The notes under the pieces are model-generated. The model saw nothing but the letters and a program-made list of their open reading frames with translations. It searched no databases and was not told the DNA's origin. DNA of 64,000 bases from Gracilibacillus salitolerans (lineage in GTDB: Bacteria; Bacillota; Bacilli; Bacillales; Amphibacillaceae), in the NCBI RefSeq assembly GCF_009650095.1, contig NZ_CP045915.1:4216001-4280000 (forward strand). The letters run 5' to 3'. Below are positions 1 to 64,000 of the stretch, piece by piece (the first letter of the stretch is position 1; every line of letters starts with the position of its first letter). Both the position numbers and the translations under genes were made by a program.

Positions 1-1518
1 GTCCATCCAAAATAATCGATTTACAGCAGGTATGATTTTGGATGCTTCGCGTAATCCCGTTAGAAACTTCCCCGCATGTGCTTTTCCATAAGGTTCCTGT
101 AATAAATGTTCCCAAACCTCATCCTCTATATCTGGGTTATAAGATAAGCGTCCCCATAATTGAAATTGAAATAAATGTTTTTCGAAATCATATGTCCATG
201 TCTTATGTCCATAATTAACATGCTGAAAATCTTTTCCCCATATATAGCCATCTGCCCCCCAATAAAAGCCTTTCACATAAGGTTTTAGCATTCCTTTCAC
301 ATAAGCACGGACGTAATCCGGCTCCCCCCACCGGAAGGTAAATACATCATCATTTCTCACCGTATAAAGTACTTGAGTCTTTTCGAGGTCAATCCCTTTC
401 CACGCCCCCCATAATTTTTCGAATTGAGGCTCAGAGTGAGAATAACAGTGAGCATTAGAATATTTCCAACTAATATATAAATCTTTGGAATCAAACTGTT
501 CTTGTATGACATCTTTTATTTCTCTTCCCGCACTTTGCATATTAGTACGGTGGATAAATGAAATTTGACGTCCTGATTCCTTAATCGCTTTTATATAAGT
601 TTCTGCAATCCAAGCTTCCTTCTCATATCCGGTGCCATCCATCCATTCGCTTGCCGAAGTCCCGATACCTTTTAAATCAGGATAAGTAAGGAGTACTTGC
701 AAAATCATTTCATAAAAATAATCTTTAATTATTTCTGATGTTTCTCTGAATCGATTTAGCGTGGTGCCCACTCTATGAATCAGATGGTCATACATATTTC
801 CAAATTCACCTACAGAGGAAGGATAACCAAGACCAGTTGCTACTTCTGGTAACAATCTAATATTCCAAGTAAATAAAAATATGTCGATACCTCTATCCTT
901 TGCATACTTCATTAAATTTCTGAAGAATTGTATATTTGCTTTGATTTTTTGATCATCATAAGGATTTGCTTCTCTATATTTCGATGATACAACCATTAAA
1001 TGAAATGGGTGTTCTGACCATAAACTCAAGCAATTATAACGATTTTTTGCTAACATATCGATATAAGGACGCCAATATTCCATGTTCATACACGTATCTT
1101 CATTTTCAAGCAAAGCATCGCCCTGATCGAAAGGAGCATAGGGCAAATTATACTTAATGCCTCGCATCTGAAGGCTTGGTTTTTGACTTATTTGTTCATC
1201 AGCTAATAATTGTTTTCCACGCTCGATACACTCTGCCCACTCTAGACATCCATACATGACCCCTCGGGAATCTTTACCCTCTATAATAATTAGTTGATCT
1301 TTTCGTCTAATTAAAAACGCTTCATCCTCAAAATTATAGGATTCATTGATTTTTCGTTCATCCACTTTTCGAACTACAATGCCTTTTGATGGATATAAGG
1401 TCGTTACATGTTTCTCATATTGTTCTACATAAAATATATCCCTCCGAAGTAAACCTTTTTTTATCTGATCTACACCAAATTGAATGACAGGATCACTAGA
1501 ATCATAAACAAGTTTCAA
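1..1518 (-). CDS. Large glycosidase-like protein (GH67/alpha-glucuronidase-like architecture), 3' end beyond window
   Basis: An open frame of 506 codons runs from a TTG at 1518, preceded by AAGGAGG at good spacing, to the left window edge without a stop, so the C-terminus is missing. The N-terminal ~115 residues look like the small alpha/beta domain that precedes the catalytic barrel in GH67/GH20-type enzymes (a SRGVMYGCLEW segment), followed by a TIM-barrel-like part rich in Trp and Asp (LLAKNRYNCLSLW, IFLFTWNIRLLP, KGIGTSASEWMD). A C-terminal stretch with QLWGRLSYNPD closely matches YRLWGRLLYNPD in the 10368-12983 protein, so the two are paralogues. The downstream position of a YesS-like regulator suggests plant cell-wall glycan breakdown; it has no signal peptide and is probably cytoplasmic. 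The exact substrate is unknown. Confidence 0.75.
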   Translation of the reverse strand, partial: MKLVYDSSDPVIQFGVDQIKKGLLRRDIFYVEQYEKHVTTLYPSKGIVVRKVDERKINESYNFEDEAFLIRRKDQLIIIEGKDSRGVMYGCLEWAECIERGKQLLADEQISQKPSLQMRGIKYNLPYAPFDQGDALLENEDTCMNMEYWRPYIDMLAKNRYNCLSLWSEHPFHLMVVSSKYREANPYDDQKIKANIQFFRNLMKYAKDRGIDIFLFTWNIRLLPEVATGLGYPSSVGEFGNMYDHLIHRVGTTLNRFRETSEIIKDYFYEMILQVLLTYPDLKGIGTSASEWMDGTGYEKEAWIAETYIKAIKESGRQISFIHRTNMQSAGREIKDVIQEQFDSKDLYISWKYSNAHCYSHSEPQFEKLWGAWKGIDLEKTQVLYTVRNDDVFTFRWGEPDYVRAYVKGMLKPYVKGFYWGADGYIWGKDFQHVNYGHKTWTYDFEKHLFQFQLWGRLSYNPDIEDEVWEHLLQEPYGKAHAGKFLTGLREASKIIPAVNRLFWMD

Positions 1519-1588
1519 TCAAGCTTTCCTCCTTCCGCTAAAAAAGAAGCTATAAAAATTGAAAAGATTGTACGATTTATTACATTTC

Positions 1589-1617
1589 ATTATAGAGGCC
1601 AACCTATACGGCAATAA
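1589..1617 (-). promoter_or_regulatory. Putative promoter of the partial glycosidase gene
   Basis: On the minus strand a perfect -10 (TATAAT, 1594-1589) stands 17 bp from a TTATTG -35-like hexamer (1617-1612). The -35 lies inside the regulatory motif at 1610-1631, as expected for a weak promoter needing an AraC-type activator. Confidence 0.5.
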
Positions 1618-1631
1618 ACAGACAAGTTTTG
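1610..1631 (-). promoter_or_regulatory. Shared regulatory motif, locus 1, gene-proximal copy
   Basis: The minus strand reads CAAAACTTGTCTG then TTTATTGCC. Closely related copies lie before the racemase-family gene (10121-10142) and the 871-aa glycosidase gene (13118-13139). It overlaps the -35 region. I infer that it is an activator site of the neighbouring YesS-like AraC regulator. Confidence 0.55.
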
Positions 1632-1661
1632 TGTAATTTACACATCATTTATTTGTGTAAA
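1631..1661. promoter_or_regulatory. Overlapping palindromes upstream of the partial glycosidase gene
   Basis: GTGTAATTTACAC (1631-1643) is a near-perfect palindrome, and TTTACACA (1637-1644) pairs with TGTGTAAA (1654-1661) across a 9-nt loop. The arrangement looks like an operator for a dimeric regulator. It abuts the shared regulatory motif. Confidence 0.35.
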
Positions 1662-1719
1662 GGAATAGCATAAAAAAACGTTAATTACCTTGTTTACTGA
1701 TGGACATTTATTTATTAGT

Positions 1720-1741
1720 CAAAAACTGTCTGATAAAATGT
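1720..1741 (+). promoter_or_regulatory. Shared regulatory motif, locus 1, distal copy (opposite orientation)
   Basis: The plus strand reads CAAAAACTGTCTGAT followed by AAAATGT, matching the CAAAANNTGTCT core of the proximal copy in inverted orientation, with 88 nt between the two. The rest of the 319-bp gap at 1519-1837 holds the promoter and the regulator gene's terminator. Confidence 0.4.
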
Positions 1742-1777
1742 CAATTTCCGTCTATAAGAAAACCTAACTGAAAATGC

Positions 1778-1836
1778 AAAAAATCGGTCATTCTCTTCTT
1801 AAACGTTTTCGTTATAGAAGAAAATGACCGATTTAA
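1778..1836 (-). terminator. Rho-independent terminator of the YesS-like regulator gene
   Basis: On the minus strand AAATCGGTCATT pairs with AATGACCGATTT, extended by TTCTTCT/AGAAGA, and is followed by a T-run. It starts right after the regulator's stop codon. Confidence 0.75.
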
Positions 1837-1837
1837 C

Positions 1838-4150
1838 TTAGCGATGTTCCTTTTTATATTGACTAATTGTCATCTTTACATATCTTTGAAACAGGCGATT
1901 TAAATTTCGTTCAGAGTACCCTATCGCCTCTGCTATTTCACATACACGGGTATCCGATTCAATACATAAGCTTTTCGCTTTTTCCACTTTTCGTTTTAAT
2001 ACAAAATCTCTAAAATTAATTCCCACCTCTTTCTTAAATAATCGACTTAAATAAGAAGGAGTTAAATTCACCATATCAGCGCATTGTGAAAGTGTTATAT
2101 CTTCAGAAATATTCTCTTTTATATATTGACATACTTGTTTAACTGATAATGTACCTGGTGAAAATTCAGTATCATCATTTAATCGTTGGTATAAAGGAAA
2201 TAATTGCTCTTTAAACCATTTATTTATTTCATCAATAGTATGGAGGGATTTTAACTCCCCAAACAAATCTGCTTCAAAAATATCCATCACACTGTTCCCT
2301 TTCTTTTCAAGGGACAATATTATGGAAGATAGTAAGAGATGGAAACATTGATAAATACTATTGTAAGACTCAAATGAAGCAGTTGCCTTAATAAATTCAT
2401 CTAGGGTTTTCTCGGCTTGATCGATATCCCCCACCTTTAGAGAATCAAGAACTCTAGTTTCAAATTCTCTTGGATAAAAAAACATCCCTTTTTTCTTTGA
2501 GAATTCTAAATCATCAATAAATAGAATGGAGTCTATATTTTTATAAAGGCGATATTTAAGTGCTTCTAAAGCTTCTTTATAAGAATGAGAGACTCCAATT
2601 ACACCTTTATATACATTTCCAACACCAATAGAAGTATTTATAGATAAATATTTTCGAATTACATCGCGCAGTTGTGCAGCGGTTTGATGTAATTTTTCCT
2701 TTATTTCATCATTGATCAAGTCTTCTTCGAAATGAAAAATAGCAATTAGGTTATTCTCTGCATTATTGAGATCGATACCATCATAACATTGTTCATTGTC
2801 TATTAATTCCATTAAGATGTTTCTAACAGCATAAAGTAGAATCGGTTTATCTCCATCTTCAATTCTCATTTTATCTTCATAACTACCTAAATTGATCACC
2901 ATAGCTACATATTGTTTTTTTATGGGAATGTTATATTGCTTACACTGTCTATAGAACTGATTATTAATAGTAAAATTCCCATCTAGGATTTGCTGAAAAA
3001 ACCATTCTTTTAAAGTAGGTTCAATTTGTTCTTGATAATTTCTAAGTTTTTGTTTTTCTTTATTTAGATTGCTCAAGCTATCTCTAATAATATTTATTTC
3101 ATTTTTTTGGTCGTTCATTACACTTTCTTCGTTCAATGATTTAGTATAATTCAATAATTGCTTAATAGGAGAGTATGCACGGCGCGTAGTATAAAAGGTT
3201 AATAAAATACCTACTCCTAAAAAAAATAATACAGATGACAGGATCATCCATCTGAAAAATTGAGTTAATTCAGTAATGGATGATTTCTGAACCATAGATA
3301 GATAGATTCGATCAAACCTAGGCACTATATCATAAACATATAACGTTTCATTGCCATTTTGATTATCTGCATAGAACGTGCCCTGATTAGATTTACTTTC
3401 TTTTATTTTGTTTAAAACACTCTCAGTGTAAAGATGTTTCTCGCCATTTATCTGGTCAAAAAGCATATTGTTTTGAGAATCTAACACTAAGGACGTTATG
3501 TGCTCTTGACTTGGGAAGTAATCTTGAAATAGTTCTTTCTTTACCTGGATGACAAGCAATCCTTGTGAGGATGTTGTGTGCAATACAGGTAGTTTGCGAA
3601 AATAGGAGATATATCCTTCGTCATCCGCAACAGGTAAATACTTCCAACCAACTTTAGGTTGTTCATCCATCACCTTTTCTACATCTTTAATATATTTAAA
3701 TGATCCACCTTTAATGAAACCGTATTCATTAGAAAGAGCAAAATTATATTCTGTATTATAGTAATAAATCTCATCGATAAAACTATTTTCTGTTTTCTTC
3801 ACCTTAAATTTTTCAAGAATTTCTAGGTGATTCATTATCCGATTATTAAATTGGTTTAAGGTGAAAGAATCATGGATAAGTGGGTCTGTAGCTATTTGAT
3901 GCGATTCTAATTCTATTTCTTCCATTAATCGTTCCACACGTTCTTTAAAAAGTATTAAAGAGGATCGTGTGTCATTATTGATGTCCTCTGTTAATGAACT
4001 ATTGAAAACATAATAATATACACCACCAATTAAAATAATTGGAATACATGCTGATAGACAACCAATCCAAATCAAACGATAATAATAGCTTTTGTGGTTT
4101 CTATTTTGGTTGGTTCTTAATAGGGGGATTTTTCTTAACCAATTAACCAT
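1838..4150 (-). CDS. YesS-like membrane-anchored AraC/XylS-family transcriptional regulator
   Basis: A protein of 770 residues from ATG at 4150 (upstream in-frame GTG codons overlap the GGTGAT ribosome site). It has a transmembrane helix near residues 26-48, an extracytoplasmic sensor region of ~245 residues, a second membrane helix near 295-317, a cytoplasmic linker, and a C-terminal AraC DNA-binding domain (~670-768) with the two helix-turn-helix units (ITLSQCADMVNLTPSYLSRLFK and CEIAEAIGYSERNLNRLF regions). Length, layout and position beside an LplABC-like importer match Bacillus subtilis YesS (about 760 aa), a regulator of pectin/rhamnogalacturonan use. Probably senses an oligosaccharide or the binding-protein complex outside the cell and activates the promoters carrying the shared motif (inference). 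Confidence 0.85.
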   Translation of the reverse strand: MVNWLRKIPLLRTNQNRNHKSYYYRLIWIGCLSACIPIILIGGVYYYVFNSSLTEDINNDTRSSLILFKERVERLMEEIELESHQIATDPLIHDSFTLNQFNNRIMNHLEILEKFKVKKTENSFIDEIYYYNTEYNFALSNEYGFIKGGSFKYIKDVEKVMDEQPKVGWKYLPVADDEGYISYFRKLPVLHTTSSQGLLVIQVKKELFQDYFPSQEHITSLVLDSQNNMLFDQINGEKHLYTESVLNKIKESKSNQGTFYADNQNGNETLYVYDIVPRFDRIYLSMVQKSSITELTQFFRWMILSSVLFFLGVGILLTFYTTRRAYSPIKQLLNYTKSLNEESVMNDQKNEINIIRDSLSNLNKEKQKLRNYQEQIEPTLKEWFFQQILDGNFTINNQFYRQCKQYNIPIKKQYVAMVINLGSYEDKMRIEDGDKPILLYAVRNILMELIDNEQCYDGIDLNNAENNLIAIFHFEEDLINDEIKEKLHQTAAQLRDVIRKYLSINTSIGVGNVYKGVIGVSHSYKEALEALKYRLYKNIDSILFIDDLEFSKKKGMFFYPREFETRVLDSLKVGDIDQAEKTLDEFIKATASFESYNSIYQCFHLLLSSIILSLEKKGNSVMDIFEADLFGELKSLHTIDEINKWFKEQLFPLYQRLNDDTEFSPGTLSVKQVCQYIKENISEDITLSQCADMVNLTPSYLSRLFKKEVGINFRDFVLKRKVEKAKSLCIESDTRVCEIAEAIGYSERNLNRLFQRYVKMTISQYKKEHR

Positions 4151-4250
4151 ATATATCACCACTTTTTAATATAATACGTGAGTAGTTTTAATAATAGTAT
4201 TCAGTATTCCATCATAAAATTCCTTCTTTAAAATATGATTTAAACTTTTT

Positions 4251-4290
4251 AAAAGAGCCCTTTCATTCTATTCTAGAGTGAAAGGGCTTA
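4251..4290 (-). terminator. Terminator after the LplA-like binding protein gene
   Basis: Minus strand AGCCCTTTCA pairs with TGAAAGGGCT over a 13-nt loop and is followed by CTTTT. It separates the transport operon from the YesS-like regulator gene. Confidence 0.75.
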
Positions 4291-4326
4291 TAATCTCTCT
4301 TTCTACTTAATTAATAATTTTATATC

Positions 4327-5877
4327 TTAACTATTCTCAAATGCTTCAAATGCTTCATTGAACTCTTGGAATGCCTTCTTAATTTCCTCTTGATTTCGTA
4401 AGGTGTTGATATACCCTTCAAATTCTTCCATAGAAATATCACCTACAATCGCTTCTACAACTCTACTCTCCCATTCATTTTGATACCTTGGCCATGCGTC
4501 TACCCAAGTATCAGAATGTAAATAAGAAAATATGTTTACTTTCCCAACTTCACTATAATGTTCGGTATCGGCCAGGATTTGTTCATTGTACTCTTGTGGT
4601 GCATTTTTATCAAAACTCTTCCACCAGTCATTATAAGTTAATGGTACAGGTTGCTGAGCAGACGTCCCGATTTGAACGGCAAGTTCTTCATTCATCACTT
4701 TATATCCATTTTCATCTTCTTCATGATGAACTCCCTCTTCACCGAAGAAGATAAATTCAAAAAACTCTTCAGTATTCGTAAATTCAAAGTAATCTAATAT
4801 CTGCTTAACTTTTTCTTCGGATAATTCATTAGATAGCATCAGTGCACCATATACGCCGGACTCAAGTTGCACAGCTGGTCCTGCAGGTCCTTCTAGTTCA
4901 ACAATCATTACTTCTCCTTCGGGTTCTGTTTTCTTAATGGACTCTTCGAACATCCATGCACGCCATATATTTCGAATATAAGCTCCTGCTCGACCTGATT
5001 CAAATAGCTCTTGTGTTTGTGTCCGACTCATCGTAGCAAATTCATCAGGCAGCACATCGCGTTCATATAAATCCCTGAAATATTCTACTGTATCAATATA
5101 ACCATCACTCAAATTTACATGAATCAGCCCACCGTCATCATCATATGTTGGATCTAAAGCACCAAACCCAGCCAAAAAGGCGTTATGAATACCTGTTCCT
5201 CCATAAGAGTGTACGTGTCCCATGGTATCATCTTCACCGTTTCCATCTGGGTCTTCTTTAACCATAGCTTCTAGTGTATCAGCAAATTCATCTAAAGTAG
5301 TTGGTTCTGGTAGTCCTAGATTATCTAACCAATCTTTACGAAGTTTTATACCTTGATCGACACTTGGTCTATTTCGTGGAATACCATATGTTTCACCATC
5401 TAAGTTTGCAACTTGCCAAGCATTAGGACTTGCATTGTCTCTTAGATTTGGATAATCACTAAAGTCACCCAAAAATTGTCCAACTTCCCAAAAAGCACCA
5501 TTGTTAATAGCTTTAATTAAGTTAGGTGAATTAACATTTGGTGCCCATAATACATCAGGTAAGTCACCAGAAGATAAAACTAAATCAAATTTAGTTTCAA
5601 AGTCACCGGATGGTACCCATTCTATATCTAATTTAGTATTAGTTTTTTCTTGAAAAGCTGTCCAAAACTCATTATTCATATCTGGAACTTCTTCAAACAA
5701 TGGTAGAATCATGCTTATTTCCAACGGTTCTTCACTACCTGATCCATTATCTGATTCATTATCTGTAGTGTCTTCACTTGATGAATCTGATGAAGTCTCA
5801 GAATCATCACTACACCCTACTAATAATCCAAATGCTAACAGCACAAATAACAACTGCTTTCTAAATGGGTTTTTCAT
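4327..5877 (-). CDS. LplA-like extracellular sugar-binding lipoprotein (ABC importer)
   Basis: A 516-residue family-1 solute-binding protein. The ATG at 5877 follows AGGAGGG; the upstream GTG lies within the ribosome site. A signal peptide ends in a lipobox LLVGC with lipidated Cys22, followed by a Ser/Asp/Glu-rich linker. The mature protein shows features of large oligosaccharide-binding proteins (SSGDLPDVLWAPNV, NGAFWEVGQF). Such proteins deliver oligosaccharides to the two permeases encoded just upstream. It is the last gene before a terminator. No ATPase gene is present, so a shared MsmX-type ATPase elsewhere is expected (inference from B. subtilis). Confidence 0.88.
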   Translation of the reverse strand: MKNPFRKQLLFVLLAFGLLVGCSDDSETSSDSSSEDTTDNESDNGSGSEEPLEISMILPLFEEVPDMNNEFWTAFQEKTNTKLDIEWVPSGDFETKFDLVLSSGDLPDVLWAPNVNSPNLIKAINNGAFWEVGQFLGDFSDYPNLRDNASPNAWQVANLDGETYGIPRNRPSVDQGIKLRKDWLDNLGLPEPTTLDEFADTLEAMVKEDPDGNGEDDTMGHVHSYGGTGIHNAFLAGFGALDPTYDDDGGLIHVNLSDGYIDTVEYFRDLYERDVLPDEFATMSRTQTQELFESGRAGAYIRNIWRAWMFEESIKKTEPEGEVMIVELEGPAGPAVQLESGVYGALMLSNELSEEKVKQILDYFEFTNTEEFFEFIFFGEEGVHHEEDENGYKVMNEELAVQIGTSAQQPVPLTYNDWWKSFDKNAPQEYNEQILADTEHYSEVGKVNIFSYLHSDTWVDAWPRYQNEWESRVVEAIVGDISMEEFEGYINTLRNQEEIKKAFQEFNEAFEAFENS

Positions 5878-5951
5878 TTTCACCCTCCTAATATTCTAAT
5901 ATGGAATAACTTATCAATGAATTCTTGTAAACTAGTTAATCTAAGATGAAA

Positions 5952-6968
5952 TTAGTCTTTAATATGGTTCTCCCATGCCTTTAAATCTAACAGACCAAGT
6001 CCCATACCAAAACCCGCTTCACTCGTGTAGGTGTTCACCATAAATGCTAACCATTTGCCATTTGGACTCACATTAGAATTACTTGCTCTCCATGGTACAT
6101 GGTTAATCATTCCTGTCATACGAAGACGTTCTCCAGAACCATCCAATTTTAACTTCCAAAGATCAATAGGTGGATAAAAATTATCATAATCACATGATGA
6201 CTCTAAACATATATATTCACCATCTGGAAAGATCCCTTCAGGTTCATTATGTGTAAGTGGTTCATCAATATAAGTGCGAACCTTTCCAGTTTCAACCTCC
6301 ACCCCTTTGACCACACATTTCCAATCTTCAGGTGTTTTCCAAGGACTACCAACATATTCTGCCATAATTACTTCTGAATCATTAAAGCGGAAGTCTTGGG
6401 GTTCAGGAGCTCTTCCACGTTCATTCTCATAAATTAATTTTTCTGGACCTAATGTCGGACCATCTTCGCTATAGATAATCTCTGTAACAAAACACTTATA
6501 ATCTCTTCTACTACCAATATTCGGATCATTGCCACCATGAACAGCATACGTAATCTTATTACTAATAGTAGATACACCGCAACCTTCTGAAATTCTTCTT
6601 CCCAAGGGCCTCGGTGGGTTCTTTGCATCTTTATCCATTATCCAAAGCTCTGACTCTAGATGGCGACTAACTTCTCTATCTTTGAACTGTTTTGGACCAA
6701 TTAAAATGTAATCACCATTAGGAAGATACAGCACTCTCAAAAAAGAATGATAATCTCCTAAATTCTTAGTTAAATTACGTACTTTTCTAGTTTCTACATC
6801 AATTTCACATATATCTCCATAATTTTTATCAATGAAAGCAATTCGTTTCCCATCTGGTGACCAATAAGGACGTTCACCATATTCTAATAATTTTTCATGA
6901 AACTTAGGCGGATTGTTTAACACATGAGTTCCCTCGAACGGTTTATTGTCCACTTTATGAATAGTCAT
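5952..6968 (-). CDS. Beta-propeller (TolB/oligogalacturonate-lyase-like) protein, cytoplasmic
   Basis: A 338-residue protein; ATG at 6968 follows GGGGAG. It has PD40-type blades (PYWSPDGKRIAFID, NGKWLAFMVN, YLPNGDYILIG) with alternating His/Asp/Trp-rich loops, and no signal peptide. Intracellular seven-bladed propellers of this kind include oligogalacturonate lyases, but diagnostic catalytic residues could not be assigned, so the enzymatic role is a guess. It sits between a permease gene and the binding-protein gene in the importer operon, implying that it acts on the imported oligosaccharide. Confidence 0.6.
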   Translation of the reverse strand: MTIHKVDNKPFEGTHVLNNPPKFHEKLLEYGERPYWSPDGKRIAFIDKNYGDICEIDVETRKVRNLTKNLGDYHSFLRVLYLPNGDYILIGPKQFKDREVSRHLESELWIMDKDAKNPPRPLGRRISEGCGVSTISNKITYAVHGGNDPNIGSRRDYKCFVTEIIYSEDGPTLGPEKLIYENERGRAPEPQDFRFNDSEVIMAEYVGSPWKTPEDWKCVVKGVEVETGKVRTYIDEPLTHNEPEGIFPDGEYICLESSCDYDNFYPPIDLWKLKLDGSGERLRMTGMINHVPWRASNSNVSPNGKWLAFMVNTYTSEAGFGMGLGLLDLKAWENHIKD

Positions 6969-7008
6969 TTTCTTCTCCCCTTTCAATATATATATTAACT
7001 ATTCCTGC

Positions 7009-7890
7009 TTACCCTTTGACTGAACCTAACATCACCCCTTTGGCAAAGTATTTTTGCAGGAATGGATAAACAACTAATATTGGTAGTATCGCTAACACTA
7101 TAGATGCCATTCTAATCGTTTCTTGTGGTAGCGCTGCTTGATCTCCTGTAGCTCCGGCTTGACCGATTGCGTTTGATCCAGAATCAATAACTAATGTTTT
7201 AATCAAAACTTGCAATGTCCACATCGATGAGTCTGTAAGATAAATTAATGCATTAAAGTAGGTGTTCCAATGAGCAACTGCAAAAAACAAAGTAAATGTA
7301 GCAATAGCAGGTTTTGATAACGGAATTATTATTCTCAAAAACACTCCAATATCGTTACAACCATCTATTCGTGCAGCTTCTTCCAACTCATATGGAAGAG
7401 CTTCAATAAAACTTTTAATAATAATGAGGCTCCATGCATTCGTTAGAGCAACCAAAATTAATGACCAGTGATTATTAATTAATCCAAGCCCTTGTACTAA
7501 CAAATAGTTAGGAACAATACCTGGGTTAAAGACTAATGTGAAAACTACGGCATAAAGAATAATAGTACGGCCTGGTAAAGACTTTCTCGACAATCCATAT
7601 GCCATCGTAAAGGTAACAACTATATTGAGTATGGTTCCCACGATCGTGATGTAAATCGTATTTTTTAAGGCACTCAAAAAACTATTAGTTGATAAAAGAT
7701 ACATATACGAATCCAATGAAAATTTCTCAGGGATAATATTAAATTTAAAAGGGACATACACTTCAGGATCAGTTAGAGACACGCTTACAACATATAGAAA
7801 AGGAGCCAAGCACATTAGAGAGATTAAAGTAACTAATGTATAATTAATATAGTCACCTAACGATAATCGTTTCTGTGGTATAAAACTCAT
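7009..7890 (-). CDS. LplC/YtcP-like carbohydrate ABC transporter permease (MalG type)
   Basis: A 293-residue inner-membrane permease. The in-frame ATG at 7890 is preceded by AAAGGAGG at 7-nt spacing, so the ~26 extra upstream codons are not used. Six predicted membrane helices and the cytoplasmic EAA loop (ELEEAARIDGCNDIGVF) are visible; the protein ends in GVMLGSVKG, a tail typical of this permease class. It pairs with the permease at 7981-8937 to form the channel of the importer. Confidence 0.9.
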   Translation of the reverse strand: MSFIPQKRLSLGDYINYTLVTLISLMCLAPFLYVVSVSLTDPEVYVPFKFNIIPEKFSLDSYMYLLSTNSFLSALKNTIYITIVGTILNIVVTFTMAYGLSRKSLPGRTIILYAVVFTLVFNPGIVPNYLLVQGLGLINNHWSLILVALTNAWSLIIIKSFIEALPYELEEAARIDGCNDIGVFLRIIIPLSKPAIATFTLFFAVAHWNTYFNALIYLTDSSMWTLQVLIKTLVIDSGSNAIGQAGATGDQAALPQETIRMASIVLAILPILVVYPFLQKYFAKGVMLGSVKG

Positions 7891-7980
7891 AATAAAAACC
7901 TCCTTGAATAAAGGTAACGCCCTGGCTAAAAGTGAAATAGAGTAAGTGGAGTTGTACGTTGAAGACACTGAGCTACTTTG

Positions 7981-8937
7981 TTACATGATACCTTCGCCTC
8001 CAAACCTTTTAGACAGCCAGTTGGCTCCTAGAACCATTATTAAACCAACAATCCCTTTAAACATCCCTACTGCTACACCTATACTTGTATCACCCCTAAG
8101 TATCCCTTGCATATAAGCATAAGTGTCAAATACGTCCCCAACATTCATTACCAACGGATTCAACATGAGTAGAATTTGTTCAAAACCAACATCCATCATA
8201 TTACCTAAACGCAAGATTAATAAGATAATAATGACATGTCTAATAGCTGGTAATGTAATATGCCATATTTGACGTAAACGATTCGCCCCGTCTACCACAG
8301 CCGCTTCATAAAGACTAGGGTTAACACCTGCGATCGCAGCTAAAAATATGATGGTACCCCAACCAGCATCCTTCCATATATTTTGGAGAGTGATAATAAC
8401 CCAAAATAATTTATCATTAGATAGAAAAGCGAAAGTTTGACCGGTAAGGTTATTTAAAAGCTTATTTAACGCACCTATATCAGTCGATAACATAAAGAAT
8501 GTTAAACCTGCTACAACCACCCATGATAAAAAGTGAGGAAGGTAAACAATGGACTGATTAAGACGTTTAAATGCACTATGCCGAATTTCGTTGAGCATTA
8601 AGGCCAAAATAATTGGTACAGGAAAAAAAAGAATTAAACTCATAAAATTAATCACTAATGTATTACGTAATAAAATATAAAAATAGTCGTAAGTAAATAG
8701 ATCCTTAAAGTGCTTGAAGCCCACCCATTCACTACCAAAGATTCCATCATAGGGATTATAATCTTGAAATGCTATCGTCAGTCCCCACATGGGTGCGTAA
8801 CGAAAAATGATAAAGTAAAAAATACCTGGTAACATTAATAGATAAAAATACCTGTGTAAATAGATCCTGTGCCAAAAATTTTGTAACTTTGAATGGTTTC
8901 TTTTGGTTTGAATCGTCTCCACTTCAGTTGGTGGCAA
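7981..8937 (-). CDS. LplB/YteP-like carbohydrate ABC transporter permease (MalF type)
   Basis: A ~318-residue permease with six membrane helices and an EAA loop (SLYEAAVVDGANRLRQIW). The family signature RYAPMWGLTIAFQDYNP near the N-terminus is typical of LplB-like proteins. A TTG at 8937 has AAAGGGG at 8-nt spacing; a GTG three codons upstream (8946) lies in that ribosome site and is less likely. It follows the enolase-family gene by 18 nt and precedes its partner permease. Confidence 0.88.
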   Translation of the reverse strand: MPPTEVETIQTKRNHSKLQNFWHRIYLHRYFYLLMLPGIFYFIIFRYAPMWGLTIAFQDYNPYDGIFGSEWVGFKHFKDLFTYDYFYILLRNTLVINFMSLILFFPVPIILALMLNEIRHSAFKRLNQSIVYLPHFLSWVVVAGLTFFMLSTDIGALNKLLNNLTGQTFAFLSNDKLFWVIITLQNIWKDAGWGTIIFLAAIAGVNPSLYEAAVVDGANRLRQIWHITLPAIRHVIIILLILRLGNMMDVGFEQILLMLNPLVMNVGDVFDTYAYMQGILRGDTSIGVAVGMFKGIVGLIMVLGANWLSKRFGGEGIM

Positions 8938-8955
8938 TTTTGACACCCCTTTGCT

Positions 8956-10047
8956 TTAGTTTAACTGTGTTACTCGATAATCAGCTTTATTTAACCATTT
9001 TTTGTTCACTTCAACTCCCCATCCCAGGCCTTTTGGAATATTTACTTTTCCGTCTTTGACCTCTAATGCAGGATAGAATAAATCATCAGTCCATGGTGTA
9101 TCTTCGATGCTAAATTCTAGATATGGCCCTGCATTCTCGATGGAAGCCAAGACATGCAGGGTAAAAAGAGTAACCATAGATAAATTAGCAGCGTGTGGTG
9201 TGCAAGGTATCCCAGCATTTGAAGCCATCTCCGCTACACGTAGTGTCCTAGCAACACCACCAAGATAACAAATATCCGGTTGAACAATATCCATAACCTC
9301 CATATCTATCATCCGTTTCCAATGATCCAAGGAATTATCTTGTTCACCACCTGCAATTGGGACTTCTAATTCTTGCTTTACCTGTGCAGTCCATTCTATT
9401 TTGGGATATGGACAAGGTTCTTCAAAATGACCAACGTTATATGTTTCTAACATTTTACCGACCTCAATGGCTTTCTCGGGCGTATATCCACTGTTAGCAT
9501 CTACTAATAGCGTGGCTTTATCTCCAATAGATTTTCGAACAGTTGGTACGATTTTTTCAGTCCGACCTGGCCATTTATCAACATCATAACCAAAGTTGTT
9601 AGCAATCCTTATCTTAAAAGCGTTATATCCATTAGTTTCCATTAATTGGCTTAACCTAGATGCTTCATCTTCTGGTGTGATATCTCGCCTCATACTGGAA
9701 CCGTAAGCATTAATCGGTTTATCACTTCCACCCAATAATTCAAAAACAGCTTTACCTTCGAGTTTGCCTTTTAAATCCCATAAAGCTGTATCAATTCCCC
9801 CTACAGCTCTACAAACATAGGATCCTGGAAATTTATGTTCTGCTTCTATACATTGATCGACGATTCCATCAATATCTAATGGGTCAGCTCCTAATACATG
9901 CGGTGCAATTTGTTGATGGAGTACCATCGCAGTAATATTTGCATGATAAGGTGCTACTTGACCTATTCCTTCCTCACCTGAATCCGTTCTAATACGTACA
10001 ATACAAATTTCCTTAGTCGAAAATGTCTCAATACTTTGCACTTTCAT
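8956..10047 (-). CDS. Enolase-superfamily sugar-acid dehydratase/cycloisomerase (mandelate racemase/MLE family)
   Basis: A 363-residue protein with the N-terminal capping domain (1-~115) and a (beta/alpha)7 barrel. Metal ligands fit Asp in LLVDANSGY, Glu in HFEEPCP and Glu in AGGEQDN; a C-terminal His occurs in TPHAANLS. These are hallmarks of mandelate-racemase-group enzymes that abstract the proton alpha to a carboxylate of sugar acids or galactarolactone. It is the first gene of the importer operon, with a cre-like site and the shared regulatory motif upstream. The substrate is likely an acid sugar from pectin breakdown (inference). Confidence 0.85.
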   Translation of the reverse strand: MKVQSIETFSTKEICIVRIRTDSGEEGIGQVAPYHANITAMVLHQQIAPHVLGADPLDIDGIVDQCIEAEHKFPGSYVCRAVGGIDTALWDLKGKLEGKAVFELLGGSDKPINAYGSSMRRDITPEDEASRLSQLMETNGYNAFKIRIANNFGYDVDKWPGRTEKIVPTVRKSIGDKATLLVDANSGYTPEKAIEVGKMLETYNVGHFEEPCPYPKIEWTAQVKQELEVPIAGGEQDNSLDHWKRMIDMEVMDIVQPDICYLGGVARTLRVAEMASNAGIPCTPHAANLSMVTLFTLHVLASIENAGPYLEFSIEDTPWTDDLFYPALEVKDGKVNIPKGLGWGVEVNKKWLNKADYRVTQLN

Positions 10048-10077
10048 ATAGATACTCCTTTCAGCTTACAACTCATT

Positions 10078-10091
10078 TGTAAACGCTTACT
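10078..10091. promoter_or_regulatory. Putative CcpA cre site
   Basis: TGTAAACGCTTACT matches the cre consensus TGWAANCGNTNWCA at 13 of 14 positions. It lies 31 nt upstream of the enolase-family gene, where catabolite repression of this operon would be expected. Confidence 0.6.
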
Positions 10092-10120
10092 ATTCACTTT
10101 ATTTTGCTTCCATATCGTAA

Positions 10121-10142
10121 AGCATTCAATAGACAGGTTTTG
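10121..10142 (-). promoter_or_regulatory. Shared regulatory motif, locus 2, gene-proximal copy
   Basis: Minus strand reads CAAAACCTGTCTA then TTGAATGCT. A TTGAAT within it and CAAAAT 17 bp downstream could be weak -35 and -10 boxes. It drives the enolase-family/importer operon. Confidence 0.55.
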
Positions 10143-10168
10143 CTTTTATTCTGATATGTCAGCTATAA

Positions 10169-10190
10169 CAAAAAATGTCTTAAAGCTATC
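10169..10190 (+). promoter_or_regulatory. Shared regulatory motif, locus 2, distal inverted copy
   Basis: Plus strand reads CAAAAAATGTCTTAAAG. It is inverted relative to the proximal copy with a gap of 26 nt, identical to the gap at locus 3. Apart from these sites and the cre site I see nothing else in the 320-bp gap 10048-10367. Confidence 0.4.
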
Positions 10191-10367
10191 AACTGCATAT
10201 CAAGTTCAATGGGGAAGTTTCAATAAATGCGAGGGTATTTACAATTCCTGCATGTCAATAACTGTCCTTACCATACTATATTGATCATACAAGCTTTCAA
10301 CTTTGTTTCTTTTGGGAGGAGACAAGAAGAGATTTTTAAATTATGACAATTCATGTCTCCATCTAAA

Positions 10368-12983
10368 TTAATTTTGTTGGCGAATGATGAAGTAGGGTTG
10401 GTTACTAAGACTTTCATTAAATCCTGGATAAAACTTTTTGTCCTCATTTTCGTCTTCTATTTCAAAAAAATACACTAATGGATATGGACTATTGGTATAA
10501 GAAGCCGGAACCTCTGCTAATAGCTCATCATTCTCTTGGTGCATCTGTACTGATTGATACTTTTCCGCTTGATTGACCTGACGATACTTTAAGGTAACCT
10601 TATAGGTATCTGATTGACCAGATAATTTAATGGAGAGTGGAACACGTTCACCTTTAGAAAAAACTTCTGGCTTTACATGTTGAATATTAGGTAACTGAAC
10701 TTTAGGAACATTATTTAGCCATTCTTTAGACCTACTTATCAGTTCACCCGAAGCCTCTTCTCTAGCAAGATTAGTTTGAGCTTCCATTTTTAAAATGTCC
10801 TCATTAATTTCTGAAAGTCTGTCAGACCAATGGCCACGCATGTATGGCACATACCCGAATGTAATATCGGATGTATAAACAGCTTCGGTTGCGCTCACTA
10901 TTCTCTCCCAAGCTTTTTTTGCACTTCGATAATAAGAAAGAGCATTCTCTAACAATTGCAAATCACCTACTTTTTCATAAAAAGCGTATGCGGTTCCAGC
11001 CCTGAATTTATTTGCAAAAAATAAACCTAATCCAATCTGAGTTTCTACATCAACTGCCCATCTACGAAATGTGGAAGTGAATTTATCCATGCTACTATTA
11101 GCATGATGTAAATGTTTTTCAGCTGATAATGCTAATTGTTCTAATATATTAGCAGTTTCTAATGGAGACAATTTCCCACTTTTTCGGTTTTGTACCATAT
11201 CATCGGCATATTCATCTACTCTATAAAACAAAGCAGGGTCTAGCGGGCTTGCTACGTTAAACGTGTGAGGTTCTCGGCCATCACAATGATTGGCTGGCTT
11301 ATGCTCTTGGTCAACAATCATAATATTTGCATATATTTCTGGCCAATAATGATTATTTGCTACAGAAGGAGCGTGTGCGACTGTAACTAGCGGCAATACT
11401 CTACTCGCATATTTCAGTGCATTTTCACACGACTCTGCAGCAGACGGAAATTCATTTTTTAAGTAGCGGCGCCATACTTCTGGTTCTGTATCTGGGTTAT
11501 ACAATAAGCGCCCCCACAAACGATAAGTGTACATATATTTTTTCCAATCATGTAATCCAAACCTTAATTCAGGATCTACTATAGGATCTCTTCCCGACTC
11601 CGTCTCACTCGTTTTTCTAGATTTGAATGAGAGCGGTTCCATTATTTCTACTCCTTTAGCTCCACCAAAATTACCAGCTCGGCCATACCCTGCTGCCATC
11701 TCTGGATCTCCCCATAATAGAACTCGCTGTGTGCCTGGCCAAATACGATATAACATATCATAGTTACGATCTTCTTTTAGAAAATCAGCATACCCATAGC
11801 GAGTAAACCTTCTAGAAGTCGTAGTGATAATCATTTTCCCAGCCTCTGGAGTTGGTTCCACAGGTAATTCTGTTTCTCTTATCGCTACTTGATGATACGG
11901 AAGACCCATATGTTCCGCCCAAAATTTTGGAGAAATCATAAATGGTACCCCATTATCCTCAGCAATTTTTAATAAATCATCGTCAATTCCTTTAGGATGT
12001 AAATCAAGCTCTACTGATCGTCCACATAAGGACACACCTTTAAGGACGATTTCCCAAAATAAATGGGCCGGTTCTGGAATACCACTTTCATAATGAACTC
12101 TAATTGTAACTCCATCAATTTCTGGGCAATCTTGTAATAAAGTTTTTAATGCATCCCGACAATACAATGCATGATTTTCTTGATCAAGACCGTTTATTTT
12201 GTACCTTATGTTAGGACTATCTTCTATTTCATAGGCATGCGTCCATAAACCTACTTGAAAATCCATCCCTCGCCGTTTTGTTTCTTGCCCAATAAATCGT
12301 AGCATTTCTAAATTTTTTTCTCTTTCATCCTGGGAAAGTCCTTCCACACTAACATCATAACCGGAGACAGAAACAAGGAATGGATAAGCAAAACAGAAAT
12401 AAAAATCTTTTATATCTGGATCATGACCAATATCATATCCCATACCTAAAGCAAGGCTAAATCTGTTAAATCGATGGAGAGCCAATTCCGTCAAATATTC
12501 GCGCCAAAAATCTTTATTATAAAACCACAATTTATCCGTTTTTTCATTAGCAAATAATCGCTTGATACTTCTGATAGAATTAGTTGGATACTCCGTTTTA
12601 TTTTTAATTGCTAATAAATCTACCAAAGGCTCTGTAGAAGTTTGCACAATATCAGCTAACTCGAGTAGAGCATAAACTAATCCGCGACTATCTGAAGCGG
12701 TAACCGTAAGTATTTGTTGATTATCTTTTGTTATACTTTCCATTACAAATGATTCTGCTTGGCCTGGCTCTTTACTATTCTCGTGAGCATATCTTTCTTC
12801 GATAAATACAGTTATTGCATTGTCCGTGTCCTCCATAATTTTTTCAGCGATTTCAACTCTTAACCATTGCTCTTCAAGTACTTTAATAAAATAATCCAAA
12901 GCCCATTCAGTGGAATTATGTTCTACATTTTTGCTAATACCTTGTGGCACAATTGTGATTTTCTTTCCAATATTATTTTTCAA
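10368..12983 (-). CDS. Large glycosidase-like protein (GH67/GH115-like architecture)
   Basis: A protein of about 871 residues from a TTG at 12983 preceded by GAGGAGG; the 31 upstream codons of open frame have no ribosome site. The N-terminal ~140 residues form an alpha/beta domain like that before GH20/GH67 barrels (SRGLVYALLELAD). A central barrel-like region carries HRFNRFSLALG, FQVGLWTHAYE, GVTIRVHYESG and VLLWGDPEM, followed by helical and beta-rich C-terminal parts. No signal peptide, so probably cytoplasmic and acting on imported oligosaccharides. Related to the truncated protein at 1-1518. An exo-acting uronidase or rhamnosidase role is possible, but I cannot assign a family. Confidence 0.78.
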   Translation of the reverse strand: MKNNIGKKITIVPQGISKNVEHNSTEWALDYFIKVLEEQWLRVEIAEKIMEDTDNAITVFIEERYAHENSKEPGQAESFVMESITKDNQQILTVTASDSRGLVYALLELADIVQTSTEPLVDLLAIKNKTEYPTNSIRSIKRLFANEKTDKLWFYNKDFWREYLTELALHRFNRFSLALGMGYDIGHDPDIKDFYFCFAYPFLVSVSGYDVSVEGLSQDEREKNLEMLRFIGQETKRRGMDFQVGLWTHAYEIEDSPNIRYKINGLDQENHALYCRDALKTLLQDCPEIDGVTIRVHYESGIPEPAHLFWEIVLKGVSLCGRSVELDLHPKGIDDDLLKIAEDNGVPFMISPKFWAEHMGLPYHQVAIRETELPVEPTPEAGKMIITTTSRRFTRYGYADFLKEDRNYDMLYRIWPGTQRVLLWGDPEMAAGYGRAGNFGGAKGVEIMEPLSFKSRKTSETESGRDPIVDPELRFGLHDWKKYMYTYRLWGRLLYNPDTEPEVWRRYLKNEFPSAAESCENALKYASRVLPLVTVAHAPSVANNHYWPEIYANIMIVDQEHKPANHCDGREPHTFNVASPLDPALFYRVDEYADDMVQNRKSGKLSPLETANILEQLALSAEKHLHHANSSMDKFTSTFRRWAVDVETQIGLGLFFANKFRAGTAYAFYEKVGDLQLLENALSYYRSAKKAWERIVSATEAVYTSDITFGYVPYMRGHWSDRLSEINEDILKMEAQTNLAREEASGELISRSKEWLNNVPKVQLPNIQHVKPEVFSKGERVPLSIKLSGQSDTYKVTLKYRQVNQAEKYQSVQMHQENDELLAEVPASYTNSPYPLVYFFEIEDENEDKKFYPGFNESLSNQPYFIIRQQN

Positions 12984-13117
12984 ATGAATTGCCTCCTCCT
13001 CGTATAAAATATATATAATGCATATATTTATTGTTTCAAAGATAAGATTCTGCCCTATCCCCTTCCGTAAAATCAATTGAAATGCTTTCTTGTATCTATT
13101 CTTCCTTACTATTGCAC

Positions 13118-13139
13118 CGCATTCAACGGACAGTTTTTG
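13118..13139 (-). promoter_or_regulatory. Shared regulatory motif, locus 3, gene-proximal copy
   Basis: Minus strand reads CAAAAACTGTCCG then TTGAATGCG, 135 nt upstream of the 871-aa glycosidase start. TTGAAT and an AAGAAT 17 bp downstream could serve as -35 and -10. Confidence 0.55.
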
Positions 13140-13165
13140 TTATATCATAAAAAATTAAAGGACAG

Positions 13166-13187
13166 CAAAACTTGTCTTTTAACCAGT
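13166..13187 (+). promoter_or_regulatory. Shared regulatory motif, locus 3, distal inverted copy
   Basis: Plus strand reads CAAAACTTGTCTTTTAACC, nearly the same as the locus 1 proximal copy, but inverted relative to 13118-13139 with the same 26-nt gap as locus 2. Confidence 0.45.
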
Positions 13188-13235
13188 ACATATGCATTGA
13201 TTTCAGTGTTACGGAAGTCATTTTTTAACACCAAA

Positions 13236-13267
13236 AATGCCATGTACATAAAAGCGCACATGGCATT
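13236..13267 (-). terminator. Terminator of the yesL-like gene
   Basis: AATGCCATGT pairs with ACATGGCATT around a 12-nt loop; on the minus strand it is followed by TTTTTGG. An (AT)n tract of about 20 bp (13269-13288) lies beside it. It separates the yesL-like gene from the glycosidase gene. Confidence 0.6.
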
Positions 13268-13302
13268 CTATATATATATATATATATTTAATTCAAGTCT
13301 GT

Positions 13303-13932
13303 CTAATTTAATGTATTTGTCTGTTTTTTATCTACTTTCCTAAATACTTGAATGGATAGCAACATTAAAAGGTGTGCTAAAAGGCTAGCTGTAAAAAAAG
13401 GAATTAATCCTGGAATATTATATAAAATCACATATAGCATAACCACACCAATCAGCATAGCAATAGTAATATGAGGATAAGCTATTCCTAATAACAATGC
13501 ATATTTAATATAGGATGGATTTTTTAATTTATAATGTACATATACAGGAAAAATATAAAATACTACAATTAAAAATAAAATACTACAAACAATAATTCCA
13601 TATCGTAATAATGACCACAAAACGCCATCATCAGGCAAAATGGCTAAATCAATATATAACACATAACCTATTCCAAATAGAACTATACCTAATAAATTTG
13701 ATTTAATAAAATCTTGACGAAAAGTATTCCAAAACATGTTAAATACAGCAACAGCATCTTCCCCCATTATCCATTTCCGCATAATGGTAAAGAGTGCCAC
13801 AGTGGCAGGCATAAATCCTAATAGTACACCACCAATTAGGGTAAATAGAATCCATAGCAAATTGACATATGCAAACTTATAGATCCACTGACTGATTCGA
13901 TAAAAAACACCTATTAATCCACTCAATTCCAC
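13303..13932 (-). CDS. YesL-like DUF624 membrane protein
   Basis: A 209-residue protein starting with GTG at 13932 after GAGGGGGGAT. It has four to five hydrophobic helices and the DUF624 features FAYVNLLWILFTLIGGVLLG and PATVALFTIMRKW near the N-terminus. YesL-family proteins accompany LplABC/YesOPQ importers and YesM/YesN or YesS regulators in Firmicutes pectin loci; their molecular role is not established. Here it is a single-gene unit at the upstream end of the locus. A weak variant of the shared motif (TGTCTAT around 13961-13968, minus strand) lies upstream. Confidence 0.8.
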   Translation of the reverse strand: MELSGLIGVFYRISQWIYKFAYVNLLWILFTLIGGVLLGFMPATVALFTIMRKWIMGEDAVAVFNMFWNTFRQDFIKSNLLGIVLFGIGYVLYIDLAILPDDGVLWSLLRYGIIVCSILFLIVVFYIFPVYVHYKLKNPSYIKYALLLGIAYPHITIAMLIGVVMLYVILYNIPGLIPFFTASLLAHLLMLLSIQVFRKVDKKQTNTLN

Positions 13933-14209
13933 ATTCTATCCCCCCTCAGTCGTTATTAATATAGACAGCTGTTTACAGATATTTTATAGTATTCTGAATT
14001 TTTTTACAATTTGAAATTTAAAAACATGAGCTTTAACGTAAGTCAAACGCACTCATTTCCCCCCCTTTTTTCCGATTTCATGCAATTTTCCCTATCGATA
14101 GCCATTAATCTTTATTTTATCTTTACATTTTTTTGTTACTATTTATTTGTTAGAATTAAAATACTTAAAATACGGATAAAACACAAATCATCTATAGGAG
14201 ATATTTCAA

Positions 14210-14890
14210 ATGAAAAAAACAGTTTTAATAGTAGAAGATGAACATATTTTACGGGAAATAAGTAAAGATTATTTCTTAGATGCTGATTGTGATGTTTTGG
14301 AAGCAAGAGATGGTACGGAAGCAATAGATTTATTTGAAAATTTCAGCATTGACCTAATTATTTTAGACATTATGATGCCCAAGTTAGATGGGTGGTCGGT
14401 CTGTAAGAGAATCCGTGAAAAGTCTGTTGTTCCTATCATTATTTTGACAGCACGATCAGATGAAGAAGATACATTATTAGGTTTTGAATTAGGTGCAGAT
14501 GACTATGTTACAAAACCTTATAGTCCACGTGTATTATTGGCAAGAGCCAAACGTTTACTGACATCTCATTCCCCCACTTCAAACAAAAAGGACCATATAT
14601 TGACTAGTCAACATATTGAAGTGAATCTTCAATCTCATTCAGTAAAAGTGAATGGAAAACACATAGCATTAACACATACTGAGTTTGAAATATTAACGTA
14701 TTTAATGATGAATAAAAATATTGTTATAACTAGGGAACAATTAATCAATCAAGTATGGGGATATGAATATGCCGGAGATGATCGAACAATCAATACACAT
14801 ATGCGGAATTTAAGAAATAAACTTGGGACAAGTGCAAAGCAAATTAAAACAATGGTTCGAGCTGGCTATAAATTTGAGGAGAAATCATGA
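14210..14890 (+). CDS. OmpR/PhoB-family response regulator
   Basis: A 226-residue regulator. Receiver domain at ~1-115 with the acidic pair EDE near residue 9, phospho-acceptor Asp in IILDIMMPKLDGW (about residue 52), the conserved Thr in LTARS and Lys in YVTKPYSP. A winged-helix DNA-binding domain occupies ~128-224 (LTHTEFEILTYLM, REQLINQVWGYE, RTINTHMRNLRNKLG). The ribosome site TAGGAGAT precedes the ATG. It overlaps the histidine kinase gene by 4 nt, so the two are translationally coupled. Confidence 0.95.
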   Translation: MKKTVLIVEDEHILREISKDYFLDADCDVLEARDGTEAIDLFENFSIDLIILDIMMPKLDGWSVCKRIREKSVVPIIILTARSDEEDTLLGFELGADDYVTKPYSPRVLLARAKRLLTSHSPTSNKKDHILTSQHIEVNLQSHSVKVNGKHIALTHTEFEILTYLMMNKNIVITREQLINQVWGYEYAGDDRTINTHMRNLRNKLGTSAKQIKTMVRAGYKFEEKS

Positions 14891-16683
14891 AGAATCGGAT
14901 AGTAGGGAAGTTATTCCTCTTAACTACAGGATTATGTTTGTTTATCATACTAGCTATATTTATCGGTCAAACTTTATTTTTTGAACGATTTTATGCCGAG
15001 AAAAAAGTCGATCAGTTAACCGAAGCTATTGCATCTTTTCGTCAAGAATATCTAAACATTAATGAGGAGGATAGGTTGCGACAATTGGAACAAGACTTTT
15101 ACCAGGAGCATAATGCTTGGATTGTCGTGTTAGATGAGAATGGTAACATAAAAGGGACAGAAGACTATTTTATTGAACTAAACAGAGCATTTATATTTAC
15201 AGATACAAGCGAAAGAAAATATGTGGAAGATGACCCTATCCATATTCCGATTTATTATTTAATCAATCAGGAGGAGCTTCTAGATCAAGAAGATATCCTT
15301 AATGAATATCCCACTGTTGAGGTTCAGGGTTTTAAGAAAGAAAATGCAATTTACCCTATCCAATTGTTTTGGAGATCTGATGAAACTATTGACAACTTTT
15401 TTGATAGGCAAGGCTCCTATTCATATACACTATGGGAAAATAAGCAACTTTTGCAAGAAGCTAAAGAACTTGATGATGATAATTCTCTTTCAATATATGG
15501 TCACGTCAAAGATATTCATATACCAGATGTAACATATAGTATACTTTCCAATCCAATATTGATCGACAAACTAAAGGAGTTCCAGGTTGACCTCTTGTTT
15601 AATAAGAATGTGGAAACAGAAATACAAGATTTTGAGCAAGATAGTATTCAATATAAGGTACTCGTCAATCCAGCAAAAAACAGCAATGGTGAAACGATTT
15701 ATTTCTATACGATGGCTTCCTTACAACCAGTAAATGAAGCCGTACAAATGATTAAAGAATATTATATTTATATTGTTCTATTTGTTGTTGCGTTAGTTTT
15801 GTTAGCTGCTTTTTACTATTCGAAAGGGATAGCAAGACCTTTATTGCGTATAAATGATGCTACGAAAAGAATGACAAATTTGGACTTTACCGAGAGAATT
15901 ACCGTTCAATCAAAAGATGAAATTGGAGAACTGTCAAACAATATTAATTTTCTCTCGACAACTTTGCAGTCCTATATTGATCAACTGCGACAAGATGTTG
16001 ATAAAGAAAGACAGTTGGAACAAACACGGAAAGATTTCATTGCTGGTGTATCACATGAATTAAAAACACCATTAAGTATTATGAAGAGCTGTATGGCAAT
16101 TCTTCAAGACGGTGTAGCAACCGACAAGAAAGATCATTATTTTAGCGCAATGGAGAATGAAGTGAATCGTATGGATCGGCTGATCGAAGACATGCTTGAA
16201 TTAGCAAAATACGAATCAGGAACATATAAGATCGAAATGAACGCCTTTTTCATTGATGAATTAATTCGTTCGGTCTACAATCAACTATCTTTAAAAGTAA
16301 TAGATCAACAAGTTGACGTAAATCTAAATCTTCATTCAGTTGAGGTAATCGCTAATCAAGATCGAGTGGAACAGGTTATTACTAATTTTCTTTCCAATGC
16401 GATTCAACATACACCTGACAAAGGGAAAATAATAGTTACAACGCTTAGCGAAGAAGATAAGGTTAAGATCACTGTTGAAAACGAAGGAAGTCATATCGAA
16501 GAAGAACAACTAGAAAAAATTTGGGATCGTTTTTATCAAGGTGGAAAAACTCAACGTTCAAAACAAGGAACAGGTTTAGGACTTGCCATTTCTAAACATA
16601 TACTAAAGTTGCATCATGTCCCTTTTGGCGTAATTAATACAAAACAAGGAGTCTGTTTTTACTTTTATTTAAATAAAAAATAA
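14887..16683 (+). CDS. Sensor histidine kinase with HAMP domain
   Basis: A 598-residue membrane kinase. First membrane helix ~8-30, an extracytoplasmic sensor of ~260 residues, second helix ~293-313, HAMP ~315-368 (IARPLLRINDATKRM), H-box with phospho-His in GVSHELKTPLS, N-box ITNFLSNAIQHTP and G-box GTGLGLAIS. It partners the response regulator whose gene it overlaps. The following deacetylase and amidase genes suggest a cell-envelope stimulus (inference). Confidence 0.95.
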   Translation: MKNRIVGKLFLLTTGLCLFIILAIFIGQTLFFERFYAEKKVDQLTEAIASFRQEYLNINEEDRLRQLEQDFYQEHNAWIVVLDENGNIKGTEDYFIELNRAFIFTDTSERKYVEDDPIHIPIYYLINQEELLDQEDILNEYPTVEVQGFKKENAIYPIQLFWRSDETIDNFFDRQGSYSYTLWENKQLLQEAKELDDDNSLSIYGHVKDIHIPDVTYSILSNPILIDKLKEFQVDLLFNKNVETEIQDFEQDSIQYKVLVNPAKNSNGETIYFYTMASLQPVNEAVQMIKEYYIYIVLFVVALVLLAAFYYSKGIARPLLRINDATKRMTNLDFTERITVQSKDEIGELSNNINFLSTTLQSYIDQLRQDVDKERQLEQTRKDFIAGVSHELKTPLSIMKSCMAILQDGVATDKKDHYFSAMENEVNRMDRLIEDMLELAKYESGTYKIEMNAFFIDELIRSVYNQLSLKVIDQQVDVNLNLHSVEVIANQDRVEQVITNFLSNAIQHTPDKGKIIVTTLSEEDKVKITVENEGSHIEEEQLEKIWDRFYQGGKTQRSKQGTGLGLAISKHILKLHHVPFGVINTKQGVCFYFYLNKK

Positions 16684-16699
16684 TATTCTTTTTTGTGGA

Positions 16700-16750
16700 C
16701 AAACCATTCCTTTAATACCTTTTGGAGTATTAAGGGAATGGTTTTTTTTA
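16700..16750 (+). terminator. Rho-independent terminator after the two-component system
   Basis: AAACCATTCC-TTTAATAC pairs with GTATTAA-GGGAATGGTTT and is followed by eight T residues, 17 nt after the kinase stop codon. Confidence 0.9.
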
Positions 16751-16858
16751 GTTCGATTCAATCTTTAGCTTATATACATTTTATCTTTATCTAATCTTTA
16801 TTTTACTATACTAATCTATCAACAGAAAGATAAACAACATAGAATTGAGGTTTATTAT

Positions 16859-17644
16859 ATGAAGAAGATTAGTATTATTATCTACTTCGCATTTCTACTT
16901 ATTATTTCTGCCTGTCAAAGTGAACAGGTTACGTATCAAATGGGACTTAAAGAGAATAACGAAATAATATCATCAGCAGGTAAACAACAAATGAATTCAG
17001 AAGATACAGGAAAAGTTGTTTACCTAACCTTTGATGATGGACCTACTTCTGTAACTAAGAATATTTTGGACATTCTCAGTCAGTTTAACGCCAAAGCGAC
17101 ATTTTTTATGTTGGAGCCTGCAATGAGGGAATACCCAGATGTGGTCAAACAAATTGTAGAAGACGGTCATGCTGTGGGAATACACGGTGTTACGCATGAA
17201 GTAAATCAATTTTATGCTTCGGAACAATCTGCTCTCGAAGAAATGATCAATGCTCAGGAAACCCTTCAAGATATTACCGGCGTTCGTTCCAAATTGATCC
17301 GAACACCTTATGGAAGTATCCCTTATTTAACAGAATCTTATCGAGAAGTTTTGGATAGCAATGGATTTCACTTATGGGATTGGAATGTTGACAGTAGTGA
17401 TTGGTCATTATCAGGGGATAAATTTATAGATTCCACTGTGAATCAAATTGGAAATTTAGCTAGTGCCGGGGAGACCTCTATTGTTCTGATGCATGATCAA
17501 GAAGAAACTGCGAACCATCTGTCATCGCTATTAACCTATTTATCTGAAAATGGATTTCAAACAAAGAAAATCGCTAAAAACATCAAACCATATAATTTTA
17601 ACTGTTATGACCGTTGTCATTCACTGAACTCATCACAAAACTAA
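16859..17644 (+). CDS. Lipoprotein polysaccharide deacetylase (NodB domain)
   Basis: A 261-residue protein with a lipoprotein signal peptide (IISAC, lipidated Cys19). The NodB catalytic domain spans ~55-245: TFDDGP holds the catalytic and metal Asp pair, HGVTH provides the HxxxH metal ligands, RTPYGS is the substrate-groove arginine motif, and VLMHD ends the domain. Members remove N-acetyl groups from peptidoglycan or other amino-sugar polymers at the outer membrane face. It lies 27 nt before the amidase gene and likely forms an operon with it. Confidence 0.9.
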   Translation: MKKISIIIYFAFLLIISACQSEQVTYQMGLKENNEIISSAGKQQMNSEDTGKVVYLTFDDGPTSVTKNILDILSQFNAKATFFMLEPAMREYPDVVKQIVEDGHAVGIHGVTHEVNQFYASEQSALEEMINAQETLQDITGVRSKLIRTPYGSIPYLTESYREVLDSNGFHLWDWNVDSSDWSLSGDKFIDSTVNQIGNLASAGETSIVLMHDQEETANHLSSLLTYLSENGFQTKKIAKNIKPYNFNCYDRCHSLNSSQN

Positions 17645-17670
17645 ATTTGCAAACAAGGAGAGAGTGTTAC

Positions 17671-18336
17671 ATGAAAAAATGGATTCGACTATTTATATTA
17701 TTTTTATTTGTAGGTATATTGTATTTTACCCTAACCGACAAACTAGAACCTGAAACATCTAATGAGAGAGAGAATTCTAAGATTTCCTCAAAGGAAGAAA
17801 AATATAAGGTTGTCATTGACCCTGGACATGGCGGTGAAGACCCTGGTGCTATCGGTGTAAGTGGTTCATACGAAAAAGATTTTACATTAAGTCTGGCTAA
17901 AAAGATCTCGATTTTATTGGAAGATGAACCAAAACTTGAGGTATACATGACGAGAGAAGAAGATGTTTTTCTATCAGCAGAAACTCGAGAAAGACCTAAT
18001 TATGCCAATGATATAGAAGCCGATTTATATATATCATTACATGCTAATACATTTACGGACCCATCTGTTTCTGGTACAGAATCATTCTATTATCATAAAA
18101 ATTCAAAACGATTGGCGAATATTATACACAGACATGTTTCAGAAACGACAGGTTTTCGGAATCGTGGTGTGAAGAAAGAAAATTATTTTGTGTTAAAGGA
18201 TACTACTATGCCTGCTGTTTTACTTGAAATCGGCTATATAACCAATCCAGAAGAAGAACAAACAATGCTAACAGACGATTTTCAACAATCTTTAGCAGAA
18301 GCTATTAAGAACGGAGTCAATGAATACTTGAAATAA
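17671..18336 (+). CDS. N-acetylmuramoyl-L-alanine amidase (Amidase_3, CwlD-like)
   Basis: A 221-residue protein; the ATG at 17671 follows AAGGAGAGAG, so the 19 upstream in-frame codons are excluded. An N-terminal membrane anchor/signal segment (~4-23) precedes an Amidase_3 domain at ~45-220. Zn ligands are the His in IDPGHGG, the Glu in YEKD and the His in SLHANT; the catalytic Glu is in LLEIGYITN. The size and single domain resemble spore-cortex amidase CwlD. Its pairing with a deacetylase recalls the CwlD/PdaA muramic-lactam pathway, but this deacetylase is a lipoprotein and the link is only an inference. Confidence 0.88.
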   Translation: MKKWIRLFILFLFVGILYFTLTDKLEPETSNERENSKISSKEEKYKVVIDPGHGGEDPGAIGVSGSYEKDFTLSLAKKISILLEDEPKLEVYMTREEDVFLSAETRERPNYANDIEADLYISLHANTFTDPSVSGTESFYYHKNSKRLANIIHRHVSETTGFRNRGVKKENYFVLKDTTMPAVLLEIGYITNPEEEQTMLTDDFQQSLAEAIKNGVNEYLK

Positions 18337-18622
18337 AGTTCGAAATCATCTCTATATAATATTTGAAACTTCACAAAATTTTGTTCTTCTTGTTCTGGTA
18401 AGCGGCATAGTAGAGTGAGGACGAACTGTCGAGGCAAAAGCACAATCCTTACAGAAGGTGACGCAGCCAATCGAGATGACTTAATCTTTCTCGAGAAATT
18501 GCCTTGTTTTTGAAAAGTAGTAAACAATAGCTGATGAGAGTTACTTGTATTCGAGTATAGCCATTTCTAATATCGGGGATAGATATATGAACTTATTCTG
18601 ATTAAATCTCATCAGCAAAATC

Positions 18623-18806
18623 AGCGGACATTTATTCCATTATTTCAAGTAAAAACGGTGAAATTTGAATGTATACGGACATCTGTTCCGTTATTTAGCC
18701 ATTTTGAAGCGGATTTCTGATAAATTATTGGAAATAACGGAACAGATGTCCGCTCACACTCTAAACACCGCTATTTTATCGCAAATAGCGGAAAAAATGT
18801 CCGCTA
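18623..18806. repeat. Bacillaceae-type intergenic repeat with long inverted arms
   Basis: CGGACATCTGTTCCGTTATT (18676-18695, one more T at 18696) is perfectly repeated inverted at 18732-18752. Degenerate copies of the same GCGGACAT..TTCC..TATTT unit lie at 18623-18647 and 18770-18806 (AAATAGCGGA..TGTCCGCT). The block fills most of the 605-bp gap between convergent genes. It looks like the short AGCGGACA-type dispersed repeats of bacilli (from memory, not searched). Nothing else recognised in 18337-18622 or 18807-18941. Confidence 0.65.
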
Positions 18807-18941
18807 TCACCTCGCATAGGGAATTCTGCCAGCCATTATTATTCTTCCTTTTCGGGACGTCTATCCACTTCAGTTGTAAGATCCATATTTACTACCGATT
18901 ACCGTTATAACAGGCTCTTTTGTCATACTCGTAACGATACA

Positions 18942-19895
18942 CTATTCATTAAGTAAATTTTGTGGTTTATTTCCTACTTTCACCTCGAGAATTGCTTTTG
19001 CTGTCATCAGACTTACGTTATGATACACTTCATAAGTTTCTGCAGCTGTATGTGGAGTAGTGATTACATTGTCTAGATCAAATAAAGGATTGTCCTTACT
19101 AGTTGGTTCTTCTTCATAAACATCGATTGCAGCCGCAGCTAACTTCCCTTCATTCAAGGCATGCCATAACGCCTTCTCATCTACTAAAGGACCTCTTGAT
19201 GTATTTATAAAATAAGAATCTTGTTTCATTTGACTAAATTTACTTTCATCCATAAAATGATAGGTTTCCTTTAATAGTGGTAAATGCATGCTTACAACAT
19301 CGCACTTATTTAATATTTCTTCATAATCAGTAAATTGTACATTTAACCTTTTAGCAATATCTTTATTTGGAAATTTATCATACGCGTAAACATTAACATC
19401 GAACCCTTGTAGCTTCTTTGCTACATTCTGTGCAATATTTCCAAACCCTAATAAACCTACACTTCTATTTTGTAACTCATTTCCGACAAATCGTTCCCAA
19501 TAACCCTGTCTAGTAGTTACATGTAGGTTTGGTGTATTTCGTAATGTGTTTAATATTAAATTAATAGTAAGTTCTGCTACAGCATTGGAATTTAACCTAG
19601 GTGCATTTGTTACTTGGATGCCAAACTCCTTCGCTTTCTCAAGATCAATATTATCAACCCCTACACCAAATCTTGAGATAACTTTTAACCGAGGAGCTAA
19701 CCGAAACACCTCTTCATTCCAAGTATCTACTCCTGCTACGACAGCATCAATATCAGATACTACTTCTTTCAGTTCATTAAATGTCATCGGACGATCATGT
19801 GGATTTTCTACTACTTCACATCCGTTTTGTTCCAGTAATTGTTTAGCTTCGGCACATAATGTCGAATAATTCGTTGCTGTTACTAAGACCTTCAT
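18942..19895 (-). CDS. D-isomer specific 2-hydroxyacid dehydrogenase (SerA-like)
   Basis: A 317-residue NAD-dependent dehydrogenase; the second Met (ATG at 19895) has GGAGG at 7-nt spacing. The Rossmann motif GLLGFGNIAQNVAKKL and catalytic residues Arg (NTSRGPLVDEKAL region), Glu (YEEEP) and His (TTPHTAAETYE) are visible. Family members include phosphoglycerate and hydroxypyruvate dehydrogenases. It is the last gene of a TRAP-transporter operon, so it probably oxidises or reduces a 2-hydroxy/2-keto acid derived from the imported substrate. Confidence 0.88.
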   Translation of the reverse strand: MKVLVTATNYSTLCAEAKQLLEQNGCEVVENPHDRPMTFNELKEVVSDIDAVVAGVDTWNEEVFRLAPRLKVISRFGVGVDNIDLEKAKEFGIQVTNAPRLNSNAVAELTINLILNTLRNTPNLHVTTRQGYWERFVGNELQNRSVGLLGFGNIAQNVAKKLQGFDVNVYAYDKFPNKDIAKRLNVQFTDYEEILNKCDVVSMHLPLLKETYHFMDESKFSQMKQDSYFINTSRGPLVDEKALWHALNEGKLAAAAIDVYEEEPTSKDNPLFDLDNVITTPHTAAETYEVYHNVSLMTAKAILEVKVGNKPQNLLNE

Positions 19896-19913
19896 TTTCA
19901 TTCCTCCGATAAA

Positions 19914-21182
19914 TTATGGTAATAATAGATTAACTTGTGGTAAGAATGCTACGATCACAAGTGCTAATATCATTAAGAAAAACATTGGTACAACGGCCTT
20001 ACTCAACTCCCAGATAGATAATCTCGAAATTCCTATTCCAACGAACAAGCTTCCACCGATTGGCGGTGTAATCAATGCAATCGCTAAGCTTACAACAAGA
20101 ATGATCCCGAAGTGAATTGGATCGATTCCGATTTCCGTTGCAACCGGTAATAAGATAGGGGTAAGAATAATGATAGATGCAATAACATCCATAAATGTTC
20201 CAACAAACAATAGAAACAGGATGATTAACAATAATAAAACGGTTCGATTATCTGAAAGACTTGTTAGTGCTGTTGCTACCGTTTCAGGTATATTTTCAAT
20301 AGAAAGAATTCTACCAAAAAAAGTTGCTGTACCTGTAATAATTAAAATAACTGCTGTTGTTAATGACGAAGCTTTAAAAACACTATACAGTTTGGTTAAG
20401 TTCAACTCTCTATATACAAATACACCAATGATAAGACCATACACTGTCGCAACAACGGCTGCTTCTGTTGGAGTAAAAATCCCACCGTAAATACCTCCAA
20501 GTATAATAACTGGCATAGCCAATGACCATGCAGCTTCTTTAAGCTCGTTCCATAACCGTTGGAAAGAAAATGTTTGGACATCTTTTCCATAATTATGGTA
20601 TTTTGCATAGAAATAACTGTATAGAATTAGTAATAACCCTACAATTAAACCAGGAATAATACCTGACATAAACATATCTCCAATAGATGCCGAAGCTGAC
20701 ACACCATAAATAACCATTGGAATACTAGGTGGAATGATAACCCCTATCGTACCTGCTGCTACTATAATCGCTGTAGCAAATTTCTTATCATAGCCTTGTT
20801 TTACCATTAATGGAATAACCATACCTCCAATTGCTGCAACTGTAGCAGGGCCTGATCCAGAAATAGCAGCAAAAAAGATACAAGTAATAACAGTAGCGAT
20901 AGCTAATCCACCTGTAATATTACCTACAAATATTTTGGCAAATCCAAACAATCTCTTTGATATACCACCTTGCGCCATCACTTCCCCAGCCAATATATAA
21001 AAAGGTATAGCCATTAATGGAAAGGAATCAGCTGAAGTAACTAAACCTTGTACTAAGTATTGAGGAGAAACAGATCCAGTGTAAAAAATGGTTACCAAAC
21101 AAGCCAAACCAAGTGAAAATCCAATTGGAACTCTTACAAGCATAAAAATAATGAATGATACAAATAACAGTAATGCAGTCAC
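19914..21182 (-). CDS. dctM: TRAP transporter large permease subunit (DctM family)
   Basis: A 422-residue, very hydrophobic protein with about 12 membrane helices and DctM features (FAAISGSGPATVAAIGG, PPSIPMVIYG, LITPPIGGSLFVG). The start is GTG at 21182 after GGGGGG. It energises import of an organic acid using the ion gradient, together with DctQ (18 nt upstream) and the DctP binding protein. Confidence 0.95.
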   Translation of the reverse strand: MTALLLFVSFIIFMLVRVPIGFSLGLACLVTIFYTGSVSPQYLVQGLVTSADSFPLMAIPFYILAGEVMAQGGISKRLFGFAKIFVGNITGGLAIATVITCIFFAAISGSGPATVAAIGGMVIPLMVKQGYDKKFATAIIVAAGTIGVIIPPSIPMVIYGVSASASIGDMFMSGIIPGLIVGLLLILYSYFYAKYHNYGKDVQTFSFQRLWNELKEAAWSLAMPVIILGGIYGGIFTPTEAAVVATVYGLIIGVFVYRELNLTKLYSVFKASSLTTAVILIITGTATFFGRILSIENIPETVATALTSLSDNRTVLLLLIILFLLFVGTFMDVIASIIILTPILLPVATEIGIDPIHFGIILVVSLAIALITPPIGGSLFVGIGISRLSIWELSKAVVPMFFLMILALVIVAFLPQVNLLLP

Positions 21183-21200
21183 TTTACTCCCCCCCTTTTT

Positions 21201-21701
21201 TTATATCAATTCATCCTCTTGTAATTCTTCGATGTCTTCTTTAATTACATGAGTAATATTTTGGATAACTCGTAGTAGAGTTAGCGCCATTCCAACAGGA
21301 ACTGATAAATATACGTACACCATATTAATTCTCATAGCAGCACTTTTTTGCCCAAAGTTCATTATTTGTTCGATCATAAAGTAGCTATAGTAAATAACTA
21401 CAACTGCAAATAACCCAACGAGTATATAAGAAGCGATAAGCATTATTTTCTTAACTGAAACGGGAACTAGGTCATATACGATGTCTAAACAAATATGCCT
21501 TGATCTTTTAACACCGTACGCTATACCTATATATATAAGCCAAACAAAACAATATCTAGCTAATTCCTCAGACCATGCCAATGAATTATCAAAGATAAAT
21601 CTCATACATATTTGTAAAGTAATAGAAGTCAATGATACAGTTAGTAATGTAACTAGAATCCATTCTTCAATATGTTGGTTTAATTTCTTCATTATGGTCA
21701 T
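21201..21701 (-). CDS. dctQ: TRAP transporter small permease subunit (DctQ family)
   Basis: A 166-residue protein with four membrane helices and the DctQ motif SLAWSEELARYCFVWLIYIG. The ATG at 21701 follows AGGAGG; the upstream in-frame TTG overlaps that site. It forms the membrane complex with DctM. Confidence 0.93.
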   Translation of the reverse strand: MTIMKKLNQHIEEWILVTLLTVSLTSITLQICMRFIFDNSLAWSEELARYCFVWLIYIGIAYGVKRSRHICLDIVYDLVPVSVKKIMLIASYILVGLFAVVVIYYSYFMIEQIMNFGQKSAAMRINMVYVYLSVPVGMALTLLRVIQNITHVIKEDIEELQEDELI

Positions 21702-21821
21702 ATTTAGACCTCCTACTCTCAATCATGCTTTCCTCTCTTGCAAGTCTTTGCTCTTCATACAGAATATTTTGAGAGAAGAATAGGAAGATTAAAGCACCTT
21801 CCCATTCTTATCCACTATCAA

Positions 21822-22856
21822 TTATTCACGGGAAGCTTCTAAGAATGTATCAACAACATCTGCGCCTATTTGGTCTTTAAATTCTTCATATACAGGCAAA
21901 GTAATTTCTTGCATTTCTTTAAGCTGATCTTCGGTGAACTCATAGATTTCCATACCTTCTTCTTCTAATTGTTGTCTAGCAGATACTTCTTCCTCTTGAG
22001 CTAGCTCTCTATTGTGATCGATCGCTGCACTTACTGCATCATTGAATATAGTTTGTAAATCATCAGGTAAGGAATCATAGAATTCTTTATTTGTGATGAC
22101 AACATTAGGTGCATACACATGATTAGTTACTGTTAAGTAATTCTGTACTTCATAAAATTTATTAGCCAAAATTAAACCGAATGGATTTTCTTGGCCATCG
22201 ACTGTTCCTTGTTGGAGTGCTGAGTATAACTCCCCAAAAGCTAGAGGTGTTGGATTGGCACCCAATAACTCCCACGCTCTAATGTGTGTTTGGTTTTGCA
22301 TTGTTCTAATCGATAATTTGTTTAGATCTTCGACAGATTCAATAGGCTTAACATTGTTAGTTACATTTCGGAATCCGTTTTCAAAATATCCAAGACCTTT
22401 AATACCAGACTCATCTAACAAATCAAGTATCATTTGTCCTGGTTCACCATCTAACACTTCATATGCAATTTCACGATTAGTAAAAAGAAAAGGCATGTCC
22501 AAAATGGCAACAGAATCATTAAATCCTCCTAATGCTGCTGGTGAGGGTGACGCTAAATGCACTTCTCCCATTTGCATTGCTTCAATAATTTCTCTATCTT
22601 CACCAAGCTCTCCAGCAACATTTAAATCGACTGAAAATCTCCCATCTGATTTTCCTTCCAATTCCTCTTTTAGAAAGTTAAAAGTTTTGGTTAAAGAGTG
22701 CTCAGGACCTACTGCTCCACCAGCAATTCGAACGGTATATTGTTCTTTCCCTTCTTGTTCACTGTCTCCAGTAGCATCACTTGAATTATTGGCTCCACAT
22801 CCAGCGATAAATAAAGCTAATATCATAAATAAGAAACCTAGTATTAATTTTTTCAT
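21822..22856 (-). CDS. dctP: TRAP transporter substrate-binding lipoprotein (DctP family)
   Basis: A 344-residue binding protein with a lipobox LFIAGC (Cys20). DctP features: GELGEDREIIEAMQMGEV, the carboxylate-binding Arg in NGFRNVTNN, and the connector IRTMQNQTH. The Arg salt-bridges the substrate carboxylate in this family, so the substrate is probably a sugar acid or other organic acid. The gene lies between the DapA-family gene and dctQ. Confidence 0.93.
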   Translation of the reverse strand: MKKLILGFLFMILALFIAGCGANNSSDATGDSEQEGKEQYTVRIAGGAVGPEHSLTKTFNFLKEELEGKSDGRFSVDLNVAGELGEDREIIEAMQMGEVHLASPSPAALGGFNDSVAILDMPFLFTNREIAYEVLDGEPGQMILDLLDESGIKGLGYFENGFRNVTNNVKPIESVEDLNKLSIRTMQNQTHIRAWELLGANPTPLAFGELYSALQQGTVDGQENPFGLILANKFYEVQNYLTVTNHVYAPNVVITNKEFYDSLPDDLQTIFNDAVSAAIDHNRELAQEEEVSARQQLEEEGMEIYEFTEDQLKEMQEITLPVYEEFKDQIGADVVDTFLEASRE

Positions 22857-22880
22857 TTTTACCCCTCTTTCTTTTTTTAT

Positions 22881-23786
22881 TTATGCTATAGAAAAAAACT
22901 CATTGTCAATTTGCACTAGTTGTGTCTTTAATTTTTCAATTTCTTTGTCATCAATATCAATATGAGGCGCTTTCATTAAACCTGCATCAATCCCTCGTAA
23001 TCGAAGAGCCTCTTTGAAATATGACATATTGCTACCATTTTTTAATACATTACAATATTTAGTTGCAACTTTTTGTAATGTTTTTGCTTTTGCCAAGTCT
23101 CCCTGTTTAAACGCATTATAAATTGCTACAAACGGTTCAGGATAAACACCAGAAATCCCTGAAACTGTTCCTTCACAACCCAACGATAGAGCTGGTAAAA
23201 ATAAGTGATCTGGTCCAAAAACAACATCAAAGTTACCATCATTTACATCTAAGTATTGACTTGTCATAGTAAAATCTGGATAGCTGAATTTAATTCCAAT
23301 AATGTTTTTACATTGTGCAGCAATCTTTTTCGTTACTTCAATGTTCAACTCATTTGCCGCACATTGAGGAATACTGTACAAATAAATCGGGAAGTCTTCT
23401 GGTAAACTATTAACAATTTTCACATAAAATTGTTCAATCTCTTGGTCATTTACACTAAAGTAAATTGGTGTTACTACACCGATACCGTCTGCTCTAATAT
23501 CATGTGCATGACGCGCTAACTCTAATGTATTGTCAAAATTCACATCACCTACATGGATGTAGACAGTAACCCTATTATTAGCAGTCTTAACAACTGTTTC
23601 TGCAATAGCCTTCCTTTCCTCTACAGATAATTTAATCATTTCTCCTGTTGTGCCAAGTGGATATAGACAATGTACACCTTTTCCAATTAAAAATTCTGTT
23701 AATTCAGCAACCTTATCTAAGTTAACGCTTCCATCTTTGTTAAATGGAGTTACCATTGCAGTTGTTACACCATATAATTTTTTCAT
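22881..23786 (-). CDS. DapA/NanA-family class I aldolase-lyase
   Basis: A 301-residue (beta/alpha)8 protein. Seen: PLGTTGEMIKLS (substrate carboxylate loop), catalytic Tyr in IYLYSIPQ, Schiff-base Lys in IIGIKFS. The family covers dihydrodipicolinate synthase, N-acetylneuraminate lyase and 2-keto-3-deoxy sugar acid aldolases. Its place as first gene of a LacI-regulated TRAP operon argues for catabolism rather than lysine synthesis; sialic acid is less likely because no other nan genes are present. Confidence 0.88.
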   Translation of the reverse strand: MKKLYGVTTAMVTPFNKDGSVNLDKVAELTEFLIGKGVHCLYPLGTTGEMIKLSVEERKAIAETVVKTANNRVTVYIHVGDVNFDNTLELARHAHDIRADGIGVVTPIYFSVNDQEIEQFYVKIVNSLPEDFPIYLYSIPQCAANELNIEVTKKIAAQCKNIIGIKFSYPDFTMTSQYLDVNDGNFDVVFGPDHLFLPALSLGCEGTVSGISGVYPEPFVAIYNAFKQGDLAKAKTLQKVATKYCNVLKNGSNMSYFKEALRLRGIDAGLMKAPHIDIDDKEIEKLKTQLVQIDNEFFSIA

Positions 23787-23878
23787 ATTATTAAGTCCCC
23801 TTTATTGTTGTTAAATTTCTCTTTATGTCTTATAAAAGATATTACTTAATCACTATCACCCCCTATAACAAAAATTTT

Positions 23879-23894
23879 GCTAAAACGTTATAGT
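23879..23894. promoter_or_regulatory. LacI-type operator upstream of the DapA/TRAP operon
   Basis: GCTAAAACGTTATAGT, a CG-centred imperfect palindrome. It is almost the same as the operator at 24956-24971 read on the opposite strand. It lies 92 nt upstream of the DapA-family start. Confidence 0.7.
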
Positions 23895-23925
23895 TTATAG
23901 TAAAAAAAAGCTATATACTAGCTAT

Positions 23926-24927
23926 TCAGCAACTATTTCGTACAATGATGCTCGTTTGAAATTTTTCATTAGTTGGTGTCTCTATTTTTTGGTTTATCTG
24001 ACCTATCAACTGGTTAACGCAGGCACCCGCCATTTCTTCTACCGGGAGATGTACTGTAGTTAAGGAAGGTACGGTGAATGATGTTTGATCGTCATTGTCG
24101 TGACCTATAATTTTTAAGTCTTCTGGTACACGTATACCATAGTCATGGCTTGCACTAAGAGCACCTACTGCCATTGGATCACTTAGAAAGAAGAGTGCTT
24201 CTGGTAATGAACTCGATTGTTTTATTAATGATTCCATTACCTCATATCCACCCTTCTCACTAAAATCCCCATACTGAACACATATATTATTTATCCCCAT
24301 TTTATTTACACCTTCTATAAAACCTTCTTGTCTAAATGAAACTGCTTGGGATGATAGATTTGGAACAATGATACCTACATTCTTTTGATGTTTCTCATAT
24401 AAGAATTTAGCAACGTCTAACCCAGTTTTTTTACCGTCTACATTAACTGTACTGTATTTATTCGATCTTCTTTGATACAAAACAATTGGTACCTTAAGAT
24501 TAGCGTCTTCAATATACTGCAAGTCTTCATCAGATGCATTTGCAATAATTGCTCCATTATACTTATTTCCTGTCCGTAAGCTCTCTAATTCACTTAGCTT
24601 CCCATTTTCATATGGTTGTATTAATATTTCAAATAAATTATCTTTATATACAGACTTCTTTTGAATTCCTTTAAGAAACCTGCTTATTAGCGATGCTCTT
24701 GTATCCAACGTCCATAAAATGGATATGACAGGGACATGCTTTGATTCACTATTCCTCAAACGCCTTGCTGATATACTTGGAAGATAACCTAGGTCTTTAG
24801 CAATTTTTAGTATTTTTTCTTGTGTTTTAGTCGCAATTCTCATTTGGTCACCTTTACCATTTAGAACAAAAGAAACGGTACCAGGTGAAACCTTAGCTTT
24901 TTTTGCTATATCACGAATAGTTGCCAT
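23926..24927 (-). CDS. LacI/GalR-family transcriptional regulator
   Basis: A 333-residue repressor: N-terminal HTH ATIRDIAKKAKVSPGTVSFVLNG (~1-24), hinge helix PSISARRLRNSE, then a periplasmic-binding-like effector domain (~60-330). It is encoded immediately upstream of the DapA/TRAP operon on the same strand. Operators at 24956-24971 and 23879-23894 indicate that it controls itself and the operon. Confidence 0.93.
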   Translation of the reverse strand: MATIRDIAKKAKVSPGTVSFVLNGKGDQMRIATKTQEKILKIAKDLGYLPSISARRLRNSESKHVPVISILWTLDTRASLISRFLKGIQKKSVYKDNLFEILIQPYENGKLSELESLRTGNKYNGAIIANASDEDLQYIEDANLKVPIVLYQRRSNKYSTVNVDGKKTGLDVAKFLYEKHQKNVGIIVPNLSSQAVSFRQEGFIEGVNKMGINNICVQYGDFSEKGGYEVMESLIKQSSSLPEALFFLSDPMAVGALSASHDYGIRVPEDLKIIGHDNDDQTSFTVPSLTTVHLPVEEMAGACVNQLIGQINQKIETPTNEKFQTSIIVRNSC

Positions 24928-24955
24928 TATTATATCTCCTAATTAATTCAGTTTT

Positions 24956-24971
24956 GCTATATCGTTTTAGC
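24956..24971. promoter_or_regulatory. LacI-type operator upstream of the lacI-family gene (autoregulation)
   Basis: GCTATATCGTTTTAGC, complement GCTAAAACGATATAGC, matches the 23879 operator at 14 of 16 positions. It begins 29 nt upstream of the regulator's start. Apart from this and a short AAAATCTT/AAGATTTT palindrome near 25180-25200 nothing was recognised in 24928-25290. Confidence 0.7.
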
Positions 24972-25290
24972 ACTCTATCTTGGTTATCAATCTACTATAT
25001 CTTTTTTTGTTTGTCAACGCTTTCTTTTAGTTTCTTATGATAACTTGTGGCTAATTCTTATATAGAATTAGTTTTATTTTTTCTCTATGTAATTTTTTGC
25101 AGCGTCCAGTAACCTTTCTTGTAAGACTTAGGCAGCCCTCTTTCATAGCAAGAACATCGTTCGCTAGTATCACCTAAAAAATCTTAAAGATTTTAGTATC
25201 CTTGAACATCGTTAATCTTCTCAAAATCATACTAAGTTTTCATCATCAACTTTAACAAATTGCAACGGATTTATTTAATTATCCCTAAAC

Positions 25291-26499
25291 TTAATATGGA
25301 TCCATTTGATTTTTTTTGATGTATTCGCGCGGTGTCATTTTGGTATGCTTTTTAAATACTTTGATGAAATAACTTTGATCGGAAAAGTGAAGTGAATGAC
25401 AGACTTCCGTAACCGATCGATTAAAATAAAGCATCATATTTTTTGCTTCTTTTACCTTTATCTTTTGGGTATATTCACTAATTGATATCCCTACTTCTTT
25501 CTTAAACAAATTGGATAAATATTTTGGATTTAATCCAAGTTTTTGAGCAATCGAACTAACTGATAAATTAGGTTCATAAATTTCCTTGTAAATATATTCT
25601 TGGCATTGTGTAATTTTCCTCGTATATCTTTGTTTTTTATACCTTCTCACTAATTCCGTGAAATCATATAGTATTTTCTCGCGAAACCAGATTACTTTCG
25701 ATAAAGAAGTCAAATCTTCTAAATCTTGAATCATGACATCTCCCAAAGAATAAGCATCCTCAGGATGTACTCCGCCTCTAATTGCTGCTCTCGTTGCTAG
25801 AGTAATAGTGGCAATAGCAGTATTTTTTTGACTTCTTAATTCACTTGTTCTGGATAATAGTCCATACTCAAAATCATCTCTATTCCTAAAGGCTTGGTGA
25901 TAAGGAATAATCTCCTTCACGTTACCTTCTTCTATCAATTGATATATCCGACGTTCTAACAAGGGGTCGTGGTGATAAAGATTATTTTCACGAATATTCG
26001 TAATATAACAGGATTGTTGTTTTTCGATTTCTACTTCTTCTTGCTGATGCACTAATCTCAACTCTTTCCGAATATTCAGTTCCACACCTTGAACGAGGTA
26101 GTAAGCAATTTTACCAATCTCTATTAACTGATTACTACTTTCAACCGCTAAATTCATTAGGTAATCTTCAAATTCTTCCTTTAGATAAGACCTATTCAGA
26201 CTTGAAAGTAATCGAGAAATTCCTTCTTTCGTAGGTGGATTATAAATGATTGGACCAAGGATTAACCAATGTCTTTGGTTATGTTGAACAAAAGGTATGC
26301 TTAAAAAACTCTCAAAATAATTGGTATTCATTAATTGAATCTCTTGCCCTAACAAACCGCAATTAATAATATGTTCCTGAAAAGAATCAGACATTGGATT
26401 GATGGTGATGTTCGATGGATAAGTAGAGATAGTAGAATCTTGATAAATACATACCGGAATCTTTGTTACATCAACTAATGAACAGAGTATCTTTTCCAT
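25291..26499 (-). CDS. AraC-family transcriptional regulator of the galactoside operon
   Basis: About 402 residues from ATG at 26499 (GAGGTGGTGAAA ribosome site; 27 upstream codons excluded). An N-terminal sensor-like region of ~290 residues without clear membrane helices precedes a C-terminal AraC domain (~300-398) with both helix-turn-helix units (SVSSIAQKLGLNPKYLSNLFK and VTEVCHSLHFSDQSYFIKVFK regions). It is divergent from the GH42 operon. It likely activates that operon in response to a galactoside (inference). Confidence 0.88.
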   Translation of the reverse strand: MEKILCSLVDVTKIPVCIYQDSTISTYPSNITINPMSDSFQEHIINCGLLGQEIQLMNTNYFESFLSIPFVQHNQRHWLILGPIIYNPPTKEGISRLLSSLNRSYLKEEFEDYLMNLAVESSNQLIEIGKIAYYLVQGVELNIRKELRLVHQQEEVEIEKQQSCYITNIRENNLYHHDPLLERRIYQLIEEGNVKEIIPYHQAFRNRDDFEYGLLSRTSELRSQKNTAIATITLATRAAIRGGVHPEDAYSLGDVMIQDLEDLTSLSKVIWFREKILYDFTELVRRYKKQRYTRKITQCQEYIYKEIYEPNLSVSSIAQKLGLNPKYLSNLFKKEVGISISEYTQKIKVKEAKNMMLYFNRSVTEVCHSLHFSDQSYFIKVFKKHTKMTPREYIKKNQMDPY

Positions 26500-26518
26500 T
26501 TTCACCACCTCAATATTT

Positions 26519-26532
26519 TGTAAGCGTATACA
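26519..26532. promoter_or_regulatory. Putative CcpA cre site
   Basis: TGTAAGCGTATACA matches TGWAANCGNTNWCA at 13 of 14 positions. It lies between the divergent AraC regulator and galactoside operon, 20 nt upstream of the regulator start. Confidence 0.5.
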
Positions 26533-26600
26533 AGTAAAATGAATAAGTACTAATAATTTAACTTTTTTACTATATTTCAACTTATCAGTTGGTTACAATT

Positions 26601-26633
26601 TTGACAAGTTAACGATATCTATATCTCGTTAAC
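26601..26633. promoter_or_regulatory. TTGACA box and inverted repeat upstream of the galactoside operon
   Basis: TTGACA (26601-26606) is immediately followed by GTTAACGA (26608-26615) and its inverted copy TCGTTAAC (26626-26633) with a 10-nt spacer. The 26-bp dyad would overlap a sigma-A promoter, 33 nt before the first gene. It looks like a regulator site. Confidence 0.55.
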
Positions 26634-26665
26634 AAGGTACTAATAATAACAGAGGGGTGGATCTA

Positions 26666-27988
26666 TTGAAAAAAATGGTGGTAAGGTCGTTCGTTGCATT
26701 TATTCTGTTCGTTTTATTAGCTGCATGTGGAGGAAATTCGTCAAGTGATGGTGATGTCGAAAAGTTAACCATTCCTGAAAACCCCGAAGATGTTGAAGGA
26801 GATATTACGGTTTGGGCATGGGCATTAGAAGCAAATTATTTAGAGAAAGATGTTCTTCCAGCATTCCAAGAAGTATACCCAAATGTTGATGTAACCGTTG
26901 AACACATTGGGGTAGACCAAGTATACCAAAAAGTAAGTGCTGGGCTTTCAAGTGGTGGTAGTGGCCTACCTGATGTTGTACAAGTGGAAAATAACCGGAT
27001 CAAATCTTTCACCAGTGAATTCCCAGACGCATTTACAAATTTAAGCGCAATGGGATATGACGAACACGAGGATAAATTTGCAGACGCAAAGATTGAAGGG
27101 TTAAAAGATGACGCTGGAAATGTTGTTGCTGCCCCACGTGATTTAGGGCCAGTAGGAGTTATCTATCGTGTGGATATATTTGAAGAGGCACGGATAGACC
27201 CTTCTCAAATTGAAACATGGGATGATTACATTGAAGCAGGTAAAAAAGTTGTAGAACAGACGGGGAACTATTTCTTAGGAACGGACGGAGATGGTTTATT
27301 ACGTATTATGATGCAACAGCAAGGTAGTTATTATTTCGATGAAGAAGGCAACCTAGATATCTCTTCAGAAGCAGGAGAAAATGCCGCTCGCATTCTTCAA
27401 GAGATGAAAGACAATGACTTAATTACGTTTACAAATAACTGGGATGGTCAAGTCGCTGCCATGAAGAACGGAGAAGTTGCTACAAATCCAGGTGCTGTTT
27501 GGTGGAGCGGTACGATGTTAGAACAAATGCCTGAACTCTCTGGTAATTGGGATATGTTTGAGTTACCGGCATTTGAAGAAGGAGGCACACGGGCATCCAA
27601 TGATGGTGGTTCTGCTTTAGCCATTCCTTCAGAGTCTGACAATAAAATTGCAGCATATGTTTTCACAGAATTTGCAACAACCGATGTTGATGCACAAATC
27701 TCAGCACTAACGAACAGAGGTTTATTCCCTGCCTTAACAGCAGCATATGAAGAACCTATCTTCTCTGAAGATCAAGAATACTTTAATAACGAACCATTCT
27801 TCCAGAAGTTCGCTGACACAGTAGAAAATATCCCTCCAGTAAACCATGATGGAGCAGAACTGGAAGTACGTTCGGTGATGGGGAGTGAAATCGAAGCATT
27901 CCTATTAGAAGATAAGCCGGCAATGGAAATGCTTAAAGACGGAGAAGAACAAGCTGCCCAACAAACTGGTAAAGAAACAACCGAATAA
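26666..27988 (+). CDS. Sugar ABC transporter substrate-binding lipoprotein
   Basis: A 440-residue binding protein starting with TTG at 26666 after AGAGGGGTGG. Signal peptide with lipobox LLAAC (Cys21). Typical family-1 features include DITVWAWALEANY, GLPDVVQVENNRI and an N-terminal half ending in APRDLGPVGVIYRVDIF. It is the first gene of the operon with two permeases and a GH42 beta-galactosidase, so the ligand is probably a galacto-oligosaccharide. Confidence 0.92.
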   Translation: MKKMVVRSFVAFILFVLLAACGGNSSSDGDVEKLTIPENPEDVEGDITVWAWALEANYLEKDVLPAFQEVYPNVDVTVEHIGVDQVYQKVSAGLSSGGSGLPDVVQVENNRIKSFTSEFPDAFTNLSAMGYDEHEDKFADAKIEGLKDDAGNVVAAPRDLGPVGVIYRVDIFEEARIDPSQIETWDDYIEAGKKVVEQTGNYFLGTDGDGLLRIMMQQQGSYYFDEEGNLDISSEAGENAARILQEMKDNDLITFTNNWDGQVAAMKNGEVATNPGAVWWSGTMLEQMPELSGNWDMFELPAFEEGGTRASNDGGSALAIPSESDNKIAAYVFTEFATTDVDAQISALTNRGLFPALTAAYEEPIFSEDQEYFNNEPFFQKFADTVENIPPVNHDGAELEVRSVMGSEIEAFLLEDKPAMEMLKDGEEQAAQQTGKETTE

Positions 27989-27995
27989 AGGAGTT

Positions 27996-28021
27996 AGGCT
28001 GGCTAAAGAGAGAGCCAGCCT
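27996..28021 (+). promoter_or_regulatory. Intercistronic hairpin between binding-protein and permease genes
   Basis: AGGCTGGCT pairs perfectly with AGCCAGCCT around an 8-nt loop; there is no T-run. Such hairpins often stabilise the upstream mRNA or cause partial termination, giving more binding protein than permease. Confidence 0.5.
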
Positions 28022-28047
28022 TGATTCCCAAAAAGGAGGGGATATTC

Positions 28048-28950
28048 TTGGATGACGTGACAAAAAAGGTTCAGACCAACCAATATAAAAGTGGATTTAT
28101 TACACCGAAAACGGCACCTTACATTTTTATACTTCCAGCATTGTTGTTATTTTTAGCATTTACGGTGTACCCAATTATTGCATCTTTTTTACTTAGTTTT
28201 CAGACAAGAAGTGGTGGCGTCTACACCTTTTCAGGTTTCGATAACTATGTACGATTATTCACGGATCCTATTTTTTATAAAGCTTTAGGAAACACATTTA
28301 TCATCTTAATTGTGCAAGTACCAATTATGTTATTTCTCGCTTTACTGTTAGCAGTCTTTTTAAACTCAAAATTATTGAATATGCGTGGGTTTTACAGAGT
28401 TTCTTTTTTTACACCAGCTGTGACCTCCCTCGTTGCAGCATCTATTATTTTCATTCTGTTATTAAATACAGATTATGGTTTAATCAATTATATCTTGACA
28501 TCTATCGGTTTAGAAAAAATCAACTGGCTAACAAATGGTTTTTGGGCGAAGGCATCCTTGATCATTGTAACAACTTGGAGATGGACCGGATATAACATGG
28601 TTATCTTGTTAGCGGGTCTTCAAAATATTCCAAATGATTTGTACGAAGCAGCTAGTATTGATGGAGCTTCACCTATTCACAAATTCTTTCATATTACCAT
28701 TCCGCAGCTCAAACCAGTACTATTATTCTGTTTTGTATTATCTACGATTGGAACGTTTCAATTATTCGATGAACCGTATAACCTGACAAGCGGCGGGCCT
28801 AATAATGCAACTTTAACCATTACGTATTATTTATATAATCAAGGGTTTAATTTCTTTGATTTCGGCTATGCTTCTGCCATTGCATATGTGATCGTCGTAT
28901 TTATTGCTATTCTATCTTGGCTGCAATTTAAGGTGGTGAAAGACGACTAA
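28048..28950 (+). CDS. Carbohydrate ABC transporter permease (MalF type)
   Basis: About 300 residues from TTG at 28048, which follows AAAGGAGGGG with 6-nt spacing; the earlier in-frame TTG (28021) lies in the hairpin and lacks a ribosome site. Six membrane helices and the EAA loop DLYEAASIDGASPIHKF are visible, together with the LFDEPYNLTSGGPNNAT segment typical of this subfamily. Its stop overlaps the start of the next permease by one base (TAATG). Confidence 0.92.
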   Translation: MDDVTKKVQTNQYKSGFITPKTAPYIFILPALLLFLAFTVYPIIASFLLSFQTRSGGVYTFSGFDNYVRLFTDPIFYKALGNTFIILIVQVPIMLFLALLLAVFLNSKLLNMRGFYRVSFFTPAVTSLVAASIIFILLLNTDYGLINYILTSIGLEKINWLTNGFWAKASLIIVTTWRWTGYNMVILLAGLQNIPNDLYEAASIDGASPIHKFFHITIPQLKPVLLFCFVLSTIGTFQLFDEPYNLTSGGPNNATLTITYYLYNQGFNFFDFGYASAIAYVIVVFIAILSWLQFKVVKDD

Positions 28951-29774
28951 TGAAAAGCATATATGTTAAAAAATCACTGTTACATTTTTTCTTAATCGTC
29001 GGTGTTATTATCTCTTTAGGACCGTTTTATTGGATGATTGTAGGTGCAACAAACCCCTCGGGGGATGTACTAAGTTTTCCACCTAAAATAGTTCCAGGAA
29101 ATTATTTCGTAGAGAACTTAACGAATTTAAGTGAAGCCATCCCCATTATGAAAGCAGTATTTAATTCTGCTGTAATTGCGATCGTATTCGTGTTAGCTAG
29201 TTTGCTAGTATGTTCGATGGCAGGGTATGCATTTGCAAAGTTCAAATTTAAAGGTAGTAATATTATTTTTTCTAGCTTTTTGTTAGCGATGATGATACCT
29301 TATCAAGCTACAATCATTCCATTGTTTCAAATATTTGGTGCATTGGATTGGATCAATACGTATCATGCGGTTATATTACCACAAATTTGTTATCCATTTG
29401 CTATATTTTTGATTCGGCAAAATATGAAAGGGATTCCTGATTCCATGATCGAAGCTGCCAGAATTGATGGTGCCGGAGAGATTAGCATCTTTTTCAAATT
29501 GGCATTGCCAACCATGAAGCCAGCATTGGCAGCTGTAGGGATTTTCTTATTTACCCATCAATGGAACAACTTTATGTGGCCACTAATCGTCATGACATCT
29601 AGTGAAATGTATACTTTACCAGTTGCTTTATCCACATTAGCAGGCTTAAATTCAGTAGATTACGGACAGTTAATGCTTGGAACAGCTATTTCTGTTCTAC
29701 CAATAATGGTTGTATTCCTAATGCTACAAAAGCATTTTGTATCAGGAATTTTAGGTGGTTCTGTAAAAGAATAA
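28950..29774 (+). CDS. Carbohydrate ABC transporter permease (MalG type)
   Basis: A 274-residue permease with six membrane helices, EAA loop SMIEAARIDGAGEISIF and the C-terminal VSGILGGSVKE tail. Translationally coupled to the preceding permease. Forms the galactoside importer with the two genes upstream. The ATPase is not encoded here. Confidence 0.93.
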   Translation: MKSIYVKKSLLHFFLIVGVIISLGPFYWMIVGATNPSGDVLSFPPKIVPGNYFVENLTNLSEAIPIMKAVFNSAVIAIVFVLASLLVCSMAGYAFAKFKFKGSNIIFSSFLLAMMIPYQATIIPLFQIFGALDWINTYHAVILPQICYPFAIFLIRQNMKGIPDSMIEAARIDGAGEISIFFKLALPTMKPALAAVGIFLFTHQWNNFMWPLIVMTSSEMYTLPVALSTLAGLNSVDYGQLMLGTAISVLPIMVVFLMLQKHFVSGILGGSVKE

Positions 29775-29855
29775 AGTGAGGACTTCCCATTAATAGAGGG
29801 TAACCCACTAGTGGTTAGCACCGTGATAAACAAAAGATAACAAAGGAGCATAACA

Positions 29856-31898
29856 ATGAAAAATGTCATAAATGAAACAACAATCCAATTAGGTGTTTGT
29901 TATTACCCTGAACATTGGCCTGAAAAGCTTTGGGAAGACGATTTTCGAAGAATGAAAGAAATGGGATTCCAATATGTTAGGATGGCGGAATTCGCATGGA
30001 CAATCTTTGAACCAATAGAAGGAACATTTGAGTTTGATTTGTTTGATCGCGCGATTCAATTAGCAAAAAAATATGATCTAAAAGTCATTATGGGAACACC
30101 AACCGCAACACCACCAGCATGGTTAACCGATAAATATCCGGAAGTATTAAATGTCTCTAGAGAAGGTGTGCGCTATCACCATGGTTCAAGGCGACATTAT
30201 AATTATAATTCGGAAATCTATCGAACCCTTTCCAAAAGAATTGTTACCGAAATGGTAGAACATTATAAAGATAATCCAACAGTTGTAGGTTGGCAGATTG
30301 ATAATGAAATCAACTGCGAAATGAATGTGTTCTATTCAGAAGCAGATCATACTAACTTCCGTAATTGGGTAAAAGAAAAATATCAAACATTGGACAATGT
30401 AAATGAAGCTTGGGGAACTATTTTTTGGAATCAAACGTATACGGAGTGGCGTCAGATTTATCTCACACGACCAACCGTAAATGATTCCTATAATCCACAT
30501 CAACTCTTAGATGAAAAGCGTTTTATTTCAGATAGTGCGATAAGTTTTGTACAAATGCAGGCTGATATCATTCGATCTATCACCGATAAGCAATGGGTGA
30601 CGACAAATGGGATGTTTGGTCATTTAGATAACCATCGGATGACAAAGGAAGCGTTAGACTTCTATGCCTATGATTCATATCCGAACTTCAACAAAATTAT
30701 TGAAGATAATTCCTTCATGCCTCTGCGTGATCGGAAGTGGAGTTTAAATTTAAGTACCGTTCGCAGCTTTGGTGGGAATTTTGCCATTTTTGAACAGCAA
30801 GCAGGTCCCGGAGGATGGGTAAACCGAATCGAACAACCAACCCCACGTCCTGGGCAATTGCGATTATGGACATATCAATCGATTGCTCATGGTGCCGACT
30901 TAGTTCTTTATTTTAGGTGGCGCACCGCTACAAAAGGATCAGAAATCTATTGGCATGGTATTAATGATTATCATAATCTACCGAACCGAAGAATTAGTGA
31001 ACTGAAACAAACAAGCGAAGAAATGCAAAAGCTAGGTTCTGCTATCTTTGACTCAAAATATGTTGCAGATGCTGCAATCTTAACTGATTATGAGAATGAA
31101 TGGGATGGTGAAGAAGATAAATGGTTTGGACAGTTTATTGGCGAGAGTAAGGAGGCATGGTTTAAAGCCTTTCAATATCATCACATCCCTGTAGATATCG
31201 TCAATGTAACACAAAACATGGCATTAGAGACCTTGATCAAATATAAAGTCCTTGTCTATCCACACGCTGCTATTTTGACGGAAAAAACAGCAAATCTATT
31301 AAAAGGTTATGTGGAACAAGGTGGAACCATTATTTTTGGTGCAAGAACGGGCTACAAAGATTTAACTGGCCAGACATATATGAAGGCTTTTCCAGGATAT
31401 ATTAAAGATTTAGTAGGTATTACTGTGGAAGAATATACTTTACTAAATGGTTGGCAAAAGAACCCATATGTGAACCTCTTCGACAATCAGCTAAATACCC
31501 ATGGTTTTAACGAGGTGCTACAGCCAGAAGCCGACAATGTAGAAGTAATAGGAACATACCAAAATGCACATTATGAAGGCAAACCAGCATTGACAAGGAG
31601 AAAAGTATCGGAAGGTACAGCCTACTATTATGGCGGAGTTTTTGACTACCAAACAGCTGCCTTAATTTTAGAAGATGTAGAAATTAGCGACTATCGAAGT
31701 AAGTTTACTCTGACTCCAGACATAGAATTAGCAGTTCGCGAAAAAGATGGCGAGATAGTATATATATTACTCAACTATTCACAAGAAGCACAAACTATTT
31801 ATCTAAAGGTAGATATGGAAAACTTGTTGGATCATGATATTACTAGCGGAGATGTCACTATGGCAGCGTATGATGTGTTAGTACTGAAAGAGAAATAA
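29856..31898 (+). CDS. GH42 beta-galactosidase
   Basis: A 680-residue cytoplasmic enzyme hydrolysing terminal beta-D-galactosides. The N-terminal barrel starts with QLGVCYYPEHWPE. The acid/base Glu is in GWQIDNEINCE and the nucleophile Glu in FAIFEQQAGPGGW, both classic GH42 motifs; a trimerisation-type domain and a beta domain follow. Length matches B. subtilis GanA (about 690 aa). Last gene of an operon laid out as binding protein, permease, permease, GH42, like ganSPQA, which suggests galactan-derived galacto-oligosaccharides. Confidence 0.95.
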   Translation: MKNVINETTIQLGVCYYPEHWPEKLWEDDFRRMKEMGFQYVRMAEFAWTIFEPIEGTFEFDLFDRAIQLAKKYDLKVIMGTPTATPPAWLTDKYPEVLNVSREGVRYHHGSRRHYNYNSEIYRTLSKRIVTEMVEHYKDNPTVVGWQIDNEINCEMNVFYSEADHTNFRNWVKEKYQTLDNVNEAWGTIFWNQTYTEWRQIYLTRPTVNDSYNPHQLLDEKRFISDSAISFVQMQADIIRSITDKQWVTTNGMFGHLDNHRMTKEALDFYAYDSYPNFNKIIEDNSFMPLRDRKWSLNLSTVRSFGGNFAIFEQQAGPGGWVNRIEQPTPRPGQLRLWTYQSIAHGADLVLYFRWRTATKGSEIYWHGINDYHNLPNRRISELKQTSEEMQKLGSAIFDSKYVADAAILTDYENEWDGEEDKWFGQFIGESKEAWFKAFQYHHIPVDIVNVTQNMALETLIKYKVLVYPHAAILTEKTANLLKGYVEQGGTIIFGARTGYKDLTGQTYMKAFPGYIKDLVGITVEEYTLLNGWQKNPYVNLFDNQLNTHGFNEVLQPEADNVEVIGTYQNAHYEGKPALTRRKVSEGTAYYYGGVFDYQTAALILEDVEISDYRSKFTLTPDIELAVREKDGEIVYILLNYSQEAQTIYLKVDMENLLDHDITSGDVTMAAYDVLVLKEK

Positions 31899-31909
31899 AT
31901 AAGGACGAA

Positions 31910-31950
31910 AAGAGGCACTTTACTTTTGAAAAGCTAAAGTGCCTCTTTTT
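31910..31950 (+). terminator. Terminator of the galactoside operon
   Basis: AAGAGGCACTTTA pairs with TAAAGTGCCTCTT around a 12-nt loop and is followed by a T-run, shortly after the GH42 stop codon. Confidence 0.9.
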
Positions 31951-32217
31951 GTTAAAGGGCATGATCCACCTAGATGGGATGTATGGGATAGTCCTGAATT
32001 ACGAGAAGATAATGAATATTTCCAATTCTTCGATGAAGACATTTTTGATACATTGTTAGAAGTTCGTGATGAAATTGATTCGGTAAATATGACGGATCAA
32101 ATACCGGATATTGATAATCAGTTAAATACCGATGTCTTTGTTAATGTATTAAAAAACCAATCACAAACACCTGAAGAAGCCTTGAAACAGGCAAAAGAGG
32201 CAGTAGAAAATCATTAA
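31939..32217 (+). pseudogene. C-terminal remnant of a sugar-binding lipoprotein
   Basis: An open frame of 92 codons whose product resembles only the last ~80 residues of a sugar ABC binding protein (WDVWDSPELREDNEYF, then NQSQTPEEALKQAKEAVEN, the usual C-terminal helix). Its apparent start lies inside the upstream terminator stem and has no ribosome site. It is probably the 3' end left by a deletion. A terminator follows. Confidence 0.55.
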
Positions 32218-32226
32218 TCCTATTCT

Positions 32227-32253
32227 AAAAACGGGTCTTGGACCCGTTTTTTA
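32227..32253 (+). terminator. Terminator after the binding-protein remnant
   Basis: AAAACGGGTC-TTG-GACCCGTTTTTT: a 10-bp stem with a 3-nt loop and T-run. Confidence 0.85.
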
Positions 32254-32318
32254 TAGGTTAATACTCTTATGAGGCACATGTGACATTTTCAGATAATAAG
32301 GAAAGGAGAAAAAGAGCA

Positions 32319-33635
32319 ATGACTGATATTAAAAATGAAATAGTGCGAAACTTTTCTGCTTATGTAATGGCGTATTTTTGTGAGACTCCAAACGGAGACG
32401 GGGATGCGCATGCTCTACACCCTACAGTTATGATGCGAAAGACTGGATCCCATTTAATAATAATAATCCTATTCTTGTTCCGAAAATCGGGGAAAAGGCA
32501 TGCGTGATCCTTATATATATAGAAAAAAAATGGATCATTTATTGTTTTAGCTACAAATATGCGGAATAGCGAATATCTATTGTGCTATGATTCAATCGAT
32601 TTGGTAAAATTTACCGAGTGACGGTTGTTGAGAATGAATGATTCAGGAATGCATTCATGGGCACCTGAGGTTTTTTATGATGACGAAAGGGACAAATATG
32701 GAATCTATTGGTCTGGGAATACTGACCGAAATAGAATTTATGTAAATTATACAGATGATTTTAGAGCTGTAAGTAGTCCGGAAATTTTCTTTGACCCTGG
32801 ATATGATTCCATTGATGCTTCGATTGTATCCTTAAAATCCACAAATTATTTGTATTTTAAAGATGGTAGGTATGCTAATATACCTCCTTATGAGGGGAAA
32901 AGAATAAAGGTTACAAAGTCCACATCACTAGAACCTGGAAGCTTTGACTCTAATGTTTATGCAGGTCCATTTGGTGAACCGGAATTTGAAGCTCCCATGA
33001 TTATAAAAAAATTAGATGAAGATAAGTGGTATTTATATGGTGATAATTATTACCCCGATAATGGAAAATTCTATGTCTGGGAAACCAAAAACTTAGACAA
33101 AGCCGAATGGGTGCCACTCAGTAGACGAGATTATAACGCTCCACTAAATTCCAAACATGCGTCATCTCTTACCGTTACACGGAATGAGTTAAATACTCTC
33201 TTCAAACATTGGGGGGAAAAACCTAAATGGAATCGCATAAAACTATTTAGTTCCCCCGATTTTTATATTAGATACAAAGATTCGTTTGCTCGGATAGAAG
33301 CATATCCATTTGATCCATACAAGGATTCACTTTGGAAAATAATACCTGGACTTGCAGATTCTAGTTGCATTTCATTTGAATCCATTAATTATCCAAATCA
33401 TTTCTTAAAGCCTTATAACTTCACTCTACGTTTAGAGAGTTATGATGATTCAGATAATTTTAAAAAGAAAGCTAGTTTCAAACAAGTTAAAGGATTAGCT
33501 GATTCTGACTGGTCTTCATTTCAATCCTACCAACATTGTGATAAATATATAATGCATGATGGTACCTTTCTGCGTGTTTGCTCTGTTTCATCAGAGCATG
33601 ACAAGAAAAATGCTACTTTTAAAATTTGTTGGTAA
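32319..33635 (+). pseudogene. Broken GH43-type arabinanase/arabinofuranosidase with C-terminal AbfB (CBM42) domain
   Basis: The ATG at 32319 has a ribosome site (AAAGGAG). Frame 1 gives SAYVMAYFCETPNGDGDAHALH, then the reading shifts. GMRDPYIYRK (~32497-32527) is in one frame and SFIVLATNMRNSEYLLCYDS (from ~32533) in another, the latter ending in an in-frame TGA (32618-32620) before continuing openly as RLLRMNDSGMHSWAPEVFYD to 33635. The pieces join into a normal GH43 propeller start followed by an AbfB-like domain (~33270-33635, FESINYPNHFLKPYNF). At least two frameshifts and one nonsense codon make it non-functional. It was probably an arabinan-degrading enzyme. Confidence 0.75.
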
Positions 33636-33724
33636 AGTTTAGGTAAACCCCACTTGCTTTGTTAAGACCTAACTGTAGGGACTGCAAGCTCTGGTATGGC
33701 ATATGACTGTATATTTCAAGAAAA

Positions 33725-33766
33725 ACCTAATTTCTCAAAATTCGAAGGAATTAGGCTTTTGATCTT
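33725..33766. terminator. Hairpin, possible terminator downstream of the GH43 pseudogene
   Basis: AACCTAATT pairs with AATTAGGC-TTTT; A-rich on one side and T-rich on the other, so it could act on either strand. Confidence 0.45.
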
Positions 33767-33844
33767 TCAAAATCCTTCTCAATACAAATATGAGCTATCA
33801 ATTTAAAGAGACTAAAGGGCAGAGTAACATAATACATATTCTTC

Positions 33845-34102
33845 TAGAATCCTGCTCCATCTATTTGTACTGCTTCATATAATTCCTTTATTATAGTTTT
33901 TATATGGTTCCCAGTTAGGGAAAATAAAATCCGCTCTTTGGACCTTACTTTGGTTATCCAATGTTTCATCAAACGCTTGGTTTGCTTTGTCAGTTCGCTC
34001 TTGTAAAGTGCCTTCTAAGTCCTCAATCTGTTCTGTTATTACTCCCAATATAATGTCACCAAGCCCAGTTAATTTTACACCACTAGTTTGATAGTTTCGC
34101 AT
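33845..34102 (-). pseudogene. Fragments of an ABC transporter locus (permease EAA loop and an unassigned piece)
   Basis: A 75-codon minus-strand frame at 33875-34102 gives a product that I cannot place with confidence (VKLTGLGDIILGVITEQ, ADFIFPNWEPYKNY). Directly after it in another frame the minus strand reads KELYEAVQIDGAGF followed by a stop (~33850-33893), an unmistakable EAA-loop sequence of an ABC sugar permease. Both look like relics of a decayed importer. Confidence 0.4.
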
Positions 34103-34312
34103 AAAATCAATATGGCTGGTGCGTTTGGTGGAGCAGTTATTGGAAAGATTTTAGATTTTAACAGCACGTTTACCATTAATCCTTTTGCCGGCGCTCAAAA
34201 CCATGCAACGATCTACAGCAACGTATTCGTTGGGCTGGTCGTCTTGACGCTTTTAAACGGTGCTTTCTTTTACTTTTCATTTAAACGGAACGAATTGGAG
34301 TCTGTTCAGTGA
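34088..34312 (+). pseudogene. C-terminal remnant of an MFS transporter
   Basis: Two hydrophobic helices (MAGAFGGAVIGKILDF and NVFVGLVVLTLLNGAFFYF) with a basic tail FKRNE are what is expected of transmembrane segments 11-12 of a major-facilitator sugar/drug transporter. No start or ribosome site, and no upstream part. Confidence 0.5.
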
Positions 34313-34350
34313 TCCTCACTAGCTTTCCTGGAAATCGAATTGATAAGAAA

Positions 34351-34412
34351 AATGGGACAAACAACCTGTCCCTAGGTAAAAAATGAAACAGATACGTCCC
34401 CGTGTTTCACGC
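34351..34412. repeat. Dispersed GGGAC-type hairpin repeat
   Basis: GGGACA..TGTCCC hairpin followed by AATGAAACAGATACGTCCCCGTGTTTCA. It is related to the element at 53862-53930 (GGGACGG, GTTTCA, CGTCCCC). This resembles a common Bacillaceae intergenic repeat (from memory). Confidence 0.4.
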
Positions 34413-34476
34413 TTGCCTAAATTATCCAATCAGTCTATAATTTCAGATAGAAGTCAAATACATAGAGGAGAAATAA

Positions 34477-35454
34477 ATGGAGTATACTAATCTAGGTCGT
34501 ACAGGCATGAAGGTAAGTAAACTTTGCTTAGGAACTATGAATTTTGGTCCGTCCACAGAAGAAAAGGAAGCACATAAAATTATGGATGCAGCTCTCAATG
34601 CAGGCTTAAACTTCTTTGATACCGCAAACGTATATGGTGGTCAAGGTCGTCACGGATGGACAGAAGAAATTATCGGTCGTTGGTTTGCTCAAGGTGGTAA
34701 TCGCAGAGAAAAAGTTGTACTTGCTACCAAAGTGTATAATCATATGGGAGATGAGAACGACGGTCCGAATGATGGAAGATTTCTATCTGCTTATAAGGTT
34801 CGTCGTCATTTAGAAGGATCACTTAAGCGATTACAGACGGATCACATTGAACTTTATCAAATGCACCATATTGATCGTAATGTTTCTTGGGAAGAGCTTT
34901 GGGAAGCCTTTCAAGCGGAAGTACAGAAAGGCACGATTGACTACGTTGGTTCAAGTAACTTTGCAGGTTGGGATCTAATTAAAGCGCAGGCAGCGGCAAA
35001 AGAACGTAATTTCTTAGGTCTTGTATCTGAACAACATAAATACAGCTTACTATGCCGTCTTCCAGAATTGGAAGTACTACCTGCAGCGAAGGACCAGGGA
35101 ATTGGTGTGATTGCCTGGAGTCCACTAGATGGTGGATTGCTTGGGGGCAATGCGTTAAATCCAGATAAGGGTTCTCGAACTGCTGGTCAAACAGCACGAG
35201 TTGAAAAACATCGAGCACAATTGGAAGCGTTCTCTGACTTTTGCAAGGAACTGGGAGAACGTGAAGCTGATGTAGCCCTCGCTTGGGTATTGCACAATCC
35301 AGCATTAGATGCGCCAATTATCGGTCCACGTACACTCGAACAATTCGAAAAATCTTTACGCGCAGTTGAAATCAAACTGGATCAAGCATCACTTGAACGT
35401 TTAGACGAAATTTTCCCTGGTTACGAGAAAGCACCAAAAGAATACGCTTGGTAA
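34477..35454 (+). CDS. Aldo/keto reductase
   Basis: A 325-residue NADPH-dependent oxidoreductase with a (beta/alpha)8 barrel. The catalytic tetrad is visible: Asp and Tyr in FFDTANVYGG, Lys in VVLATKVYN and His in YQMHHID; the cofactor loop is in IGVIAWSPLDGGLL. AGAGGAG precedes the ATG. It is monocistronic and follows the gene graveyard. The physiological carbonyl substrate is unknown. Confidence 0.92.
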   Translation: MEYTNLGRTGMKVSKLCLGTMNFGPSTEEKEAHKIMDAALNAGLNFFDTANVYGGQGRHGWTEEIIGRWFAQGGNRREKVVLATKVYNHMGDENDGPNDGRFLSAYKVRRHLEGSLKRLQTDHIELYQMHHIDRNVSWEELWEAFQAEVQKGTIDYVGSSNFAGWDLIKAQAAAKERNFLGLVSEQHKYSLLCRLPELEVLPAAKDQGIGVIAWSPLDGGLLGGNALNPDKGSRTAGQTARVEKHRAQLEAFSDFCKELGEREADVALAWVLHNPALDAPIIGPRTLEQFEKSLRAVEIKLDQASLERLDEIFPGYEKAPKEYAW

Positions 35455-36053
35455 AGGTTGGTACAGTACGTTTTAGTCGCTTACTGCATTTATGATAATA
35501 GTGGGAGTAAATGCTTATGAGGAACAATGATCTTGGCAGGAAGAGATTATATTGAGGATAGAATACTAGAATAATGAATCTCGGAATTCAGTGAAGAATT
35601 ACTGAGACAAGATACTAAATTAACACATGGATACTCAAAAATTATAGCCTAAAAAAGTGTTGCTCAATACTGAGACATCTCTATAAAAAGATCATTCATG
35701 AAAATCTTCTTCACAATGAAGCTAGATATGATAAAACTAGAAATTTTTGACCTTTAGCTAAGATCAAAAGACGGTATACTGAAAAAACATATAGTCTGAC
35801 TTTTGCAGTTAAACTGATACAAAAGCAGCCTAGAATCCATATGAATATCGGATTCTAGGCTGTTACTATTTGTTATAAAGAATAAAATAACGAAGGTAAC
35901 AAATATTATCAGCTAGTTGTCACCCTTTATCTGTTGCAACAATCGTCTGACTAACTAAGTAATTGGGTTGTGTAGGTCCGAGCGAAGTCAATGCTTGTTA
36001 CTAAAAATACCATTGAGATCGCTGGTTCTGGCTTGGTGGTTGGGTTAAATAAT
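35455..36053. other. Non-coding gap between convergent genes, with one strong hairpin
   Basis: No gene recognised. AGCCTAGAATCC (35828-35839) pairs perfectly with GGATTCTAGGCT (35852-35863), a 12-bp stem that could terminate transcription from either side. The rest is AT-rich with several stops in all frames. Confidence 0.55.
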
Positions 36054-36848
36054 TTAATTTCTCTGCGCAAGCGCTGAAAGCCCACCATCTACGTTTAGAC
36101 ATGCTCCAGTAACGTAGGACGCTTCATCTGACGCTAAGAAAAGAATCCCGTAAGCTAGTTCTCGCGGAGTACCCTGTCGTTTAAGGATCCCTGGTCCCTC
36201 TGGATGAGATTTAGTCAAACCCAGATCTAGTTCTTTCCCTGCAGCTTCTGCTCTTTTAATGTGATAGTCGGTAAGTGTAGGTCCAGGAAGAATAGCATTT
36301 ACACGCAGTTGTTCTCCAGCATGATCACATGCCATCGAACGTGTTAGTGCAAGAACTCCAGCTTTAGTGGCATCATATAACCCCATACCAGGACGTCCAA
36401 CTACACCATTTGCTGATGAGACGTTGACGATCGATCCACCACCACTCTCGGACATTATTGGGATAAAGTGCTTACAACAATAACCTACTGCACGTAAATT
36501 AACATCAAAGATAAATTGCCATGTTTCTTCATCAGCTTCAGTGACTGGGCCAAATACGCGCACTCCAGCATTGTTAACAAGTATATCTACCTTATTGAAT
36601 TTATTTTTTACTTCTTTTGCTAGTGCAGCAATGTCTTTCTCACTGCTTACATCTGCAATTGCAGATATTGCTTGCGGACCACCTTGCTTGGCAATGAGAT
36701 CTACCGTATTCTGAGCATCAGATTCATAACGGTCCACCACCACAACTGTTGCACCTTCCTCTGCAAACAAGAGACATGTCTCCCTGCCAATACCTGAGCC
36801 GCCTCCAGTAACTACTGCAACTTTATTTTCCAATCTGTTTCCTGTCAT
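36054..36848 (-). CDS. Short-chain dehydrogenase/reductase (SDR, glucose-dehydrogenase-like)
   Basis: A 264-residue classical SDR: cofactor motif TGGGSGIGRE (~15-24), NNAG (~91-94), catalytic Ser in IVNVSSANG and YxxxK in YDATK. It is probably a sugar or polyol dehydrogenase working with the Gfo/Idh/MocA oxidoreductase. Last gene of the 37.8-42.3 kb operon; starts 73 nt after the PmoA-family gene. Confidence 0.9.
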   Translation of the reverse strand: MTGNRLENKVAVVTGGGSGIGRETCLLFAEEGATVVVVDRYESDAQNTVDLIAKQGGPQAISAIADVSSEKDIAALAKEVKNKFNKVDILVNNAGVRVFGPVTEADEETWQFIFDVNLRAVGYCCKHFIPIMSESGGGSIVNVSSANGVVGRPGMGLYDATKAGVLALTRSMACDHAGEQLRVNAILPGPTLTDYHIKRAEAAGKELDLGLTKSHPEGPGILKRQGTPRELAYGILFLASDEASYVTGACLNVDGGLSALAQRN

Positions 36849-36921
36849 ATTTTACACCCCATTCTTAAATTTTATAAACCATATTTTTATAGTTGATTCC
36901 ATTGGTGATCAAGTAATTAAA

Positions 36922-37770
36922 CTACAAATTGTTAAATGAGTTCCAACTCTTATTTATTTGTTTTATATTCGGCTCACCGCAGTAGATTAACAAACGATGC
37001 TTATACCTTTCTGTTTTTCCTTGTTCCTGAGTCCACTCTCCACTAATACAGCGACTTGGTGAAAGCCCGAGTTGGCCATCCACCCTCCAAGTAACTGGAT
37101 GCTGCGGGTTATCTTTATGATTCATCATAGCAATTCCTGCCCAGTTTTTACGATTTTTGATAGGCATACTTACAGTGACCCAGTTGGCATACTTTGCTTC
37201 TGCATTCTCATTTTCTTGTCCAGAGCTATTAATAGCTCTTCCACCTAATTCTTCTTTGAAGGGCATACGTAGAAAAAGACCACCGGCCATGTGTTGACCA
37301 AAAGTGAGAAATGTCTCTGCCCGCAAAGACCCAACAAGATCTAATGTATATGTCTCACCATGGTCTGTGAATATCCAATCTTGTTCTTCTGTGATCATAT
37401 GTGTACCATTTGGGGCATACCATTCCGACTCTACTTTCCAATTTGCTTTGTTTCCTCTTACGATTGGTTTAGACAATGACTTTGGGTGGATAGTGCCGTC
37501 ATACCCTTCTTTTAACCCCTCTTCCCAAAAACCTATGTTGTTAATATTATTGAATCCACAGTAAAGGCCGTGCTGCCACGGATGATGAGATGGAGCATCT
37601 TCTGTTAAAATTCCCACACCGTCTGGAGAAACAATGGGATGAATGTAGGGACGCTTATCTGTTTTTGCATGCTGTGTAATGATGGGGACACTTTCATTAT
37701 GGCGGTAAACACTAATAATTTGATCCGAGCATTCTGCTCGCAAATCATTAATTTTTGTATGATTAACCAT
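36922..37770 (-). CDS. PmoA/DUF6807-family protein
   Basis: A 282-residue protein; ATG at 37770 follows AAGGAGG (an upstream GTG overlaps the ribosome site). The family signature PSHHPWQHGLYCGFNNINN with clustered histidines suggests a metal- or sugar-binding beta-sandwich. Proteins called PmoA-like in databases are not methane monooxygenase subunits when found beside Gfo/Idh/MocA oxidoreductases in sugar loci, as here. No biochemical role is assigned; it may be an epimerase- or lyase-like partner (inference). Confidence 0.75.
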   Translation of the reverse strand: MVNHTKINDLRAECSDQIISVYRHNESVPIITQHAKTDKRPYIHPIVSPDGVGILTEDAPSHHPWQHGLYCGFNNINNIGFWEEGLKEGYDGTIHPKSLSKPIVRGNKANWKVESEWYAPNGTHMITEEQDWIFTDHGETYTLDLVGSLRAETFLTFGQHMAGGLFLRMPFKEELGGRAINSSGQENENAEAKYANWVTVSMPIKNRKNWAGIAMMNHKDNPQHPVTWRVDGQLGLSPSRCISGEWTQEQGKTERYKHRLLIYCGEPNIKQINKSWNSFNNL

Positions 37771-37792
37771 GTGACTCACCTCCTTAAGTAAG

Positions 37793-38905
37793 TTATATCT
37801 TCTCCTTAAAAATTGGCAATCTAATTATTTTTCCGTTCTTCATTGCTGACTCATGCGCACAAAGTCCTGCACAAGTCCAGTTTGCCGAGCTGAATACATT
37901 TGGATAAGAATCTCGCTTCTCAAGAATACTCATAATAAACTCATGGGCTAAATGTGGGTGTGATCCTCCATGACCGCTTCCCTGAGTAAAAGATAAATGT
38001 TTATTGTCCTCGGAATCGTATACTCCTTCTGTCGTATAGCGTTGAATAGAATCAGGTAGCAAATGAGCATAATCTGGTATTTTAACCCTTTCTCCCTCTT
38101 CTCCTGTGAAGACTACCGGGTCTTCAGACTCTAATTGTTGCCACTCAAAACTCTTCTTATTTGCATAGACATCAAAACTTTCAACATATTCACGAGAAGT
38201 TTCAAATAATGATCTTGTAACTTCCATCGCTAAATCAGAATCTCTTAAGCTAAATAAAGCTGATTCTACTGCAAATGGAGAGCCATAATTAACCGTTAAA
38301 TGATCCGCTATTTTTCCTGAGCCAAGACAGGAGACATATTCTACTTCCTTTTCAGCCAATGCTAATAAAGGACTAACTGCATGAGTGGCATAATGCATAG
38401 GAGGAAGTCCTTCCCAATAACCAGGCCATCCCGCCATTTCCTGTTGATGTGCTCCCCTTAAAAATTGTATGTGGCCAAGCTCTCCTCTATCTCTTAATTC
38501 TTTTACATATAAAAATTCTCTCGTTTGTATAGCTGTTTCCATCATCATATAGTTTTTACCACTTTTTTGTTGAGCTTTAACAATCTGCTGACACTCTTCA
38601 ATAGATGTGGCCATTGGGACAGTACAAGCTACGTGTTTACCTGCATGGAGTGCAGCAATACTTTGTTCAGCATGTAAATGTATTGGTGAGTTAATGTGAA
38701 CTGCATCAATATTATTATCCTGGATCAACTCATCAAAATTAGAATATCTTTTTTCAATGTCAAAATGATCACCTATTTTATTCAAATTTTCTTGGTTCCG
38801 TTGACAAATGGCATACATTTCTGTGTTCGGATGATCTTTATAAATAGGGATAAATTCAGCTCCAAATCCCAGTCCTACAATGGCCATTTTTAATTTTATT
38901 CCCAA
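37793..38905 (-). CDS. Gfo/Idh/MocA-family oxidoreductase
   Basis: A 370-residue NAD(P)-dependent sugar oxidoreductase. TTG start at 38905 with GGAGGG. N-terminal Rossmann fold (MAIVGLGFGAEF), the family EKP-region replaced by CTVPMATS (catalytic Lys not evident), and a C-terminal alpha/beta domain with GSGHGGSHPHLAHEF. Acts on a sugar or inositol-like ring in this operon. The repeated regulatory element lies 83 nt upstream. Confidence 0.85.
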   Translation of the reverse strand: MGIKLKMAIVGLGFGAEFIPIYKDHPNTEMYAICQRNQENLNKIGDHFDIEKRYSNFDELIQDNNIDAVHINSPIHLHAEQSIAALHAGKHVACTVPMATSIEECQQIVKAQQKSGKNYMMMETAIQTREFLYVKELRDRGELGHIQFLRGAHQQEMAGWPGYWEGLPPMHYATHAVSPLLALAEKEVEYVSCLGSGKIADHLTVNYGSPFAVESALFSLRDSDLAMEVTRSLFETSREYVESFDVYANKKSFEWQQLESEDPVVFTGEEGERVKIPDYAHLLPDSIQRYTTEGVYDSEDNKHLSFTQGSGHGGSHPHLAHEFIMSILEKRDSYPNVFSSANWTCAGLCAHESAMKNGKIIRLPIFKEKI

Positions 38906-38987
38906 CTAAATCCCTCCTTCATTCTAAATTTGACAATCAGCAGAGACAATTTTCTACCTCACTATTAATTTAGAGAATTAATGGGTC

Positions 38988-39020
38988 AAAGTCTATGAGA
39001 TATCACGTTAATATATTTAG
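38988..39020 (-). promoter_or_regulatory. 33-bp regulatory repeat, copy 2, with internal promoter
   Basis: Identical to 42448-42480 at 30 of 33 positions. On the minus strand it ends in CTCATAGACTTT; TAGACT can serve as -35, with TAAATT 17 bp further as -10. Placed between the permease and Gfo/Idh/MocA genes, it would give a second start for the enzyme genes. Confidence 0.65.
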
Positions 39021-39076
39021 ATTTTTGAGGGCTATTACCATAAAAAATCTTATATTTTAAAAGAATCTATTTTTTA

Positions 39077-39904
39077 CTAACCCTTTACACTACCTAAAGA
39101 AATACCTTGAACAAAAGCCTTTTGAACAAAGAAATAAAGCACTATGATTGGTACTGCAATTAATACAGAAGCAGCCATTAAAGGTCCCCAAGCTGTGCTC
39201 TCTGTTTGCTGAAATTGTTGCAACCCAATCTGAAGCGTATATTTTGAAGGGTCACTTAGATAAATCAGAGGCCCCAAAAAATCATTCCATGAAAACATAA
39301 ATTGAAACAAGGCAATGGTTAATATAGCGGGTTGACATATTGGAAGCATAATTTTGAAAAAAATACCAAATTCAGAACAGCCATCAATACGAGCCGCATC
39401 CTCTAAACTGCTTGGCAATTGTTTAAAAAATTGCCTTAATAGGAAAATGAAAAACGGCATACCAAACCACAATGGCAATATAAGTGGTAATAGCCCTCCT
39501 ACTAGCCCAAGTTGAGAAAACAATAGAAAAAGAGGTACCATAGTTACTGGAAATGGAATCATCATTACTGCTAATGTAAGAATAAAAAGAGTGTCACGTC
39601 CCCTCCATTCTAACCTCGCCAAACTGTAGGCCACTATCGGACAAGAGACCACGACTCCCAAAGTAGACAAACCGGAATAAAGCAAAGAATTCTTAAAGTA
39701 TGTGAAAAAAGGGATCATGGTAGTTGCATCAAAATAATGCTGCCATTCTAATGGGTTTGGTATCAAAACAGGTGGATAGGTAAACAGTTGAACATTTGGT
39801 TTTATAGAAGTACTGATCATCCAGAAAAAAGGAAGCGCAAACAGTATTCCAGCTATGCTTATAAATATATAGGTTAATAATCTTTTGAATTTTCTATGCT
39901 TCAA
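39077..39904 (-). CDS. Carbohydrate ABC transporter permease (MalG type)
   Basis: A 275-residue permease with six membrane helices and EAA loop SLEDAARIDGCSEFGIF; TTG start at 39904 after GGGAGG. The C-terminal FVQGISLGSVKG tail is typical. Partner of the permease at 39920-40846. Confidence 0.92.
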   Translation of the reverse strand: MKHRKFKRLLTYIFISIAGILFALPFFWMISTSIKPNVQLFTYPPVLIPNPLEWQHYFDATTMIPFFTYFKNSLLYSGLSTLGVVVSCPIVAYSLARLEWRGRDTLFILTLAVMMIPFPVTMVPLFLLFSQLGLVGGLLPLILPLWFGMPFFIFLLRQFFKQLPSSLEDAARIDGCSEFGIFFKIMLPICQPAILTIALFQFMFSWNDFLGPLIYLSDPSKYTLQIGLQQFQQTESTAWGPLMAASVLIAVPIIVLYFFVQKAFVQGISLGSVKG

Positions 39905-39919
39905 CTTAAATCCTCCCTT

Positions 39920-40846
39920 CTATTTATCACCTTGATAGAATACCCATCGCTTTGACGTTTTTAATATAATTAATGTGATAATCATAATTAGCACGAATAA
40001 AATCCAAGCCATGGCAGAAGCATAACCCATTCTCATATATAAGAAGGCATTGTTATATAAATACATGCTATAGAACATTAATGAGTCAGCAGGGGAGCCG
40101 GTACCAGATGTTAACGTATATGGTAATGTAAACTCTTGTAAAGCATTGATCAATCCAACCACCACATTGAAGAAAATAACAGGTGTTAAAAGCGGGATTG
40201 TAACATGCCAAATCTTCCGAAAAGGGTTGGCGCCATCTACTTCAGCGGCATCATAATATTCTTGAGAAATATCTTGCAAACCAGCTAGATATATTAAAAA
40301 GGTATTCCCAATAATCCATAAAGACATCATTACAACAGAAGGCTTCGCCCATGTCGGATCTCCCAACCAGCCTGGACCTGTTATTCCTACTATATCTAAA
40401 AGATAGTTCACTAAACCAAACTGCGCTTCAAGTAACCATTGAAATAAAATGGCTACCGCTACTGCCGGCACTAAGGAGGGAATAAAAAACAGTGTTCTAA
40501 ATATCCCTTGACCTTTAATTTTTATGTTGAGCAGCAAAGCAATTGTAACCCCTAGGACCACACTTAAAGGAAGTTGCATAAAAGCGTAAATTAATGTATT
40601 ACTGATTCCTGTCCAAAACATTGAATCATTCAATAATTGGATGTAGTTTGTTAGTCCAACGAATTGGGAAGAACCAGCAATATTATAGTTTGTAAAACTG
40701 TAATACATGGAACTAAGTAATGGATAGAAATAAAATGCACATAATCCAATAATCCATGGCAGGGCAAATATAATTCCATATTTTGATCGATTGCTTCCAA
40801 TGTTTTTTTTTGCTTTAATTTTATTTACTAGTAAAACTGACTTCAT
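39920..40846 (-). CDS. Carbohydrate ABC transporter permease (MalF type)
   Basis: A 308-residue permease. The ATG at 40846 is spaced 7 nt from GGAGG, and the ATG two codons earlier is too close. Six membrane helices, EAA loop EYYDAAEVDGANPFRKIW. Forms the importer with the downstream permease and the upstream binding protein. Confidence 0.92.
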   Translation of the reverse strand: MKSVLLVNKIKAKKNIGSNRSKYGIIFALPWIIGLCAFYFYPLLSSMYYSFTNYNIAGSSQFVGLTNYIQLLNDSMFWTGISNTLIYAFMQLPLSVVLGVTIALLLNIKIKGQGIFRTLFFIPSLVPAVAVAILFQWLLEAQFGLVNYLLDIVGITGPGWLGDPTWAKPSVVMMSLWIIGNTFLIYLAGLQDISQEYYDAAEVDGANPFRKIWHVTIPLLTPVIFFNVVVGLINALQEFTLPYTLTSGTGSPADSLMFYSMYLYNNAFLYMRMGYASAMAWILFVLIMIITLIILKTSKRWVFYQGDK

Positions 40847-40917
40847 CCCCATTCCTCCATACTATTTTGTCTTAAAAAAGGGGGGAATCCCCCTTCAATA
40901 AGTGTAAAATAATAATT

Positions 40918-42267
40918 TTATTCTCTCCTAGCTTCTTCCTGTTCGATCGCATTATTAATTGTTTCATTTACCCTATCCAGAATTTCTTGAGGAGTACCCT
41001 GTCCATCAAGGACCAGATCCGGTGCTTTTGCCAATTCATCCCACATCATATTCCCAGCTAATACAACCGGTCGATGTCGCCCGTTCGGCAATACATCCAA
41101 AAATGGTTGGTGATTCGGAATATCGCCAAAAAGTTCATCGTTCACTTCAGGAAGTACTGAATACTCCCCTTTAATTTCCTTATGTTTTTGGCCCTCCTCT
41201 GTAGAACTTAGCCACTTAACAAACTCCCATGCAGCCTCTAATCGGTCTCCTTCCACTCCTTTTGGTATAATTAATGCTCTTCCTCCTAGGAATGTAGTAA
41301 AGTCATCACCAGTCGGAGTAGGGATATAGGACACTCCATAATTTAAATCGGGATTATATTCCTCAATTTGTGCCATAACCCAGTTACCTTGAACTACCAT
41401 AGATACCTGTTCACTAATAAATGGATCTTGAGCATTGCTACCCTGAGAATTTGCAAAGCTTAGTACATTTTGAGCACCCAATTCTGTAGCGAAACCAGTC
41501 ATCCATTCTAGGGCTTCTACAACTTGAGGATTGTTAGCGGTCACTTGATTAGATTCATCAACAAATTCACCCCCGAAAGACCAGCCCCACGAATATAACC
41601 AGCCTTCTCCTAACCAGGGAATAAGTCCAAATTGATTAAATCTACCATCTTCTTGTTCCGTTAGTTGCCGTGCTGCATCTTCTAATTCTTCGATGGTGGT
41701 CGGTGGATCTTCAGGATCAAGTCCGGCCTCTGCAAAATGATCTTTGTTATAATATAAAGCTCTGGAGGTACCGTCATATGGGAGTCCTAATATATCACCT
41801 TCAAATGTCGACTCCCCCCACGCCCAATCATAGTAAATGTCTCCGTCTATTCCATCTCGCTCTGCCAAATCGTTTAGTAATGTTAATGAATCCATATATT
41901 CCGCGATTCCATACCGACTTGCAAGCATTACATCAGGAGGATTCCCTCCCGCAACTGCAGTAACTAGTTTAGAGGAAACAGAGTCCCCACCATCAGCAGC
42001 TACATATACCGGTTCAACCTCTATATTGGGGTGCGCTTTATTAAATGCAGCAACAGATTGTTGAATCTCTTCACCTCCAGGGCCTGTTTCCCAATTATGC
42101 CAATATGTTAATTTAGTCACGTCGTCTTCAGACTGTTCATCATTGCTTGCAGTTTCATTATTCTCAGCACTGCTATCACTCTCTTCAGTAGAACATCCAA
42201 AAATAAAGAATAAAATAAATATTGAGATCATCAAAAAAGGTAAGCGCATACAATTGAAATTAAACAT
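40918..42267 (-). CDS. Sugar ABC transporter substrate-binding lipoprotein
   Basis: A 449-residue binding protein with lipobox FIFGC (Cys25) and an acidic Ser-rich linker. Family-1 features: KLTYWHNWETGPGGEE, GGNPPDVMLASRYG, GLPYDGTSRALYYNKDHF. First gene of the XylR-type regulated operon. The sugar is not identifiable from sequence. Confidence 0.93.
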   Translation of the reverse strand: MFNFNCMRLPFLMISIFILFFIFGCSTEESDSSAENNETASNDEQSEDDVTKLTYWHNWETGPGGEEIQQSVAAFNKAHPNIEVEPVYVAADGGDSVSSKLVTAVAGGNPPDVMLASRYGIAEYMDSLTLLNDLAERDGIDGDIYYDWAWGESTFEGDILGLPYDGTSRALYYNKDHFAEAGLDPEDPPTTIEELEDAARQLTEQEDGRFNQFGLIPWLGEGWLYSWGWSFGGEFVDESNQVTANNPQVVEALEWMTGFATELGAQNVLSFANSQGSNAQDPFISEQVSMVVQGNWVMAQIEEYNPDLNYGVSYIPTPTGDDFTTFLGGRALIIPKGVEGDRLEAAWEFVKWLSSTEEGQKHKEIKGEYSVLPEVNDELFGDIPNHQPFLDVLPNGRHRPVVLAGNMMWDELAKAPDLVLDGQGTPQEILDRVNETINNAIEQEEARRE

Positions 42268-42447
42268 ACTAATTCCTCCCCTATTTAAATTTCCTGTAAT
42301 CTCACCTATTGTTACAAATCCTTTTTTAATATAAACCTCCCTTTTTAAAGTTATTAATCTTTAAATTATTAACTGCTCTTCCCGTGATCCAAACGTAATT
42401 TTCATGAGGTTTAGGTGATTAACGATAGTATAGGTTAATAGCGATTT

Positions 42448-42480
42448 AAAGTCTATGAGATATTACGTTTCTATATTTAG
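42448..42480 (-). promoter_or_regulatory. 33-bp regulatory repeat, copy 1, at the operon promoter
   Basis: On the minus strand the repeat ends in CTCATAGACTTT; TAGACT as -35 is followed by a 17-bp spacer and TATACT as -10 (42430-42425). It lies ~180 nt before the binding-protein gene. I infer that this is the site of the XylR-type regulator encoded upstream. The rest of the 511-bp gap 42268-42778 holds no gene that I can recognise. Confidence 0.7.
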
Positions 42481-42778
42481 TTTTTTCATATTTAAGTCTG
42501 GGTACAATATTCATTATTGGCAGGTATTGTATAAGTATAAGGACAAAAAGGAGCACCATATTACATATGGAAAAAATTATAAATTCCGAAGAATCCCCCC
42601 TTGAACGCTGAACATGTGGTTTACTCAATTTATAAAGGAAGGTACTCGCAAAACCTTAAATATATTGTTTCGCAAGCTGGTCACATACTTAATTGTTACA
42701 TTTACTTTCTATCATGTCTGCATCCGGTTGGTCTGGAGTTATGAACTTCCGACGATGTTAGAAAAAATGTAATGCGAC

Positions 42779-43942
42779 TTATAAGCTGAACTTTCTATAC
42801 TGACCAGGGGTTAAACCTGTTTTTCTTTTAAACAGCACATTCATGTACTCGGAATGCTTGAATCCTATCCTTTCGGCTATTAAAGATAAGGGTAGATCAG
42901 TATCAGATAGCAATTGTTTCATTAAGTTCATTTTAGTTTCAATAATTTCTTGATGAGGAGTTCGACCCAAAGCCTTTTTAAATCGATTGTCAAGAACACT
43001 GCGTGAAACGAGGACATCTTTTAAAATATCCTCCACTTTAATGTCGTCATATGCATGGTTTCGAATAATTTGTACAGCTTGAGAAACAAGTTCATCCTCT
43101 ACATTGACAACATCGGTAGATACTCTTGTTAAAAGTTTTATAGGAGGAAATAAATGAAGTTCTGGTTTAACCTTTTCTCCAGCCATCCATCGATCCAAAA
43201 TTTCAGCTGCTTTATAACCAGTATTTAGAGTGTCAGGAACAATACTCGATAAAGATGGAGCTGAAAGATTACAAAGAAGCTCATCATTATCTACTCCTAT
43301 TACTCCTACCTGATAAGGTACAGTGATATTGGTAAGCTGGCAGGCTTCTAATAGCTTTTGTCCTAGAATATCATACGATGCCATAATTCCAATTGGCTTA
43401 GGCAACGATTCTAGCCACAGAGCCATATCTTCTCTGTCTTTAGACCATGATTTTTCTCGACTTGATTCGAAAGTATGACAATGGAAGCCTTTATCTTTTA
43501 AATACTTGATAAAAAACTGACATCTTTGTTTGGCCCAGGGAAATTGCATTTCACCGCAAAAACCAAAATGATTAAATCCTTTGCTAATTAAATGATCAGC
43601 TGCCATATTAGCAATTGCCTGATTATCTGTTTCAACACAAGGAAGTTTAGGCAAAAACCTATCAGCACTCACATCCACAGTAGGAAGGTCAATGTCGCTA
43701 ATAATGGATGCTATTTCTTTTGTTTCTATTCTTGCGATAATTCCATCGCCTTTCCAATTCTCTAGCCAGCCTAGATCTGTATGGTCTCTGCTATGCTCCC
43801 CCAAATATATCGACCAAGGACGATTTTCATTCAAGTATTCTTTAATTCCTCTTATCAGCCCACGTGCATATTCATTTGATGTTTCAATGATTAAAGCTAC
43901 ATGATAATTTGGGTTCTTTTTGCGGTTTGTAATGTAACTCAT
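42779..43942 (-). CDS. XylR-type regulator (LacI-like sensor fused to AraC DNA-binding domain)
   Basis: A 387-residue protein: periplasmic-binding-like sensor domain at ~12-275 (VALIIETSNEYARGLIRGI, GFCGEMQFPWAKQRCQ, VGVIGVDNDELLCNLS) and AraC HTH domain at ~285-385 (KTGLTPGQYRKFSL at the end). This is the architecture of E. coli XylR, an activator that binds direct repeats next to -35 boxes. It is upstream of and on the same strand as the importer/oxidoreductase operon, consistent with controlling the 33-bp repeats. Confidence 0.9.
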   Translation of the reverse strand: MSYITNRKKNPNYHVALIIETSNEYARGLIRGIKEYLNENRPWSIYLGEHSRDHTDLGWLENWKGDGIIARIETKEIASIISDIDLPTVDVSADRFLPKLPCVETDNQAIANMAADHLISKGFNHFGFCGEMQFPWAKQRCQFFIKYLKDKGFHCHTFESSREKSWSKDREDMALWLESLPKPIGIMASYDILGQKLLEACQLTNITVPYQVGVIGVDNDELLCNLSAPSLSSIVPDTLNTGYKAAEILDRWMAGEKVKPELHLFPPIKLLTRVSTDVVNVEDELVSQAVQIIRNHAYDDIKVEDILKDVLVSRSVLDNRFKKALGRTPHQEIIETKMNLMKQLLSDTDLPLSLIAERIGFKHSEYMNVLFKRKTGLTPGQYRKFSL

Positions 43943-45007
43943 TTTTCCACCCCCGTTTAATTATAAAGGTTTTATTTGTACATTTGTAAAATAAAATATT
44001 ATCAGCATTGTATAAAATTATTCTACTCTATCAAACAATCTCAAATTACCATTTAGCGGTTACGCTGAAAATTCAGAAATATTTAACCTTACCGTTTGAT
44101 GACCTTATCTTTTAAATTTTCATTTATTAACTGGAGGTTTTTTACTATAATTCTGGGTTACTGACTATACTAATTTCACTTACAGCACAATTATTTGCTT
44201 TCATAGATGGCTAGAATTCGATAGGTTATATATGTTTCCTGGAGTTATTATTAGTATTTTATGAAATAGAAGCATTGACTATACTATCAAAGGGGCAAAA
44301 GAAGAAGGTGATCCATAAAATAATGTGTCATATTAAAATAAAACTAGATTAAGGGTATTCCTCAATATTTCAGGGAGATTAATTCGAAGAAATCATTTAT
44401 ACTTAGATATAAGTTAGAGGACATTGAGCTTCACCTTGAAGGTAAAAGCGAAATAAAGTATTCCAACAAGGAGCAATGAATGGCCTTGTCATCGTTGATT
44501 TGGACGGAGTTGAATTATGTGAGAGTAAAGTAAAAAGTTGTGATGAATGTCTTACGCGAAAAGAATGGGGAGACGGTGGAGTTACACCACGTATTCGGAA
44601 ATTAAATTCTTACCCATTTCACCTGTGCGAGATTTTTTCAAAAAGAAGGATTTCACTTACAACAAGAAAATTCGTCTAGTTCTTATTGTATTCTTACATA
44701 AAGAGAACCTTAATAACTAAATATTTTCCATTTTGGTATCACTACACATTCATTGTAATCGCTCCCAATACAAGTTAACATAAAAATAGGAAAATGAAAA
44801 TGGAGTTATTTTAGAAAAAAGAGCTTTTTTTAAGAATATCGCAAAAACTATGTATTGTGTTAGATTTTCTACTATACTCGACTTCATTTAGATTGATCCC
44901 TTAAGAAATAATTATCAAATGACTATCAATTAAATATGTAGTAGAATAGTTAAGAGTAGATAATATTCCATTTGCCAAATTAAATATCAGGAAAGGAGCT
45001 AGAGAGA
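43943..45007. other. Long AT-rich gap with a transposase relic
   Basis: About 1.06 kb without an intact gene. The only protein-like stretch is the fragment at 44476-44679 (listed separately). The remainder is AT-rich with frequent stops on both strands. Confidence 0.5.
44380..44679 (+). pseudogene. DDE transposase fragment (probable)
   Basis: The frame at 44476-44679 reads GLVIVDLDGVELCESKVK followed by SCDECLTRKE, a pattern like the catalytic-Asp region and C..CLTR motif of some IS4-type transposases. Before it, in the same direction, LEDIELHLEGKSEIKYSNKEQ (~44410-44475) is interrupted by a stop. No terminal repeats or other half were found, so this is a relic at most. Confidence 0.4.
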
Positions 45008-45235
45008 ATGGAAAATAATGAAGTGAACATGGTCCTTCAAGCTATTAGGGAACTGTCTGATAAAATTGATCAGAATCATAACTCCATACAGACACTGTCC
45101 AAAAAAGTTGACCAACATCAAACTTCAATACAGCAATTGTCCGAGAAAGTTGATCAAAATCATGCTGAATTAACGAAACGCATGGACAGAATGGAAGATA
45201 AAATGGACTTTATTCAGCATAAATCATTTACATGA
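45008..45235 (+). CDS. Small coiled-coil protein
   Basis: A 75-residue protein with a strong ribosome site (AGGAAAGGAGC) before the ATG. Almost all of it is heptad repeat, with a repeated 15-residue unit (SDKIDQNHNSIQTLS, SKKVDQHQTSIQQLS, SEKVDQNHAELTKRM). Just after the stop, another frame reads HDEDIFKLKRRVR and stops, so the gene may have lost a short C-terminus by a frameshift near 45230. Function unknown; similar short coiled coils occur in bacilli. Confidence 0.6.
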   Translation: MENNEVNMVLQAIRELSDKIDQNHNSIQTLSKKVDQHQTSIQQLSEKVDQNHAELTKRMDRMEDKMDFIQHKSFT

Positions 45236-45730
45236 TGAAGATATCTTCAAACTGAAACGCAGGGTGCGATAAATAAAGAATGTTTCCTACAATGGCTTGC
45301 ACCGTATACCATAGATAATTGCATAGCAAAACTTTTGTACCATTATAGATATGATCTTCATAATGGTTATTTTTGTTTTTTATGCGAGTTAGGCCTTACT
45401 AAAAAAGACTACTCATTATTCCGACATGTTAAAATTACAAAACACCTAACAAGCATATTTTTTCATTGGGACACAGAGCCACCAACACCTATCTCCAGGT
45501 CGTCTTCCACTTCCACTGCAACAACCAAACAAGCTTAATTATTACTAGTGCGAAACTGCTATTTTGACCAGTTATATTATAAAACCCTCTTCTCTAAGCA
45601 TTTCTTTAACTTTTAGTCCATCAAACGACACTACTAATAACTTTTCAAAAAGATGTATTTTCCTAAAATCGATATCATAAGTCTGGCCCTCTACCCTGCT
45701 ATTATATAATTTTAATCGAGGAGGAGAACC

Positions 45731-45802
45731 ATGTCAGAAACCATTAACGGATTTGAACGAGAATTGCCAGCGGAGGTCATACCGTCATTTCCAATCAGGT
45801 AG
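45731..45802 (+). CDS. Possible short peptide or gene remnant
   Basis: ATG at 45731 follows GAGGAGGAGAACC, an excellent ribosome site, and opens a 23-codon frame (MSETINGFERELPAEVIPSF, then PIR and stop). The hairpin repeat begins a few bases later, so it may be the 5' end of a gene interrupted by the repeat. No function assigned. Confidence 0.25.
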   Translation: MSETINGFERELPAEVIPSFPIR

Positions 45803-45808
45803 CTAATT

Positions 45809-45888
45809 AAGTACCACTTTCACGTTTTGATGCACCCAATTTGCAGAAGATAAATGGTACTTACACCGATTGTAAGTACCAAACGCAT
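45809..45888. repeat. Dispersed GTACTTA hairpin repeat, copy A
   Basis: Shares AAGTACCA, TTTTG-TGCACCCAATTT and GAAGATAAATGGTACTTACA with copy B at 53058-53173. It contains the perfect hairpin GGTACTTACA-CCGAT-TGTAAGTACC (45856-45880). Confidence 0.65.
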
Positions 45889-46373
45889 GGAATGACGGGA
45901 TATTTTGGTACTTATATTAAAATATAAGCGCCTGCCAACAACAGTCGAGGGTGTTATCCAGTGAAACGCATTAATTTTAATGATTAAAATACAATGGATC
46001 AAAGCATAATGGAGAAGTTTCATAGGTCTGGATAACTAAGAAAAACCGGGCAAAATTTGCGCTGTCCTTTCATTCCTATGCATAAGGAAGATATTGTTCA
46101 ATAATAAGGGATAATTTTGAAAAGGTGATAATGCTTGAATACCGCTCCGGCCAACTACTACGTTTTCCACGGGGGCGGCTGGTCTGCTAACTTGGCAAAG
46201 AAGCCCATTTTGAAAGCTTAATTGGTATGATATTAGGTATTCAATCCCCACTTAAACAAGCTATTTTGTATGATATTTAGGATTGGTACCTTAAATGGAC
46301 ATAGGGAGTCCCCCCAATCTTTTGGTTTAGTGTGGTTACTAAGATTTGGAAAGGTACTCCCTTAAACTGCTTG

Positions 46374-48833
46374 TTATGAGAGTTTATTTAGTCTAAAGCT
46401 AGTTGTTCCAATATTTAAGCTCTGGCATAGCTGAATTGCCTTATCCGCAGAATCAATCTGATCGCCCCACTGGACAATATATCGGAACTCATAAAAGCCA
46501 CCTAGCGTACCTTTAAAATTTGTTTCCCAATAATTTGTTAGAGGCCAAGCATACAAGTGGTTAGCTTCATCCCCTGTTTGTTGTCCATGCACAAGTCTCT
46601 GACCATGTTCCAAAGGACCTAATTGGACTAGAGGTGTGTCCGGTGTAGCGATCAATAACCCAGTTTCTTCTGATATATAAGCCAAGCCTTCTTGAATGCT
46701 ATAGTAATCCGTTCCGGTTCCTGGTAATTGGTCTACAGCAGGTCGTATTAATGCCCCTGCTTTTTCTAGCCAAAGTTCTTCGGATGCTCTATTTCCGGTG
46801 CAAAAAGGCATAGATATATAAACATTTTCTGGATCCCATACACTATCCTTGTGTATTCGAACCGAAACATCTACTCTTGGTAGATCGTGATAAACCTTTA
46901 GAAATAATGAATAATGACTCATTCCTTCTATCTTGTAAAGAAGCTCAACAACGCAGTATAGCTCACCATTTGAAATCTCCTTTACACCTGTTAATGTTCC
47001 AATCGATCTTTGAACATCCATACCTTTACGATTTCTACCCATTTTCCTGCGCACTTCAGCCATTTGATCCTCTGCTCCAGCAGGTGTTACCTCATACACC
47101 GGAGTGAAAGCTGCGTGACCCTGCTCATCTCTAAGTAATTCGTTTCCTGTGTTCTTATCTATCCATGAATATATTCCTTTATCAGCTTGCCATTTAATAC
47201 GGGCAAATGGAGATTCGATACCAGTTTCCGTTACCTTTATTTTAGATGGAGTATCACCTAGATTCACGAGATTTTCCATATCATACACGCCATCGTTCCC
47301 CTTAAGACGTGTACTTTGAGTTGTAAGTCCTGCCTTATTACTTGTCTCGCGTAATGAGAATATCTTTTCCTCATCTTTCTGTAGTTTGACAACTATAGAA
47401 ATTTGATTCCCTTCACTTACTAAATCCATTTGGTGGGGAACTACTTCACCAGTTTGTTCGTCAATCACTTCAAATCCATTCTTGAATAAAGATGGTTCCC
47501 ATCCATCTAAATATATATGTGCAATATCTTCCACCACATGGTCAAATGGATTCACAACTTTATATCTGAATGGTCTTTCTGGAGAAAGTAGAGCTTCCCC
47601 TTTCGTGTGCTTCAAATGATCTAAAGCTGTAAATACCATACGGCTCGCATTTGCTGCATACGCAGCTTTTCTGACTTCCAATGACTGAACCATTGGGTGC
47701 CATGGTTCATAAACGGATGAATGATATCCCCATGTGTGTTCCGCATACATGGTTAATTGATGTTCTATATTCTCAATCGTTTCCTTTGAAACCGTGTCGT
47801 TGTTCTGATCGAGATTTTTGACCAGTCGCAAGTTCCTTTGAGCATCTCGGAAAATTTGTGTATTCATAGCAGTGGAAGCCACCCCATCAGACCACCAATC
47901 TGGCCAGTCCCCTTTGTAGACGGGTATTTCAAACTCTTGATTCTTGACATGATCAAAAAAAGTATTTAATGTCGTCATTTCGATTTCCACATTATTCCCG
48001 TATTCTGAATTCCAACGGTGTATAAAATCCATGATCTTTCCGTTTGGTGCAGCATTATCTCTTAGTAATCCCATTACATTAACAAGTGCAAAATCATAAG
48101 GATAATCCTCTTTTTCAAGCTGACAGAGATAGCGCATAATACGAGTTTCAGCCATTTCCCAATGATTTTCCATGTTAGGTGTAGTCTCAAATTCATCTCG
48201 AATGGAGTAGGACAAAACTGCTCCTGGAGAAATTCCTAGCTCGTTTCCTAGCATGTAATGCTCTCCATTCCAAACAAGCAATTTATCTCCCGTTGGAGTT
48301 TCCCAATAAAAAGGAAGCTGTTTTCTTCCAATCGCATACATCCCATGATGCGTATGAACACATGATAATAAATTTCGAATACCAGCATCATACATTGCTT
48401 GTGAATAACCCCAACTATAACCATTAATATCAGCGGTCATGGCAGAATTTAAAGGGACATCAGTCGCTTCAGCCAATCTTTTAGCTTTTAAAAATAATTT
48501 TTTCAATATGTCATAATCGATTAATTCTGTCATATTTAAGTAAGTTCCTGAAAGTTCTATATCCCCTTGTTGCAATGCTTCCATGAATTGTTCTTTGGTT
48601 TCTGGTGAAGCTTGCTCCAGAAATTTTTCTACTGCCCAAAACGTCTCGCATGTCCATTTAAACCCTTTCCATTCAGGTCGAGAACCATCGCGGGACTTAT
48701 TAATAATTTCAATTGCTTGCTTGATATAATCAACATGAAAAGATTCAATCTTTTCTTGCCTTTCCGTATAACCAATGTCTGTATGCGAGTGATGTATCAC
48801 AAATATTTTCCATTTTTTCTTTGGGATTTGCAT
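46374..48833 (-). CDS. GH38-family glycosidase (alpha-mannosidase-like)
   Basis: About 819 residues from ATG at 48833 (AGAGGAAG ribosome site). The GH38 N-terminal barrel opens with VIHHSHTDIGYT (metal-binding His and Asp) and carries the candidate nucleophile Asp in MTADINGYSWG; the C-terminal half is the beta-sandwich domain of retaining alpha-mannosidases. No signal peptide, so it acts on imported substrate. Encoded with a mannose-6-phosphate isomerase, it probably releases mannose from mannosides. It is the last gene of the operon. Confidence 0.88.
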   Translation of the reverse strand: MQIPKKKWKIFVIHHSHTDIGYTERQEKIESFHVDYIKQAIEIINKSRDGSRPEWKGFKWTCETFWAVEKFLEQASPETKEQFMEALQQGDIELSGTYLNMTELIDYDILKKLFLKAKRLAEATDVPLNSAMTADINGYSWGYSQAMYDAGIRNLLSCVHTHHGMYAIGRKQLPFYWETPTGDKLLVWNGEHYMLGNELGISPGAVLSYSIRDEFETTPNMENHWEMAETRIMRYLCQLEKEDYPYDFALVNVMGLLRDNAAPNGKIMDFIHRWNSEYGNNVEIEMTTLNTFFDHVKNQEFEIPVYKGDWPDWWSDGVASTAMNTQIFRDAQRNLRLVKNLDQNNDTVSKETIENIEHQLTMYAEHTWGYHSSVYEPWHPMVQSLEVRKAAYAANASRMVFTALDHLKHTKGEALLSPERPFRYKVVNPFDHVVEDIAHIYLDGWEPSLFKNGFEVIDEQTGEVVPHQMDLVSEGNQISIVVKLQKDEEKIFSLRETSNKAGLTTQSTRLKGNDGVYDMENLVNLGDTPSKIKVTETGIESPFARIKWQADKGIYSWIDKNTGNELLRDEQGHAAFTPVYEVTPAGAEDQMAEVRRKMGRNRKGMDVQRSIGTLTGVKEISNGELYCVVELLYKIEGMSHYSLFLKVYHDLPRVDVSVRIHKDSVWDPENVYISMPFCTGNRASEELWLEKAGALIRPAVDQLPGTGTDYYSIQEGLAYISEETGLLIATPDTPLVQLGPLEHGQRLVHGQQTGDEANHLYAWPLTNYWETNFKGTLGGFYEFRYIVQWGDQIDSADKAIQLCQSLNIGTTSFRLNKLS

Positions 48834-49009
48834 GATATTCTTCCTCTCTACCATAAGTTTTTGAAATTATTTTCATCATACACTGTAAAAATTGACATAC
48901 ATTCGAATACATTTAGAAACTATCATTCTATTTTTATGGCATATTTATTTCAGCGTTGTATTTGTTCCAATCGGTCTATTATCTCCATATATATCAAGGT
49001 ATGATAGAT

Positions 49010-49936
49010 TTAATTTATTAAATTATTAGCCCCTATGAATGTACTGATAAGTGGGGTATCTGAAACTTCTACATTCAATTCACTTGTATAAATAATATTT
49101 TCACTAAATGAAGATTCAAATTGTTTAAAGCTTTTTGAAATTTGCCCGCCAAATACTATTATTTCCGGTTTAAATGATTCTATAAATGGATTAACAGCTT
49201 CTGCTAGCCATATTCCAAAATCACTGAATACTTTTTTAGCATCGATATGGCCATCATTAGCTAGTTCTGCCAATTCTTTTACATTAGTATCGCTATAGAA
49301 ACCATGTTGCAATGCTAGATTAGAAATACCTTTTTTAGATATATAATCTTCAATTATGCCTTGTTTAAATGGAGCATTATAAATAAAACCACTATTAGGT
49401 ATGCCAAATTCGCCCTTAACCACTCTTCCCTCACATATAAAAGTGGAGCCAATTCCAGTACCTAAAGTAAAACAAGCTATTTTTTGGAAACCTTTATCTT
49501 TGTATTTAATAAATTCACCAACAGCAAACAGCGTAGCATCATTTCCCATATGGATGGAGAATTTTTTTGACAGATATTTTGTAATAAAGTGATTGTCCGA
49601 TATTGTATTAAACAACTCATTCTTAATATTTACTTTGTACAAAGAATCATACTTTTCTAATCCTTTGATATATGAAATACCTTCGTTATAATCAGCAGGA
49701 CCTGGAAAGGCTATTCCTACCCCTTTGATTTTTATAGTTTCATTCATTTGTAATTTCAATATTTGCTTCATTTGATCTTCCACGATATTTTTTAAGTGAT
49801 TGATAATTACATGTTTGTCCTTATTTGCCAAGGAATCGTAGGTGGTAATTGTCTTTGTGTGGATAACTCCATCTGACAATATTGCCGCATGAATAGTAGT
49901 CCCACCCACATCTATCGATATGACATAATCCAACAA
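49010..49936 (-). CDS. ROK-family sugar kinase-like protein
   Basis: A 308-residue ROK protein: phosphate-1 motif ISIDVGGTTIHAAIL, catalytic Asp region in HMGNDATLFAVGE, adenosine motif VFGGQIS. The zinc-binding CxCGxxGC motif usual in ROK glucokinases is absent; at that place the sequence reads IPNSGFIYNAPFKQG. It probably phosphorylates mannose or a related hexose (inference from context). No HTH domain, so not an NagC-type repressor. TTG start at 49936 after GGAGGTG. Confidence 0.83.
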   Translation of the reverse strand: MLDYVISIDVGGTTIHAAILSDGVIHTKTITTYDSLANKDKHVIINHLKNIVEDQMKQILKLQMNETIKIKGVGIAFPGPADYNEGISYIKGLEKYDSLYKVNIKNELFNTISDNHFITKYLSKKFSIHMGNDATLFAVGEFIKYKDKGFQKIACFTLGTGIGSTFICEGRVVKGEFGIPNSGFIYNAPFKQGIIEDYISKKGISNLALQHGFYSDTNVKELAELANDGHIDAKKVFSDFGIWLAEAVNPFIESFKPEIIVFGGQISKSFKQFESSFSENIIYTSELNVEVSDTPLISTFIGANNLIN

Positions 49937-49997
49937 AATTCACCTCCAACAAACGCTTTTCTGAAACTCGACAGTTATTTAGTTCATAATTAAATAG

Positions 49998-50732
49998 TCA
50001 GGTGAAATCAATATAGTAACGATATTCACTGCCAATATAATAACATTCTGTATACTCAATAAAGTCAGTGTTTTTTTGTGACGCTACTCGAACACGAATT
50101 AAAATCGGCTCATTTTCGTCAACATTTAAATTTTCAATCACCTCTTGAGTTGGTCGTGCTGCTTCAATATATTCTGTGATTTCATTTACAATAATGCCTT
50201 TTGATTTAAGAACTTCATAAAAAGACTGATAATAATCATCTGCATTTAACGAATAAACATCGTCATAAGGGATATAGGTTTTGAAATAAACAAACCCTCT
50301 ATTATTCACCCCTCTAACGCGATTTAGTTCCATGACTCGATCACCTTCAGCTACTTTTAATTTAGAAGCCAGAAAGTTGTTTGCTGAAATAAGCTTTACT
50401 TCTGCTTTTAAAGTTACTGCACGCTTCCCCATTTCAGCCATTTCTTTTGTAAAACTTCTTACATAAGTGAAATGCTCCTGGTTTTTCGACCCAGAGGGAT
50501 CTAGTACAAAAGTTCCTTTTGCTCTTTCACGTTGAAGTAAATTTTCAAAAACTAGTTGATCTATAGCTTTTCGTATAGTAATACGACTAACATTGTATAT
50601 ATCGCAAAGATCTACTTCTGCTGGTATTTTGTCACCAGTTTTCCACATACCGAGTTCAATTTTATGTCGAATTTCTTCTGCAATTTGCGCATACAGTGGA
50701 GATGCTTCTTTGCCCTTATTTAATTTCACCAT
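49998..50732 (-). CDS. GntR-family (HutC/UTRA type) transcriptional regulator
   Basis: A 244-residue regulator: winged HTH at ~10-75 (CDIYNVSRITIRKAIDQLV) and a UTRA effector-binding domain at ~95-240. It lies between the mannose-6-phosphate isomerase and ROK genes and likely represses the operon until a phosphorylated sugar binds. Confidence 0.92.
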   Translation of the reverse strand: MVKLNKGKEASPLYAQIAEEIRHKIELGMWKTGDKIPAEVDLCDIYNVSRITIRKAIDQLVFENLLQRERAKGTFVLDPSGSKNQEHFTYVRSFTKEMAEMGKRAVTLKAEVKLISANNFLASKLKVAEGDRVMELNRVRGVNNRGFVYFKTYIPYDDVYSLNADDYYQSFYEVLKSKGIIVNEITEYIEAARPTQEVIENLNVDENEPILIRVRVASQKNTDFIEYTECYYIGSEYRYYIDFT

Positions 50733-50782
50733 TCAATGACTCCTTTCCAATTTTGATGTTAGTGAAACAATCACATTCAGTA

Positions 50783-52552
50783 CTAGTGTCTCACATATGC
50801 TTTAATTGTTGTAATTTGTTTTCCCTCACTTTTTCCATAAGGTCTAATTGTATAGGGACCTACAGCAGCTGGAATAATAAATGATTCTGCATAATGGACA
50901 ACATAAGGTTCAAAAGCATTGCTAGGACTTTCTACTATAGCTTCTTCTCCTTCAACCAAATTAAGTACGTTAACACCACCATTTGTGTTATGGTGGACAA
51001 CTTTAGTAGAACAATGCCTTCTTGTTTCAATAAACTCCCGTTCATGAAGGCCGGTTTTCTCTTCCATCCAACCATCTCCTGAACTGATTGATTCTACCGT
51101 ATTGATTAAATTCTTATCTACCCACTCTTTTGTCCGATCCCATTGAAGCGCTTTTTTTCCATTTTCAATGTGGACAGGTCTTGGTTTACCATCAAGATCC
51201 ACTCGCCCCCAGTCCCACAATTTAAATGTAAAAATATAAACAGAAGAGCTAATTTCTAATACCATACAATTTTTCCCTGAACAATGAATCGTGCCGGCTG
51301 GTATTGAAAAGTGATCGTGTTTTTGGGCAGGGTACTTATTAATGTACTTTTCATCTGGAAATGAAATTTCTCCATTATTAGCACGTTGCAAATCGTTTAA
51401 TAATTCATTACTATCTACATTCTCTTTAAAGCCAAGATAAACGACCGCATCGTCTTTAGCATCCAATAAATAATAACTTTCATCTTGAGTATAATGCATG
51501 CCAAATTGTTCTTGTATTTGCTCTGTTGGAGGGTGGACTTGCAAACTCAAATTTTGCCCATCCATGGTATCTAAGAAATCAAATCTAATAGGAAACTCTA
51601 AGCCAAATCGAGCATGCACTCTATTTCCAAGTAACTCAACAGGTTTGTAATAAACTAAGTTCATAGATGGCATTTCAACCCGAATATTTCCATAATCTAG
51701 GTATAAACTATTTTCTTCTGGAACACAATCAAAAGCCCATGCATAATTCACTTCATTACGATCTAAATCACACACTTCCTTCATCCATTGTCCTCCCCAA
51801 ACTCCCGGTTTGAAATAGGGAACGACCCGGAATGGACGTGCAACCGCTTGTTGCAAACCATTTAATAGAGCTTCTTTCGTAACCATTTTAGGATGGTTTT
51901 CCAAATTCGTATCCATTAAATAGTCAATATTAGTAAGAAGCTCCTTCTTTAAACGATCTGCTATGCGCCATTCAAAGAAATATCCCCGTTTATACTTTAA
52001 CAATGGATCTGCATTTCTATTATTAGCTTTCCAGTTTCCCATTTCTTTACTTTCATAACGTTTTTGGATTTCCCATCTCGCTAAATCTGCATATAATAAC
52101 AAATCATACTCAGAAATCAAACTAGCTCCTACGCCATAAATCAGGACGTTCCCAACTTCTAATTCTTCGATTTGATTTTGAATGAGACGAATTTTATTAC
52201 TATCAAAAAAATCAGCTAAACTATAAGGGGTCATTACACCAAAAACTCTGTCATCCGTAAGTTGTCTTTCAATAATTTTAGTTACTTTTTCAGCGTCATA
52301 AGAGGCATTGTCAGCGTTTATAATAAGATCGAAATTCAAATGATTAGTAAATTCCTGCAAAACTTCCTGTTCTCTTACCCCCGGATAACATTCTATCGTA
52401 ATAATTCTCTTTTCTTTATTAATATTAGCAATAGCTTTATCTATTTCATTTGCGATATTTTCGTATCCTTCCCAGACCTGTTCATCATAACCTTTAATTT
52501 TAACACTTGGGTGTTTTTCATAGTTTGCCTTTCGCTCTACAGAAGTTTTCAT
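50783..52552 (-). CDS. Class I mannose-6-phosphate isomerase with N-terminal kinase-like domain
   Basis: A 589-residue protein, nearly twice the usual length (~315) of Firmicutes ManA. Residues ~45-205 look like a nucleoside-kinase/uridine-kinase-type domain with a degenerate P-loop (IECYPGVREQ in place of GxxxxGKS/T). From ~235 a type I PMI cupin domain follows: PYFKPGVWGGQW, Zn ligands in LQVHPP, a Glu, and His in AGTIHCSG. It converts mannose-6-P to fructose-6-P. First gene of the mannoside operon, ATG with GAAAGGA. Confidence 0.87.
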   Translation of the reverse strand: MKTSVERKANYEKHPSVKIKGYDEQVWEGYENIANEIDKAIANINKEKRIITIECYPGVREQEVLQEFTNHLNFDLIINADNASYDAEKVTKIIERQLTDDRVFGVMTPYSLADFFDSNKIRLIQNQIEELEVGNVLIYGVGASLISEYDLLLYADLARWEIQKRYESKEMGNWKANNRNADPLLKYKRGYFFEWRIADRLKKELLTNIDYLMDTNLENHPKMVTKEALLNGLQQAVARPFRVVPYFKPGVWGGQWMKEVCDLDRNEVNYAWAFDCVPEENSLYLDYGNIRVEMPSMNLVYYKPVELLGNRVHARFGLEFPIRFDFLDTMDGQNLSLQVHPPTEQIQEQFGMHYTQDESYYLLDAKDDAVVYLGFKENVDSNELLNDLQRANNGEISFPDEKYINKYPAQKHDHFSIPAGTIHCSGKNCMVLEISSSVYIFTFKLWDWGRVDLDGKPRPVHIENGKKALQWDRTKEWVDKNLINTVESISSGDGWMEEKTGLHEREFIETRRHCSTKVVHHNTNGGVNVLNLVEGEEAIVESPSNAFEPYVVHYAESFIIPAAVGPYTIRPYGKSEGKQITTIKAYVRH

Positions 52553-52696
52553 ATGTCATTTCCTTTCGAATAATTTCAGATATATGCAAAATGAAAGCAG
52601 GTATTACGATGGAGTTCTAATGAAACTGGAGATACCGTCACAGTTTTATCAAAAAACATTGGACTGTTCATGTAGTCAAAGAGACAGGTTAAAAAA

Positions 52697-52842
52697 ATGT
52701 TGCAGAGAATTAAAGAAGGATGTATCGAAGTAGCGCGCACCTTTGAAACTACTCAGCAACTTAGGGATGAGTATGGTATTGAAATAGATACGGTTTTACA
52801 GACGGATGTACCTGGCCATACTAAGGGATTTTTAAAAATATA
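52697..52842 (+). pseudogene. GH38 glycosidase fragment (relic)
   Basis: A short open stretch reads LRDEYGIEIDTVLQTDVPGHTKGF. The D(V/I)PG(H)T-G pattern is the nucleophile region of GH38-like enzymes and parallels TADINGYSWG in the intact gene at 46374-48833. No barrel start or C-terminus is present. It points the opposite way to the mannoside operon. Confidence 0.4.
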
Positions 52843-53057
52843 CTCCCCCAATTCCAATCAATATAAACCGCTTACAATGTTTAATAATCAATTACTCAAC
52901 CTATCATTTTTACTCCCTTTAAATTGTCATTTCGATATAATGTTATAACATTATGTTCATGTTAAGACTATATTTTTAAAATGTCAATACTATTTTTTCG
53001 TTTTATGCATCCAGTCCTTTATCACCGGTTGTAATCTTTTTGACTAATAAACAGTCT

Positions 53058-53173
53058 AAGTACCATTTTCAAGTTTTGTTGCACCCAATTTGGTACTTAT
53101 TACAGTTTTAAGTACCAAATTAAACTTTTGTAGAAGATAAATGGTACTTACACCGATTATAAATACTAAATGC
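53058..53173. repeat. Dispersed GTACTTA hairpin repeat, copy B
   Basis: Same order of blocks as copy A (45809-45888) with an extra ~38 nt that adds a second hairpin (GGTACTTA-TTACAGTTT-TAAGTACC, 53092-53116). Other than this and the GH38 relic, nothing was recognised in 52553-53302. Confidence 0.65.
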
Positions 53174-53302
53174 ATATGTTGAGCTAAGCAAACAGTGCTC
53201 AATCAGTTCGCAAGACTCACCAAACGATAGAAATAACTATCTTACCAAAGAAAGAACAATTCAACATCTTGTTGGTTGAACAGTACGTAAAGGTGGGCTG
53301 AA

Positions 53303-53794
53303 TTATTTTATCTTCAAACGCGGGTACGTGGTACTTTCTGCGGATTGTTTCTTCTCAAGCGATGAGGAACAATTTGGACAAATGACAGCTCGATTTGGAA
53401 TGGATAAGCAGCAATACGGGCATTCTTTTTTTGTCATCGAGTCTAGTGGATGTTGATGTGGTTTTTTCCAGCGATTCATTTGCCGCACTACTAGAAAAAC
53501 AATAAATAAAATGATAACAAACCTTATCGACGTCGAGATAAACAATCCATAATTAATCGTTATTGCCCCGGCTTCCTTTGCGTCTGCTAAAGAAGAATAC
53601 GTTCTTCCACTAAGACTTATATGTAAGTTTTCTATATTCATTCTGGAATACACCAGCCCGATAGGCGGAAGCAGAATATCTCGAACCAAAGAATCTACAA
53701 AGCTACTTACAGCAGCACCCAGCACCACACCAATCCCTATATCAATCGCACTACCCCGCATCATAAACTGCCGAAACTCTTTAAATAACCCCAT
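53303..53794 (-). CDS. mscL: Large-conductance mechanosensitive channel with C-terminal zinc ribbon
   Basis: A 163-residue MscL: N-terminal FKEFRQFMMRGSAIDIGIGV, first helix pore segment VVLGAAVSSFVDSLVRDILLPP, second helix ~85-105 (FVIILFIVFLVVRQMNRW). Opens under membrane tension to release solutes during hypo-osmotic shock. Instead of the usual helical-bundle tail it carries CPYCCLSIPNRAVICPNC, a four-cysteine zinc-ribbon, then a short charged tail. Apparently monocistronic. Confidence 0.93.
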   Translation of the reverse strand: MGLFKEFRQFMMRGSAIDIGIGVVLGAAVSSFVDSLVRDILLPPIGLVYSRMNIENLHISLSGRTYSSLADAKEAGAITINYGLFISTSIRFVIILFIVFLVVRQMNRWKKPHQHPLDSMTKKECPYCCLSIPNRAVICPNCSSSLEKKQSAESTTYPRLKIK

Positions 53795-53861
53795 TCAAAA
53801 CGCCCCCTCCATTCATATAGATATGAAAGACAGGGACTTGCTATGCAACATAGGTGTAACA

Positions 53862-53930
53862 GAGGGACGGTTCTCTTGTTTCATTTCCTCATAAAGAGGG
53901 AAACAGTAGAACCGTCCCCATGTTCATTAA
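53862..53930. repeat. Dispersed GGGACGG inverted repeat
   Basis: GGGACGGTTCT (53864-53874) and AGAACCGTCCC (53908-53918) are perfect 11-bp inverted arms, flanked by TTGTTTCATTT and CATGTTCA. Related to 34351-34412. No gene recognised in 53795-54312. Confidence 0.55.
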
Positions 53931-54312
53931 CCTTTCATACCTGTAATGGCGATATCTTCGAAGTGTATGCTCCAGAACTTTCATTTTTTTCATTAAGTTA
54001 CACCTCACCACAACCTTTTCAATATTCTCTCGTCTTCTTCCTAAATATGTTCCCAGTTAAAAACAAATAGATTTTTATTCGCTTCATATCCACTATTCAC
54101 TAAATAAGGTGCTAAATACTCATCACCTTGTAGGATTTCTTTAACATATGGAGATTATTTTGTGCTTACAAAATAATTCAATATTGAGAAAATATAAATA
54201 CACAATAACCTATTTCTATTGACTTGAACTTGATCTCCAAACAAATTAGTACTCTTCCATAGCAGTTATTGTTACGATAGAACGGTAAGTTACGGAAGAA
54301 AGGAAATGAAGT

Positions 54313-55314
54313 ATGACAAATATAAATATACCTGTTTCTGTCCTTAACCTAGTCCCGATTCGCAAGGGAAATGGACCGAAAGAAGCAATTGACCAAATGG
54401 TAGAACTAGCACAAGCTGTTGATGAAATGGGCTACGAACGATATTGGATAGCCGAGCATCATAATACAACAACATTAGTTAGTTCAGCGACAACCATTTT
54501 AATGAAACATACACTTGACAATACGAAGAAGATTCGAGTTGGATCAGGTGGTGTAATGCTTCCAAATCACGCACCATTAACAGTTGCCGAGCAATTCGGT
54601 ACAATGGCGACGATATATCCAGATCGATTAGATTTAGGATTAGGTAGAGCTCCGGGAACAGACCAGTTAACGGCAAGCGCCTTAAGAAGATCTAAAGATG
54701 ACCCAGTCTATACGTTTCCAAAAGATGTACACTCATTGTTAACCTATTTTGGAGCAGAAGAAGAACAAGGATATGTCAAAGCATTTCCTGGTATTGGCAC
54801 AAATATTCCGATTTATATTCTTGGTTCATCAACTGATTCTGCTCATTTAGCAGCAAAACTGGGCTTACCTTATGTGTTTGCATCTCATTTTGCACCAAGA
54901 CACATGGAAGAGGCTATTTCTATTTATCGGAAAGAGTTTCAAGCATCCCAATATTTAAATAAACCATATATGATGGTTTGTTTGAACGTGATTGCAGCAG
55001 AAACAGATGAGGAAGCGCAATTTGAATCAACTACCATGCAACAATTTTTCTTAAATGTTGTTCAAGGAGCAAGAACTCCATTAAGCCCTCCAGTGAAAGA
55101 TATGGATGAGTTATGGACAATGCAAGAAAAGAACGTCGTTTCCTCTATGGCAAGTGCCGTACTACTAGGTAGTAAAGAATCGATTCGCGAACAATTAACG
55201 AATTTCCAAGAGAAATACCAAGTAGATGAACTAATGGCCGTTTCTTATATATATGATACAGAGAAACAAAAAAGATCTTATCAAATCTTAAAAGAAGTGG
55301 TTGATGGTGAATAA
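54313..55314 (+). CDS. LLM-class flavin-dependent oxidoreductase (luciferase-like)
   Basis: A 333-residue protein of the bacterial-luciferase superfamily, MsnO8-like group: SVLNLVPIRKG start, RYWIAEHHNT (conserved His pair), GSGGVMLPNHAPL, LDLGLGRAPGTD. Uses FMNH2 and O2 or FMN; substrate unknown. Ribosome site GAAAGGAA; terminator follows. Monocistronic. Confidence 0.92.
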   Translation: MTNINIPVSVLNLVPIRKGNGPKEAIDQMVELAQAVDEMGYERYWIAEHHNTTTLVSSATTILMKHTLDNTKKIRVGSGGVMLPNHAPLTVAEQFGTMATIYPDRLDLGLGRAPGTDQLTASALRRSKDDPVYTFPKDVHSLLTYFGAEEEQGYVKAFPGIGTNIPIYILGSSTDSAHLAAKLGLPYVFASHFAPRHMEEAISIYRKEFQASQYLNKPYMMVCLNVIAAETDEEAQFESTTMQQFFLNVVQGARTPLSPPVKDMDELWTMQEKNVVSSMASAVLLGSKESIREQLTNFQEKYQVDELMAVSYIYDTEKQKRSYQILKEVVDGE

Positions 55315-55334
55315 TAAAATCTAATCTTCATTCA

Positions 55335-55382
55335 CAAGCGCAGAGTCGGAATGATAATCCCTCCCCTGCGCTTTCTTTGTTT
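55335..55382 (+). terminator. Terminator after the luciferase-like gene
   Basis: AAGCGCAG pairs with CTGCGCTT across a 22-nt loop, followed by TCTTTGTTTT. Confidence 0.65.
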
Positions 55383-55410
55383 TATAATAAATCCATCCCT
55401 ACATGAATAC

Positions 55411-55456
55411 AAAAAAGACACCAACCACATAACCAAAGTGATTGGTATCCTCTATT
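55411..55456 (-). terminator. Terminator of the nucleotide-sugar operon
   Basis: Minus strand ACCAATCAC pairs with GTGGTTGGT and is followed by GTCTTTTTTGT, just after the UDP-glucose dehydrogenase gene. Confidence 0.7.
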
Positions 55457-55464
55457 TTTCCTTC

Positions 55465-56631
55465 TTAATCTCTACTAAACAAATCCCTAGTATAAACCTT
55501 ATCCGCTACATCTTTAATATCATCCGTCAATCGATTAGCGACAATAACATCTGAGATTTCCTTGAATTCTTCAAAACCATTTACTACTCTTGAACCATAA
55601 AACTCTTCTTCATCCAATACCGGTTCATAAACAACGATGTCCACGCCTTTTGCTTTGATTCGTTTCATAACGCCCTGAATGGCGGATTGTCTGAAGTTAT
55701 CAGAGTCTGTTTTCATCGTTAAACGGTAGATACCGACAACAGACGGATTCTTCGCAAGGATACTGTCCGCAACATGATCCTTACGTGTACGGTTCGCATC
55801 GACAATTGCTCCGATAATATTATTCGGTACATCCTGATAGTTCGCAAGTAATTGCTTCGTATCCTTAGGTAAGCAATAGCCGCCATAACCAAAGGAAGGA
55901 TTATTATAGTGACCGCCAATACGCGGGTCCAATCCTACTCCTTCAATGATTTGTTTCGCATTTAATCCACGAACTTCTGCATAGGTATCCAATTCATTGA
56001 AAAAGGAAACACGCATAGCAAGATAGGTATTCGCAAATAACTTGATCGCTTCTGCTTCAGTGGAGTCTGTATAAAGAATCTCAATATCCTCTTTAATCGC
56101 ACCTTCTGCTAAAAGATTAGCAAATGTACTAGCACGCTCTGATCTTTCTCCTACGACAATTCGTGACGGATACAAGTTATCATATAGTGCTTGTCCTTCA
56201 CGTAGAAACTCTGGTGAGAAAATAATATTATCAGTATTATACTTTTCTCGCAATTCTAATGTGTAACCAACTGGAATCGTTGACTTAATTACCATAATTG
56301 CATTTGGATTAATGTCCAGAACGGTCTCAATCACATTCTCAACCGTACTCGTATCAAAATAATTACGATCCGGATCATAGTTCGTTGGTGTAGATATAAT
56401 CACATATTCCGCATTCTCATATGCTTTATGTACATCCGTTGTAGCCACCAAATTCAAATCTTTCGTTTCCAAATATGTTTGAATCTCTTCATCGACAATT
56501 GGTGACTTTTTGTTGTTAATCAAATCGATTTTCTCTTCCATAATGTCGAGCGCAATCACTTCATTATGTTGTGCTAATAACACGGCATTTGATAACCCGA
56601 CATAGCCTGTCCCCGCTACTGTTATTTTCAT
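55465..56631 (-). CDS. ugd: UDP-glucose 6-dehydrogenase
   Basis: A 388-residue enzyme, the length of E. coli Ugd, oxidising UDP-glucose to UDP-glucuronate with two NAD+. Rossmann motif [37 protein letters not shown], Lys in [21 protein letters not shown], and the catalytic Cys in [13 protein letters not shown]. It is the last gene of a four-gene operon, 15 nt after the nucleotidyltransferase. Its product feeds the UDP-glucuronate 4-epimerase of the same operon. Confidence 0.95.
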
Positions 56632-56646
56632 CTTTTCTATTCACCT

Positions 56647-57375
56647 CTAAAATAATTCTTGTACTTTATTATAACTGTCAATCGTACCAATATCATATCG
56701 CAAGCCTTCGAATGTAAAAGCATATACTTGCTTGTGCTGAATCAGCCATGGGATAAAATTCCCCGGTGCATCAGGATTATTTCCTTCTGCTAAGTATTGT
56801 TTAAATAAAGGTAATGTTTCTGCCTTATATAGATAAAAAGGTGGTACAGCTAAATTCGATTTCGGTTCCTGTGGTTTCTCTTCAAAGGATGTGACCACTC
56901 CATCTTCATTCACTTCAACAATACCAGTTCGTTTCATTTCTTCAGGGTCATCTAATTCATGCGTCGTAATACTATCTGCATTCACTTCTTGATAAAAATG
57001 AACAAAATCAACCAATTCAAAATCAAAGAGATTATCACCAGCTAAGACCATAATATCTTCGTCAATCTTATGGTGATCCAATACATACTGGATATCAGCA
57101 ATGGCACCTAATCGATCGTCATTCGTTGTTGTGCGGTCATTGACAACAACTATTTTCTTATGACATTGATAATTTGCAGCCCAGTCTTGAAAGCTCGGAG
57201 TGAATTTCTCATTGGTAACAATATATACTTCGTCTACTTGCTCGACTTTTTCGACCTTTTCAATAATATGATTCAGGATCGGTTTCCCTGCTACTTCCAA
57301 TAAAGGTTTCGCTTTATTCTTGGTTAAGGGATATAATCTTGTCGCATAGCCAGCAGCTAGGATAATACATTTCAT
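56647..57375 (-). CDS. Sugar-1-phosphate nucleotidyltransferase (RmlA-like)
   Basis: A 242-residue enzyme with the signature LAAGYATRLYPLTKNKAKPLLEVAGKP (split: nucleotide-binding G-x-x-TRL and the following Lys), metal Asp in VLAGDNLFDF, and GIVEVNEDGVVTSFEEKP. Joins a sugar-1-phosphate to a nucleotide. Encoded right after the GHMP sugar kinase, it probably uses that kinase's sugar-1-phosphate product, proposed here to be galacturonate-1-phosphate giving UDP-galacturonate (inference). Confidence 0.85.
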   Translation of the reverse strand: MKCIILAAGYATRLYPLTKNKAKPLLEVAGKPILNHIIEKVEKVEQVDEVYIVTNEKFTPSFQDWAANYQCHKKIVVVNDRTTTNDDRLGAIADIQYVLDHHKIDEDIMVLAGDNLFDFELVDFVHFYQEVNADSITTHELDDPEEMKRTGIVEVNEDGVVTSFEEKPQEPKSNLAVPPFYLYKAETLPLFKQYLAEGNNPDAPGNFIPWLIQHKQVYAFTFEGLRYDIGTIDSYNKVQELF

Positions 57376-57427
57376 CTTCTTCCCTCCAAAAAATGATAAG
57401 GACAGACCTTTATAGGACTGTCCATTT

Positions 57428-58636
57428 TTATTTTAGAACAATTCCCCTGTCCTCTTGATCCACGAGACGGGCTCCATTGTTGGTTTTACAGAAGTGGACT
57501 TTGTATACGTCTTTGTATGCTGGGTGTTGGGACGGATAAATAGCGTCAATGTTTGCTTTGATTTGTTCTTTATATGCTGGATCAATTAACCCAATACAAC
57601 AGCCTCTGTAACCTGCCCCGCTAAAACGGGCCCCATAGACACCTTCTGTTTCTTTCAACACTTCATAAATCGTGATCAACTCCGGACAGCCTGATTCATA
57701 TTGATGAATCGAGCTCTCGCCTGATTCGAACATCAATTTGCCAAACTGTTCGATATCCCCTTGTTCCCATGCTTCAATTCCTTGACGTACACGATCCTGT
57801 TCAGTAAAAAAGTGATCCAGTCGCTTACGGAATTTGCCTGGTACTTGGTCACGATACTTATGATAATGTTCTTCTGACATATTCCTTAGTTTCACATCCT
57901 GCAAGGCGGTCCGCTCAAGACCAGCCAATTCTTCTACAATCCAGCCTGCAACTTTACATTCGTCAACTCGATTATTATAATCTGTGCCGATCAACGCTTT
58001 ACTTACACCCGAATAAACGACAACCACTTCAAACTCAGGCATACCAACTGACTTGTTTACTAAATAATGCTCACTTGTCTGGCAGTCCATCACCAGTAAT
58101 CGATTATCTTCACTTAAAATATTGGCAGATTGATCAAGGATTCCGTTCTTTAAACCGATAAATTCGGTTTCAACCCAGTGACTATAAGAAACTAGTTCTT
58201 CCTTGGAGATATCTAAATTGTTCACTTCTGCTAAGGCCATCAAGTAAGCGGTTGTTACAGCTGCCGATGAGCTTAATCCACCAATAGGTAATTTTCCACT
58301 AATCACTGCTTGAAAACCATATTGTAATTTCTGATCCTGTTGTAAGGAAAGAACAGCACCGCGAATATAGTTACCCCAGAAACCAGGTAACACCTCAGGT
58401 ACACTGTCAATATGAAAATACTCTTCATCTGGAAAATCCATACTACTGATACGAATATAACCGTCTTCTGAAGGTGCGAAAACCATCTCCACATTAGCAT
58501 CCAATGCCATACCTGTGACAATGCCGCCTTGATGGTCAACATGTGCACCTAAAGGACATATTCTAAGAGGAGAACGGACCATTTCGGCCTCTTTCTCCCC
58601 ATATAAGTGTTTGAATGTATCAAAAAGTTCCTGCAT
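57428..58636 (-). CDS. GHMP sugar-1-kinase, galacturonokinase-like
   Basis: A 402-residue GHMP kinase. Motif 1 reads SPLRICPLGAHVDHQGG, whereas galactokinases have PGRVNLIGEHxDY; the RICPLGAHxDHQGG form is characteristic of plant galacturonokinase as I recall it. Motif 2 is GGLSSSAAV, and motif 3 is GARFSGAGYRGCC, also galacturonokinase-like. The catalytic Asp is in NGILDQSANIL. Would phosphorylate a sugar acid (galacturonate or glucuronate) at C1 with ATP. Flanked by a nucleotidyltransferase and a UDP-glucuronate 4-epimerase. An automatic label would likely be galactokinase, which I think is wrong. Confidence 0.8.
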   Translation of the reverse strand: MQELFDTFKHLYGEKEAEMVRSPLRICPLGAHVDHQGGIVTGMALDANVEMVFAPSEDGYIRISSMDFPDEEYFHIDSVPEVLPGFWGNYIRGAVLSLQQDQKLQYGFQAVISGKLPIGGLSSSAAVTTAYLMALAEVNNLDISKEELVSYSHWVETEFIGLKNGILDQSANILSEDNRLLVMDCQTSEHYLVNKSVGMPEFEVVVVYSGVSKALIGTDYNNRVDECKVAGWIVEELAGLERTALQDVKLRNMSEEHYHKYRDQVPGKFRKRLDHFFTEQDRVRQGIEAWEQGDIEQFGKLMFESGESSIHQYESGCPELITIYEVLKETEGVYGARFSGAGYRGCCIGLIDPAYKEQIKANIDAIYPSQHPAYKDVYKVHFCKTNNGARLVDQEDRGIVLK

Positions 58637-58652
58637 GATTAGACAACCCCAT

Positions 58653-59711
58653 TTATGAGTTCGTTACTTGCTCTTCTTTCGTTCCCTCACTCAACTTATA
58701 ATACTGGACATACCAATCAGCAAATTGTTGCAAACCTTCTTCAATCGAAGTTTCTGGCTTGAATCCTACTGCCTGATGTAAGCGGTCAGTAGATGCATAT
58801 GTTCTTGGTACATCACCTGGTTTAATTGGTTCAAATTCTTTCTTGAATTCTACCTCACGTCCCAAAGCATTGCTTAATGCTTTTTCTAAAGATTGGATAA
58901 AATGCATTAATTTCTCCGGGCTATTATTACCGATGTTGAATATTTCATGTTGTACTTCGCCTTCTGGTGTACGTGGAATTAACTTCTCTATTCCCTCTAC
59001 AATGTCATCAATGTACGTGAAGTCACGGTATAAGTCATTTTCGAAATCACCATTGTTAAAGATTTTAATGGCTTCACCAGCAAAATATTTATCGGTAAAA
59101 CCATAATACGCCATATCAGGTCTGCCCATTGGACCATAAACGGTAAAGAAACGTAAGCCTGTTGCTGGAATCTTATAGAGATGACTATATGTATGTGCCA
59201 TTAATTCATTAGATCTCTTTGTTGATGCGTACAATGATACAGGATGATCAACAAAGTCTGTCTCTTCAAATGGTACTTTCTTGTTTGCACCATAGACAGA
59301 ACTGGACGAAGCATAAATCAAGTGATCAACTGGATAATGACGACATGCTTCTAATATATTATAGAACCCAGTTACATTACTTTGCATATATACGTCTGGA
59401 TTCTCGATAGAATAGCGAACCCCTGCTTGGGCTGCAAGATTAACTACGACACTAGGCCGATAATGAGCAAATAGATCTTCAATTGCTGCTTTGTCCGAAA
59501 TATCTGCTTTCACAAATGTAAAGTTTTCATAAGGTTCTAAACCTTCCAAACGAGTATATTTTAAGTTCACATCATAATAGGCATTTAGATTATCAATACC
59601 TATAACTGTACAGCCTTGATCTAATAGTTTTTTAGAAAGGTAGTATCCAATAAAACCAGCTGCACCTGTGACAAGGTATGTTTGGTCCGTTCGAAAAGTC
59701 TGTGTACTCAA
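58653..59711 (-). CDS. UDP-glucuronate 4-epimerase-like (CapI/LspL type)
   Basis: About 352 residues from TTG at 59711 (AAAGGAG, 9-nt spacing). An extended SDR with TGAAGFIGYYLSKKL, DNLNAYYDVNLKYTRL (typical of UDP-glucuronate epimerases), NLAAQAGVRYSIENP, SSSSVYG and YASTK catalytic residues, and FFTVYGPMGRPDMAYY. It interconverts UDP-glucuronate and UDP-galacturonate. First gene of the operon; its substrate is made by the ugd gene at the other end. Confidence 0.88.
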   Translation of the reverse strand: MSTQTFRTDQTYLVTGAAGFIGYYLSKKLLDQGCTVIGIDNLNAYYDVNLKYTRLEGLEPYENFTFVKADISDKAAIEDLFAHYRPSVVVNLAAQAGVRYSIENPDVYMQSNVTGFYNILEACRHYPVDHLIYASSSSVYGANKKVPFEETDFVDHPVSLYASTKRSNELMAHTYSHLYKIPATGLRFFTVYGPMGRPDMAYYGFTDKYFAGEAIKIFNNGDFENDLYRDFTYIDDIVEGIEKLIPRTPEGEVQHEIFNIGNNSPEKLMHFIQSLEKALSNALGREVEFKKEFEPIKPGDVPRTYASTDRLHQAVGFKPETSIEEGLQQFADWYVQYYKLSEGTKEEQVTNS

Positions 59712-59852
59712 TTTGCTTAACTCCTTTATTAACAAGAATTATGACTTTATTATAACAAGAAAAATTATAACATACTTTTGTCTGTACTTCCTATCAAATA
59801 TTGTAAATTTTTAGCGGGATTTCATCCGACTTTCTATGCTGATAATACACTT

Positions 59853-59906
59853 GCTTCTAATCACAGGATATGCTCTATGTGGACGAAATTTCTTGTGATT
59901 AGAAGC
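59853..59906. repeat. 13-bp inverted repeat upstream of the nucleotide-sugar operon
   Basis: GCTTCTAATCACA (59853-59865) is perfectly complementary to TGTGATTAGAAGC (59894-59906), with 28 nt between. No T-run, so it is more likely a processed RNA hairpin or regulatory site than a simple terminator for the upstream sigma-factor gene. Confidence 0.5.
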
Positions 59907-60005
59907 AGAAACCTTGTAAATGCTAACAAATTCCAACTAAATAATGATGAAACCACTGCTTTGCATAACTACACATATTAATTCTATTCACTGCGCTTTT
60001 AACAA

Positions 60006-60500
60006 TTAGATATATTCCTTCTCCATCATCACCTTCTGAACCTTCTTCCTAGCTAACTTCCCCCAGTTCTTCACTGCATTTTCCGTTACCCCTTCTTCTT
60101 CCGCAATGGTTCTAACAGATAGATCTTTCAACACAAATTTATCAAACCAACACCACTGTTTATCAGTCAACTCTTTTTGAATATCTAATAATAATGGTGT
60201 ATCTACTTTCAATTCATCCACCACTAGCAAATCTTCTATTGTCACTTGATTGAACCAATCCTGAAATTGATCGCGCTCACGATTTTCTTTACGAATCTTA
60301 TTAATGAACCTTCTTGTAATACCATAATAAGCATAGGTAGAAAACTTTGATTTTGATGGATCATAGTTTTGATAAGCATTCCATACAGCAATTAACCCTT
60401 CTTGATAAAATTCCCCTTCCACGTCTCGAATTTGATATTTGTGCATGATGTGATAAATCATTTTTTCAGAATCCTTTAGAATATCTTCAAATCTCATCAC
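60006..60500 (-). CDS. Sigma-70 family RNA polymerase sigma factor (small, competence/SigH-like)
   Basis: A 164-residue sigma factor. Region 2 is at ~25-75 (EFYQEGLIAVWNAYQNYDPSKS, then FSTYAYYGITRRF) and region 4 at ~105-160 (LSVRTIAEEEGVTENAVKNWGKLARKK). Short two-domain form like Staphylococcus SigH or Streptococcus ComX. It starts with GTG at 60500 (or ATG three bases later) after AGGAG. Divergent from the XRE-comK pair, which suggests a role in competence (inference). Confidence 0.85.
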   Translation of the reverse strand: MMRFEDILKDSEKMIYHIMHKYQIRDVEGEFYQEGLIAVWNAYQNYDPSKSKFSTYAYYGITRRFINKIRKENRERDQFQDWFNQVTIEDLLVVDELKVDTPLLLDIQKELTDKQWCWFDKFVLKDLSVRTIAEEEGVTENAVKNWGKLARKKVQKVMMEKEYI

Positions 60501-60883
60501 TAGGTGAACTCCTATATGACAAGCACTTGCCTTACGTATTCCGCGGTAAAGTGATCATATAAAAGTTTCTAATATATGTCATATCGTGATATTTATACGT
60601 CAATCTATGAAAATAGCCAAGGTTAGCGTTATTTGGCGGATTTTCATCTGAAAAAATTTGATTATTGCATAAATCTATCAAAATTTACAGCTATTTATAC
60701 ATTTCTATTATTTCAATAACTTCCCAAGCAAGATGTGCACTACCTAAAAAATGCCTCTCCCTTCTCATGTGAGAAATACAGACTTACTTTTCCTATTAGA
60801 TCCCCCTAATACGTGATACTGCACGTGTTACTGGTAATTTATTTCTATGATAATAGACGTAAAGGATGATGAGGGGTAGAGCA
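60501..60883. promoter_or_regulatory. Divergent intergenic region with a CACGT palindrome
   Basis: It holds the promoters of the sigma factor and the XRE-comK pair. TACGTG (60810-60815) pairs with CACGT (60822-60826); it lies 58 nt before the XRE start and could be its operator. I could not fix -35/-10 boxes with confidence. Confidence 0.35.
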
Positions 60884-61177
60884 GTGGCGCAACAAGATCA
60901 TATTGATGGTGTACTCTTAGGGTATTGTATTAGACAGTTCCGGGAAAATTTAAAAGCAAAAGATCCGAAATGGACCCAGGAATACGTAGGGAGAAAAGCA
61001 GAAATTGACGAAAGACACTATGGCAAAATCGAACGCGGCAAATACCCTCAGACCTCATTCATTACCATTGGAAAAATTGCAAAAGCACTAAATTGCTCTT
61101 TGGATAACCTTTTTGAAAACTATGAGAAAGAACTTATAGCATATAAAAGAAGAACTGGTGAAGTGGATGAAGAATAA
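60884..61177 (+). CDS. XRE-family transcriptional regulator
   Basis: About 97 residues from GTG at 60884 (GAGGGG at 7-nt spacing). HTH_3 domain ~10-70: IRQFRENLKAKDPKWTQEYVG, KAEIDERHYGKIERGKYPQ, ALNCSLDNLFENY. It overlaps the start of comK and is probably co-transcribed with it, so it is a candidate controller of competence. Confidence 0.85.
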   Translation: MAQQDHIDGVLLGYCIRQFRENLKAKDPKWTQEYVGRKAEIDERHYGKIERGKYPQTSFITIGKIAKALNCSLDNLFENYEKELIAYKRRTGEVDEE

Positions 61178-61616
61178 TTATCGAATTACCTCAGACACAA
61201 TGGCCATCTTTCCCATGTATGATACTCTTTATCAATCTTCCATACTTGAATATGATGAAGCCATCACTAAAAAAGAAAAACCATTAGACATTATTAAAGA
61301 AAACTGCATACACTACGGATCTAGTTATCAGGGTCGCAAAGCATCTGTTCAACACCATTTAGATTTCCACCAAAAGTCTCCCATTCCTATTCAACCAACC
61401 AAAAAGCTATATACTTTTCCCACACAATCCGCTAGATCTATTGATTGTATCTGGCTGTTTTATCATGCTATCAAACACCTAGAAAACAAACAGCAACATA
61501 CAGCTATTACTTTTACTAACGGTGAAGTAGTAAATGTTGCTCCGTCACTTTACACGATCCAACAACAATATCATCGAACTGGGATGATTAAAGTGTTAAT
61601 GGAGCAGTTGATGTAG
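61167..61616 (+). CDS. comK: Competence transcription factor ComK homologue
   Basis: A protein of ~149 residues from ATG at 61167, overlapping the end of the XRE gene by 11 nt. Conserved ComK features: IIKENCIHYGSSYQGRKAS (like CRFFGSSYAGRKAG in B. subtilis ComK), KSPIPIQPTKKLYTFPTQS, and ITFTNGEVVNVAPSLYTIQQQYHRT. It is shorter than B. subtilis ComK (192 aa), lacking the C-terminal ~35 residues, as in several non-Bacillus Bacillaceae. ComK activates DNA-uptake genes by binding AAAAN5TTTT boxes. Confidence 0.88.
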   Translation: MKNNYRITSDTMAIFPMYDTLYQSSILEYDEAITKKEKPLDIIKENCIHYGSSYQGRKASVQHHLDFHQKSPIPIQPTKKLYTFPTQSARSIDCIWLFYHAIKHLENKQQHTAITFTNGEVVNVAPSLYTIQQQYHRTGMIKVLMEQLM

Positions 61617-61680
61617 TTCTCTTATGAATGTGCATTTACAATTTTATGTCTTGATCAGCCGTTAATCTACTAGAATCACA

Positions 61681-61863
61681 TTATGTATCTTTCATTAATT
61701 TTTGATAAACTTTAATTTCTTCATCTAATAATTCACTATATTTTAATGTAGAGGGGGCAGTTAAGCCATCTCGAAATCCAATATCCAATAATTTATTTCG
61801 CATAGCTTCAATTCGTTCTAATAACAAAGCTCTACTCATTTCATCATTAATTTTCTCGTCCAT
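61681..61863 (-). CDS. Spo0E-family aspartyl-phosphate phosphatase
   Basis: A 60-residue protein: LLERIEAMRNKLLDIGFRDG followed by a LKYSELLDEEIKVYQKL helix is the Spo0E-like helical hairpin with the SxELD-type motif. Such proteins dephosphorylate Spo0A~P and delay sporulation. Ribosome site GGGGAGAAA precedes the ATG. Monocistronic, near comK. Confidence 0.8.
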   Translation of the reverse strand: MDEKINDEMSRALLLERIEAMRNKLLDIGFRDGLTAPSTLKYSELLDEEIKVYQKLMKDT

Positions 61864-62053
61864 AGCTAAATTTCTCCCCTTTGTTCAAAAAAATATCCAA
61901 ATTTGAATGAAGTTAGTTTCAACTTCATTCTTAGGACATTTCCGTTATCATTATTCTGAACTTTAGTTCGTACGCATAAGCGTACAACATTTCCATATAT
62001 TATATAGTACGTTTATAGGTACAGTCAATTTTTTTATAAAGTGGGGTAGAACT

Positions 62054-62278
62054 TTGAAAAAAGTAGAAATAAACCTTAATGAACTGCTTCATCACTATAA
62101 TTTAAGTCTAAATCAATTACACTTAATTACTGGAGTTCGAAGAGCAACCTTAAGCGAGATGGCAAATGGCAAGCGACAAAGAATACAATTAGAGCATATA
62201 GAAAAAATAGCAAATGCTTTGGATATTAGTGATATCAATGAGATCATTACCATCCAAGAATCAAACGAGGAATCTTGA
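62054..62278 (+). CDS. Small XRE/Cro-type DNA-binding protein
   Basis: A 74-residue protein made up of one HTH domain (LNELLHHYNLSLNQLHLITGV, RRATLSEMANGKRQR, IEKIANALDISDINEII). TTG start at 62054 after GTGGGGTAGA. Resembles YozG-type stand-alone regulators. Partner and target unknown. Confidence 0.82.
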   Translation: MKKVEINLNELLHHYNLSLNQLHLITGVRRATLSEMANGKRQRIQLEHIEKIANALDISDINEIITIQESNEES

Positions 62279-62576
62279 AAGAAGTCGCTAATTAGCATGA
62301 TCATCAGGTCGTAACATATCATAAAACGCAGTATTGATACGTATCTTAAATTCAAACAGGTGAATTTCACATGGCAAAAACTGCAATTGTAAGTAGAGAT
62401 TTAAATGGTAGGTGCCGCCATTATCAGTCAATTAATCGTTGAACAACAGGATAATAGAGCGAACAGGCCAACTCTCTTCTTTTAGTGAATAGTATATTTA
62501 TACTTGCAGGAAATGACTTTGTGTTATCAATTGAACTTTTTCAACGAAAGCAACCCATTTTAAGTGTACAATGACA

Positions 62577-62725
62577 ATAAAGTTATTTAATTTCAAAATC
62601 TCAAACACACATAACCCTGTCCTAAAATTAGGGCAGGGTTTAAAATAAAGTTGTTTAATTTTTTGATGAAAAATACTTTATTAATCTTAAAAATACAATA
62701 AAGTATTTAATATCATCTAGTTATT
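62577..62725. repeat. AATAAAGT-type repeats and hairpins in an AT-rich gap
   Basis: AATAAAGTTRTTTAATTT occurs at 62577 and 62644 and a shorter form at 62697. AATACTTTATT pairs with AATAAAGTATT (about 62671-62707). Between them AACCCTGTCCTAA pairs with TTAGGGCAGGGTT (about 62608-62640), a probable terminator. No gene recognised elsewhere in 62279-62800. Confidence 0.4.
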
Positions 62726-62800
62726 ATTCCATAACAGCGACCGATAAACCATCTGGTGGGCTTTCATCACGCTATATTTTATTTTTCTGTTATCCCTAGG

Positions 62801-63577
62801 TCACGGCTTGTCTTGGCAGCAGTGTCGGTCGGTGGCGGTGGCACTGGTGCCGAGGTCGTCGGAGTGTCCAGCCTCAAGCCGAGACCATTGGGCGGTCGGG
62901 CGGCCGCCTAGCTGAAACTGACCGCCTTTGGAACCCCAGTGCTGCGGCCAGCCCACGGGTGAATCCTCCCAGAACTCTTGCCGGCCGTAGACAGTCAGAT
63001 CCAGGAGTCCGTACGACGGTGCCATCAGTTCGTTGCCGCGCCCGGTGGTCCAGTAGGTCTCGTAGACCTTGTCACCGTCCCGGAGATAACTGACCAGGAT
63101 GCCGAAGTGCCGGTCTACGATCAACCGGTCCACGGCGTCTTCGGGCACCGAGTACCAGGGAACCGTCCAGCCCATGAAGTCGCGATACCGCGAGCTCTCC
63201 TCGTACGGCCCCTCACAGAAAGTCGCATAGCTCACGTCTCGCGAATTCAGATAGGACAGCTCGTTGATGTGGGTCGTGGAGAAAGTGCAGCCCTCGCACT
63301 GCTCCGCGGCAGGTCTACCGGTGTGCCACATCTGATAGTAAGCGACAAGCTGGTGGCGGCCCTCGAACGTCTCCAGCAGCGTGATCGGACCATCCGGGCC
63401 GATCAGCGGGATGGTTGAGTCCACCTCGACCATCGGCAGCCGCCGTCGGGCCGCTGCAATCGCGTCACCTTCTCGGGTATGTGCCTTTTCCCGGATTCGC
63501 AACTCATCCAGTTTGGTCTGCCAGGTGGTCCGATCAACCACCGTTGGCAGAGCAGAGGTTCTGTAATTATGATTCAT
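62801..63577 (-). CDS. DUF899-family thioredoxin-like protein, GC-rich and probably acquired
   Basis: A 258-residue protein of the DUF899 family (thioredoxin fold): LLETFEGRHQLVAYYQMW, then CEGCTFSTTHINELSYLNSRD, and a C-terminal LMAPSYGLLDLTVYGRQE. Ribosome site AAGGAGAT, ATG at 63577. Base composition is far above all neighbours, with GC-ending codons throughout, as in actinobacteria, except for the first seven or so codons, which are AT-rich. This indicates recent transfer, with a local promoter and start region. Function unknown; family members are presumed redox-related. Confidence 0.88.
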   Translation of the reverse strand: MNHNYRTSALPTVVDRTTWQTKLDELRIREKAHTREGDAIAAARRRLPMVEVDSTIPLIGPDGPITLLETFEGRHQLVAYYQMWHTGRPAAEQCEGCTFSTTHINELSYLNSRDVSYATFCEGPYEESSRYRDFMGWTVPWYSVPEDAVDRLIVDRHFGILVSYLRDGDKVYETYWTTGRGNELMAPSYGLLDLTVYGRQEFWEDSPVGWPQHWGSKGGQFQLGGRPTAQWSRLEAGHSDDLGTSATATDRHCCQDKP

Positions 63578-63937
63578 GCAAATATCTCCTTTCGCTATTT
63601 TTTTACCTACACACTTGATAGTTTATCAACCATAAATACAAAGGACTTCTTCTCGATTGCTGAAAATTTTCTCATTCAACATATATCTAATTCGCTGATT
63701 AATCGTATTACCTTGAATCAAATCAGAGTATTGATCTAATAATAACCAAATCTTATTGAACTAGATATTTTTTATGCTACTTATGTTTTCGTTCATGAGT
63801 GATTTTGACATACCTACAATTTATATTTTGTCCATCTCTATTTCTTTTCAATTTTCTCCAATTACAACTCATATTTCATATTAATTATGGGTAAGATATT
63901 CACATTAACTTAAATTTTATAATGGAGGGTGAATGTA
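63578..63937. other. AT-rich gap with a short unassigned minus-strand frame
   Basis: The minus strand from ~63757 to 63626 is open and protein-like (LLDQYSDLIQGNTINQRIRY, then MLNEKIFSNREEVLCIYG and stop), but has no start or ribosome site and lies just upstream of the DUF899 gene. It may be the end of a gene cut when that gene was inserted. Confidence 0.25.
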
Positions 63938-64000
63938 ATGGAAATTCACGAAAAAGTAATCCGATTGACCTCAGCAGAGATAACTCAACTATGGAATACT
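63938..64000 (+). CDS. DUF3231-family protein, 5' part only
   Basis: ATG at 63938 follows TGGAGGGTGAATGTA. The 21 codons in the window encode EKVIRLTSAEITQLWNT, matching the LTSAEIxxLW beginning of DUF3231 four-helix proteins common in bacilli. The rest lies beyond the right edge. Confidence 0.6.
   Translation, partial: MEIHEKVIRLTSAEITQLWNT

Follow-up and report, generated by a model that had tools for sequence, protein, structure and literature searches.

Gracilibacillus salitolerans carries four adjacent genes that probably (we give this reading a probability of roughly 0.6) form an operon with two routes to UDP-galacturonate (UDP-GalA), namely de novo synthesis and salvage of free D-galacturonate, both providing this sugar nucleotide for a surface polysaccharide. 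The genes, named here EPI, KIN, NT, and UGD (Table 1), are minus-strand ORFs of the window, i.e., the whole stretch of 64,000 nucleotides that was analyzed, with intergenic gaps of 16, 52, and 15 bases. In the de novo route, UGD would oxidize UDP-glucose to UDP-glucuronate (UDP-GlcA), and EPI would then convert it into UDP-GalA. In the salvage route, KIN would phosphorylate free D-galacturonate at the anomeric oxygen, yielding GalA-1-phosphate, which NT would couple with UTP to give UDP-GalA. Epimerases of this kind work in both directions, and EPI could therefore let salvage replenish UDP-GlcA as well. The original prediction had placed de novo and salvage genes in one operon, and both sets are indeed present together, the salvage set being putative.

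Table 1. Position in the window and assignment of the four genes.
Gene	Position	Strand	Assignment
EPI	58653..59711	-	SDR-family UDP-glucuronate 4-epimerase-like protein; Pfam Epimerase
KIN	57428..58636	-	GHMP kinase, plant galacturonokinase type
NT	56647..57375	-	Short sugar-1-phosphate nucleotidyltransferase, PF00483; proposed uronate-1-phosphate uridylyltransferase
UGD	55465..56631	-	UDP-glucose 6-dehydrogenase, short (388-residue) type

The gene set and its order are established by the sequence. The ORFs, the gaps, and the Pfam assignments all agree with the closely spaced, same-strand genes that had been described, and the four proteins fall in the families named at that time. Their full-length ORFs and strong matches, together with a gene order kept in other genomes, exclude chance. 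The mechanical EPI ORF (58653-59735) begins at a TTG, but an alternative TTG at 59711 is the likelier start because it has a better ribosome-binding site (AAAGGAG) ahead of it. None of the four proteins reached the cut-off of an NCBIfam equivalog (among the best 25 of 42 families for NT and the best 25 of 37 for EPI), and the only model above cut-off was the subfamily TIGR03026, on UGD. Neither promoter-like sites (27 vs. 24.7, sd 6.2, in shuffled sequences) nor terminator-like sites (1 vs. 3.7) were in excess, and it is the spacing and the common strand that suggest co-transcription of the four genes.

UGD aligns along residues 1-388 with the UDP-glucose 6-dehydrogenase 3phl (630.7 bits, E 6.7e-189), and its score for PRK15057 (656.6 bits) is under the cut-off of 757. 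EPI contains the SDR motifs GAAGFIG and YASTK. Among solved structures, EPI is matched best by 5u4q (367 bits), whose deposited name, dTDP-glucose 4,6-dehydratase, speaks against the epimerase assignment, and next best by 6zl6 (154 bits), an Epimerase domain-containing protein that we take to be BcUGAepi, whose residue numbering fits. In the alignment, three Ser of the EPI motif YASSSSVYG stand opposite 6zl6 Thr126, Ser127, and Ser128, and the hydroxyls of these three residues are described in BcUGAepi as holding the substrate carboxylate (PMC7984243). EPI appears from these comparisons to be a UDP-glucuronate 4-epimerase-like protein, which would interconvert UDP-GlcA and UDP-GalA. A de novo UDP-GalA route was reportedly described by Broach in 2012. 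The route through BcUGAepi, the UDP-GlcA 4-epimerase of Bacillus cereus, represents the same kind of de novo UDP-GalA synthesis as that proposed here (PMC7984243).

By its sequence, KIN belongs with the plant galacturonokinases rather than with the galactokinases. It shares the pocket residues and 37% identity (401 columns) with the Arabidopsis-type galacturonokinase (GalAK, At3g10700) vs. 26-31% identity with 10 canonical GalK proteins, and it lacks about 16 residues of the plant GalAK insert. The protein searches provided the best 120 of 6580 and the best 120 of 5555 matches, and a tree of 43 rows was built with 21 of 120 bacterial, 9 of 120 plant, and 13 GalK-type sequences. In this tree, a check that the original prediction had proposed, KIN groups with the plant galacturonokinases apart from all 13 GalK-type rows, with a support of 100/100, the tool flagging long branches on the GalK side. 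Plants attach to one bacterial row at 85/72, and the bacterial rows need 2 changes. The two kinase motifs singled out in that prediction, RICPLGAHVDHQGG and GARFSGAGYRGCC, are present in KIN letter for letter.

The pocket residues point in the same direction. In galactokinases, a conserved Glu before a His contacts the C6 hydroxyl of the sugar. This Glu was found in 21/21 canonical GalK rows at the column of KIN A31, whereas the matches listed have Ala in 119 of 120 bacterial sequences (the other being a gap) and in all 120 plant sequences. Ala also replaces the Glu in 2 of 25 GalK-type rows, which are 2 of the 4 divergent rows and are both spirochaete kinases. Position 344 is Arg in 120/120 bacterial and 120/120 plant sequences among the matches listed, and Gly in 25/25 GalK-type rows. 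Residues A41, Y250, and A368 of the plant record P0121 are A, Y, and A, and align with KIN A31, Y220, and A341; mutants at these positions of the plant galacturonokinase were reportedly studied by Yang in 2009. A change of Tyr to Phe at the position equivalent to Y220 reportedly lets the plant enzyme accept glucuronate, and Phe occupies this column in 21 of the 120 bacterial homologues listed, KIN itself keeping Tyr. The earlier view of KIN as plant-galacturonokinase-like is thus borne out by the tree, the pocket residues, and the NCBIfam scores given below.

NT has 242 residues and a structure model (pLDDT 92.1) whose nearest folds are UDP-glucose pyrophosphorylase and RmlA. Its NCBIfam scores are low for GalU (71.4 vs. 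a cut-off of 326.8) and RmlA (70.8 vs. 360.65), and the best match, the glucose-1-phosphate (Glc-1-P) uridylyltransferase AglF, is also far under its cut-off (100.9 vs. 400). UGD also matches AglM of the Haloferax AglF/AglM pair, again far under the cut-off; to our knowledge, this pair includes no kinase. The adjacency of KIN and NT is established: 21/21 loci able to show it, in Bacillota and Spirochaetota, have NT downstream of KIN in the same orientation, 19 of them within 62 bases. Among 85 long proteins with an NT domain, 11 are KIN::NT fusions, in all of which the KIN match ends at residue 318 and the third KIN motif is absent, 4 join NT to a GHMP kinase with a GNPSD motif, 16 are NT::EPI-like (51-62% to EPI), and 3 are NT::UGD; another 47 have other partners or none recognized. 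The shortened KIN match of the fusions and these 47 proteins count against the main reading. We tentatively suggest, with somewhat less than even confidence, that NT represents a family of uronate-1-phosphate uridylyltransferases apart from plant UDP-sugar pyrophosphorylase (Sloppy/USP) and GalU, and that this family paired up independently with two sorts of kinase acting on uronates, one resembling plant galacturonokinase and occurring in bacteria (as two genes or, in rare cases, fused), the other of the glucuronokinase type and occurring as fusions in animals and in further bacteria. If so, the bacterial KIN-NT pair would be a portable salvage module for capsule or exopolysaccharide operons, in which a natural Tyr/Phe switch would select between galacturonate and glucuronate.

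This assignment has to be weighed against an unlikely, although not negligible, alternative in which NT, as a UTP:glucose-1-phosphate uridylyltransferase or an enzyme of broad specificity, provides UGD and EPI with UDP-glucose. The core operon would then be EPI-NT-UGD, for de novo UDP-GalA, and KIN an optional addition, its product being handled only by a side activity of NT, or by a different enzyme. Within Gracilibacillus, NT (at least 55% identity) occurs in 15/17 genomes, interrupted in one, vs. 7/17 for KIN, and the genomes G403 and G406 have EPI-NT-UGD without KIN; NT may therefore use Glc-1-P or be broad. The NT::UGD fusions, AglF as the best match, and the UDP-glucose pyrophosphorylases among the nearest folds also favor this alternative. 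Some Gracilibacillus genomes contain further NT copies without KIN, EPI, or UGD nearby, and the KIN presence label takes 7 changes on the NT tree. In a search for a hidden glucuronokinase that might serve NT in the KIN-less genomes, a GNPSD-type kinase probe gave no match in 17/17 Gracilibacillus genomes, a result of little weight because the probe was run with no positive control. On the other side, NT follows KIN in every informative locus, and 13 of these 21 loci have no short-type UGD at 61% or above in the stretch examined, some stretches being short. In addition, genomes G399 and G409 have another nucleotidyltransferase, GalU-like on visual inspection, close to NT, and the four fusions to the GNPSD-type kinase also argue against this alternative.

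The proposal that KIN acts on glucuronate, L-arabinose, galactose, or an unlisted uronate, NT making the matching UDP-sugar, is more improbable. We infer the galacturonate specificity rather than observe it, and both the homologues with Phe at the Tyr220 column and two divergent homologues in which R344 is replaced by Lys or Asn leave room for other substrates, but the KIN of the window retains Tyr220 and the pocket residues common to its group, and a GalK-type gene is present elsewhere in its genome, as in 17/17 Gracilibacillus genomes. This last observation also bears on the idea of an ordinary galactokinase in an ordinary galactose or capsule cluster. KIN does have Pfam GalKase_gal_bdg above cut-off and a galactokinase fold in its AlphaFold model (pLDDT 91.9), and among the matches listed its relatives are often named galactokinase and sometimes galacturonokinase. 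However, KIN scores under the cut-offs of all five galactokinase NCBIfam models listed (e.g., TIGR00131, 205.2 vs. 226.65; PRK05322, 217.5 vs. 385), and since it has Ala where galactokinases have the canonical Glu, separates fully from the GalK-type rows, and is accompanied by a separate GalK-type gene in the genome, we regard this idea as ruled out for practical purposes.

The salvage of galacturonate proposed here has the same two-step logic as plant GalAK with USP (PMC8636097). In the plant system the second enzyme is USP, which is described as having few prokaryotic members (PMC6329318), whereas here it would be NT, an RmlA/GalU-fold protein, and, unlike in plants, salvage and de novo genes lie in a single operon. 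A further comparison is the zebrafish DrGKUP, also a short bacterial-type pyrophosphorylase paired with a GHMP uronate kinase, but with a glucuronokinase-type kinase and in one fused protein instead of two genes. The DrGKUP report states that, of nine sugars tested, the kinase used GlcA alone, and that the pyrophosphorylase was barely active, with no activity in the majority of assays, but that the fused protein did make a little UDP-GlcA; the pyrophosphorylase tree of its authors includes Gracilibacillus lacisalsi and Aerococcus viridans, the G. lacisalsi entry being putatively equivalent to NT (PMC3938481). The original prediction had called such bacterial salvage little described, fairly so: among the results listed, our literature search found no experimentally tested bacterial enzyme of the galacturonate-recycling route, although some database names say galacturonokinase. 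The parts are known separately and the pathway is known from plants; the bacterial version appears to be new. If the proposal is true, a bacterium would activate scavenged galacturonate directly as a nucleotide sugar rather than catabolize it. Its enzymes could serve for producing GalA-1-phosphate and UDP-GalA, for which the galacturonate kinase of one group was described as unstable and too weak (PMC7984243). Plant galacturonokinase also gains close bacterial relatives, a test bed for uronate specificity in the GHMP fold.

The polysaccharide context of the related loci is consistent with the capsule or cell-wall polymer that had been suggested as the destination. A plasmid search matched 53 records, of which 30 were listed, and the record examined further, a capsule plasmid of Lactococcus garvieae, has the same EPI-KIN-NT-UGD order. 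In another Gracilibacillus these four genes lie at the end of an exopolysaccharide cluster, and polysaccharide genes are near KIN-NT in several other loci, so that a surface polymer is also the probable end product in G. salitolerans. At E 1e-60, KIN was found in 3/398 Bacillota genomes, including that of G. salitolerans, and in 2/247 Spirochaetota genomes, one of them the starting genome.

Pectin had also been proposed as the origin of the galacturonate, and this specific link was not upheld. GH88 is above the Pfam cut-off in 3/7 KIN-bearing vs. 7/10 KIN-less Gracilibacillus genomes; its distribution does not follow that of KIN in the genus, and pectin is therefore one possible source only. 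Concerning uronate catabolism, UxaC is encoded in 16/17 Gracilibacillus genomes, and UxaE lies beside UxaC in that of G. salitolerans, which is thus equipped to handle free galacturonate.

The operon is composed of four close-set genes on the minus strand of the window, in a genome that forms one 5.09 Mb contig. In the order of transcription they encode an epimerase, i.e., a UDP-glucuronate 4-epimerase-like SDR (EPI), a GHMP kinase of the plant galacturonokinase type (KIN), a short sugar-1-phosphate nucleotidyltransferase (NT), and a short-type UDP-glucose 6-dehydrogenase (UGD). The original prediction, i.e., that de novo and salvage routes to UDP-galacturonate (UDP-GalA) are combined here, had the coordinates, motifs, and families of the four genes right, as checked by ORF, Pfam, and sequence. 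For UGD, the matches to solved UDP-glucose 6-dehydrogenases span the full length of the protein. The best structure match of EPI is 5u4q, deposited as a dTDP-glucose 4,6-dehydratase, and the second is 6zl6, which we take to be the Bacillus cereus UDP-GlcA 4-epimerase and whose Thr126, Ser127, and Ser128 align with three Ser of EPI. In excerpts of the paper on the B. cereus enzyme, these three residues are said to hold the carboxylate (PMC7984243).

None of the five NCBIfam galactokinase (GalK) models listed reaches its cut-off with KIN, and galactokinases match almost the whole chain of its AlphaFold model (mean pLDDT 91.9; input alignment of 51 rows). A plant set of 120 listed matches, collected with an approximate Arabidopsis sequence, includes many proteins named galacturonokinase. 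KIN is 85-90% identical to the kinases of three named Gracilibacillus species, 35-39% to 12 plant-set proteins, and 26-31% to 10 canonical galactokinases. The kinase phylogeny that had been suggested as a check was run with 43 rows, and KIN falls with the plant sequences: together with 20 other bacterial and 9 plant rows it is set apart from 13 GalK-type rows with 100/100 support, the GalK side being flagged by the tool for long branches. The branching order within the bacterial-plant side is mostly poorly supported.

Comparison of 120 bacterial and 120 plant sequences with 25 GalK-type rows revealed that the bacterial-plant group is marked by C27, P28, A31, H35, Q36, N164, G210, G306, S309, and R344, each present in 116-120 of the 120 sequences per set. 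A31 is not exclusive to this group: two of the 25 GalK-type rows, divergent kinases from spirochaetes, have Ala there too. R344 is a candidate holder of the carboxylate; the two homologues of 38-40% identity have Lys or Asn at this site. Work by Yang in 2009 on the plant enzyme reportedly found that A41E abolishes activity, Y250F admits glucuronate, and A368S reduces activity. These plant positions, which are A, Y, and A in the plant record P0121, align with A31, Y220, and A341 of KIN. We estimate a probability of about 0.8 that KIN is specific for galacturonate. At the Tyr220 site the 120 bacterial relatives have Tyr (94) or Phe (21; P0048, P0058-P0061, and 16 others), the pattern being unmatched in 5; Tyr is also the residue of the window kinase and of the plant enzymes. 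Phe at this site is a natural version of the plant mutant that reportedly accepts glucuronate.

The gene context was analyzed in 23 loci (22 genomes or records, one genome counted twice) from Bacillaceae, Lactobacillales, one more Bacillota family, and spirochaetes, dropping matches below 60 bits. Two loci could not show an intact pair, owing to a contig end (G426) and a kinase remnant (G408). In all 21 remaining loci NT lies downstream of KIN on the same strand, with a gap of at most 62 bases in 19 and of 568 and 2618 bases in the other two. An EPI-like gene (at least 48% identity) and a short-type UGD (at least 61%) were each found near KIN in 8 of the 21, some stretches being short, and thus KIN-NT is the constant unit of these loci. 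The kinase interruptions and remnants in the table may be sequencing errors. By eye, the divergent spirochaete pair is flanked on both sides by genes that look alike (proteins of about 900 and 410 residues), one of which matches CDP-glycerol glycerophosphotransferase.

Coordinates of the features observed in the window and in the compared DNA stretches
Stretch	Positions	Source	Feature
L013	6311-7681	Alkalibacterium MB6	interrupted kinase
L077	8001-9162	L. garvieae plasmid	interrupted kinase
L053	8981-9393	G. oryzae	kinase remnant
L006	14581-14973	Evansella	extra kinase fragment
L083	9017-10945	G569	divergent spirochaete KIN-NT pair, 40-41%
L096	98-9643	G410	NT copy right after apparent myo-inositol catabolism genes (by eye)
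Window	60006-61616	G. salitolerans	sigma-70-like, HTH, and ComK-family genes, upstream of the operon
Window	46374-52552	G. salitolerans	glycoside-use cluster: GH38 glycosidase, ROK-family, GntR/UTRA genes

Of 17 Gracilibacillus genomes, 15 contain NT (at least 55% identity), which is interrupted in G398, and the other two genomes are 83% and 73% complete; 7 of the 17 contain KIN. Two genomes (G403 and G406) carry EPI-NT-UGD without KIN, with EPI-NT frame gaps of 21 and 13 bases, and the other KIN-less copies lie beside UGD, or without UGD and EPI. In an NT tree of 39 rows, which left out 4 of the 21 KIN-NT loci and took in 13 of 34 fusions, the KIN label requires seven changes. The frequent occurrence of NT without KIN, together with these changes, shows that NT has a task for which KIN is not needed, and the evidence counts against salvage as its fixed role. 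The simplest alternative is that NT uridylylates glucose-1-phosphate and so feeds UGD, its neighbor in part of the KIN-less copies; a broad enzyme would fit everything. Where KIN is present, NT probably takes galacturonate-1-phosphate. Animals have a glucuronate salvage pathway fed by inositol.

Fusions were sorted in 85 longer proteins that contain an NT domain. An EPI-like half (51-62% identity) is present in 16 and a more distant SDR in 4; a UGD half (61-65%) is present in 3, and a KIN half precedes NT in 11. In a further 47, NT is joined to other partners or to a second NT, or no partner was recognised. The remaining 4 carry ahead of NT a different GHMP kinase with the motif GLLGNPSD; GNPSD is, we assume, a glucuronokinase motif. 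In all 11 KIN::NT fusions (P0242-P0251 and P0253, with almost identical junctions) the KIN match ends at residue 318 and the third motif is missing, and therefore these may be decayed kinases. In P0255, P0256, and others NT is joined to unrelated domains such as a response regulator, so that assembly or reading-frame effects may account for part of the joins in the metagenome set.

The galacturonokinase pathway is established in plants. The original prediction called it little described in bacteria; in agreement, no paper on a bacterial galacturonokinase appeared, by title or abstract start, among the matches listed from full-text open-licence literature. Some bacterial relatives among the matches listed already bear this name in databases. 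Excerpts of a zebrafish study describe a glucuronokinase fused to a short bacterial-type pyrophosphorylase, and a pyrophosphorylase tree that includes Gracilibacillus lacisalsi and Aerococcus viridans (PMC3938481). The Gracilibacillus entry, known from that species listing, is a candidate NT.

In relatives, the genes occur in polysaccharide loci. G399 has the same four-gene order after a sugar transferase, glycosyltransferases, an EpsG-family gene, and a flippase-family gene. In a Lactococcus garvieae plasmid, EPI, KIN, NT, and UGD are part of a capsule-type cluster; the incomplete gene table of the plasmid enters KIN as two hypothetical proteins and NT not at all. Excerpts on the L. garvieae Lg2 capsule cluster list a UDP-glucose 6-dehydrogenase and no galactokinase (PMC3150408). 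In Alkalibacterium, G444, a spirochaete, and Evansella, KIN-NT has Wzz, sugar-transferase, or flippase-family genes in its vicinity; two further neighbors gave no match in Pfam.

In the window, the operon neighbors assigned by Pfam are MscL, luciferase-like oxidoreductase, sigma-like, HTH, and ComK-family genes, with no glycosyltransferase among them. In the same genome, UxaC, UxaE, KduI-family, PfkB, and GH88 genes share one region. Beside the GH38/ROK/GntR cluster is a 589-residue protein without a Pfam match. A link of the sigma-like, HTH, and ComK-family genes to polysaccharide-locus regulation is possible. A ComK-like gene was found in 6 of 31 loci scanned (G404, G407, G399, G410 with two, G408, and Evansella) and a sigma-like gene in 4 (G404, G407, G411, and G398).
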